From positions 1 through 36,294 of the forward strand of contig CATONV010000020.1 in NCBI GenBank assembly GCA_951801655.1: a DNA stretch of 36,294 nt, written 5' to 3'. The translations under genes were made by a program, and so were the position numbers. The notes under the pieces are model-generated. The model saw only the letters and a program-made list of their open reading frames with translations, was not told where the DNA came from and did no database searches. This stretch comes from an uncultured Oscillospiraceae bacterium (GTDB lineage: Bacteria; Bacillota; Clostridia; Oscillospirales; Oscillospiraceae). Position 1 is the first letter of the stretch; the number at the start of each line of letters is the position of its first letter. Below, one piece after another: positions 1 through 36,294 of the stretch.

Positions 1-1018
1 TGGCATAGCCCTGGCTCCCGGCCAGGGCGGCCAGGGAGGGCATGCCCTCCTCCACATAGAGCTGATAGGCCACGGTATGGGGCGGCTGGAACAGGCTGGT
101 AAAGCCGGTGAGGTACTCAAACTCAATGGTGGCCGTTCCTCCGCCGGTGACGGAGGAGTACATCCAGCCCTTGATGGTGTTCTCCTCCAGAGAGTGGAGG
201 AAGGGGGTGGGATCCTCCGAGGGGTTCAGGCCGTCGAAGATAGTCAAATCCCCGAAGGACTCGTTCATAATCGCCACAATGTTCACCGGCTTTTGCCTCG
301 CCTCCCCTTGCGTACCGGGGTAGTCCTCCATCAACTCCAGCACCAGCTCCTTGGAGTAGTTTCGGGGCTTGTCCACCGAGGAGTACCGCAGGGCGATGGA
401 GAAATTGAGCAGAAAGCCGTTGCGCTGGGTGACCCACTGCTGGGTGTAGATGTCCAGGGCTGGAAGCATGCCGGTACAGAAGAAGGCGTAGCAGTAGCCC
501 CCCATCACCGCCCACAGCAGTAGGGCGGCGAGCAGACGCACTTTGGCCCGCTTTTTCTGAGGGACGCAGAAGAGTACCAGAAACAGATAGCACACAAGCA
601 AAACGGCCGCCTGAACGATGTACTGGTCCGCCGAGTAGTCAAAGCCGCCAGCTACGTTGGCAGCGGTGCGCCAGCCGGTGATATCCGCCGGGAAGAGGAT
701 ACGGCCTCGAAAGCGGAGGACGTAATGGTTCACCAGCCCAAAGGTAAAACACAGCGCCGTCCCCAGGGCAGCCGCCCGCCGGTTTCGGCCTAGAATCAGC
801 CGCAGGGTAATAAAAATGCTGTAATAAAACACCATATTCATCAGCACCTGCCAGGCGTCCAGGTCCTCAAACACATCATTTTCGTTTAAGATCTCCACCA
901 TCCACAGACAGACCCAGGGCCCCAGCAGAAACACCAGCCGGGACCGCCATTTACCTGGGTTGTCCTGCCAGTCCCTCACCAGGCGGGGAAAGGTGTCGTC
1001 ATACAAAAGCGCTCTCAT
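1..1018 (-). CDS. LTA synthase family sulfatase-fold membrane enzyme (3' end missing)
   Basis: The gene reads leftward from ATG 1018 and runs off the window after 339 codons, so the C-terminal part of the catalytic domain is absent. The start is supported by GGAGG seven bases upstream. The N-terminal half carries several hydrophobic segments (for example VFLLGPWVCLWMV and AAVLLVCYLFLVLFC). From about residue 245 the extracellular alkaline-phosphatase/sulfatase fold begins with NIVAIMNESFGDL, and GGGTATIEFEYLTG follows; this contains the threonine expected to be the nucleophile in LtaS-type enzymes. Members transfer glycerol-phosphate to lipoteichoic acid or modify related polymers outside the cell. 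The exact substrate cannot be told from the fragment. Family assignment is confident; calling it the true LtaS is not justified. Confidence 0.85.
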   Translation of the reverse strand, partial: MRALLYDDTFPRLVRDWQDNPGKWRSRLVFLLGPWVCLWMVEILNENDVFEDLDAWQVLMNMVFYYSIFITLRLILGRNRRAAALGTALCFTFGLVNHYVLRFRGRILFPADITGWRTAANVAGGFDYSADQYIVQAAVLLVCYLFLVLFCVPQKKRAKVRLLAALLLWAVMGGYCYAFFCTGMLPALDIYTQQWVTQRNGFLLNFSIALRYSSVDKPRNYSKELVLELMEDYPGTQGEARQKPVNIVAIMNESFGDLTIFDGLNPSEDPTPFLHSLEENTIKGWMYSSVTGGGTATIEFEYLTGFTSLFQPPHTVAYQLYVEEGMPSLAALAGSQGYA

Positions 1019-1060
1019 GTCCGTTCCTCCAACGCGGCCTCGCCGCAGCAGTCAAAGATT

Positions 1061-1088
1061 AGAATAACAATTATTTTCGAAAAAGCAA
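1061..1088 (-). promoter_or_regulatory. Weak candidate promoter for the LTA-synthase-like gene
   Basis: On the minus strand TTGCTT (1083-1088) and TATTCT (1061-1066) are separated by 16 bases, about 40 bases upstream of ATG 1018. Both boxes match the sigma-A consensus only partly. Confidence 0.35.
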
Positions 1089-1314
1089 GAGGCTGGCCGC
1101 AACTTAAAAAATTTTTAATCTTTTCCCTTCCTACTGCTATAGACGTAAAACCGTTTTGCAGGTTCCGACTCTCCGGCGGTTTTTATTCACGAAAACTGTA
1201 TATTCATCCGTTTCTGCTGCATATTTTTTCTGCCTTATCTGTTCCATTTTTATGTTTATGTCCTTTTTACACAAAATACCCAGGGAGAGTACGGTAATTT
1301 TGAATACTCATCTA
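1089..1314. other. AT-rich intergenic spacer, no gene seen
   Basis: Part of the 383-base gap between the divergent genes starting at 1018 and 1402. It is clearly richer in A/T than its surroundings. I see no convincing ORF with a ribosome site and no RNA gene. An AAAACCG/CGGTTTT arm pair around 1147-1182 could form only a weak long-loop hairpin. Confidence 0.5.
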
Positions 1315-1343
1315 TTGACTAGACATACATCCCGGTGTATACT
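1315..1343 (+). promoter_or_regulatory. Sigma-A promoter of the amino acid ABC operon
   Basis: TTGACT (1315-1320) and TATACT (1338-1343) are separated by exactly 17 bases. This places transcription start near 1350, about 50 bases before ATG 1402. It is one of the best promoters in the window. Confidence 0.85.
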
Positions 1344-1401
1344 TTTTCACAGCGTTTGACAAAACGCCCATTTGATTCTGCGTTTGAAAAGGAGTTTTAT
1401 C

Positions 1402-2268
1402 ATGAAAAAGATTCTTGCTTTGACTATGGCTGTTGCCATGTCCCTGTCTCTGGCCGCCTGCGGCGGCGGGAACAACAGCGCCAATTCCACCCCTGCCGCT
1501 TCCAGCAATCCCCCCGCCGCTTCCGGCTCTCAGGGCGGCAGCTCCGCTGACGCCTCCACCCCCGCCAGCTTCACCACCGTGGAGTCCGGCAAGCTGCACA
1601 TGTCCACCAACGCCGAGTTCCCTCCCTATGAGATGCTGGACGACTCCGGCGCCCCCATCGGCATCGACGTAGAGGTGGCCGCGGCCATCGCCCAGAAGCT
1701 GGGCCTGGAGCTTGTGGTGGACGATATGGGCTTTGACGCCGCCCTGCTGGCCGTGCAGAACGGCCAGAGCGACATCGCCATGGCCGGCATCACCGTCAGA
1801 GAGGACCGTCTGGCCGTGATGGACTTCACCGACTCCTACGCCACCGGCGTGCAGGTGGTCATCGTGAAGGAGGGCTCCGACGTCACCATGGACAACCTGG
1901 GCGAGAAGATGATCGGTACCCAGTTGGGCACCACCGGCTACATCTACGCCTCCGACACCCCGGAAAACGGCGGCTACGGCGAGGACCACGTCATCGGCTA
2001 TGAGACCGGCGCTGTGGCGGTTCAGGCTCTGGTCAAAGAGCAGGTGGACGCGGTCATCATCGACAACCTGCCCGCTCAGGAGTATGTTAAGGCCAACGCC
2101 GCCGCCGGGCTCACCATTCTGGAGGGCGCCTGGGTGGAGGAGAACTACGCCATCGGTCTGCAGAAGGGCAATGCCGAGCTGCTGAACGCCGTCAACGGTG
2201 CGCTGAACGAGCTCAAGGCTGACGGCACCTTCCAGGGCATCGTGGACAAGTACATCACTGCCGACTGA
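1402..2268 (+). CDS. Polar amino acid ABC transporter substrate-binding lipoprotein
   Basis: A 288-residue family 3 solute-binding protein. ATG 1402 is chosen over upstream in-frame starts because AAAGGAG precedes it and it begins a classic lipoprotein signal (MKKILALTMAVAMSLSLAAC, lipidated Cys20). A Gly/Asn/Ser/Pro-rich tether of about 35 residues follows. The mature domain has the family pattern FPPYEMLDDSGAPIGIDVEV near the start, and the later GQSDIAMAGITVREDR and IGTQLGTTGYIYA stretches. The protein binds an amino acid outside the membrane and hands it to the permease encoded next. The ligand (polar, basic or glutamine-like) cannot be decided. It is the first gene of a three-gene operon with the permease and ATPase. 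Confidence 0.93.
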   Translation: MKKILALTMAVAMSLSLAACGGGNNSANSTPAASSNPPAASGSQGGSSADASTPASFTTVESGKLHMSTNAEFPPYEMLDDSGAPIGIDVEVAAAIAQKLGLELVVDDMGFDAALLAVQNGQSDIAMAGITVREDRLAVMDFTDSYATGVQVVIVKEGSDVTMDNLGEKMIGTQLGTTGYIYASDTPENGGYGEDHVIGYETGAVAVQALVKEQVDAVIIDNLPAQEYVKANAAAGLTILEGAWVEENYAIGLQKGNAELLNAVNGALNELKADGTFQGIVDKYITAD

Positions 2269-2461
2269 TACATAGCGTCCGAGCCGTCGTGAGCAGCGCG
2301 GATGGATTGGAGAGAGGGCGAGCGACGGGGGCAACGCCCCCAGAGACCAGCCTGAGTCGCAGGGAAGCCGCGCGTCACGAACAGGCGAGGCGTGAATCAT
2401 TGGTATACCATACGGGGCGGCCCATACCAGGCCGCCCCTCTCACTGTGGGGAAAGGGGGCC
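2269..2461 (+). promoter_or_regulatory. Structured spacer between binding protein and permease genes
   Basis: This 193-base GC-rich gap contains two clear hairpins. One has arms GGGGGC/GCCCCC (2327-2332 and 2336-2341) with a 3-base loop. The other has 9-bp arms GGGGCGGCC/GGCCGCCCC (2414-2422 and 2430-2438) with a 7-base loop. GGTATACC (2402-2409) is palindromic. No T-run follows either hairpin, so a full terminator is unlikely. A plausible role is stabilising the binding-protein mRNA or damping read-through, as known for binding-protein transporter operons. Confidence 0.5.
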
Positions 2462-2467
2462 ATGCCC

Positions 2468-3241
2468 ATGAATTGGGCGCAATATTATGCTCAGCTGACC
2501 GAGCTGGCCAAGGCCGGGGAAGAGCTTGGCTTCTTTGATAACTTCTTCCGCCTGTTCTACCAGGCCTTTATCGAGGGGGAGCGGTGGCGTCTCTATCTGA
2601 AGGGAATGGGCATGACCTTTGAGCTCACCGTGATTGCCCTGTGCATCGGCATCGTGCTGGGGGTGGTGGTGGCGGTGGTCCGCACCGCCCACGACCAGCA
2701 GCGGCTGGGGAAGAGGAGTCTGCTTTTGGGCTTCTTCAACGGCGTGTGCAAGGTCTACACCACCGTCATTCGAGGCACTCCCATGATGGTGCAGCTGCTT
2801 ATCTGGGGCTTTGTCATTTTCAGTTCCAGCCGGAACAAAACCATGGTGGGCGCCTTGGGCATCGGCATCAACTCTGGGGCCTATGTAGCCGAGATCGTCC
2901 GGGGCGGCCTGATGAGTGTGGACATCGGCCAGACGGAGGCGGGCCGGTCTCTGGGCCTGAACTATCTGGACACCATGCGCTTTATCGTCATTCCCCAGGC
3001 CTTTAAGAACATCCTGCCCGCCCTGGGCAACGAGTTCATTACCTTGTTTAAGGACACCTCTCTGGTTTCCGCCATCGGCGGCGCGGAGCTGATCTACTAC
3101 GCCAAGGCCGTCGGCTCCAAGACTTATGAGCCCATGTTCCCCTATCTGGGCGTCGCTGTGATGTATCTGACCGCTGTGCTGGTACTCACCTGGCTCCAGG
3201 GTAAACTGGAAAGGAGGCTGCGTCAAAGTGATCGACGTTAA
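2468..3241 (+). CDS. Amino acid ABC transporter permease (HisM/GlnP family)
   Basis: An inner-membrane permease of about 257 residues. ATG 2468 is preferred because the ribosome site GAAAGGGGG ends eight bases before it; ATG 2462 lies only two bases from that site but is also in frame. After an amphipathic N-terminus come hydrophobic segments such as [21 protein letters not shown], and a conserved [14 protein letters not shown] stretch. The cytoplasmic EAA loop that docks with the ATPase reads [20 protein letters not shown], followed by [17 protein letters not shown]. Only one permease gene is present, so it probably works as a homodimer. It overlaps the ATPase gene by 14 bases, indicating coupled translation. 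Confidence 0.93.
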
Positions 3242-3950
3242 AAATCTTAGTAAATCCTTTGGCGACCACCAGGTGCTCACCGATATCTCCGAGCACATCA
3301 GCCCGGGAGAGAAAGTCGTCGTCATCGGCCCCTCCGGGTCAGGCAAGTCCACCTTCCTGCGCTGCCTCAACCTGCTGGAGACCCCCACGGCGGGGTCCAT
3401 CACCTTTGAGGGCACCGTCATCACCGACCCCAAGGTGAAAATTGACAAGGTGCGCCAGCAGATGGGCATGGTGTTCCAGCACTTCAACCTGTTTCCCAAC
3501 ATGACCATCCGGAAAAACATCACCTTGGCCCCGGTGCGCACCGGCCTGATGCGGCAGGAGGAAGCCGACGGGCTGGCCCTGTCCCTTCTCCAGCGGGTGG
3601 ACCTGGTGGACAAGGCGGAGGCCTACCCCAACCAGCTTTCCGGCGGCCAGAAGCAGCGTATCGCCATTGTCCGGGCCCTGGCCATGAAACCCAAGGTGAT
3701 GCTCTTTGACGAGCCCACTTCCGCCCTGGACCCAGAGATGGTAGGCGAGGTGCTGGACGTAATGAAGGAGCTGGCCCGGGACGGCATGACCATGGTGGTG
3801 GTTACCCACGAGATGGGCTTTGCCCGGGAGGTGGGCAGCCGGGTACTGTTTATGGACGGCGGCCATATCCTGGAGCAGAACACCCCCCAGGAATTTTTCG
3901 ACCACCCGCAGAATCCCCGTACCCAGTTATTTTTATCCAAGGTACTGTAA
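3228..3950 (+). CDS. Amino acid ABC transporter ATP-binding protein (GlnQ family)
   Basis: A 240-residue ATPase that powers the importer. It starts at GTG 3228 inside the end of the permease gene, with AAGGAGG about ten bases upstream. All motifs are intact: Walker [10 protein letters not shown] (34-42), Q-loop Gln84 in [10 protein letters not shown], signature LSGGQ (137-141), Walker B VMLFDEP (157-163, catalytic Glu162) and H-loop His194 in VVTHE. Length and motif spacing match GlnQ/HisP-type proteins. A terminator follows directly, closing the operon. Confidence 0.95.
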
Positions 3951-3956
3951 CTTGCA

Positions 3957-3983
3957 GGGCCGCCCGGAGGGCGGCCCTTTCGT
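3957..3983 (+). terminator. Rho-independent terminator of the amino acid ABC operon
   Basis: Arms GGGCCGCC (3957-3964) and GGCGGCCC (3970-3977) form an 8-bp stem with a short loop, followed by a short TTT tract. It sits seven bases after the ATPase stop codon. Confidence 0.75.
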
Positions 3984-4010
3984 CATCTTCCATTTTTCTC
4001 TTCCCGGGGG

Positions 4011-4039
4011 TGGAAATGCTTTGAATCCGGGTGTATAAT
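4011..4039 (+). promoter_or_regulatory. Promoter of the LRR lipoprotein gene
   Basis: A perfect TATAAT (4034-4039) lies 17 bases after TGGAAA (4011-4016). The start point near 4046 would leave a very short leader containing the AAAGGAGG ribosome site at 4047-4054. Confidence 0.6.
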
Positions 4040-4062
4040 TTGTTGAAAAGGAGGATGAAGAA

Positions 4063-5217
4063 ATGAGAAAAATCCCTCATCTGATCTGGCTGGCTTCTCT
4101 GACGGCGGCGCTGCTGTGCGGCTGCGGCGCAAGCCAGGCCGAGGCCCCGGCCAGTGTCCCCTCTCCCGCCGTCTCAGAACCGGAACCCACTCCGCCCCCG
4201 CCGTCTTACACTCTGGACCGCTCCAACATCCCGGAGAACGTCAACGTGGAGGTCACAACCTTGTCTTCCGGAACTCTGATACCCTATGCCCAGGTGCTAG
4301 ACGAGGCAGAACGACAGGGGGACCTGGGGGAGAGGATTGACCTGACCGGCTACCGCCTCACCGTCCGCCAGATTCAGGACGTGACCTCTCGCTGCGAAGA
4401 CCGGACGGTAGCCTGGCAGTTGGATGTGGACGGCGTCTCCGTGACGCCGGATATGACCGAGCTGGATTTGTCCGGACACGATCTGGCCGGGCTTGGGGTG
4501 GACCTGTATGAGCTGTTCGGGATGCTTCCCAATCTGACTCGGGCGGACATCTGCAAGACAGGCTTTACCAATGCGGACTACGCCGCCCTCCAGGACACCT
4601 TCCCCGATATCCGCATGATCTGGGAAATCGTATGGCACCACTGGACCTTCCGCACCGACGTGGTGGCCTTCTCCACCATGAAGACCTGCGCCCAGACCTT
4701 TTTCCTCTACGACGAGGACGCCCAGTACCTGCGCTACTGCACCGACCTGGTGGCCCTGGATCTGGGCCACAACCGGGTCCACGACTGGTCCTTTTTACAG
4801 TACATGCCCAATCTGAAAATCCTCATCGCCGTGGACAACCAGGTGAAGGACCTGTCCTGGATTCAGTACACCCCAAAGCTAGAGTATTTGGAGTTCTTTG
4901 TGGGCTATGTGACCGATTTGAGCTTTTTACAGTACACCCCCAACCTCAAGGACCTGAACATCAGCTACAACCGGGTCAGCGACGCCACCTACCTCTATGA
5001 CCTGCCCAACCTGGAGAGGCTGTGGATGGAACACACCCGGATTCCCTACAGCGAGTATCAGAAGCTGAAGGAGACCTACCCTGACGTTAAAATTGTCCGC
5101 AACGGCGAAGGCTCCATCGACCAGGGCTGGCGGACCCACGAACGGTATTACGCCATGCGGGACATGTTCAAAAACAATTATGTCCACGAGCTGTTTATGG
5201 ACGAAGCGCCGGGATAG
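4063..5217 (+). CDS. Leucine-rich-repeat lipoprotein
   Basis: A 384-residue secreted lipoprotein with AAAGGAGG ahead of ATG 4063. The signal peptide ends in the lipobox LCGC (lipidated Cys21). A low-complexity Pro/Ser/Glu tether runs to about residue 48. From about residue 125 the chain shows leucine-rich repeats of roughly 22 residues, visible as MTELDLSGHDLAGL, LVALDLGHNRVHDWSFLQYM, LKILIAVDNQVKDLSWIQYT, YVTDLSFLQYTPN and LKDLNISYNRVSDATYLYDL. Such repeats normally make a curved protein-binding surface; the partner is unknown. It has its own promoter and a terminator-like hairpin after it, so it is probably monocistronic. Domain call is firm, function is not recognised. Confidence 0.82.
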   Translation: MRKIPHLIWLASLTAALLCGCGASQAEAPASVPSPAVSEPEPTPPPPSYTLDRSNIPENVNVEVTTLSSGTLIPYAQVLDEAERQGDLGERIDLTGYRLTVRQIQDVTSRCEDRTVAWQLDVDGVSVTPDMTELDLSGHDLAGLGVDLYELFGMLPNLTRADICKTGFTNADYAALQDTFPDIRMIWEIVWHHWTFRTDVVAFSTMKTCAQTFFLYDEDAQYLRYCTDLVALDLGHNRVHDWSFLQYMPNLKILIAVDNQVKDLSWIQYTPKLEYLEFFVGYVTDLSFLQYTPNLKDLNISYNRVSDATYLYDLPNLERLWMEHTRIPYSEYQKLKETYPDVKIVRNGEGSIDQGWRTHERYYAMRDMFKNNYVHELFMDEAPG

Positions 5218-5292
5218 TTCCGCTTTCCCCCGGCGGATGAAACATTGCCCTTGGCTGACCGGCTGCCCCGCCTGACATGTTTATAAAATTTG

Positions 5293-5332
5293 CCGCATAT
5301 CACTCATTGAGGTGATATGCGGTGGATTTTTT
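5293..5332 (+). terminator. Hairpin with T-run overlapping the next gene's ribosome site and start codon
   Basis: A perfect 11-bp stem (CCGCATATCAC 5293-5303, GTGATATGCGG 5312-5322) with an 8-base loop is followed within a few bases by TTTTTT. It looks like a rho-independent terminator for the LRR gene. Its 3' arm contains most of the ribosome site GAGGTGAT (5309-5316) and the first base of GTG 5322, so when folded it would also hide the translation start of the symporter. Confidence 0.7.
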
Positions 5333-6722
5333 GTCTCGAGCGGCAGACGCCCTGTGGAACCCCTGGCTGTTGGGGCTGTTTCTGGTAACGGGGCTGGTGT
5401 ACTCCGCCGGCTCTGGATTTTTTCAATTTTTTGAGTGCCGCACCTGGTGGCGCTCCACGGTGGGTTCCCTGTTCCGCCAGCGCTCGGGGAAGGGCGGCGG
5501 GCTGTCCCCCCTCCAGGCGCTGGCCACCGCCCTGGCCTCCACCATGGGCACCGGCTCCATCGCCGGGGTAGCCGCCGCCCTCACCCTGGGCGGGCCGGGG
5601 GCAGTATTCTGGATGTGGGTGTCCGCCCTGCTGGGCATGATGACCTCCTGTGGGGAGAAGCTACTGGCGGTGAAGTACCAGCGCACCGGTCCCGACGGCG
5701 CTCTCCGGGGCGGGCCCATGTACTACATTCGTTACGGCCTGGGCTCCCCCCTGCTGGCCGCCTGCTTCTGTCTGGCCTGTGTTCCCGCCACCCTGGCGGG
5801 CGGCAACCTGATTCAGTCCTCCTCCATCGCCTCCGGGCTGGAGGCGGCCTTCGGCCTGCCCCGGCTCCCCGTCGGCCTTATCACCGCCCTGCTGGCAGGG
5901 TTGGTCATGGTGGGCGGACTGGGGCGCATTGCGTCGGTTTCCTCCGCCCTGGTGCCCGCCATGGCCCTTCTCTACCTGGGCAGCGGGACGGCGGTGGTGC
6001 TGGCCAACCTGGAACGGGTCCCCCAGGCGCTGGAGCTCATCTTCTCCTGCGCCCTCTCCCCCGCCGCCGCGGCAGGAGGCGGAGCGGGCTGGACCGTTTC
6101 CGCCTCTCTGCGCTACGGGGTGGCCCGGGGCGTGTTTACCAACGAGGCGGGGCTGGGCGCCTCCGCCATGGCCCACGGGGCCGCCCGGACGGACCACCCC
6201 GCCCAACAGGGGATGTGGGGCATCTTCGAGGTTTTCCTGTCCACCCTGCTGGTATGCACTGTCACCGCCCTGTCCATTCTGGTCAGCGGCGTGTGGACCC
6301 CCGCCTCCCCCGGCGCACTTACGGGCGCCCCCCTCACCGCCGCCGCCTTCAGCAGTGTCCTCGGCCCCTTTGGACAGGGGGCGGTAGCCCTGTCTCTTCT
6401 GCTGTTCGCCTTCTCCTCCATTCTGGGCTGGAGCTACTACGGAGAACAGTGTCTCTCCTTCATTCTTGCCGAAAAAATCGATAAAAGAAGGATTATTTCC
6501 CGCATTTTTCTTCAAAAAAGTGCCATTTCTCTATATCGCTTCGTATTTCTGGGGTGTACAGTGCTGGGCGCAGTGTGGAGTCCTCAAACCATATGGCAGC
6601 TGGTGGACCTGTGCAATGCCCTGATGGCCCTGCCCAACCTGACGGCGCTGCTTTTCCTTGCGCCCCAGTCTCTGTCCGTACTCGCCGCCTGGAATAAGAA
6701 CGTCAAGGGTAAATTTCTTTAA
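5322..6722 (+). CDS. Sodium:alanine symporter family protein (AGCS)
   Basis: A 466-residue sodium- or proton-coupled transporter for alanine, glycine or a related amino acid. GTG 5322 fits the family N-terminus and has GAGGTGAT five bases upstream, but both lie in the hairpin at 5293-5322; TTG 5331 is an alternative. The family signature is clear: GTGSIAGVAAALTLGGPGAV and VFWMWVSALLGMM near residues 70-105, and TNEAGLGASAMAHGAA near residue 280. About ten membrane segments are visible. An unusually AT-rich stretch (6471-6535) encodes a basic insert, EKIDKRRIISRIFLQKS, between two late membrane segments where relatives, from memory, have a short loop. The reading frame is intact. Confidence 0.92.
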   Translation: MDFLSRAADALWNPWLLGLFLVTGLVYSAGSGFFQFFECRTWWRSTVGSLFRQRSGKGGGLSPLQALATALASTMGTGSIAGVAAALTLGGPGAVFWMWVSALLGMMTSCGEKLLAVKYQRTGPDGALRGGPMYYIRYGLGSPLLAACFCLACVPATLAGGNLIQSSSIASGLEAAFGLPRLPVGLITALLAGLVMVGGLGRIASVSSALVPAMALLYLGSGTAVVLANLERVPQALELIFSCALSPAAAAGGGAGWTVSASLRYGVARGVFTNEAGLGASAMAHGAARTDHPAQQGMWGIFEVFLSTLLVCTVTALSILVSGVWTPASPGALTGAPLTAAAFSSVLGPFGQGAVALSLLLFAFSSILGWSYYGEQCLSFILAEKIDKRRIISRIFLQKSAISLYRFVFLGCTVLGAVWSPQTIWQLVDLCNALMALPNLTALLFLAPQSLSVLAAWNKNVKGKFL

Positions 6723-6753
6723 AATTTTAACCCGCAGAAAATGGAAAAACCTA

Positions 6754-6782
6754 TTGACAGCCGGGGCAAATGTGCCTATCAT
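6754..6782 (+). promoter_or_regulatory. Sigma-A promoter of acpP
   Basis: Perfect TTGACA (6754-6759), 17-base spacer, TATCAT (6777-6782). It lies about 48 bases before ATG 6830. Confidence 0.88.
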
Positions 6783-6829
6783 AGGGACAGAAACAGTGCT
6801 CAGGCACGTAATAGAAGGAGCGACACATT

Positions 6830-7063
6830 ATGATCTTTGAAAAGCTGGCTGCCCTGATTGCCGAGCAATTCAATGTTGACGCCGACGGCATCGCTATGGA
6901 AACCTCTTTTACCGACGACCTGAACGCCGACTCTGTGGATATTGTGGATTTATCCATGGCCCTGGAGGAGGAGTTCGGCATTGAGGAGCTGGGGGAGGAG
7001 GAGGCCGCCTCCATCTCCACTGTGGGCGATCTGGTCCGGTTCCTCCAGAATAAAATCGACTGA
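6830..7063 (+). CDS. acpP: Acyl carrier protein
   Basis: A 77-residue acidic protein with AGAAGGAG before ATG 6830. It carries the growing acyl chain in type II fatty acid synthesis on a phosphopantetheine arm. The attachment serine is Ser35 in LNADSVDIVDLSMALEEEFG; the canonical motif is DSLD/DSVD. Helix pattern and length are typical. It is followed by rnc, a neighbour pair common in Firmicutes. Confidence 0.95.
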   Translation: MIFEKLAALIAEQFNVDADGIAMETSFTDDLNADSVDIVDLSMALEEEFGIEELGEEEAASISTVGDLVRFLQNKID

Positions 7064-7069
7064 ACCGAC

Positions 7070-7094
7070 GGAACTCCGCCTCCGGCGGAGTTCC
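7070..7094 (+). promoter_or_regulatory. Strong hairpin between acpP and rnc
   Basis: Arms GGAACTCCGCC (7070-7080) and GGCGGAGTTCC (7084-7094) form an 11-bp perfect stem with a 3-base loop, beginning seven bases after the acpP stop. The run after it (ACTATTTC) is a poor T-tract. It may be a leaky terminator that keeps rnc below acpP, or a double-stranded RNA site where RNase III could act on its own transcript. Confidence 0.65.
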
Positions 7095-7139
7095 ACTATT
7101 TCAGAACCCAACCATACGGCGGGTTCCAAGGAGTTTATC

Positions 7140-7811
7140 ATGAATACGTTGGAAGAAAAGCTGGGCTACGCCTTTCAGGACCTCTCTTTATTGGAGAACG
7201 CTCTGACCCACAGCTCCCGGGCCAATGAGAGCCGCGGCAAGCTGACAAGCAACGAACGGCTGGAGTTTTTGGGCGACTCCATCCTAGGTATGGTGGTAGC
7301 CGATCACCTGTACCGCACTCACCCAGACCTGCCCGAAGGAGACCTGACCCGTACCCGGGCCGCCCTGGTGTGTGAGGAGAGTCTGGTAGAGGTGGCCCGT
7401 GAGCTGGGCCTTGGGGAGTATCTCCGCCTGGGCAAGGGAGAGAGCTCCGGCGGAGGCCGGGAGAGGCCCTCCATCCAGGCTGACGCGGTGGAGGCCGTGC
7501 TGGCCGCCATCTATCTGGACGGCGGTATCGGTTCGGCCCGGAAGTTTATCCAGAAGTATATCCTTCGCCGAGAGATCGCCGGCCTTACCAAGCCTCTAGA
7601 CCACAAGACCGCTCTTCAGGAGCTAGTCCAGCGAGAGAGCGGCCAAGTCCTCCAGTACCGCCTGGTGGGCGAGGAGGGGCCCGACCACAACAAACGTTTT
7701 TTTGTGGAGGTGGATCTGAACGGCAAAGCCGTAGGTTCCGGCTCCGGGCGGAGCAAAAAGGAGGCCGAACAGATGGCCGCCGCTGCCGCCATACAGATTC
7801 TGTCCCAGTAA
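7140..7811 (+). CDS. rnc: Ribonuclease III
   Basis: A 223-residue endonuclease that cleaves double-stranded RNA in rRNA maturation and mRNA turnover. ATG 7140 has AAGGAG seven bases upstream; longer upstream reading frames overlap acpP and are rejected. The signature ERLEFLGDSILG places catalytic Glu42 and Asp46; the second acidic pair is Asp115 and Glu118 in DAVEAVLAAIYLDGG. A double-stranded RNA-binding domain fills residues ~154-223 and ends with the GSGRSKKEAEQMAAAAAI helix. A terminator follows. Confidence 0.96.
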   Translation: MNTLEEKLGYAFQDLSLLENALTHSSRANESRGKLTSNERLEFLGDSILGMVVADHLYRTHPDLPEGDLTRTRAALVCEESLVEVARELGLGEYLRLGKGESSGGGRERPSIQADAVEAVLAAIYLDGGIGSARKFIQKYILRREIAGLTKPLDHKTALQELVQRESGQVLQYRLVGEEGPDHNKRFFVEVDLNGKAVGSGSGRSKKEAEQMAAAAAIQILSQ

Positions 7812-7817
7812 ACAGAA

Positions 7818-7846
7818 GGAGACTCCCGTAGGGGAGTCTCCTTTTT
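7818..7846 (+). terminator. Rho-independent terminator of acpP-rnc
   Basis: Arms GGAGACTCCC (7818-7827) and GGGAGTCTCC (7832-7841), loop of 4, then TTTTT (7842-7846). It sits between convergent genes and may also slow minus-strand transcription. Confidence 0.9.
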
Positions 7847-10800
7847 CTACTTTTTAAAGAACCCGAACAGTCCACCCTTTTTCTTTCCCTTTTCCTTGGT
7901 GGGCTGGGGCGCAGGCTTCGCCGACTGGGGCGGAACATAGGTGTAGGCGCCAGGCCGGCCGTCCAGCCGCTGAAGGGCCTCCTGCGCGCTTTTATAGCCC
8001 TTGTCCGCCGCCTTCTGGTAATACTCCCGCGCCTTTTTCAGATCGGTCTGAACGCCGTGTCCCTCCTCGTAGCACTCCCCCAGCAGGAACAGCGCCCGAG
8101 GCTGACCGTAATTGGCCGCCTTCTGAAACCACTGGATGGCCTCGTCGTTATCCTCCTCCACGCCGATGCCGGTGTAATAGCAGTAACCCAGGTTGCACAT
8201 GGCAGTGACATTGCCGCCGTCTGCGGCCTGGCGATAGTACTGCGTGGCCTTCCGCTTATCCTCCGCCACGCCCCGGCCCATCTCATAACACAGGCCAAGC
8301 ATGCACTGAGCCCGAGCGTTCTCTCTCTCGGCGGCCTTGGAGAACCAGTAGAAGGCCTGGTCGTCGTCCCTCTCCACGCCGACTCCCTCGTAGTAGCAGT
8401 AACCCAGATTGCACTGGGCCCGGGGCAGCCCTCTCTCCGCCGCCTGGCGGTACAGCTCCACCGCCTTGGCCTTATCCTCCGGCACGCCCTGGCCCAGCTC
8501 ATAGCAAAGCCCCAGGGCGCAGCTGCCTGCGGTGCTGCCCCGCTGGTGGGCCCGCTGATAGAGCTCCACCGCCCGGTGAATATCCGCCTGCACACCGTAG
8601 CCGTTCTCATAGCACTCCCCCAGCAGCTGAAGGGCCCGAGGGTAGTCCTGCTCCGCAGAGAGGGAGAACCAGTGAAAGGCCTGGTCGTTGTCCTCCTCCA
8701 CGCCGATGCCCTGGTAGTAGCAAAAACCCAGATTGCACTGGGCCCGGGCATGTCCCTGTTCCGCCGCCTGGCGGTACAGCTCCACCGCCTTGGCCTTATT
8801 CATCACCACGCCGGTGCCCAGCTCGTAGCACAGCCCCAGGGCGCACAGAGCGGGGGGATAACCCTCCTGGGCGGCCTTTTGATACCACTCCACCGCCTTG
8901 GCAATGTCCTCTTCCACGCCGTAGCCGTTTTCGTAGCACTCGCCCAGCATACTCATGGCCCTCGGGAAGTCCTGCTGAGCCGCCTTTAAAAACCACTGGA
9001 AGGCCTGGTCGTTGTCCTCCTCCACACCGATGCCGTGATAGTAGCAGAAGCCCAAATTGCACTGGGCCCGGGGATAGCCCCTCTCGGCGGCCTGACGGTA
9101 CAGCTCCACCGCCCGGTTCAGATCTTTCTCCACCCCATCGCCGAATTCGTAGCACAGCCCCAGCGCGCAGGTGGCGGGGACATAGCCCCCCTGGTGGGCT
9201 CTGAGGTACAGCTGCGCCGCCTTATTTACATCCTTTTCCACGCCGTAGCCGTTCTCATAGCACTCCCCCAGCAGCTGAAGGGCCCGGGGATAGTTCTGTT
9301 CAGCGGCCTTGGAAAACCACTCCACCGCCTTTTCATTGTCTTCCTTCACCCCGATGCCCTGGTAGTAGAAGTAGCCCAGATTACACTGGGCCCGGGGGTA
9401 GCCCCTCTCGGCAGCCTTGAGGTAGAGTTCTCTGGCCTTATCCTTGTCCTCCTCCACACCTCGGCCCAGCTCATAACACAGCCCCAGGGAGCAGATCGCG
9501 GGCACGTTGCCCTTGTCGCTGGCCTCCTGATACAGTCGGAAGGCCCGATCAGCATCCTGTTCCACACCGTACCCCCGGTCGTAGCACTCTCCCAGTAGCT
9601 GAAGGGCCCGAGGATAGCTGTCCTCTGCGGCTTTGGCGAACCATTTGGCCGCCTGCTCATTGTCCTCCTTCACTCCGATGCCCACATAGTAGCAGTAACC
9701 CAGATTGCACTGGGCCCGGACGTCGCCCTTCTCGGCGGCCTGACGATACAGCTCCACCGCCTTTTCCTGATTCTCCTCCACGCCGGTGCCCAGCTCGTAG
9801 CAAAGCCCCAGGGCACACAGGGCGGGGGGATAACCCACGCCGGCGGCCCTGGTGTACAGCTCCACCGCCTTGGTCTCGTCCTTCTCCACGCCGTAACCGT
9901 TCTCATAGCACTCAGCCAGCAGCTGCTGGGCACGGGGGTAATCCTGCTCCACAGCCTTCTCAAACCACCTGACGGCCTCCGCCTCATCCTCCGCCACACC
10001 GATGCCGGTGTAGTAGCAGAAGCCCAGATTGCACTGGGCCCGGGGCATCCCCTTCTCGGCGGCCTGACGGTACAGCTCCACCGCCCGGGCCTCGTCTTTC
10101 TCCACGCCCTGGCCCAGCTCATAGCACAGACCCAGGGAGCACAGCGCGGAGGTGTACTCCTTGTCCGCCGCCTCCTGGTAAAGTTTAAAGGCCCGGTCGT
10201 AGTTCTGTTCCACGCCCCATCCCCGGTCGTAGCACTCTCCCAGCAAAAACATGGCCCTGGGGTATTCCCTCTCGGCTGCCTTGGTAAACCACTCCACCGC
10301 CTGGTCCGGGTCCTCCTCCACGCCGATTCCTATGTAATAGCAGAAGCCCAGGTTGCACATGGCCGGGGGGAAGCCCTGGTCGGCAGCCTGACGGTACAGC
10401 TCCACCGCCCGGGCCTTGTCCTCCTCCACGCCCACGCCGGATTCATAGCACAGCCCCAGCGTACAGGCCCCGTCCGGGTAGCCCTGTTCGTAGGCGGCCC
10501 GGTAGAGCTCCAAGGCCCGGTCGACATTCTTCTCCACACCGTAGCCGTTCTCAAAGCACTCTCCCATCAGCACCTGCGCCCTCGGATAGCCCTGTTGGGC
10601 CGCCTTGGCGAAGAGCTCCGCCGCCATATCATTGTTTTCCTCAAAATAGATGCCCTGGTAGTAAAAGTAGCCCAGATTGCACTGGGCAGGGGCGTATTCC
10701 TGGTCGGCCCCCTCTTGATAGAGCTCAGCTGCCCGCCCCTTGTCCATCTCCACGCCGTGGCCCAGCTCATAGCACAGCCCCAGCTCGGTAACTGCGGGGA

Positions 10801-11173
10801 GATAGCCCTCCGCCGCAGCGGCGCTGAACAGCTCCGCCGCCCGGACCAGGTCCTTTTCCATGCCCACGGCCCGGCTGCAGCACAGACCCAGGTAGTACTG
10901 AGCGGCGATGCTGTCCCCTTCGGCCGCCCGGCTGAGCCAGCAGACGGCCTTTTCCCCATCCTTGGGGGCGCCGTCATCTCCGTAGAAGTAGGCCCGGCCC
11001 AGCCGATACTGGGCATCCAGATCCCCTTCCTCCGCAGCGGCCTGAAGGGCCTTCAGGTCCTCCTGCTTCTTCTCCGCCATGTCGTTGAGACTGCTCATCA
11101 CCTTGGGGTCAATATAGATCATTACCGAATCCTGATCAAAAAACTCCGGATTCTTGCTCTGCTCGTTGGCCAT
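7847..11173 (-). CDS. Giant Sel1-like repeat protein
   Basis: A 1108-residue protein made almost entirely of about 28 Sel1-like (TPR-related) repeats of 36 residues. ATG 11173 has GAGGAG upstream. No signal peptide or membrane segment is visible, so it is probably cytoplasmic. After a 45-residue N-terminus, repeats cycle in a fixed order of three types: CNLGFCYYxGIGVEED, LLGECYENGYGVEKD and LGLCYELGxGVEEDKAKAVE. This gives a 108-residue (324-base) super-repeat present about eight to nine times. The C-terminus is a short linker and a basic tail, EKGKKKGGLFGFFKK. Sel1 arrays scaffold protein complexes; no enzyme domain is present and the partner is unknown. It lies downstream of rpoD on the same strand, separated by a pair of hairpins. 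Confidence 0.88.
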   Translation of the reverse strand: MANEQSKNPEFFDQDSVMIYIDPKVMSSLNDMAEKKQEDLKALQAAAEEGDLDAQYRLGRAYFYGDDGAPKDGEKAVCWLSRAAEGDSIAAQYYLGLCCSRAVGMEKDLVRAAELFSAAAAEGYLPAVTELGLCYELGHGVEMDKGRAAELYQEGADQEYAPAQCNLGYFYYQGIYFEENNDMAAELFAKAAQQGYPRAQVLMGECFENGYGVEKNVDRALELYRAAYEQGYPDGACTLGLCYESGVGVEEDKARAVELYRQAADQGFPPAMCNLGFCYYIGIGVEEDPDQAVEWFTKAAEREYPRAMFLLGECYDRGWGVEQNYDRAFKLYQEAADKEYTSALCSLGLCYELGQGVEKDEARAVELYRQAAEKGMPRAQCNLGFCYYTGIGVAEDEAEAVRWFEKAVEQDYPRAQQLLAECYENGYGVEKDETKAVELYTRAAGVGYPPALCALGLCYELGTGVEENQEKAVELYRQAAEKGDVRAQCNLGYCYYVGIGVKEDNEQAAKWFAKAAEDSYPRALQLLGECYDRGYGVEQDADRAFRLYQEASDKGNVPAICSLGLCYELGRGVEEDKDKARELYLKAAERGYPRAQCNLGYFYYQGIGVKEDNEKAVEWFSKAAEQNYPRALQLLGECYENGYGVEKDVNKAAQLYLRAHQGGYVPATCALGLCYEFGDGVEKDLNRAVELYRQAAERGYPRAQCNLGFCYYHGIGVEEDNDQAFQWFLKAAQQDFPRAMSMLGECYENGYGVEEDIAKAVEWYQKAAQEGYPPALCALGLCYELGTGVVMNKAKAVELYRQAAEQGHARAQCNLGFCYYQGIGVEEDNDQAFHWFSLSAEQDYPRALQLLGECYENGYGVQADIHRAVELYQRAHQRGSTAGSCALGLCYELGQGVPEDKAKAVELYRQAAERGLPRAQCNLGYCYYEGVGVERDDDQAFYWFSKAAERENARAQCMLGLCYEMGRGVAEDKRKATQYYRQAADGGNVTAMCNLGYCYYTGIGVEEDNDEAIQWFQKAANYGQPRALFLLGECYEEGHGVQTDLKKAREYYQKAADKGYKSAQEALQRLDGRPGAYTYVPPQSAKPAPQPTKEKGKKKGGLFGFFKK

Positions 11174-11191
11174 AGCGATTCACTCCTCTTT

Positions 11192-11212
11192 ATATGTATC
11201 GTATATGTATCG
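11192..11212. repeat. 11-base tandem direct repeat in the Sel1 gene leader
   Basis: The unit TATATGTATCG occurs twice back to back just upstream of the Sel1 gene's ribosome site. It is AT-rich in an otherwise GC-rich region; on the minus strand it gives two TACATATA-like boxes, but no good -35 box is seen. Confidence 0.55.
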
Positions 11213-11215
11213 TGG

Positions 11216-11291
11216 CAGGGGCCGCCGCCCTCGGCGGCCCGTTTCTGATATGTCTGACAAAGCGACGGGCCGGCGAGGGCGCCGGCCCCTG
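11216..11291. repeat. Inverted pair of 26-base palindromic REP-like units
   Basis: Unit one (11216-11241) and unit two (11266-11291, opposite orientation) are identical over 26 bases except at two positions. Those two positions pair with each other in the 9-bp stem, so C-G in one copy became G-C in the other. Each unit has the loop CCCT. The pair lies between rpoD and the Sel1 gene; a 24-base spacer separates the units. No T-run follows, so these are not ordinary terminators. Confidence 0.75.
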
Positions 11292-11302
11292 CAAAACCAT
11301 CG

Positions 11303-12619
11303 TTAGTTCAAGAAATCCTTAAGCTTCTTGCTTCGGGACGGGTGGCGCAGCTTTCTGAGGGCCTTGGCCTCAATCTGGCGAATGCGTTCTCTGGTCACAT
11401 TAAACTCCTTCCCTACCTCCTCCAGGGTGCGGGTACGGCCGTCCTCAATGCCGAAACGCAGTTTAAGCACCTTTTCCTCCCTAGGGGTAAGGGTGGACAG
11501 CACCTCCACCAGCTGTTCCTTCAGCAGGGTGAAGGAGGCGGCCTCAGCGGGCTCAGAGGCGTCCTCGTCTGGGATGAAGTCCCCCAGGTGGGAGTCCTCC
11601 TCCTCGCCGATGGGTGTCTCCAGGGAGACGGGTTCCTGGGCAATTTTAAGAATCTCCCGCACCCTCTCTGCCGGCATGTTCATCTCCTCGGCGATCTCCT
11701 CGGCGGAGGGATCGTGGCCCAGCTCCTGGAGCAGTTGCCGCGAGACCCGGATCACCTTGTTGATGGTCTCCACCATGTGGACAGGGATGCGGATAGTGCG
11801 GGCCTGGTCGGCGATGGCCCGGGTAATGGCCTGACGGATCCACCAGGTAGCGTAGGTGGAGAATTTAAAGCCCTTGACATAGTCAAACTTCTCCACCGCC
11901 TTGATAAGGCCCAGATTTCCCTCCTGAATCAGGTCCAGGAACTGCATTCCCCGGCCCACATACCGCTTGGCAATAGACACCACCAGCCGCAGGTTGGCCT
12001 CGGCCAGCCGCTGGCGGGCCTTCTCTCCTTTTTTAATGGTTTTCTCCAGCTCAGCGCGCAGCTCCTCGGGGATTTCCTCCCCCGAATTTGTCAGCTCATC
12101 CAGCTGCTCCTGGGCCGCGGCGCCGGCTGTCATGGCCTGGGCCAGCTCCACCTCCTCCTCGGAGGTGAGAAGGTTCACCTTGCCGATCTCCTTCAAATAC
12201 ATGCGCACCGGGTCGTCGGTCCCGAAGGTGTCAATGAGGGAGTTGGGGTCCACAATCTCCTCCTCGGCGATCTCCTCCATCTCCTCCACCGGGGGCTCCG
12301 CCGTGTCGGCCAGCTCGGGCATGTAGTCCTCACCCACGGTATCGATGCCCAGGTTTTCCAGCGTGTCATAAATCTTATCCATCTGGTCCGTGCCCAGATC
12401 CATATCCTCCAGCACGTCCAGCAGTTCAGAGGAGGAGAGCTTTCCCTTCTTTTTTCCTCTTTCGATCAGCTCAGCCAGCTTTTCTGCGCCGGGGATCCCC
12501 TCCACCACCTTCATAATCTCAATTTTTCCGGTCTCCATCCGGGCCTGGATATCAGTCTGCTTTTCCTTCTTCTCCAGGATCATCTCGCCGACGGCGCTGT
12601 CTTTCTTTTTGGTGCTCAT
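11303..12619 (-). CDS. rpoD: Primary RNA polymerase sigma factor
   Basis: The 438-residue housekeeping sigma factor (SigA/RpoD). ATG 12619 overlaps the dnaG stop as ATGA, with GAGGAG upstream. An acidic region 1.1-like N-terminus (to ~125) is followed by region 1.2 ([17 protein letters not shown]), region 2 with the core-binding [20 protein letters not shown] and the -10 recognition [19 protein letters not shown]. Region 3 spans ~285-360, and region 4 ends with [17 protein letters not shown] and the helix-turn-helix [20 protein letters not shown]. All promoters proposed in this window match its expected specificity. It ends the dgt-dnaG-rpoD cluster. Confidence 0.97.
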
Positions 12620-14379
12620 GTTTTCTCCTCCATATATGCTTTCTTCTGTTGATATTTTTTCTGCGCGGACAACAAAATGTCGTCCCCCTGCTCCCCGCCT
12701 GTGCGCAGCAGGCCCTCCCGGCGGATCAGGGATATGTAGTCCGCAATCGCCTGGCCGCTGTTGGCCACCGACTCCGGCTGGGCGGCCACCTGTGCCAGAT
12801 GGTCCATCTCCTCGCCGGTAAACTCCCCGGCCAGGGCGGCCAACTGAGTGGACAGCCCCGCCGCCGCCCGCTGGCTCAGGCAGTCGAAGGCCCGGCCCAG
12901 CAGCGCGGAGGAGAACTCCTCCCCGGTTATGCCCTCCATCTGCCCTGACAGACCGGGGTCCAGCATCAGCAGACGGATCAGTCCCTCCTCCGCCCGTGCG
13001 GAGCGAATATTCTCATACCGCAGGGTACGGGCCCTGGGCTGAAGCTGGCTGGCCGGAGTCAGGTCCCGGCGCTCTTGCTGCTTTTTCGCCTTGCGCAGCC
13101 GGCCCCTCAGGGCCCTCTCCACCTCCAGCTTCATGGTGTCTGGTGTCACTCCCGCCGTCTGGGCGGCGTGTCCGCCGTAGATCTCCCTCTCCACCGCGCT
13201 GTGCAGAGACGACACCAGCCGGGCCGCCTCCTGGAGGAAGGCGACCTTCTGGCTGTCGTCGGCAAGGTCGTACTTTTTCTGTATTTGAGCCAGGCGGTAG
13301 TCCACCCGGTCCTCACTCTGATCCAGCAGTTTGGCAAAGGCCTCCCGGCCATGGGTCTTGATAAATTCATCCGGATCTTTGGCCCCCTGCATCCGCAGCA
13401 CCTTAACCTTCAGTCCCGCCTTCTCCAGCAGGGGGATGGCCCGCTGGGCGGCGGCCACCCCGGCTCCGTCGCCGTCGTAGGCAATGACGGCCTCTTTAAA
13501 ATAACGGGCGAGCAGCTGTCCGTGTTCCTCGGTGAGGGAGGTACCCAGGGAAGCAACCGCGCTGTCAAAACCGGCCTGGTGCAGGGAGATGGTGTCCATG
13601 TATCCCTCCGTCAAAATGACCCGGCCCGCCTTGGAGGTCCGGGCCCGATTCAGGGCAAAAACATTGCGGCTTTTGTTGTACACCGGAGTATCCGGAGAGT
13701 TGAGGTATTTGGGGGTGGAGTTGTCCATCACCCGGCCCCCAAACCCGATCACATTGCCCCGCACGTCAATGATGGGGAACATCACCCGATTGCGGAAGCG
13801 GTCGTAGATACGCCCGTCCTTGTTGCTCACGGCCAGGCCGGCGTCCAGCAGGTCTCGCTTGTCATAGCCCTGGGCGGCCAGCTCCGTAATCAGTCCGTCC
13901 CACCGTTTTGGGGCAAAGCCCAAGCCAAAGTTTGTCAGCGTTCTGGGGGACAGCCCCCGTTTTCGGAGGTAGTCCAGCCCCGCCTCCCCCTCTGGACCGT
14001 GGAGCCAGCGGTGAAAGGTCCGGGCAGCCTGCTTGTTCATCTCCAGAATTTTTTCCCGGCGCTCCCGGGCCCCGGGCGAGGCGCCCGACTCGGGCATCTG
14101 CATTCCGGCCCGCTGGGCCAGCACCGCTACCGCGTCCTTAAAGGGCAAATTTTCCAGCTCCATCATGTAGTTGATGGCGCCGCCCCCCTTACCGCAGCCG
14201 AAGCACTTGTACATCTGCCGGTCTGGCACCACGTGGAAGGACGGGGTCTTTTCACTGTGAAAGGGACAGCAGCCCCAGTAGCTGTTCCCCTTTTTGGTCA
14301 GCCGCACCGACTCGGATACCAGGTCTACAATATCGGTCCGAGCCAGCAGCTCGTCCAAAAATCTCTCAGGCCAGGGCAA
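12616..14379 (-). CDS. dnaG: DNA primase
   Basis: A 587-residue primase that lays RNA primers for replication. The start is TTG 14379: GGAGGG lies seven bases upstream and an in-frame TAG occurs shortly before, so no ATG is possible. The CHC2 zinc motif is Cys38/His41/Cys59/Cys62 (CPFH ... CFGC). The catalytic core follows, with RYD-like [10 protein letters not shown] (~194-202) and the Toprim fold: Glu257 in TEGYMD and the metal-binding DGD 301-303 in AYDGDGAG. The C-terminal part (~430-587) corresponds to the helicase-interacting region. It is translationally coupled to rpoD by a 4-base overlap. Confidence 0.96.
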
Positions 14380-14482
14380 ATGTTTTCCCTCCTATTTGTA
14401 TCCGCTTTATGGGCAAATTATCCCAGTTTTATCTCACAGTATCCCAGAGTCCCCCTTGGAAAAGGGCCTCTTCCCCATGTCG

Positions 14483-15487
14483 TCACAGCACAGTCCAGCC
14501 CTTGGGAATAAACATTTCCTTATAGGTCTCCACCGCGAAGGGGTCGGTCATACCGGCAATATAGTCGCACACCGCCCGGTCGATTCCCTCCTCCATCCGG
14601 ATGGTCTGGAAGTCGGCCGGCAGCTCGTCCGGATTCTTTTTGAAGTATTCAAACAGCTGGCACAGCATATCCTGCGCCTTGCCCTCCTCCCCCTTTGCCA
14701 CCGGGTTGGTATATACATATTGAAACATGAAATCCTTCAGTGCCTTCATGGCCTCCCCCACTCCGGGGGACTGGCGGATTTCCCGTTGTCCCTGGCTGGC
14801 CTGAATGGCATCGTTAACCAGCGCGTCAATGCGGGCGCTGTGGGTATAGCCGATGATAGCGGAAATCTCCAGCGGTATGTCCATGGGACAGATAATTTTT
14901 CCCCGCAGGGCGTCCTGAATGTCGTGATTGATGTAGGCGATGTTGTCAGCCAGTCGTACGATCTGGCCCTCCAGGGTGGCCGCTGGGGCGCCCTTGGTGT
15001 GGCAGACGATACCGTTGCGCACCTCCCAGGTCAGGTTCAGCCCCGCCCCCGCCTTCTCCAGCCTCTCTACCACCCGGACAGACTGCTGGTAGTGGGCAAA
15101 ACCGCCGGGCATAACCTGGTTGAGCAGCCTCTCTCCCGCATGGCCAAACGGCGTATGGCCCAGGTCGTGACCCAGGGCAATGGCCTCGGTCAAATCCTCG
15201 TTGAGAAACAGGGCCCTGGCTATGGTGCGCGCAATGCGGCTCACCTCCAGGGTGTGCGTCATCCGGGTGCGGTAGTGGTCTCCCTCCGGCTGGAGAAACA
15301 CCTGCGTCTTGTGCTTCAGGCGCCGAAACGCCTTGGAGTAGACAATGCGATCCACATCCCGTTGGAAGGGGGTACGCACGTCGCATTCCTTCTCCTGCCG
15401 CACTCTCCCCCGGCTCTGGGTCGACCGGCAGGCCACCGGGGACAGCACGGCGTTCTCCCGTTCCTGGAACTGTTCTCTCAGCGTCAT
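14483..15487 (-). CDS. dgt: Deoxyguanosinetriphosphate triphosphohydrolase-like HD protein
   Basis: A 334-residue HD-superfamily dNTP triphosphohydrolase. ATG 15487 is chosen because AAAGGAGGGG precedes it by six bases; a longer frame from 15508 would place that ribosome site inside the gene. Metal ligands are visible as His78 (RMTHTLEV), His107-Asp108 (GHDLGHTPFGHAGE) and Asp181 (RLADNIAYINHD). The FRRLKHKTQVF stretch (54-64) is typical of the family. It cleaves dNTPs to the nucleoside and triphosphate, which controls nucleotide pools. The gene precedes dnaG as in many Clostridia; the 103-base gap holds no clear terminator, so the three genes probably form an operon. Confidence 0.92.
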   Translation of the reverse strand: MTLREQFQERENAVLSPVACRSTQSRGRVRQEKECDVRTPFQRDVDRIVYSKAFRRLKHKTQVFLQPEGDHYRTRMTHTLEVSRIARTIARALFLNEDLTEAIALGHDLGHTPFGHAGERLLNQVMPGGFAHYQQSVRVVERLEKAGAGLNLTWEVRNGIVCHTKGAPAATLEGQIVRLADNIAYINHDIQDALRGKIICPMDIPLEISAIIGYTHSARIDALVNDAIQASQGQREIRQSPGVGEAMKALKDFMFQYVYTNPVAKGEEGKAQDMLCQLFEYFKKNPDELPADFQTIRMEEGIDRAVCDYIAGMTDPFAVETYKEMFIPKGWTVL

Positions 15488-15561
15488 GGGCAGCCCCTCC
15501 TTTTCCATATTTCCGTACGATTACTTATACGAAAAAACTTCCTCAATTCCTCTTTTTTCAG

Positions 15562-15597
15562 AAAAAAATTTTGTACCCCCGCCGAAGGCGGGGGTAC
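15562..15597 (-). terminator. Terminator of the nhaC-like gene
   Basis: Perfect 11-bp stem (15573-15583 and 15587-15597) with loop TTC on the minus strand, then AAAATTTTTTT. It ends transcription arriving from 15617 before the dgt gene. Confidence 0.9.
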
Positions 15598-15616
15598 AGC
15601 GCCCGGAACACGGTTT

Positions 15617-16930
15617 TTATTTCTTCTTTCCCGCGCCCACCAGGATGTAGACGATGGAGGCGGCGGCCAGCAGATAGGGGTAGTACAGACAGGGCATGAT
15701 CTGAAAGGCGGAAACCACGCCGCCCGAGGCGGAGATGGCCACCAGCATCTGTGCGCCGTAGGGGATGATGCCCTGGAACACACAGGAGAAGGTGTCCAGC
15801 AAAGAGGCCGACTCCTTGGGGGTAATGCCATATTCCTCGCTGATCTCCTTGGCGATGGGGCCGGCCATAACAATGGCCACGGTGTTGTTGGCGGTGGCGA
15901 TATCCATGGCTCCCACCAGCAGACCCACGCCCAGCCGTCCACCCACCCGGCCCTTGAACACCCGGCGGATAAAGGCCAACAGGGCCTCAAAGCCGCCGAA
16001 CTCCCGGATCAAAGCGCACATAGAGGACACCAGCACAGTGACCATAATAGTCTCAAACATCCCGGCGGCCCCCGACCCCATACTTCCCAGCAGGGACATA
16101 AAGTCCACCGTCCCGGTGGGCAGCACAATGGCCACGCCGGCCAGAATGCCCACCAGCAACACCACGAACACATTCATCCCCACAATGCCGCCGATCAGCA
16201 CCAGCACATAGGGAATCAGCAGCAGCAGGTTGTACTCCGGAATCTCAATCTGGCCCACGCCGGCACTGATAGAACGGGCCAAAATGACCGCCAGAGTGAC
16301 CGCGGCGGCAGGCAGGGCGATTTTAAAGTTGGCCCGGAACTTGTCCCGCATTTCGCAGCCCTGGGTGTTGCAGGCGGCGATGGTGGTATCCGAAATGAAA
16401 GACAGGTTGTCTCCAAACATGGCCCCGCCCATCACCGAGCCCACACACAGGGCCAGGGAAAAGCCGGACACATTAGACACCGCGGCGGCGATGGGGGTAA
16501 TCAGGGTGATGGTGCCCACCGAGGTGCCCATCGCGGTGGACACAAAGCAGGCCGCCACAAACAGTACCGCCACCGAGGCCCAGGCCGGGGTGACAGACAG
16601 CAGAAAGTAGGCCACCGCCTCGGCGCTGCTCCGCCCGGTGACGCCCACGAAAACGCCGGCCACCAGAAAAATGAGGATCATGGTCATAATGTTCTTATCC
16701 CCAACGCCCTGGGCCATCACGGTCAGCTTGTCATCAAACTTTAAATCGCGGTTCTGGAGGCAGGCCACCAGCAGCGCGACCATAAACACCACCACAATGG
16801 GGATGTTGTAGAAGGCCATCTCCACCCCCAAACCGTATTCAAAGACCAGTCCCATACCCAGGTACAGAACCAGGAACACCAGGATCGGCAGCAGTGCCGC
16901 TCCGTTTTGCTTTGGTTTTTTCAAATCCAT
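15617..16930 (-). CDS. Na+/H+ antiporter, NhaC family
   Basis: A 437-residue polytopic membrane protein. ATG 16930 has GGGAGG seven bases upstream and is preferred over the in-frame ATG 16954. About eleven or twelve hydrophobic segments are visible. Family-typical loops include TAMGTSVGTITLITPIAAA, GSVMGGAMFGDNLSFISDTT and the late ATANNTVAIVMAGPIAKEIS. NhaC proteins exchange sodium for protons; some related members exchange malate/lactate or other organic ions, so the substrate is inferred. It has its own promoter and terminator. Confidence 0.88.
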   Translation of the reverse strand: MDLKKPKQNGAALLPILVFLVLYLGMGLVFEYGLGVEMAFYNIPIVVVFMVALLVACLQNRDLKFDDKLTVMAQGVGDKNIMTMILIFLVAGVFVGVTGRSSAEAVAYFLLSVTPAWASVAVLFVAACFVSTAMGTSVGTITLITPIAAAVSNVSGFSLALCVGSVMGGAMFGDNLSFISDTTIAACNTQGCEMRDKFRANFKIALPAAAVTLAVILARSISAGVGQIEIPEYNLLLLIPYVLVLIGGIVGMNVFVVLLVGILAGVAIVLPTGTVDFMSLLGSMGSGAAGMFETIMVTVLVSSMCALIREFGGFEALLAFIRRVFKGRVGGRLGVGLLVGAMDIATANNTVAIVMAGPIAKEISEEYGITPKESASLLDTFSCVFQGIIPYGAQMLVAISASGGVVSAFQIMPCLYYPYLLAAASIVYILVGAGKKK

Positions 16931-16963
16931 AAGGAATCCTCCCTTTTCTCCCAAGTTCCCTCT

Positions 16964-16992
16964 ATTTTAGTGGAAATTTCTCTCTGTGTCAA
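16964..16992 (-). promoter_or_regulatory. Sigma-A promoter of the nhaC-like gene
   Basis: On the minus strand TTGACA (16987-16992), 17-base spacer, TAAAAT (16964-16969), about 34 bases before ATG 16930. Confidence 0.88.
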
Positions 16993-17035
16993 TGGAATTT
17001 CAGGAAATGGCCCCTGACAGCAAAATATTTCCCTC

Positions 17036-17057
17036 CCGGGAGAGGACACTCTCCGGG
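17036..17057 (-). terminator. Possible weak terminator after the deacetylase gene
   Basis: Arms GGAGAG/CTCTCC (17039-17044, 17049-17054) extend by two further pairs across a mismatch. Downstream on the minus strand the tract is mixed A/T rather than a T-run. Confidence 0.3.
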
Positions 17058-17074
17058 CCGCCGGGCAGACGCGC

Positions 17075-18091
17075 TCAGGGCTTGGGGTAGGCGTACACGA
17101 TGGGCCGCACCTCGGGGGTGAGGGCCTCCAGACTGTAACCGGCGCTCTGGTAGCCCTCAATAATCGCGGGGAGGGCCTCCACGGTACTGGCGTGGCTCCG
17201 GCTGTCGTGCATCAGAATGATCACCCGGCTGGAGGTTCCCAGCTTGTCCAGGGCGTTCCGGGCCAGCACCGGGGCGGCCGGCGGCTTGCGCACCGCGTCC
17301 CCGTTGCTCCGGTTCCAGTCGAAGTAGACAAACCCTCTGCGGACCATCTCGCCGGCAATTTCCTGGTAGATATGGCCATTGTAGGCGTTGATGCTCCCCC
17401 CGGGAAAACGGAAGATCTGAGGAGACACGCCGGTAGCCGCCTCAATCAGGCGGTACTCCTGGGCGAAGTCGTCCAGCCAGGCCTCTACCGAGTCGTAAAT
17501 CTTCCGGTAGTTGTGGGTAAAGCTGTGTACGCCGATGGTGTGGCCGGCCTGCACAATATCCCGCATCCACTGTCTGGACTGCTCCGTGTCCTTGCCCACC
17601 ACAAAAAAGGTGGCCTTTACGCCGTATCTCTCCAAAATCTCCAGAACCTCCGGAGTGCGGGCAGAGGGACCGTCATCAAAGGTAAGGTAGCATACCTTTT
17701 CCTTGCTGACGGTGTTCCATTCGTGGGACTGGGCATAGAGTTCGGGATAGAGGTCCTGATAGGCGGGGCGCTCCGGGCCGGAATCTCTCTGCCCCGACGG
17801 GGCCGGCAGTCTCTCCCCGGGATCTCCTCCCCCGGTGGATGCCTGGTATCGTTCCCCCCCGTCCGCGGCGGGAACGCCCCCCGACTGCTGCGCCTGGCTC
17901 AGCTCCGCCTTGATCCGGACCAGAGACGCCTCCAGCTCGATGGCCAGAACTGTGGGAATCAGCACAGCCAGAACCAGCGCCGCAGTGATCGCCCTCTGAA
18001 TCAGCTTTTCTACCCGGAATGGCCTTTTTTTCAGCCGGGACCCATCTTTTTTCAGGACCTGCGGCTGCCCTGTGGTATTTCTTTCCGTCAA
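17075..18091 (-). CDS. Membrane-anchored polysaccharide deacetylase (NodB domain)
   Basis: A 338-residue carbohydrate esterase family 4 protein. The start TTG 18091 is chosen because AAAGGAGG lies nine bases upstream and a promoter lies just before it. A basic N-terminus, one membrane segment (~33-50), and a coiled-coil/low-complexity linker to ~110 hold the catalytic domain outside the cell. NodB motifs: TFDDGPS with Asp139 (base) and Asp140 (metal), HSFTH with metal ligands His189 and His193, RFPGG (228-232), the DWN motif near 258, and the HDS motif with His295. It should remove acetyl groups from peptidoglycan or another N-acetylated glycan. Similar proteins act in spore cortex or lysozyme resistance; the role here is open. 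Confidence 0.88.
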   Translation of the reverse strand: MTERNTTGQPQVLKKDGSRLKKRPFRVEKLIQRAITAALVLAVLIPTVLAIELEASLVRIKAELSQAQQSGGVPAADGGERYQASTGGGDPGERLPAPSGQRDSGPERPAYQDLYPELYAQSHEWNTVSKEKVCYLTFDDGPSARTPEVLEILERYGVKATFFVVGKDTEQSRQWMRDIVQAGHTIGVHSFTHNYRKIYDSVEAWLDDFAQEYRLIEAATGVSPQIFRFPGGSINAYNGHIYQEIAGEMVRRGFVYFDWNRSNGDAVRKPPAAPVLARNALDKLGTSSRVIILMHDSRSHASTVEALPAIIEGYQSAGYSLEALTPEVRPIVYAYPKP

Positions 18092-18143
18092 AGAATCCAC
18101 CCTCCTTTGCGCCTTCGTCAAAATTCGACCTGCGGCAGATTCT

Positions 18144-18172
18144 ATTGTAGACCTGAACCCCTCCGATAGCAA
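18144..18172 (-). promoter_or_regulatory. Promoter of the deacetylase gene
   Basis: Minus-strand TTGCTA (18167-18172), 17-base spacer, TACAAT (18144-18149), about 52 bases before TTG 18091. Confidence 0.7.
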
Positions 18173-18205
18173 GCCTTCATCCGGCAAAATTTTCCGCATC
18201 TCCTG

Positions 18206-18234
18206 AAAAAAAGAGACACGCCTCAGCGTGTCTC
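18206..18234 (-). terminator. Terminator of the GGDEF-PilZ operon
   Basis: Minus-strand stem GAGACACGC/GCGTGTCTC (18226-18234 and 18213-18221), loop of 4, then TTTTTTT (18206-18212). It begins six bases past the PilZ stop codon. Confidence 0.92.
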
Positions 18235-18239
18235 CTCTC

Positions 18240-18932
18240 TCAATACAGTCCGTGGTAAAGCGCGTACATGGCCCGAAAAAGTCTGCGCTCCGTCTCCTCG
18301 TCCGGCGCCAGAAAGCGGCAGCCATATTCAAAGTAGCCGGGCTTACGGTCGTTAATACGCAGGATCTGGCAGTTCAGGCAAATATCTCCCAGCTCCAGCA
18401 GCCGGTTTACCCGCAGGAGAAGCCGGTCTCCCACATCCCGGCGGGACTGGGAACCGATGCAGACGCCCCCCATGCCCATATTTTTGACCTGACACTGCTC
18501 CTCTGGAACGCCGGGCCGGTCAACCACGGTAAAGCTACCCTCCAGGTCGGTCTCCACCCGGACATTGGCCCGGTGCTCCTCCTCGCGGTCCACCAGGGCC
18601 AGATGCTCCGCCTGCCACAGCTTGTTGGCGCCCATGCGGATGGTGCCCTCCAGCATGACCGCCCGATTTTCCCGACTGCTGTAACCCCGCAGGGACACCT
18701 GCAGCGGCTCATCCAGCTGAGTCATCAGACTGCCGCCCGCCCCCGGCTCCAGCTGAGCCCGGTCGCCCCGCAGCTCCAGCAGCTTGGCCACCAAAAAGAC
18801 CCTGCCGTCTCCGCTGGTTACCTCCACGCGCATCCCGGAGTACACCTCCAGATCCTCCCGCATGGCGCGCCTGTGGGATTCCTCCGCCCGCCTCTCCCTC
18901 GGGCTTTTGCGAAAAGCATCAAACAGTCCCAT
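18240..18932 (-). CDS. PilZ-domain cyclic-di-GMP binding protein
   Basis: A 230-residue protein with AAGGAGGG before ATG 18932. The N-terminal ~110 residues resemble a YcgR-N-like beta domain and the C-terminal half is PilZ. The ligand motif RxxxR is RANVR (121-125). The second motif, normally (D/N)xSxxG, is NMGMGG (151-156), so serine is replaced by glycine. No secretion signal is seen. It begins 18 bases after the diguanylate cyclase stop, so one operon makes and senses the same messenger. In Firmicutes such proteins often slow flagella or control surface polymers; the target here is unknown. Confidence 0.85.
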   Translation of the reverse strand: MGLFDAFRKSPRERRAEESHRRAMREDLEVYSGMRVEVTSGDGRVFLVAKLLELRGDRAQLEPGAGGSLMTQLDEPLQVSLRGYSSRENRAVMLEGTIRMGANKLWQAEHLALVDREEEHRANVRVETDLEGSFTVVDRPGVPEEQCQVKNMGMGGVCIGSQSRRDVGDRLLLRVNRLLELGDICLNCQILRINDRKPGYFEYGCRFLAPDEETERRLFRAMYALYHGLY

Positions 18933-18950
18933 TTTTCTCCCTCCTTGTCC

Positions 18951-19874
18951 TCAGTCCTTCAGCTCCTCCATTTTTGACGTGGACCACACCACCTGGTTGC
19001 GCCCAAACCGCTTTGCGTCATACAGCATGGTGTCCGCCACCTTCAAATATGTATCATAGCAGTCGCCTCTCTCGGGCACCACAGTCACCCCGCCAATGCT
19101 GACAGTAACCCACTGGGCTGCTTCTGGAGTGTGGGGGATGTGCAGGTCCTCCACCGCCTGACGGATTTTTCTCAGCTGGTCCGAGGCCGCCTTGGCGTTA
19201 CTGCCCATAACAATGGCCACGAACTCCTCCCCGCCGTAGCGGGCAAAAAAGTCGGTGCTCCTGCGCAGAAAACTGTTGGCCGTCTGGGCTACGGCGCAGA
19301 TTACCTTGTCTCCGGCGGGATGGCCGAAGGTGTCGTTATAAATTTTGAACCGGTCGATGTCAAACATACAAAGCGAGATTGGCTGTTTAAAGCGAATCGC
19401 CTCCTGCCATTTGTTCAAGCAGCTGATATCGTAGCTGCGCCGGTTGGGCACGCCGGTCATGGGATCCACCATGGACTGGCGCTCCACCTGGGTACGGTAG
19501 CGGTAGAGTTTGACATGCGTCTTTACCCGGGCCCGGACGATAGGGGGATGGTAGGGCTTGGTAATATAGTCCACGGCCCCAAGGACCAGCCCCCTCTCTT
19601 CATACTCTGTGTCCCGCAGGCTGGTGATGAGGATAACCGGAATACGCTTGGTGACAACCTCTTCCTGCATCCGCTGCAACAGCTCAAAGCCGTCCATCCC
19701 GGGCATAATTACGTCCAGCAGGACCAGGGAAAAGTCTCCCACTCTAACCTGGTGGAGGCCCTCCTCGGCGGTGTGTTCCACGGTAATGTCGTAGTCCCCC
19801 TCCAGGATACTCTTCAGCATATTCGCCTGGACCGAGCTGTCGTCAATAATCAAAACCCTTTCCCGCTTTTCCAT
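18951..19874 (-). CDS. Response-regulator diguanylate cyclase (REC-GGDEF)
   Basis: A 307-residue PleD/WspR-like protein. AAGGAG-type sites precede ATG 19874. The receiver domain (1-120) has the acidic pocket Asp11/Asp12, phospho-acceptor Asp54 in VLLDVIMPGMDG, Thr84 and Lys106. The GGDEF domain (~130-295) has active-site GGEEF (214-218) and an inhibitory I-site RxxD (Arg205-Asp208) exactly five residues upstream, so product feedback is expected. Phosphorylation should drive dimerisation and synthesis of cyclic-di-GMP from two GTP. No partner histidine kinase is encoded in this window. The PilZ gene follows in the same operon. Confidence 0.93.
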   Translation of the reverse strand: MEKRERVLIIDDSSVQANMLKSILEGDYDITVEHTAEEGLHQVRVGDFSLVLLDVIMPGMDGFELLQRMQEEVVTKRIPVILITSLRDTEYEERGLVLGAVDYITKPYHPPIVRARVKTHVKLYRYRTQVERQSMVDPMTGVPNRRSYDISCLNKWQEAIRFKQPISLCMFDIDRFKIYNDTFGHPAGDKVICAVAQTANSFLRRSTDFFARYGGEEFVAIVMGSNAKAASDQLRKIRQAVEDLHIPHTPEAAQWVTVSIGGVTVVPERGDCYDTYLKVADTMLYDAKRFGRNQVVWSTSKMEELKD

Positions 19875-19930
19875 ATCTCCTACTCCTTACAAAACTACCC
19901 CGCCGCCGGCCGGGTAAACAATCTCATGTT

Positions 19931-19959
19931 AGTATAACAAATTTTTTCCTAAATAGGAA
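19931..19959 (-). promoter_or_regulatory. Promoter and overlapping palindrome upstream of the GGDEF-PilZ operon
   Basis: Minus-strand TATACT (19931-19936) is a strong -10 box. The 17-base-spaced -35 position holds only TTCCTA. That box forms one arm of a 14-base palindrome, TTCCTA-AA-TAGGAA (19946-19959), in a good place for an activator or repressor to bind. Confidence 0.5.
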
Positions 19960-20031
19960 GTACTTTTTTCATATTGCTCTCCCTCGGTTTTTATCTCCCA
20001 TCTTTCTCCCACTTTTGCCAAAACCATCCGC

Positions 20032-20063
20032 AGATATAAAGCAAGAGGGACCCGGAGGGTCCC
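20032..20063 (-). terminator. Terminator of the M60/SLH operon
   Basis: Minus-strand stem GGGACCC/GGGTCCC (20057-20063 and 20047-20053) with loop TCC, then TCTTGCTTTAT. It lies just after the SLH gene stop codon at 20071. Confidence 0.7.
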
Positions 20064-20070
20064 CCTGCGT

Positions 20071-21348
20071 TCAGGCGATTACATGTTCACAAAATCCCCG
20101 GAGAATCACCGCCGCCTGTGCCCGGGTGGCGGTGCCGGCAGGGGTCAGGGTATCGGCGCTGGTGCCGTTGATCAGTCCTTCGGCGCAGGCCCAGGACATG
20201 GCCTCCCGGGCATAGGCGCTGATCTGTCTCGCGTCGCTATAGCCCGACAGATCCGCGCTGGCGCTCACGTCTTTTCCATTCAGCCGGGCATAGCCCCGGA
20301 GAATGACCGCCAGCTGTTCCCGGGTAATGGGGTCATTGGGACCAAATCGACCGTCTCCATAGCCGCTGACTACCCCGTTGGCGGCCGCCCAGGCCACCGC
20401 CCGGGCGTAATACTGGCCATCCGCCACGTCCTTAAAATCGGAGGAGCCCACATCTGGGGAACCGGACAGCCGGTGCAGAATGGTGACAATCATCCCCCGG
20501 CTGGTGGACTGGTCGGGACTGAAGGCGTCGGAGGCGGTGCCTGACATGAGGCCCTTCTCGTAGACATAGGCCACCGCGTCGTGGAACCAGACCCCCTCTT
20601 TCACATCTCGGAAGGGAAGAGACGCCTCAAATACTCCCCGCACTTCCACCTCGTCCCCGGGCATGGCAAAGACAAAGGTCCCGCCGCCCCGGTCGTTGAG
20701 CTGAAGCCGGCGCCCGCTACTCTGCGCGATGAGTTCAGTCAGGCGAAAGCCGCTGTCTGGGCGGACCGTCACCGTGACGTTCTCCCCCCACCGGGCGCTG
20801 GTCGGACGCACGGAAATCGTGCCGTGCCCCGTACTGGAGGTGTAGATGGAGTAGTTTCTACCGCCCGATTCGCCACCTGATCCGCCACTCGATCCGCCGC
20901 TGTTTTCAAAGTCGCTTCGCACCGGGATAACCTGCTCCGCCCCACCCGACTCCAGCCCCCGGTCCAGAATGGTCAGCCGGGCGGTGTCAGGGGCGGTGCA
21001 GTCGTCCCCAAGGGCCAGAGTGCCCAGAGTCGCCGTGCCGTTCTGGTTGAGACTGCGCAGGGAGTCGAGGTAGAGGGTAATTCTGGTTCGGCCGTTCTCC
21101 TCCTCCACCCGACAGAAGCTGTACTGCCCGTAGGAGGCGTCCGAGGCGAAGGCGGCCCAGGGATAACTGCCGTTGAGGGTAAGCTCCAGCTGAACGCTGT
21201 TGACCTCACGGCTGCCCAAATTCTGAAGGGTGAGTCGGACATTATCCGTCCCCTGCATCTGGAGGGTAAGCCCGCCCGCCGCCCGGGCCGGGCAGACCAA
21301 TGTCAGTGTCAGCAGCAGCGCGGTCCATACTTGTACAAGCTTTTTCAT
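20071..21348 (-). CDS. SLH-anchored surface protein with cohesin-like N-terminus
   Basis: A 425-residue secreted protein. The signal peptide ends near Ala23-Ala24. Residues ~25-145 are a beta-rich domain (VRLTLQNLGSREVNSVQLEL ... NGTATLGTLALG) whose layout resembles a cohesin-like fold; this is inference. A Gly/Ser linker (149-163) and a bacterial B-repeat-like domain (~165-240) follow. Three SLH repeats close the chain: FRDVKEGVWFHDAVAYVYEK (~246), FKDVADGQYYARAVAWAAAN (~305) and YSDARQISAYAREAMSWACA (~370). SLH domains bind pyruvylated wall polymer and fix the protein to the surface. ATG 21348 lies two bases after the M60 stop, and its ribosome site GGAGGG is inside the M60 gene, so both are made together. 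Confidence 0.85.
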   Translation of the reverse strand: MKKLVQVWTALLLTLTLVCPARAAGGLTLQMQGTDNVRLTLQNLGSREVNSVQLELTLNGSYPWAAFASDASYGQYSFCRVEEENGRTRITLYLDSLRSLNQNGTATLGTLALGDDCTAPDTARLTILDRGLESGGAEQVIPVRSDFENSGGSSGGSGGESGGRNYSIYTSSTGHGTISVRPTSARWGENVTVTVRPDSGFRLTELIAQSSGRRLQLNDRGGGTFVFAMPGDEVEVRGVFEASLPFRDVKEGVWFHDAVAYVYEKGLMSGTASDAFSPDQSTSRGMIVTILHRLSGSPDVGSSDFKDVADGQYYARAVAWAAANGVVSGYGDGRFGPNDPITREQLAVILRGYARLNGKDVSASADLSGYSDARQISAYAREAMSWACAEGLINGTSADTLTPAGTATRAQAAVILRGFCEHVIA

Positions 21349-21350
21349 TC

Positions 21351-24300
21351 TCAGCCCTCCAGCACAATGGTGGGCAGATCAGCTCCGCCCGGGGTGTCCG
21401 TCCACATTGTCTCCGCCGTCACCCGCTGGGACTCCGGGGCGTTGGGCAGATCGGTGCGGGAGAGAACCGCCCGCATCTGGCTAGGCAGAAGGTTCACCCC
21501 GTCGCAGTGGCTGGCGTCCGTCCCCTGAAGCTCTGCCTCCCGCTGGATGTTGGGGACGAAGAGGAACAGTCCGTCGCTGATGTCGCTCACCACGCCGTCC
21601 TGGGGCACCTCCGCCAGCAGCAGGCTGTAGCCGTCTAAATACCGGCGATCCGGTTCCATCTCCTCACCCTCCGCCGTTGTTTGGGTGAACAGGCCCTCTA
21701 GCTTTACGGTGAGGAAGCCGGGGTTGCCCCGGTAGGTGCCAACGATTACCAGCGTCCCCTGGGAGATGACGTCGTCCGCGCCGTCGCCATAGCGGTAATC
21801 GTCTCTCAGACGGCCCACTCCGCCCCCCTCCAGGAAGGCCACGTCATCCCCGGCGTAGCTGATCAGCTGAATGTCGGTGACGGTCTCCGGAATGCCGGTG
21901 ACGGTGACAGTCTTGGCGTCATAGGTCCAAATACGGGTGTCGTCGGCCGCCGCGCCGGGCTTCTGGAAGTAGATCAGGCAGCTTCCTTCCTGACTGTTGA
22001 AGCTGCCGGAACGGGCAATGACGGTCTTTCCGCCGCCATCCGTCACGGTGACGGTAATGTCTCCGGAGGCGGGGGCCCCCGCAATCTTCAAGCCGGAGAC
22101 GGCAGTCTCCTCCTTCATGGCGAAGGTGACCGCAGCGTCGCCCCTCTTCAGGTCGTAGGCGTCAGCCGGAACAGTTTTGTCATAGGCCACACGCAGCTCC
22201 GGGGCCGAGTCCTCCGCGAAGCAATTCCCCAGGGTGTCATAAGCCCGGACGCTGTAGGTATAGGTCCGGTGGTTGGCCGAACCAATGGTGTCCGTGTAGG
22301 TCCCCTCAGCGGTAAAGCCGATGGAAACTCCGTTGCGGAGAATCTCATAGCCCTGAAGCTTCCCCTGGCTGAGGCTGGAGCTCAGCGTCAGATCGATCCT
22401 GCTGTCTCCCGTCTTGGACGCCGCAACAGACACACTCCCCTTTCCATCCGGCAGCCCGGCCAGCCGGTCCCGGCGGCTCTGATCGCTGAGATACCACACG
22501 GCGCGCTTCTCCTTCTCATAGCGGGCCAGCACCTCCTTGGTCGAATCGCTGAGGGACATGCCCCAGCGGGTAAAGAACTCTGTCAGGTTCCTCTGCGTCA
22601 CCCCGGCGGCTGTGAGGGCCACCTTGTCGTCATAAGACTCGGCTCCGGCGGTGTAGGTGCCCTTCTTCCAGTCCCGGAAGAACTGGTTGTAGAACCACAT
22701 GGGGCCGCGGTTCTCGCCCTTTGCCCCGTCATAGGCCAGGTGGAGCTGCCAGTACATGCCCAGCTGCACAAAGACATTATTGGATGCGCCAGGCCACTTC
22801 TGGGCAGTCTTAGTGAAGATAGCGGGATATTTGCTTTCCAGCCGGGAGGGCAGGGTATTGTTGTTCCCGTCGAAGGTCTGGACCATCAGGGAGTAGATAT
22901 TGTTGGTAATCTCGGCCCGGCCCAGCTTGTCCATGTTGTGGCCGATCTCGTGGGCAATGCCCCAGCCAAACAGCTGGTTGACCTGGGCGTCCTCTCCCAG
23001 CGCAGAAACGGGCTTGCCGCTGACCATACCGGAACAGGATTTGTAGCCGATGCCGATATGGCTGCCCGCCGCGTACATGAATGCCCCGGCAAACATCTGC
23101 ATACAGCGGATATTCTGGCGGGAGGTCATGTCATTGTCTCCATAAGTCCTGTCGATGCCCTGGGTGGTTTTGCAGATGTGCATCACATCCTCCCAGGCCA
23201 GCACATTCTGGTAGAGGTTTTCCACCTTGCCCGCCTTGTCCAGGCCGTTGGCGCCCAGCACGGCGGCGGCAGGAATAGACAGCAGTACCGAGGGCATGGA
23301 GATCTCCGTCACGTTCAGGCAGTTGGTCATGGCATTGGCATCGCTGATCCCCTGGGCAGACACATAGGCGGTAATCTCTTCCACATAGGCCCCGATGCGA
23401 TTCCTGCGCTCTTCATCGCCGATGGCATACCAGTCGGACAGCTCCAGCACAGGGATATCCACCGCCCGGCGGATATGAAGCCGGACCGCCTCGGGGGCGG
23501 AGCCGCCGTAGACAGCGTACAGGCTGCCGCCCCGCCCGGTGTTCTCGCTGCCGATCTTGGGGATGGTCAGCACATTTCTGCCATTGACCAGCGTCCCCGC
23601 CTTGGCCTGCCATGCGGAGGCCTCCGCGTTGAACTGGGTGGCGTACACTGTCACCGTCTCCCCCTCTGGGATACCGGCGGCGTAAATGGTAATCTTCTCT
23701 CCCGCCTTCGCGGCCACGCCCAGGGGCTGGAGCTCACTGCCCCCCTGGCTGTATTTCTTGCTGTCGACGGCGCTGCTCCGGGACTGAATCCCCTCCAGCA
23801 CCACGCCGCTGGTCGACTTGTTCTCCAACAGCTCCCGGGCCAGGGCCAACTCGTCGGCCAGGACCTCCGGATACAGGTAATAGTTGCGCTCCTCGCTGTT
23901 CAGCCGGGCCGTCAGGGCGTCGATCTGCTCCTGATTCACGCCGGAAACCAGTCTGGTGTGCAGGCCGTCGGCGAAGAGGGCGTCAATGTTGGCGGGCAGG
24001 CTGCGGGCCGGGTCATACTCCATGAACATCAGCTCAGAGAGACTGACCTGATAGTAGTCCCGCTGTTCCACAGCAATGCTGATTTTGGTCACACCAGTCA
24101 CCGGTCCGAAGGGCAGAACCGCAAACCGGCTCTCGGGAATATTGGAGCGGTTCGGAATCTCCGGCCAGCTCCAAACCTCCTCGTTTGAACCTCCGCCATT
24201 GTCAATTCCGCCGGTCAGCAGATGGCCCTCGCCGTTCTCCTCGCCGCTGTACCATACCCGGACGCTGTAAGCCCGCAGATAGGAGGGGAAATCCCCGTCC

Positions 24301-26237
24301 ATCCTGGGCGCCCAGAAGGCCGTGGACAGGTCCACCGGCTGCGTGAAGGCAACAATCACATGCTCGTTTCGCGTCGCGGTGCTGCTGGCCGTCCAGTGGG
24401 TTCGGAAATCCCCGTCCATCATATTCCAGGGCGTAAAGGGCGCGTCGGCGGTGTAGGCGCGGGAATCGTAGTTGCCGGCATCGGCCAGGCGGATATCCGC
24501 AATATACGAGCTGTCCAGAATTCCCTGGGTGGGAATCCCCGCCGGACGGCTGTAGTCGGTGGCCTTGGGCGTGCCCGCGGCGATGCGGGAGGGGCCGCTT
24601 TGGCCCGCGTCGTTGCCCGCCACCACATAGAGGTAATAGGTTGTACCGTTGGTCAGGCCGCCGACGGTCATGGCGGGGGCGGTTACCCGTCCCCCGGCCT
24701 GCTGATAGGAGGAGACAGGCGCACCCGCCTGGTCGGTGCAGTATACCTCGTACCATGTGGCGTTCTCCGCCGCCTTCCAGGACAGCTTCAGCTGCCCGTC
24801 CAACTCCGCCACGCTCACCATATCCGGAGCAGCAGGCGACTTGGCGGGCATAGGCATGGCCTCCACCGGCGTGCAGGCCTTCCCCTGCCAGCTGCCGTCC
24901 ACCGGAGTGACAGTGAAGCAGTAGGTCTTCAGGTTATCCAGCCCGGTAATCCGGGCCTGGGCCACATCCGTGTTCAGCCGCAGGCGGGTACTCTCCAGCC
25001 CGGACTGCCAGTACTCCACCCGGTATCCGGACACGTTGGGCAGCTCGCTCCAGGTCAGGTCTACCTGCCCGTCCCCGGCAGCGGCAGACAGTTTTTTCAC
25101 CTGACTGTTGGGCTCTGTCAGCTCCTCAGGGACAATATCCCGGAGAAACCGGATGGATTCCAGGGCGGCGTACTCACCGCCCGCCGTCTTGGTCACAGTA
25201 ATGGTGATTTTCTTCACCGCTACCCGTTTGCCCAGAGAGATGGTAATCACATTGCTCCCCGGCGTACGGGTAATGGCGTGAATGTCCGCGTACATGGCTG
25301 TATCCGAGACAAAGGGCACGGACATCACGCCGGTGTGCCCCTCCTCCTCGTACTCCACCTGGGCCGTTCCCGCCTGAACAGCGCCGACGGCGCTGTCAGG
25401 GGTGGCCACCTGGATCTCTTGGGCCTCTACCGGGGCGGACAGGGTAATGGGGATCACAATGTCCCCGGCGTTGCGGAAGCGGACATAGCCCTCCCCCCGC
25501 AGCAGGGACTCCACATCGCCCTCCGCTGCCGTGCCGGCTGCATTCATCTCCTGCTGTGTGCGGTCGGCATCCATCCGGACATCTGTGCAGGCGGTGTCCA
25601 GCACTGTGGCCTGGCCCACGGGGGTGTTGGCATTGTGATTGACATAGGCCAGATCGATGATATCGATTTTGCCGTCCCCGTTCAGGTCAAACCGATCCAG
25701 ATCGGCCCGCCCGGTACTGCCCAGAGAGGCAGTCAGGGCGTCCCGGTCCCGGACATCCACCCGGCCGTTTCCGTCCAGGTCGCCCAGGGCAAAGGTGCCG
25801 TCTCCTGTGCCCACCTCAATGTATTGGTCATAATTTTGGAGTGTAAAGGGAACCTCGCAATCGGTATAGCCTGTGCCGGCAAAGCGCAGGGTATAGTCCC
25901 CCCGGGGCAGTCCCTCCACCGTCAGGTCCAGGGCTCCGGGCGTCGCGCTGCCGATGAGGTCGCCGCCCAGCCGGTCCCGCAGCGTCACCCGGGCAAAACA
26001 GCCGGACAGCTGCTGTTCTCTCTCCTGCGTCAGGGAGATTTCCCCCAGAGAACTGCGCCCCTGGAGCAGCTCCGCCCGAACATCTCTCTCCCGCAGTTCA
26101 GCCAGCTCCTGGCTGTAGTCCAAACGCAGGGTAGCCTCCAGCCTCCCCGCGCCCCTTTCCTCTGTGGCCCGGACCGGGCCAACCATGGACAGCACCATGG
26201 ACGCCGTCAGCAGGACGGCAGAAATTCGTCTTTTCAT
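21351..26237 (-). CDS. Secreted M60-type metallopeptidase with dockerin-like repeats
   Basis: A 1628-residue exoprotein. ATG 26237 opens a signal peptide (cut near Ala24) and has GGAGAGAAGG upstream. Domains in order: a beta domain (~30-145); a paired EF-hand dockerin-like segment (151-202) with DLDGNGRVDVRD and DLNGDGKIDIID; two fibronectin type III domains (~378-470, ~470-560); an F5/8 type C/CBM32-like domain (~572-740); and an M60/enhancin-like peptidase (~840-1190). The catalytic motif is HEIGH (1096-1100) with a third zinc ligand Glu1109, i.e. HExxH-x8-E. Another FN3 (~1260-1350) and unknown beta domains follow. M60 enzymes are known to cleave mucin-type glycoproteins. The downstream SLH protein may anchor it. 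Confidence 0.9.
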   Translation of the reverse strand: MKRRISAVLLTASMVLSMVGPVRATEERGAGRLEATLRLDYSQELAELRERDVRAELLQGRSSLGEISLTQEREQQLSGCFARVTLRDRLGGDLIGSATPGALDLTVEGLPRGDYTLRFAGTGYTDCEVPFTLQNYDQYIEVGTGDGTFALGDLDGNGRVDVRDRDALTASLGSTGRADLDRFDLNGDGKIDIIDLAYVNHNANTPVGQATVLDTACTDVRMDADRTQQEMNAAGTAAEGDVESLLRGEGYVRFRNAGDIVIPITLSAPVEAQEIQVATPDSAVGAVQAGTAQVEYEEEGHTGVMSVPFVSDTAMYADIHAITRTPGSNVITISLGKRVAVKKITITVTKTAGGEYAALESIRFLRDIVPEELTEPNSQVKKLSAAAGDGQVDLTWSELPNVSGYRVEYWQSGLESTRLRLNTDVAQARITGLDNLKTYCFTVTPVDGSWQGKACTPVEAMPMPAKSPAAPDMVSVAELDGQLKLSWKAAENATWYEVYCTDQAGAPVSSYQQAGGRVTAPAMTVGGLTNGTTYYLYVVAGNDAGQSGPSRIAAGTPKATDYSRPAGIPTQGILDSSYIADIRLADAGNYDSRAYTADAPFTPWNMMDGDFRTHWTASSTATRNEHVIVAFTQPVDLSTAFWAPRMDGDFPSYLRAYSVRVWYSGEENGEGHLLTGGIDNGGGSNEEVWSWPEIPNRSNIPESRFAVLPFGPVTGVTKISIAVEQRDYYQVSLSELMFMEYDPARSLPANIDALFADGLHTRLVSGVNQEQIDALTARLNSEERNYYLYPEVLADELALARELLENKSTSGVVLEGIQSRSSAVDSKKYSQGGSELQPLGVAAKAGEKITIYAAGIPEGETVTVYATQFNAEASAWQAKAGTLVNGRNVLTIPKIGSENTGRGGSLYAVYGGSAPEAVRLHIRRAVDIPVLELSDWYAIGDEERRNRIGAYVEEITAYVSAQGISDANAMTNCLNVTEISMPSVLLSIPAAAVLGANGLDKAGKVENLYQNVLAWEDVMHICKTTQGIDRTYGDNDMTSRQNIRCMQMFAGAFMYAAGSHIGIGYKSCSGMVSGKPVSALGEDAQVNQLFGWGIAHEIGHNMDKLGRAEITNNIYSLMVQTFDGNNNTLPSRLESKYPAIFTKTAQKWPGASNNVFVQLGMYWQLHLAYDGAKGENRGPMWFYNQFFRDWKKGTYTAGAESYDDKVALTAAGVTQRNLTEFFTRWGMSLSDSTKEVLARYEKEKRAVWYLSDQSRRDRLAGLPDGKGSVSVAASKTGDSRIDLTLSSSLSQGKLQGYEILRNGVSIGFTAEGTYTDTIGSANHRTYTYSVRAYDTLGNCFAEDSAPELRVAYDKTVPADAYDLKRGDAAVTFAMKEETAVSGLKIAGAPASGDITVTVTDGGGKTVIARSGSFNSQEGSCLIYFQKPGAAADDTRIWTYDAKTVTVTGIPETVTDIQLISYAGDDVAFLEGGGVGRLRDDYRYGDGADDVISQGTLVIVGTYRGNPGFLTVKLEGLFTQTTAEGEEMEPDRRYLDGYSLLLAEVPQDGVVSDISDGLFLFVPNIQREAELQGTDASHCDGVNLLPSQMRAVLSRTDLPNAPESQRVTAETMWTDTPGGADLPTIVLEG

Positions 26238-26294
26238 GACCTTCTCTCCTCTTCTCCGCCTGCCCCAAAGTACGGGCCGCGATGAGTTTACATA

Positions 26295-26323
26295 AGTATA
26301 CCAATTTCGGCCTATTTTGGCAA
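26295..26323 (-). promoter_or_regulatory. Sigma-A promoter of the M60/SLH operon
   Basis: Minus-strand TTGCCA (26318-26323), 17-base spacer, TATACT (26295-26300), about 58 bases before ATG 26237. The AT-rich stretch upstream (26325-26360) could act as an UP element. Confidence 0.82.
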
Positions 26324-26413
26324 GATATTTTTTTGTCTGTTTTTTTCCCAAAACCTTCTGCTGTATAACCAAAAAATCTGGAGAATTCTCCGTTTCTCCG
26401 GCAGCGGGAGGGC

Positions 26414-27019
26414 TCACTCCCAGGTTTCTGCCCGGTATCGGAAGGACGACAGGGGCATCCCGCACTCCTTGGCCGCCGCCGTGCCGGTGATGACCCCCGC
26501 CTTCCACCGCTGATAGGCGCTGAAGTAGTTGGCGGGGAGAGGGGCGGGCGGCCTGCCGAACCGCACCCCCCGGAGCTTGGCCGCCGCGATGCCCTCCGCC
26601 TGACGCTGATGGATATTGCTCCTTTCATTTTCAGCTACGAACGAGAGTACCTGCAAGACAATATCACTCAGAAAGGTGCCCATCAGGTCTTTGCCCCGCC
26701 GGGTATCCAGAAGGGGCATGTCCAGCACCACAATATCGATCCCCTTTTCCTTGGTCAGAACCCGCCACTGCTCCAGAATTTCCTCGTAGTTGCGTCCCAG
26801 GCGATCGATGCTCTTGATGTAGAGCAGGTCGTCCTGCTTGAACTTTCTGACCATCTTCAGATACTGCGGCCGCTGGAAGTCTTTCCCGGACTGCTTATCC
26901 ATGTAAATATTTTCCTCCGGAACTGCCAGACCCTGCATTGCAATCCGCTGACGGTCTTCATTCTGCTCCCGGGTACTAACCCGGATGTACCCGTAACTTA
27001 CGCTTTCGATGTTTACCAC
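26414..27019 (-). CDS. Small serine recombinase (resolvase/invertase family)
   Basis: About 201 residues. The catalytic domain is complete: SYGYIRVSTREQNEDRQ holds the nucleophile serine (Ser15 by this start), and KSIDRLGRNYEEI and the VLSFVAENERSNIHQRQAEG helix follow. The C-terminus has KLRGVRFGRPPAPLP and a short DNA-binding helix-turn-helix (GTAAAKECGMPLSSFRYRAE). The start is uncertain: GTG 27019 is the nearest usual codon but overlaps the GGAGGTG ribosome-like site, and TTG 27025 or TTG 27103 are alternatives. Such proteins resolve or invert DNA at a nearby site; no clear paired recombination sites or transposase are seen. It may be a stand-alone chromosomal recombinase. Confidence 0.85.
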   Translation of the reverse strand: MVNIESVSYGYIRVSTREQNEDRQRIAMQGLAVPEENIYMDKQSGKDFQRPQYLKMVRKFKQDDLLYIKSIDRLGRNYEEILEQWRVLTKEKGIDIVVLDMPLLDTRRGKDLMGTFLSDIVLQVLSFVAENERSNIHQRQAEGIAAAKLRGVRFGRPPAPLPANYFSAYQRWKAGVITGTAAAKECGMPLSSFRYRAETWE

Positions 27020-27035
27020 CTCCAAATGACATTTT

Positions 27036-27075
27036 AAGCGGACTTTTCCCTGGAAGGGAAGTCCGCTTTTATCTT
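27036..27075 (+). terminator. Hairpin with T-rich tail in the resolvase leader
   Basis: Arms AAGCGGACTT (27036-27045) and AAGTCCGCTT (27059-27068) plus three inner pairs, followed on the plus strand by TTTTATCTTTTC. It has terminator form in the plus direction, although no plus gene precedes it, and lies just upstream of the recombinase start on the minus strand. It may instead be a leader hairpin or a recombination-site arm. Confidence 0.55.
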
Positions 27076-27124
27076 TTCTGCAATTTTTCCGAGGAGGTAG
27101 CAAAATAGAAATCCCGCAAACGCA

Positions 27125-27180
27125 GACCGGCGCCCCCTGTCGGGCCCAAAGCTCCGATCAGAGGACGCCGGTCATTTTTC
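27125..27180. other. Long imperfect hairpin between permease and recombinase genes
   Basis: An 8-bp perfect outer stem (GACCGGCG 27125-27132, CGCCGGTC 27166-27173) encloses a second imperfect stem (CCCTGTCGG with CCGATCAGAGG, one-base bulges). The plus strand continues CATTTTTCC. It may be the terminator of the APC permease gene in altered form, or a small structured RNA. I see no coding potential here. Confidence 0.45.
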
Positions 27181-27232
27181 CAAACATGGCGCACCGCGAG
27201 GGGGAACGGCCGCCGTCACAGGAAACAGAAAA

Positions 27233-28726
27233 TCAGACGAGGAAGTAGGGCACAATATACAGCGCCAGCGACGCTGCGACGGCCACCGCCACAATGGTCC
27301 GCCACAGCCGGTACTCCCGGTCCATCAACCCCTTCTCCTCCGCCGGAGGCTCCTCGGGCGGCCGGGTGGGCAGTTCCACGATGGTCTCGGTGTTCCTTCC
27401 GCCGGTGCGGGCGTTGTAGACATAGTACAGCACCATGCCGCAGACACACCAGACTACGCCGCTGATGATGGCGGAGAAGCCCAGCTGGGTCATCATGATA
27501 ATGTATAAAACGGCCGACACCGGGATGCCGATTTCCGCTCCAGGGACCCGATAGGGGCGGTAGAGATCAGGGTGCTTTTTCCGCATGCCGCCGGCGGAGA
27601 TAATGCCGATCACGTAGAAAAACAGGTCGGCAAACAGGCTGAGGGAGGCCACATACTGGATGGAGTTGGTCATGGTGAGCAGCAGCGCGATCACACCCAG
27701 GAACAAAATCGACACATAGGGTGTTTTGTATTTAGGATGGATTTTAGTGAACACTTGGGGCAACATGCCGTCCCGCGCCATGGCAAAGAGGGTCCGGGGC
27801 GGAGTGGTAATGCAGGAATTCATAGTGGACAGTCCGCCGCCGAAGGCGATGCCCGCCGCCAGCAGGGCCAGCGGGATGCCCAGTATGCCCGCCGCCACCA
27901 TAGCCTCGGCATAGGGGGCGGTGGCCGCAGCCAGCTGTTCCAGATGGTCAGGGGAAACAATGCCCACCAGGTACCACTGGAAAAACAGATTTACCGCCAG
28001 AATGATAAAGGGGGTCAGCGCCATGGCGCGGGGGATGTTGATGTGTGGGTATTTGATCTCCTCACTCATAGAACAGCAGGCCTCAAATCCGGCGAAGCAC
28101 CACCAGACCATAGCCACATTGGCGATAAAGCTCTGGGGACCGGCGCTCAGGAAGGCAGGCTTTTGCACAAAGTGAGGCAAATTGATATTGGGGATCATCA
28201 TAATGAACCACACAATGGCCACGCCCCAGAAAAAGAACATAAAGGCATTGGCCATGCGGCCGGTCATCTCCACCCCCCGGGCATTGAGAATGGTAAAAAA
28301 CAGGATGCACAGGCAGGCCAGCGCCAGATCACTCACCGGCAGCTCCACGCCGAAGGCGGAGAACATTGTTTTGAAATAGAAGGTGAAGGCAAAGGCCTCG
28401 CTGCTGGCCACGCAGATAATGGCAATGATGTAGTTCCAGCCCGCCAGAAAGCCCATGGGCCGGGACAGTCCCAGCAGCGCATACAGGTAAGTGCCTCCGG
28501 AGTATGGAATGGCGGCACCCATCTCCGCGTACAGAAGGGAGGGGTAAATGGTGATCAAAAGTGCGGCCACCGTGGCCAGAATGATGTGGTTGCCCATCAG
28601 GCCCACCACATTGGCGCCGGTTACAAACAGGCCCACGCCGATTACCTGTCCCACCGTGATGGTCACCGACTCCCGCATACCGAAGGAACGTCTCAGCTCC
28701 AGGCCCCCGTCTGGTGATTTACTCAT
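27233..28726 (-). CDS. APC superfamily amino acid permease
   Basis: A 497-residue transporter with AGGAG nine bases before ATG 28726. About twelve or more hydrophobic segments are visible. The first helix carries the family pattern TVGQVIGVGLFVTGANVVG, with the backbone-binding glycine-rich kink. FAGFEACCSMSEEIKYPHIN is the conserved loop after helix 6, and STMNSCITTPPRTLFAMARD follows helix 8. A charged cytoplasmic stretch (TRPPEEPPAEEKGLMDRE) precedes the final helix. It lies 21 bases after the HisD-family gene, so it probably imports that enzyme's substrate or a precursor. The substrate is unknown. Confidence 0.88.
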   Translation of the reverse strand: MSKSPDGGLELRRSFGMRESVTITVGQVIGVGLFVTGANVVGLMGNHIILATVAALLITIYPSLLYAEMGAAIPYSGGTYLYALLGLSRPMGFLAGWNYIIAIICVASSEAFAFTFYFKTMFSAFGVELPVSDLALACLCILFFTILNARGVEMTGRMANAFMFFFWGVAIVWFIMMIPNINLPHFVQKPAFLSAGPQSFIANVAMVWWCFAGFEACCSMSEEIKYPHINIPRAMALTPFIILAVNLFFQWYLVGIVSPDHLEQLAAATAPYAEAMVAAGILGIPLALLAAGIAFGGGLSTMNSCITTPPRTLFAMARDGMLPQVFTKIHPKYKTPYVSILFLGVIALLLTMTNSIQYVASLSLFADLFFYVIGIISAGGMRKKHPDLYRPYRVPGAEIGIPVSAVLYIIMMTQLGFSAIISGVVWCVCGMVLYYVYNARTGGRNTETIVELPTRPPEEPPAEEKGLMDREYRLWRTIVAVAVAASLALYIVPYFLV

Positions 28727-28747
28727 AATTCATATCTCCTCTCCAAA

Positions 28748-30013
28748 TTACAGCAGCTTCAGGCGCAGCTCCGCCGCCCGGGCGTGGGCGGCCAGCCCCT
28801 CCCCGTGGGCCATGCGGGACACCAGCGGCGCGATCTCCCCCATGGCGGCTGGCTGATATCGCTGGAAGGTACACACCTTCAAAAAGGTGCCCACCCACAC
28901 GCCGCCTGTGTAACGGGCTGCCCGAACCGTGGGCAGGGTGTGATTGGTCCCGGAGGCGTAGTCGCCAAAGACCTCCCCTGTCTCCTGACCGATAAACAAC
29001 GAGCCGAAGTTCACCAGTTCGGGCAGGATACTCTCGTCCCTCACAACGACCTCCAGGTGCTCCGGAGAGTAGTCGTTGGCGATCTGCGCCGCCTCCTCCA
29101 GACTGGAGGTCAGAACCACCTCGCCGTAGGTCTCCCAGGAGGCCCGGGCGATCTCCGCTGTCTCCAGTGTGGATAGCTGTTCCTCCACTGCCCGGAGAAC
29201 CGCCTCCCCCAGGGCCCGGCTGGTGGTGACCACAATCCCTTTGGCCAGCCGGTCATGCTCTGACTGAGCCAGCATATCGGCAGCCAGAATGCGGGGGTCG
29301 GCGCTGTCATCCGCAATGGCCAGCACCTCGCTGGGACCAGCAAAAAAGTCGATGCCCACCTGGCCGTAGCACTGCCGCTTGGCCTCGGCCACATACTGAT
29401 TGCCCGGACCCACAATCACGTCCACCGCCTTGATCTGCTGGGTTCCATAGGCCAGGGCCGCAATGGCCTGGGCGCCTCCCGCCGCGTAGATCTCGTCAGC
29501 GCCGGCGATGTCCATGGCCACCAGGGTTTTATAGTGGATGCAGTCCGTCCCCTTCACCGCCGGGGCGCAGGCCACCACCCGGCGCACCCCCGCCGCCCGG
29601 GCCGGGATAATGAGCATCAGCGCAGTGGAAAACAGGGGATAGGAGCCGCCGGGGACATAGCAGCCGCAGGAGCCGACGGGAATGACCCGGTGGCCCAGAA
29701 CCGAGCCGGCCACATTGGAAAAGCCGTCCAGCTCCGTCAGGCAGCTTCGCTGTGCCAGCGCGAACCTGCGGATGTTCTCTGCCGCCTGACGCAGATCGTC
29801 CAGCTCCTGCCGGGTCATTTGGGCGTAGGCGGCGTCAATCTCCTCCCGGGTAACACGCAGGGCGGCGCGTCTGTTTCCGTCAAAACGGGTGTTGTACTCA
29901 ATCAGGGCGCTGTCCCCATGGGTTCGGATATTGCGGATGATTTCCGCCACTCTTTGTCCCCTCTCCTCCACCTCTTCTGCGGGGCGCGCCGCCGCCTGCT
30001 TTAAATATTCCAT
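28748..30013 (-). CDS. HisD-family zinc alcohol/histidinol dehydrogenase paralogue
   Basis: A 421-residue NAD-dependent dehydrogenase, with AAAGGAGG nine bases before ATG 30013. Zinc and catalytic residues of HisD are kept: Gln250 and His253 (AQSEHD), Glu318-His319 (YSPEHL), Asp351 and His358 (GDYASGTNH) and His410 (EGLAAHARA). GPGNQYVAEAK and FFAGPSEVLAIAD are family signatures. No other his gene is nearby. The segment YTGGVWVGTFLK replaces the SSLSVxDFxK-like sequence of biosynthetic HisD, and from memory resembles paralogues such as sulfopropanediol dehydrogenase HpsN. I infer catabolic oxidation of an imported amino alcohol or diol to the acid, rather than histidine synthesis. Automatic annotation as hisD would be misleading. 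Confidence 0.85.
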   Translation of the reverse strand: MEYLKQAAARPAEEVEERGQRVAEIIRNIRTHGDSALIEYNTRFDGNRRAALRVTREEIDAAYAQMTRQELDDLRQAAENIRRFALAQRSCLTELDGFSNVAGSVLGHRVIPVGSCGCYVPGGSYPLFSTALMLIIPARAAGVRRVVACAPAVKGTDCIHYKTLVAMDIAGADEIYAAGGAQAIAALAYGTQQIKAVDVIVGPGNQYVAEAKRQCYGQVGIDFFAGPSEVLAIADDSADPRILAADMLAQSEHDRLAKGIVVTTSRALGEAVLRAVEEQLSTLETAEIARASWETYGEVVLTSSLEEAAQIANDYSPEHLEVVVRDESILPELVNFGSLFIGQETGEVFGDYASGTNHTLPTVRAARYTGGVWVGTFLKVCTFQRYQPAAMGEIAPLVSRMAHGEGLAAHARAAELRLKLL

Positions 30014-30045
30014 GCTGATCTGCCTCCTTTGTCCGTGATGGCCCC

Positions 30046-30076
30046 ATCATAAGGTATGGAGCATAGAACAGGTCAA
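30046..30076 (-). promoter_or_regulatory. MerR-type long-spacer promoter of the hisD-like/permease operon
   Basis: Minus-strand TTGACC (30071-30076) and TATGAT (30046-30051) are separated by 19 bases, longer than the usual 17. This is the classic layout of promoters that MerR activators untwist. The spacer contains a small dyad, TATG-CTC-CATA. The regulator encoded divergently at 30210 is the obvious candidate. Confidence 0.55.
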
Positions 30077-30107
30077 GCCCAAATATTTCTGAATCTTTAC
30101 GTTTTTC

Positions 30108-30137
30108 TTGACCACACTATAGATTTTGTGGTATAGT
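30108..30137 (+). promoter_or_regulatory. Promoter of the MerR-methyltransferase-like gene
   Basis: TTGACC (30108-30113), 18-base spacer, TATAGT (30132-30137), about 70 bases before GTG 30210. It is divergent from the promoter at 30046-30076; both share the TTGACC box. Confidence 0.7.
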
Positions 30138-30209
30138 CGAAAGCAGTCTGAACACAACGTGTCGGCAAAGAGGTGTCGAAACGAGCCGTGCAAAAGGGAG
30201 GCGTCCGCA

Positions 30210-31472
30210 GTGAAAATCGGACAGGTGGTTCAGCGGTACGGCGTCCCGGTCAACACGCTGTACTTTTACATCAACAGTGGCCTTCTGGTCCCGCCCCGGC
30301 GGAACAGTCAGTACGTTTTTGACCAGCACACATTGGAGGAGCTGGAGTGGCTGCTGGAGCTGAAAGAGCTGGAATTTCCGTTAAAGACCATTCACCGGCT
30401 TCTCTCTCTGCGGCGCATCTCCAACTTCTGTTCTGAGGAGGACCGCAGGGAGCTGCGGGCCATTTTCCAGGAGCAGGCCGACGAGCTGAAGCGGCGGCAG
30501 GCGCAGATCTCCGCCGCCCGGCAGCAGGTGGGACGAAAGCTCTTTGAGCTGGAGAGCAGTCCCGCCGCCGGCACCCGGACCGGCGTTCCTGTGTCCATGC
30601 TCCATCTGCTGCGCTGCCCCAACTGCGGGGGAGAGCTGATGCTGGAAAACGCTAACATGAGTCCAAAGTACGTCTTTCAGGCCGTCCTGCGCTGCGGCTG
30701 CGGCTACTCGGCCGCCATCCGGGACGGTATTCTCCAGACCAAGAATGTCAACACCAGTCTTTTTGACAAGCCTGACACCACCCGGGAGCTGTACCGGGAT
30801 CTGCCTTCCATGACCCTCAGTCTCTATGAGCGTTCCTACCGCTGGCTGGAGGAGAACATCCGCAGCGGCGTCTCCCACGGCAAGGTGTGGCTGGAGGGCT
30901 ACGTCAACGCCTGGTTTTTCTTCCACAATCACCTGGAGCTGCTGGACAGCAGCGATCAGCTGGTGGTAATCGACAAATTTCCCGAAACCCTGCTAGCCTA
31001 CAAAGCGGTTATCGAGCAGCAGAATCTGCCCTGCGATATCCTGTACATCTCCGACTGCAGCGCCTCCCCCCCTCTGCGGGAGAACATAATCGACTGCGTG
31101 ATGGACTTTTTTGCGGTCAACGAGCACAACTTCTACCATGGGGACCTGTACCTCAACCAGCTGCTCCCCTATTTGAAGGGGGACTGCCGGCTGTTCGGAG
31201 TCTACTTCTTCTTTCGCAACGGGAGGGCCTCTCTCCGCAAGCTGCTCTCCGACTACCCTGAGGCCTCCCCCAACAACTTTAACATCCGCTGGTTTCTCCG
31301 GGAGGCGGAGAGGAACTTCCACATTCTGGAGACCACAGACTGCGGCTTCTCTCTGGACTCCGGAGACAATCTGGGCCTGGGCTTCCATATCCCCGGCGAG
31401 GAGCTGCACCTTCAACCATATTGCGCCAGGTTGCGTTCCCGAAATCCCGGCCAAGAAGTGCAGCCCGGATAA
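30210..31472 (+). CDS. MerR regulator fused to zinc motif and methyltransferase-like domain
   Basis: A 420-residue protein starting at GTG 30210, eight bases after AAAGGGAGG. Residues 1-75 are a MerR winged helix (MKIGQVVQRYGVPVNTLYFY ... LLVPPRRNSQYVFDQHTLEE). A coiled coil (~76-118) gives the dimer. Residues 134-175 have a zinc-ribbon-like pair CPNCGG (Cys136, Cys139) and RCGCG (Cys162, Cys164), as seen ahead of some rRNA methyltransferases. Residues ~195-400 look like a class I SAM-methyltransferase fold: LVVIDKFPETL matches the strand-2 acid and ENIIDCVMDFFAVN the motif IV/post-IV region. Motif I is changed to VWLEGYVNAWFFF without the Gly-rich loop. It may sense SAM or another metabolite rather than methylate. 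Function is inferred. Confidence 0.82.
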   Translation: MKIGQVVQRYGVPVNTLYFYINSGLLVPPRRNSQYVFDQHTLEELEWLLELKELEFPLKTIHRLLSLRRISNFCSEEDRRELRAIFQEQADELKRRQAQISAARQQVGRKLFELESSPAAGTRTGVPVSMLHLLRCPNCGGELMLENANMSPKYVFQAVLRCGCGYSAAIRDGILQTKNVNTSLFDKPDTTRELYRDLPSMTLSLYERSYRWLEENIRSGVSHGKVWLEGYVNAWFFFHNHLELLDSSDQLVVIDKFPETLLAYKAVIEQQNLPCDILYISDCSASPPLRENIIDCVMDFFAVNEHNFYHGDLYLNQLLPYLKGDCRLFGVYFFFRNGRASLRKLLSDYPEASPNNFNIRWFLREAERNFHILETTDCGFSLDSGDNLGLGFHIPGEELHLQPYCARLRSRNPGQEVQPG

Positions 31473-31507
31473 AAAAATCCCGTTTCTAAAACAGAAACGG
31501 GATTTTT
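31473..31507. terminator. Bidirectional terminator between convergent genes
   Basis: A perfect 15-bp arm pair (31473-31487 and 31493-31507) with a 5-base loop; A-run on one side, T-run on the other. It serves the MerR gene (+) and the ThrE pair (-). Confidence 0.93.
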
Positions 31508-31526
31508 ACGCTGTATCAGGCCTGTC

Positions 31527-31970
31527 TTACTTTGACCGCCGCAGATAGGGGTAGGCCGCCCGGAACAGGGAGGCGGTCATCATGGCGCCTACTGCCAGCG
31601 CCGCCGCCATGCCGAAGGTATGCAGCAGGGTGTCCAGAAACCGCTGGATATCACCGGCGACACAGTAGCTCATCGCGTAGTAGATACCTCCTCCGGGCAC
31701 CAGCGGCAGGAGAGCCACCAGCAGATAGCCGGTCACAGGACAGCGGCGCAGCCGGGCCATCATCTCAGAATAGACGCCAATTGCCGCCGAGGCCAGAAAG
31801 GCGGCCAGGATGGTGCTCCCGGCCAGCAGGTAAACCAGCCAGCCCAGGGCCCCGCCCACACCGCAGATCAGCTTGCCCACACCGTGGATGTTAAACACCA
31901 GCGTAAAGCCCAAACAGGCCACAAAGGAGCAGACACAGGGCAGTATGTATTCCGTCCAAACAGCACTCAT
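31527..31970 (-). CDS. Threonine/serine exporter, small subunit (ThrE C-terminal half)
   Basis: A 147-residue membrane protein with about five hydrophobic segments. ATG 31970 has GGAGG six bases upstream. It corresponds to the DUF3815/ThrE_2 half: VFNIHGVGKLICGVGGALGW, and the conserved VALLPLVPGGGIYYAM loop. In Corynebacterium both halves form one protein; here they are two genes 12 bases apart. The pair should export threonine and serine, or related small amino acids. Confidence 0.88.
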   Translation of the reverse strand: MSAVWTEYILPCVCSFVACLGFTLVFNIHGVGKLICGVGGALGWLVYLLAGSTILAAFLASAAIGVYSEMMARLRRCPVTGYLLVALLPLVPGGGIYYAMSYCVAGDIQRFLDTLLHTFGMAAALAVGAMMTASLFRAAYPYLRRSK

Positions 31971-31982
31971 AGGGCGCCTCCA

Positions 31983-32744
31983 TCAAAATATCCCGCCAAT
32001 CGCCAGCCCGATGGCTGCCCCGATGGCGATGGCGGCGGCCGTCAGAATGGAGTCAGCCGCCCGGCTCAGGCCGGAGATAATGTCTCCGGCCATAATCTCA
32101 CGCATGGCGTTGGTCAGCGCCACCCCGGGCACCAGCACCATCAGCACGCTGATGCTCACGGTGTCCACACTCTGCCCCAGGCCCAGGCGTACCAGCAGCA
32201 GCGACAGCAGCGAGGCCACGGCGCTGCAAATGGCCGTCCGAAAAAAGCTGTTGGTGCCAATCAGCCGACCGCCATACAGCAGGCAGAAGCCCACTGCCAA
32301 ACCGCCAATCAGCGCGGCCAGGGCGTCCTCCACCCCGCCGCCGAACAAAGGCGAAAAAAAAGCCGGGGCAATACCATAGCCCAAAAGTACCTTTCGGTTT
32401 TCATACTGAGGGGTGTGTTCCGCCAGGGCCAGCAAAAGCTCCTGGGCCTCGTCTACAGGGAGTCTCTCGGCGCACAGGCGGCGGCACAGGCCGTTGCATT
32501 GCTCCAGAAGCTCAATGTTCGTCCCGTGTCCGGCAATTCTGCGCATCCGGGTAATGGGGTGGCCCTCCGGCGTGGCGATGCTGACAATCACGCAGTTTGG
32601 AATGGCAAATACCTCCGGCGACTCCAGACCGTAGGCCTGGAGCAGGCGGCGCACCGACTCCTCCACCCGATAAATCTCCGCTCCGCTGGACATCAGGCGG
32701 CAGCCCAGCTCCACAGAAACATTCAGCAGCTTGTCATAGTCCAT
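31983..32744 (-). CDS. Threonine/serine exporter, large subunit (ThrE N-terminal half)
   Basis: A 253-residue protein starting at ATG 32744, with GGGAG eight bases upstream; longer in-frame extension to 32873 covers the promoter and is rejected. The soluble N-terminal half has the family motifs LMSSGAEIYRVEESVRRLL and RRIAGHGTNIELLEQCN. The second half has about five membrane segments, with LVPGVALTNAMREIMAGD as a conserved loop (DUF1212/ThrE_1). It should act with the small subunit encoded next. Confidence 0.9.
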   Translation of the reverse strand: MDYDKLLNVSVELGCRLMSSGAEIYRVEESVRRLLQAYGLESPEVFAIPNCVIVSIATPEGHPITRMRRIAGHGTNIELLEQCNGLCRRLCAERLPVDEAQELLLALAEHTPQYENRKVLLGYGIAPAFFSPLFGGGVEDALAALIGGLAVGFCLLYGGRLIGTNSFFRTAICSAVASLLSLLLVRLGLGQSVDTVSISVLMVLVPGVALTNAMREIMAGDIISGLSRAADSILTAAAIAIGAAIGLAIGGIF

Positions 32745-32823
32745 GGCGTTCTCTCCCAGAGAAGTCCGGGTCAAAAGAGTCACCGCCCAACGGACACACC
32801 GGACTTGCGTAATTTCTCCCGCT

Positions 32824-32852
32824 ATTCTACCGTAAAACGGCTCTGATGTAAA
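32824..32852 (-). promoter_or_regulatory. Promoter of the ThrE pair
   Basis: Minus-strand TTTACA (32847-32852), 17-base spacer, TAGAAT (32824-32829), about 80 bases before ATG 32744. Confidence 0.8.
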
Positions 32853-32893
32853 GCTAAATCTGAGGACTTGCAAAAGGGCGTGACGTCAGGCTG

Positions 32894-34165
32894 CTACGTG
32901 TACAGTACCCATCCGCGGCTTTGCGGCAGGGCCAGTTCTTCCTCCGTCAGCTCTGACAGGCCGGGGTTTCCGGACACATCCAGCCGCTTCCCTCCCGTGA
33001 TAACCGGGAGGCTGTTGAAAAGCGCCGTCAGCGCCCCCCGGTTCAGAGAGCACCTGGCCAGCTCCAGATTGGTTCCCGCCCAGCCGGCAGTTTCAGGGTT
33101 CAGCGTGACGCTGCCCAGATGGTAGCAGTTGTAAAAGGTTCGGGAGGCGCTGGTCGTCTTTCCCATGTTCAGCTCCGGGACCGCCGTAAGGGCCCCGCAG
33201 GCATAGAACATTCTGTCCATATTTGTGGCGCTGGCGGTATTCAGCAGCGGAGAGGCGGTCAGGGCGGAGCAGCCCGAAAACATTCCGGACATATTCGTCA
33301 CCTTGGCGGTATCCGTCTGCGGGACTGCGGTCAGTCCGGCGCACCCGCTGAACATACTGCTCATATTGACGGTGCACCCCGTCTCCAGCTGCGGGACGGC
33401 AGCAAGTGCGGTACAGCTCCCAAACATGCTGTTCATATTTTCCGTCAGGCTGGTATCCAGCTCCACAACCGCCGTGAGCGCCCTGCAGAAGTTAAACATC
33501 TTGGAGGCATCCGTCAGGTTGTTCTTCCCTCTCCAGGTAAAAAAGCGCAGACAGCTCAGCGAGTCGGTGTCTGTACTGTTCCCACACCTGACGCCCGTTC
33601 CCGAGGGCATCCTGCAGCTGATCTCCACAATGTTCCAGCTCTTATAATTTGCCGGGGCTGTCTTTTTGCTGTGAACGGCTGTCTCCCAGCTCCGCAGGTC
33701 CTGGCCGGTAATTCTGACCAGGGCCTGCCGCATTCCGGTCCCTGTGGGGTGGCCGAACTCGGAGGCGTTCAGCTCTGTCTCGAAGACGGTCCCGCTGGCG
33801 CACTGCATACTGGTCAGCGGCTGAAAGCCCTCCCCCTCGGCTTCACCGGTCTCCACCACGCAACTCCCCGTACATGTTACCGTGAAGGCCAGCAGGGAGG
33901 ATGCGCCGTTTGGAATATGGACCAGCAGATATATCTCGTTCTCTCCCGGCTCAGGCATGGACATCCAGTCCGCCGGACGGGCCGCCCTGTATACCTCAGC
34001 AGGATCCAGGGGGAGGACCGGGGCGCCCCCGGGAATGCTTCTGACGGCCTCCGCCAGCCCTCCGCAGGTCTGGGCCTCCGGGATCGTCCCGCCCCGTTCA
34101 GACACGGCCGTATACGCGGCGGCGATGCTGTCCCTGATCCGGTCGATCTCTCTGCGTATGCTCAT
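32894..34165 (-). CDS. BspA-like (DUF285) repeat protein with phage-tail-type N-terminus
   Basis: A 423-residue protein. ATG 34165 follows GAGGTG, which overlaps the previous stop. The first ~45 residues (MSIRREIDRIRD ... LAEAVRSIP) resemble the start of its upstream neighbour and look like an attachment segment. The middle (~60-200) is beta-rich and unrecognised. From ~215 to 370, repeats of about 24-25 residues occur, of the form NMSSMFSGCAGLTAVPQTDT, NMSGMFSGCSALTASPLLNT and NMDRMFYACGALTAVPELNM; these are DUF285/BspA-like leucine-rich repeats. The end (DVSGNPGLSELTEEELALPQ) looks like a capping LRR. No signal peptide is visible, so export through the Sec route is unlikely; a tail-tip or receptor-binding role is inferred. 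Confidence 0.72.
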   Translation of the reverse strand: MSIRREIDRIRDSIAAAYTAVSERGGTIPEAQTCGGLAEAVRSIPGGAPVLPLDPAEVYRAARPADWMSMPEPGENEIYLLVHIPNGASSLLAFTVTCTGSCVVETGEAEGEGFQPLTSMQCASGTVFETELNASEFGHPTGTGMRQALVRITGQDLRSWETAVHSKKTAPANYKSWNIVEISCRMPSGTGVRCGNSTDTDSLSCLRFFTWRGKNNLTDASKMFNFCRALTAVVELDTSLTENMNSMFGSCTALAAVPQLETGCTVNMSSMFSGCAGLTAVPQTDTAKVTNMSGMFSGCSALTASPLLNTASATNMDRMFYACGALTAVPELNMGKTTSASRTFYNCYHLGSVTLNPETAGWAGTNLELARCSLNRGALTALFNSLPVITGGKRLDVSGNPGLSELTEEELALPQSRGWVLYT

Positions 34166-34173
34166 GCCGCACC

Positions 34174-34752
34174 TCAGATCGCCGCCAGGGCTTCCTCAAT
34201 GTCTCCGCCCAAACTCACCGTGCCGCCGGCGGTGTAGCCGGCGGGAATGGCCACGCTGACGGAGGTCAGTCCGTCGATGGTGCTGCTGATGCTGCCGTTG
34301 TTGGGCATGGTGCCGGCGGTCACCTTGCCGGCGGCGGTAACAAAGACCTTCCCTGTCAGCACGTCGCCCGCCCCCGCCGTCACGGATGACACATCCTGGT
34401 AACTCTCGGGGATGGGGGCCACAGTCACGTCGGACAGGCCGTAAAAGCCGCTGTCCGGAGTAATGTTCTGCTGAAGCTTGGTGGGGGTGACGGTTTTCGA
34501 CTGCAATCCGTAGCTGCCTCCGCCAGCCACCCCGGAGACGGTGCCGCTGCCGTTGTGGTAGCCTTTCGGGATTGTGTAGGTGTCCCCCTCCTGCACGGTG
34601 ACGGACACCGCCCCCTGATTCTCAATGCCCTCCACCGCCGTGGCCAGCTTGTCCAGCCCGTCGCCGCTCTGGGCCATCCCCAGTTCCACCAGCTTGGCCC
34701 GAATGGTGTTTCTTCCTGTCTGTATTCTGCTGATTTCTGCTGCAATACTCAT
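34174..34752 (-). CDS. Phage tail-fibre-like protein
   Basis: A 192-residue protein with AAAGGAGG six bases before ATG 34752. It has a helical start (MSIAAEISRIQTGRNTIRAK ... LATAVEGI) and then beta-rich repeats: VTPTKLQQNITPDSGFYGLS, a SDVTVAPIPESYQDVS stretch and DVLTGKVFVTAAGKVTAGTM followed by PNNGS. These patterns are common in tail and baseplate appendage proteins of Firmicutes phages. It shares the N-terminal pattern with its downstream neighbour. No enzymatic motif is visible. Confidence 0.72.
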   Translation of the reverse strand: MSIAAEISRIQTGRNTIRAKLVELGMAQSGDGLDKLATAVEGIENQGAVSVTVQEGDTYTIPKGYHNGSGTVSGVAGGGSYGLQSKTVTPTKLQQNITPDSGFYGLSDVTVAPIPESYQDVSSVTAGAGDVLTGKVFVTAAGKVTAGTMPNNGSISSTIDGLTSVSVAIPAGYTAGGTVSLGGDIEEALAAI

Positions 34753-34764
34753 TCTTTTCCTCCT

Positions 34765-35373
34765 TTAAATCGATTCCAATAAGACTTCAATGTTTCCCAC
34801 TGCGGACTGTACCAGGGCCGCAGTGGCAGGCAGGGTGTTGTCCCCGGAAAAATCGCCGGCTGTCTCCACAGACACGCTTCCGTCCCGCACACTCAGCCCG
34901 TGTCCAAACCGGACCCCGGCCATCTGCACCGTGGACAGAACTCTATCTCCTCTCATCAGCGAGAGAACCTGTCCGTCGCAGGCCAGGGCGTCCCCCTTTC
35001 TGTCCAGCTCCTGCCGCCACAGATCAGGGGTAGGCGGCAGGGACGGCCCTCCGCCGGCCGCCCCCTCCAGAATCGGCCCCAGATCGGCCCATACAGTGGG
35101 CAGAACCGTCTCCTCCCCCGCCCGGCCCCTCACCCCGGCCAGAAGATGGAAGCCAGGCTGGTCCAATACCTCCCAGGGGACGTCGGTCTCTCCGTCTCCG
35201 TCCAGCAGGACCGACCGAGACACATAGCCCGCCTGAAAAATCGCGGTCCGCTCCAGTCCCTCCCAGTCTTCAGAAAACTGAAAGCGTACCGGATACACGT
35301 TCACCGACCCGCTGGTCACTGGCTCTCCCTGGCGGAGGATCAGCCTGTTTTTCTCCGCATATAAAATAAACAT
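34765..35373 (-). CDS. Phage tail/baseplate-like protein
   Basis: A 202-residue protein starting at ATG 35373 after AAGGAAGTGAG. It is beta-rich at the N-terminus (NRLILRQGEPVTSGSVNVYP, VRFQFSEDWEGLERTAIFQ), which fits a structural domain found near tail fibres in Clostridia prophages. The C-terminal part is a linker (GGGPSLPPTPDLWRQELDRK) and a final helix. It is first of three genes read leftward with 8-12-base gaps. Specific function is not recognised. Confidence 0.6.
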   Translation of the reverse strand: MFILYAEKNRLILRQGEPVTSGSVNVYPVRFQFSEDWEGLERTAIFQAGYVSRSVLLDGDGETDVPWEVLDQPGFHLLAGVRGRAGEETVLPTVWADLGPILEGAAGGGPSLPPTPDLWRQELDRKGDALACDGQVLSLMRGDRVLSTVQMAGVRFGHGLSVRDGSVSVETAGDFSGDNTLPATAALVQSAVGNIEVLLESI

Positions 35374-35484
35374 GGCTCACTTCCTTTCCTATTTCTGGAA
35401 CAGAACCACAAAAAGTTGCACACACCCGTACACCCATATTCCGACGCTGTCTGTAAACAATCTTTGAACTCCATCAAAACCCCC
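35374..35484. other. Spacer between the tail-like genes and the MarR gene
   Basis: No gene is seen. No convincing minus-strand promoter for the tail-like genes is visible. TTCTG-GAA-CAGAA (35393-35405) is a small palindrome just upstream of their first ribosome site and could be an operator. Confidence 0.4.
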
Positions 35485-35512
35485 TTGACATTTTTTTCTG
35501 CCCGAGTAAAAT
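35485..35512 (+). promoter_or_regulatory. Promoter of the marR-ABC operon
   Basis: Perfect TTGACA (35485-35490), 16-base spacer, TAAAAT (35507-35512). Transcription should begin near 35519. Confidence 0.8.
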
Positions 35513-35522
35513 GATAAACGCA

Positions 35523-35541
35523 TTAATCATTAACTGATTAA
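35523..35541 (+). promoter_or_regulatory. Probable MarR operator
   Basis: Perfect inverted repeat TTAATCA-N5-TGATTAA lying immediately after the -10 box, over the expected transcription start. Size and position fit autorepression by the MarR protein encoded 26 bases downstream. Confidence 0.75.
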
Positions 35542-35566
35542 CTATTTATCGGAAAGGAGTTTTCTT

Positions 35567-36028
35567 GTGGAAACTTTGTTTCACGAGATGGAACTGCTGT
35601 CCCGCAGCCTGAGCAACGCCCACCGCGCGGCGGTGCAGGCGGAGCTGCACGCCGCGGGACTGGAGAAGGTGGGCCACCCTATGCTGGTGTCTATCCTCCA
35701 GTCCGCCGACGAGGACCCGGAGGGCCAGTGCCAGGCCCAGCGGGAACTGGCCGACCTGCTCCATGTCTCCCCTCCCGCCATAGCCAACTCCCTGAAATGT
35801 CTGGAGAGGGACGGCTACCTCCGCCGGGAGCCCTGGCCCAGAGACGCCCGGCGAAACCGGGTCATCCTCACCGACAAGGGGACCGCCGCTGTAGCGGGCT
35901 GCCGGGACGTCTTCGTCCGGGTATCCGCCCGGATGATGGCCGGCTTCACCCCGGAAGAGCTTCAGCAGCTGGCCCAGTTTCAGCGCCGAATGCTGGACAA
36001 TTTAATAAATTCCCACGAAAAGGAGTGA
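35567..36028 (+). CDS. MarR family transcriptional regulator
   Basis: A 153-residue winged-helix regulator starting at GTG 35567, seven bases after AAAGGAG. The DNA-binding part is AQRELADLLHVSPPAIANSL (recognition helix) with the wing RDGYLRREPWPRDARRNRVI, followed by LTDKGTAAVAG and a C-terminal dimer helix. MarR proteins usually repress a neighbouring exporter until a toxic ligand binds. The palindrome at 35523-35541 is its likely site, and an ABC exporter gene follows eight bases later. Confidence 0.92.
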   Translation: METLFHEMELLSRSLSNAHRAAVQAELHAAGLEKVGHPMLVSILQSADEDPEGQCQAQRELADLLHVSPPAIANSLKCLERDGYLRREPWPRDARRNRVILTDKGTAAVAGCRDVFVRVSARMMAGFTPEELQQLAQFQRRMLDNLINSHEKE

Positions 36029-36035
36029 TTTCACC

Positions 36036-36294
36036 TTGCTTTCCCTATTCCTGACCCATCTGGAGGGCTATAAAAAAGAGGCGGTCAAATCCCCCATCCT
36101 CATCATCCTGGAGGTCATCTGCGAGCTTCTCCTCCCCCTGGTGATGGCGGAGATCGTGGATGTGGCCATCCCCTCCGGGGATGTGGGCTACATCTTTCTC
36201 ATGGGCGGACTGATGCTGGTGCTGGCCGTTCTGGCCATGGCCTGCGGCGTGGGCTCCGCCAAATACGCCACCTTCGCCAGCCAGGGCTTTGGCG
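36036..36294 (+). CDS. ABC exporter transmembrane subunit (5' part only)
   Basis: An ORF of at least 86 residues runs off the window. It begins at TTG 36036 with AAAAGGAGTGAT ending about eight bases upstream; no ATG lies near. The sequence opens MLSLFLTHLEGYKKEAVKSP, continues ILEVICELLLPLVMAEIVDV, then a hydrophobic segment GYIFLMGGLMLVLAVLAMAC. This is the usual first two membrane helices of a type IV ABC exporter of the MsbA/LmrA/BmrC kind. The ATPase part would lie beyond the window. It is probably regulated by the MarR protein just upstream. Confidence 0.8.
   Translation, partial: MLSLFLTHLEGYKKEAVKSPILIILEVICELLLPLVMAEIVDVAIPSGDVGYIFLMGGLMLVLAVLAMACGVGSAKYATFASQGFG

Follow-up and report, generated by a model that had tools for sequence, protein, structure and literature searches.

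The window, a stretch of 36,294 nucleotides from a contig of an uncultured Oscillospiraceae bacterium, carries side by side a gene for a dockerin-bearing M60 peptidase and a gene for a protein with SLH repeats, raising the question of how an enzyme without a wall anchor could be kept at the surface of the cell that makes it. We consider it highly probable that the pair constitutes a private cohesin-dockerin tether, keeping one mucinase on the wall of a gut bacterium.

The M60 peptidase gene (21351..26237, minus strand) encodes 1628 AA, with a signal peptide judged by eye, and its modules comprise an X-dockerin, fn3 domains detected by Pfam, an F5/8 region, the M60 domain and an unannotated C-terminal part. 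The catalytic domain (22560..23309, minus strand; residues 977-1226) matched Peptidase_M60 (PF13402) with an E value of 5.4e-19 and 69.2 bits, against a Pfam cut-off of 25.8, and its HEXXH-type motif reads HEIGH (residues 1096-1100); the F5/8 match (CBM32-like), at residues 602-666, lies below the Pfam cut-off. The closest solved relatives by sequence were F5/8-type and Zmp glycopeptidases (7jfs, E 1.2e-32; ZmpC, 6xsz, E 3.6e-28), and these, together with the M60 family itself, suggest a mucin-type substrate. No SLH match was obtained in the Pfam scan of the peptidase, and inspection of its sequence revealed neither a sortase motif nor a C-terminal membrane segment.

Near the N-terminus, an X module (25794..26162, minus strand; residues 26-148) forms a beta sandwich ahead of a dockerin (25626..25793, minus strand; residues 149-204) with two calcium loops and three helices. 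Dockerin_1 (PF00404) matched residues 151-201 with an E value of 3.3e-5 (24.4 bits, cut-off 22.9), acidic positions are kept in both calcium loops, and X module and dockerin, when predicted together, gave an AF2 model with a pLDDT of 93.4 in which the dockerin helices are seen. The top eight PDB matches of this model were cellulosomal X-dockerins, four of them so titled, with scores far better than those against other folds; by sequence, the nearest solved dockerin is that of Clostridium perfringens 2jnk/2ozn (E 6.2e-5). Across 58 paired loci, positions 7, 18, 38, 42, 46 and 49 of the dockerin segment are Asp in 56-58, and positions 9, 11 and 15 are variable. The dockerin is thus genuine and part of an X-dockerin bimodule.

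Only 2 nt separate the peptidase stop from the ATG of the SLH anchor gene (20071..21348, minus strand; 425 AA, signal peptide judged by eye), and a ribosome-binding-like site, GGAGGG (21355..21360, minus strand), lies within the end of the peptidase gene. Three SLH repeats (20110..20616, minus strand; Pfam E 9.6e-36) provide the cell-wall anchor, SLH domains being known to bind the cell wall. The same genome has 45 SLH matches, spread over many proteins, and one PF04230 pyruvyl-transferase gene, from the family to which the wall-polymer pyruvyl transferase CsaB belongs; 8 of 14 control genomes also match this family, which is wider than CsaB. The sequence-only reading had described a peptidase with a paired calcium-loop dockerin-like segment and no wall anchor of its own, followed two bases away by a gene with three SLH repeats, and all of this agrees with the Pfam and AF2 results, the conserved loop Asp residues, and the coordinates, strand, order and gap given above. 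A divergent InlB B-repeat (20623..20853, minus strand; residues 166-242; PF18998, E 8.5e-8), which that reading did not mention, is perhaps a spacer; in some relatives it was not found.

At its N-terminus the SLH protein has a domain (20911..21273, minus strand; residues 26-146) that was predicted at high confidence as a nine-strand jelly-roll sandwich. Pfam gave no match at E<=1 within residues 25-145, and NCBIfam gave nothing for the domain; when PDB sequences were searched by phmmer with the SLH protein, the matches were chiefly to SLH and none was to this domain, and a 20-sequence profile matched none either. Cohesins, by contrast, occupied Foldseek ranks 1 to 5, the four leading matches coming from only two entries, and the nearest ones by fold were those of Clostridium perfringens (2jh2, 2w1n and 2vo8). 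This favors the earlier proposal of a divergent cohesin, which a fold unlike that of cohesins would have contradicted, though CBM2 equals the cohesins in a second structural aligner. The general fold is common to CBM2 and other domains.

A rival reading takes this domain as a glycan binder of the CBM2/CBM3 kind, the two genes being co-transcribed and their products not binding each other. In the second aligner, the cohesin alignments cover 108-115 of the 121 residues and those of CBM2 95-96, and the Foldseek ranking names cohesins. CBM2 binds through tryptophans, whereas no column of the 64-row alignment of cohesin-like sequences holds more than 2 of them; moreover, such a binder would leave the X-dockerin gene next door unexplained. 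We regard it as unlikely.

At the profile level, a comparison of 20 sequences of the cohesin-like family with 6 sequences yielded no cohesin match, while 65 against 75 sequences gave a colinear weak match to cohesin PF00963 (hhalign P 0.001-0.0004). On match columns the P value was 0.004 and none of 100 column shuffles reached the score, which was 21.7 over 68 columns; four other control domains scored 10.6-18.2 over 10-14 columns each. Conversely, a cohesin profile built from 106 domain hits matched no cohesin-like ORF at E<0.01. Among 64 aligned cohesin-like sequences, that of the window included, position 53 carries Gln in 58 and Glu in 6, while Thr91 is kept in 52 and Tyr93 in 63; the three lie on strands 3 and 6, which in cohesins belong to the dockerin-binding sheet (8-3-6-5). 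Conservation is highest at Gln53 and Tyr93 among the strand residues judged to face outward, a judgement made by residue alternation and not from coordinates, with Phe67 (conserved in 54 of 64) left out.

Conservation of the pair was studied in 64 genomes of the genus. The cohesin-like profile matched in 23, once per genome, and Peptidase_M60 in 24, also once each, these being the same 23 plus G034, in which the M60 gene runs off the contig end. All 24 have a dockerin match; at E<=0.001 dockerins were found in 27 genomes of the genus, and G054 reached 0.002. The cohesin-like gene lies directly downstream of M60 in 23 of 23 genomes, including G060, G054 and G037, in which two contigs each hold part of the peptidase gene. 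Order and close spacing (-8 to +33 nt, with starts chosen to give a signal peptide and alternatives existing in some pairs) recur in 22/22 genus pairs examined, the 23rd pair (L178) being left out; adjacency is therefore not due to chance.

At the family level, the same profile gave 50 hits at E<=0.01 among 400 genomes, 46 of them strong (E<=5e-12), and the 50 together span 22 of 106 genera. M60 is directly upstream of the cohesin-like gene in all 41 strong non-genus loci; a dockerin is visible in 38 of these, two others are truncated where the contig stops, and in L140, where M60 is accompanied by the cohesin-like domain, no dockerin was seen and the frames look broken. The 4 weak hits (E 0.001-0.008) were in G322, G379, G155 and G203; that of G322 turned out to be a partner protein with another anchor, and that of G379 was rejected, its frame looking LysR-like. 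In a mirror-tree analysis of 58 pairs, the cohesin-like domain tracked M60 most closely in its distances (r 0.80), ahead of X module (0.74), dockerin (0.60) and SLH (0.30), the partial correlations being 0.47 for M60, 0.20 for the X module and 0.13 for the dockerin, the last equalled or exceeded in 24 of 2000 permutations; this comparison of sequence distances lends no specific support to a contact between cohesin-like domain and dockerin.

We also considered that the dockerin might be a partnerless, calcium-stabilised internal spacer and the SLH protein a co-expressed S-layer protein. This is very unlikely, given that the X-dockerin model resembles its cellulosomal counterparts so closely and that, within the genus, the cohesin-like domain is confined to 23 of the 24 M60 genomes, despite the abundance of SLH matches in the bacterium's own genome. 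EF-hand-like pairs can nevertheless be structural, and relatives in which the genes are fused (see below) retain the dockerin-like segment, both of which count in favor of a spacer; against it stands also the finding that other dockerin genes adjoin Pfam cohesins. Among non-M60 dockerin genes, taken from the loci examined and representing a minority of the order-level dockerins, seven neighbours were scanned, with a Pfam cohesin above the cut-off in L064, L066, L077, L081 and L082 and below it in L076 and L079. SLH repeats are present on six of these seven cohesin neighbours (L066 is without), and five of the loci are from the same genus, L081 and L082 being from another genus of the family; the dockerins themselves were below the cut-off or unlisted in 3 of 8 scanned (L076, L077 and L082). 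For the dockerin gene of L083 the profile gave no cohesin neighbour. A dockerin beside its socket is thus an arrangement found in these bacteria where a cohesin can be recognised, although not universally among the loci covered. The L083 exception, together with the derivation of the leading Foldseek matches from two entries, tempers our confidence in the tether.

The genome of the bacterium (89% complete, 150 contigs) contains one dockerin gene and one cohesin-like domain, with no Pfam cohesin at E<=1 and no scaffoldin. That the dockerin instead meets a different cohesin, encoded elsewhere in the genome or carried by another species, is extremely unlikely in view of this lack of Pfam cohesins and of the conserved candidate domain next door, even if the assembly is incomplete and docking across species conceivable. 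With a single dockerin gene and no Pfam cohesin in a genome that is 89% complete, the pair is neither a cellulosome nor a mucinolysome. Of the two-protein surface complex originally put forward, the complex itself gained from the X-dockerin, the cohesin-like fold and the conserved gene unit, while the description as a minimal cellulosome-like system was overstated and gives way to a one-enzyme surface tether.

In some relatives the anchor differs. Of the 400 family genomes, 57 have M60, and 11 of these are without a strong cohesin-like hit: five with membrane/sortase-like tails, four with fused genes, G287 at a contig edge and a deviant G263 (L213), whose M60 is divergent and whose dockerin is on another gene, outside the pairing pattern. 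In G308, G322, G398, G430 and G460 the neighbour of M60 combines a related domain with a linker, and a C-terminal tail with TG motif, membrane segment and basic residues replaces the SLH repeats; the domain scored E 8e-10 to 6e-5 within a small set, where no reversed decoy did better than 0.11. The Pfam scan of these tail proteins gave no anchor family; with the LPXTG model one of the five tails passes (16.3 vs 15.9 bits), one reaches 14.8 and three are unlisted. In G185, G259, G313 and G392, all of one genus, one continuous open frame, 2173-2247 residues long, runs from a dockerin-like segment, below the Pfam cut-off in both genes scanned, through M60 to SLH. A remnant of the cohesin-like domain is likely to lie just ahead of the SLH repeats in these fused genes, judging from single-sequence E values of 0.011-0.1 at best in three of them (4-6.5 in L216) and a profile P of 0.0019, the best of 36 windows, the next non-overlapping place having 0.025. 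Among named records, M60 occurs with a dockerin in six, and the profile finds a cohesin-like domain downstream in five (L086-L089 and L092), of which L087 and L089 duplicate loci L142 and L065; L090, a Clostridium MAG, has a similar domain by eye and an LPDTGE tail, with no report from the profile. Keeping the enzyme while the type of anchor changes is what a tether would predict.

Under the tether reading, both proteins would be secreted, as their putative signal peptides suggest, and the SLH protein would attach to the wall via its three SLH repeats, with the cohesin-like domain projecting off the wall to bind the X-dockerin of the peptidase with calcium. The peptidase would then be held at the surface with its catalytic part outward, cutting O-glycosylated mucin-type proteins, and its cleavage products would stay close to the cell. 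One-to-one pairs of this kind could possibly be used as orthogonal connectors.

A literature search covering few subscription journals returned no paper on the present pair, and none for "Peptidase M60" with "dockerin" or for "dockerin" with "Lawsonibacter". M60-like/PF13402 peptidases share the catalytic family and the fn3 and F5/8 companions with the window enzyme, and of the 415 M60-like proteins in the 2012 account, 2 have a dockerin and 1 has SLH domains, while Clostridium and Bacillus members are labelled "?-anchor" in one figure (PMC3267712); the present pair offers a testable answer to that label for one large M60 group. In human-gut genomes surveyed by Pfam, dockerins occur in 26,894, cohesins in 6,562 and the two together in 4,333 (PMC12997984), and a Pfam-missed cohesin family beside a dockerin gene could account for some of this dockerin-only gap. 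We lean towards the broader view that gut Bacillota harbor an unrecognised cohesin family, each member beside its own dockerin enzyme, forming modular sockets whose anchors are of the SLH, membrane/sortase-like or fused type, and explaining part of the dockerin-only gut genomes.

Compared with known systems, wall-anchored single cohesins of the OlpA/OlpC type from Clostridium thermocellum accompany a cellulosome whose dockerin enzymes are numerous, whereas here the likely partner is the one enzyme encoded next door and no Pfam model matches the domain. Similarly, the type II X-dockerin of CipA, ScaA and CipB is a scaffoldin module, while here it lies near the enzyme's own N-terminus. The X82 cohesin and dockerin modules of Clostridium perfringens are non-cellulosomal, like the present pair; all five C. 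perfringens cohesin proteins, however, also have a glycoside hydrolase domain according to PMC12997984, and the present cohesin-like domain sits on a wall anchor. The mucinolysome proposed for Limousia from Pfam models (PMC12997984) is a multi-enzyme cohesin-dockerin system for mucin with dockerin peptidases and in that respect similar, but its dockerin enzymes are numerous and its scaffoldins include multi-cohesin ones and one that is sortase-anchored, in contrast to the one enzyme and one socket seen here.

The final section of the peptidase (residues 1340-1628; window 21354-22220, minus strand) is common to relatives, gave no Pfam match when the window protein was scanned, and resembles a stretch that can be seen in the fused proteins, the single dockerin-like/M60/SLH frames of four family genomes. 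Dockerin-like and SLH elements also share a 2234-aa frame (L102:9290-15991, plus strand) in a record titled uncultured Oscillospiraceae (Lapin); its dockerin-like segment scored just below the cut-off, its SLH repeats are C-terminal, and a domain scan of the frame returned no M60 match.

The M60 gene itself is interrupted in several relatives: one in-frame stop codon breaks it in each of the loci L060 (genome G021) and L056 (G040), and in L074 and L151 its reading frame appears to change; these interruptions may represent decay, sequencing error or recoding. The SLH partner encoded in L060 (7729-10365, plus strand) carries six B-repeats, compared with one in the window protein, as if its putative socket were held further off the wall.

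In the window, a serine recombinase (26414-27103, minus strand) with a Resolvase match at E 2.1e-27 is encoded upstream of the peptidase gene, at a distance of about 180 bases. Domain matches at 18240-19874 (minus strand), downstream of the SLH gene, identified two proteins, one of the response-regulator/GGDEF type and the other a PilZ protein, which suggest cyclic-di-GMP signalling in this neighbourhood.

Related arrangements were found elsewhere. At L080:1484-8983 (genome G067), a 2167-aa frame has a dockerin at its C-terminus, and the protein encoded after it, 285 aa long, matches the cohesin profile (3e-5) and carries a PTTGDE membrane tail. Two candidate-phylum records, titled Candidatus Saccharibacteria YM_S32_TM7_50_20 (L098:8723-11091) and Patescibacteria (L100:94-1935), present a dockerin gene directly followed by a Pfam cohesin gene, the dockerin protein of the former being a polysaccharide deacetylase with a CBM.
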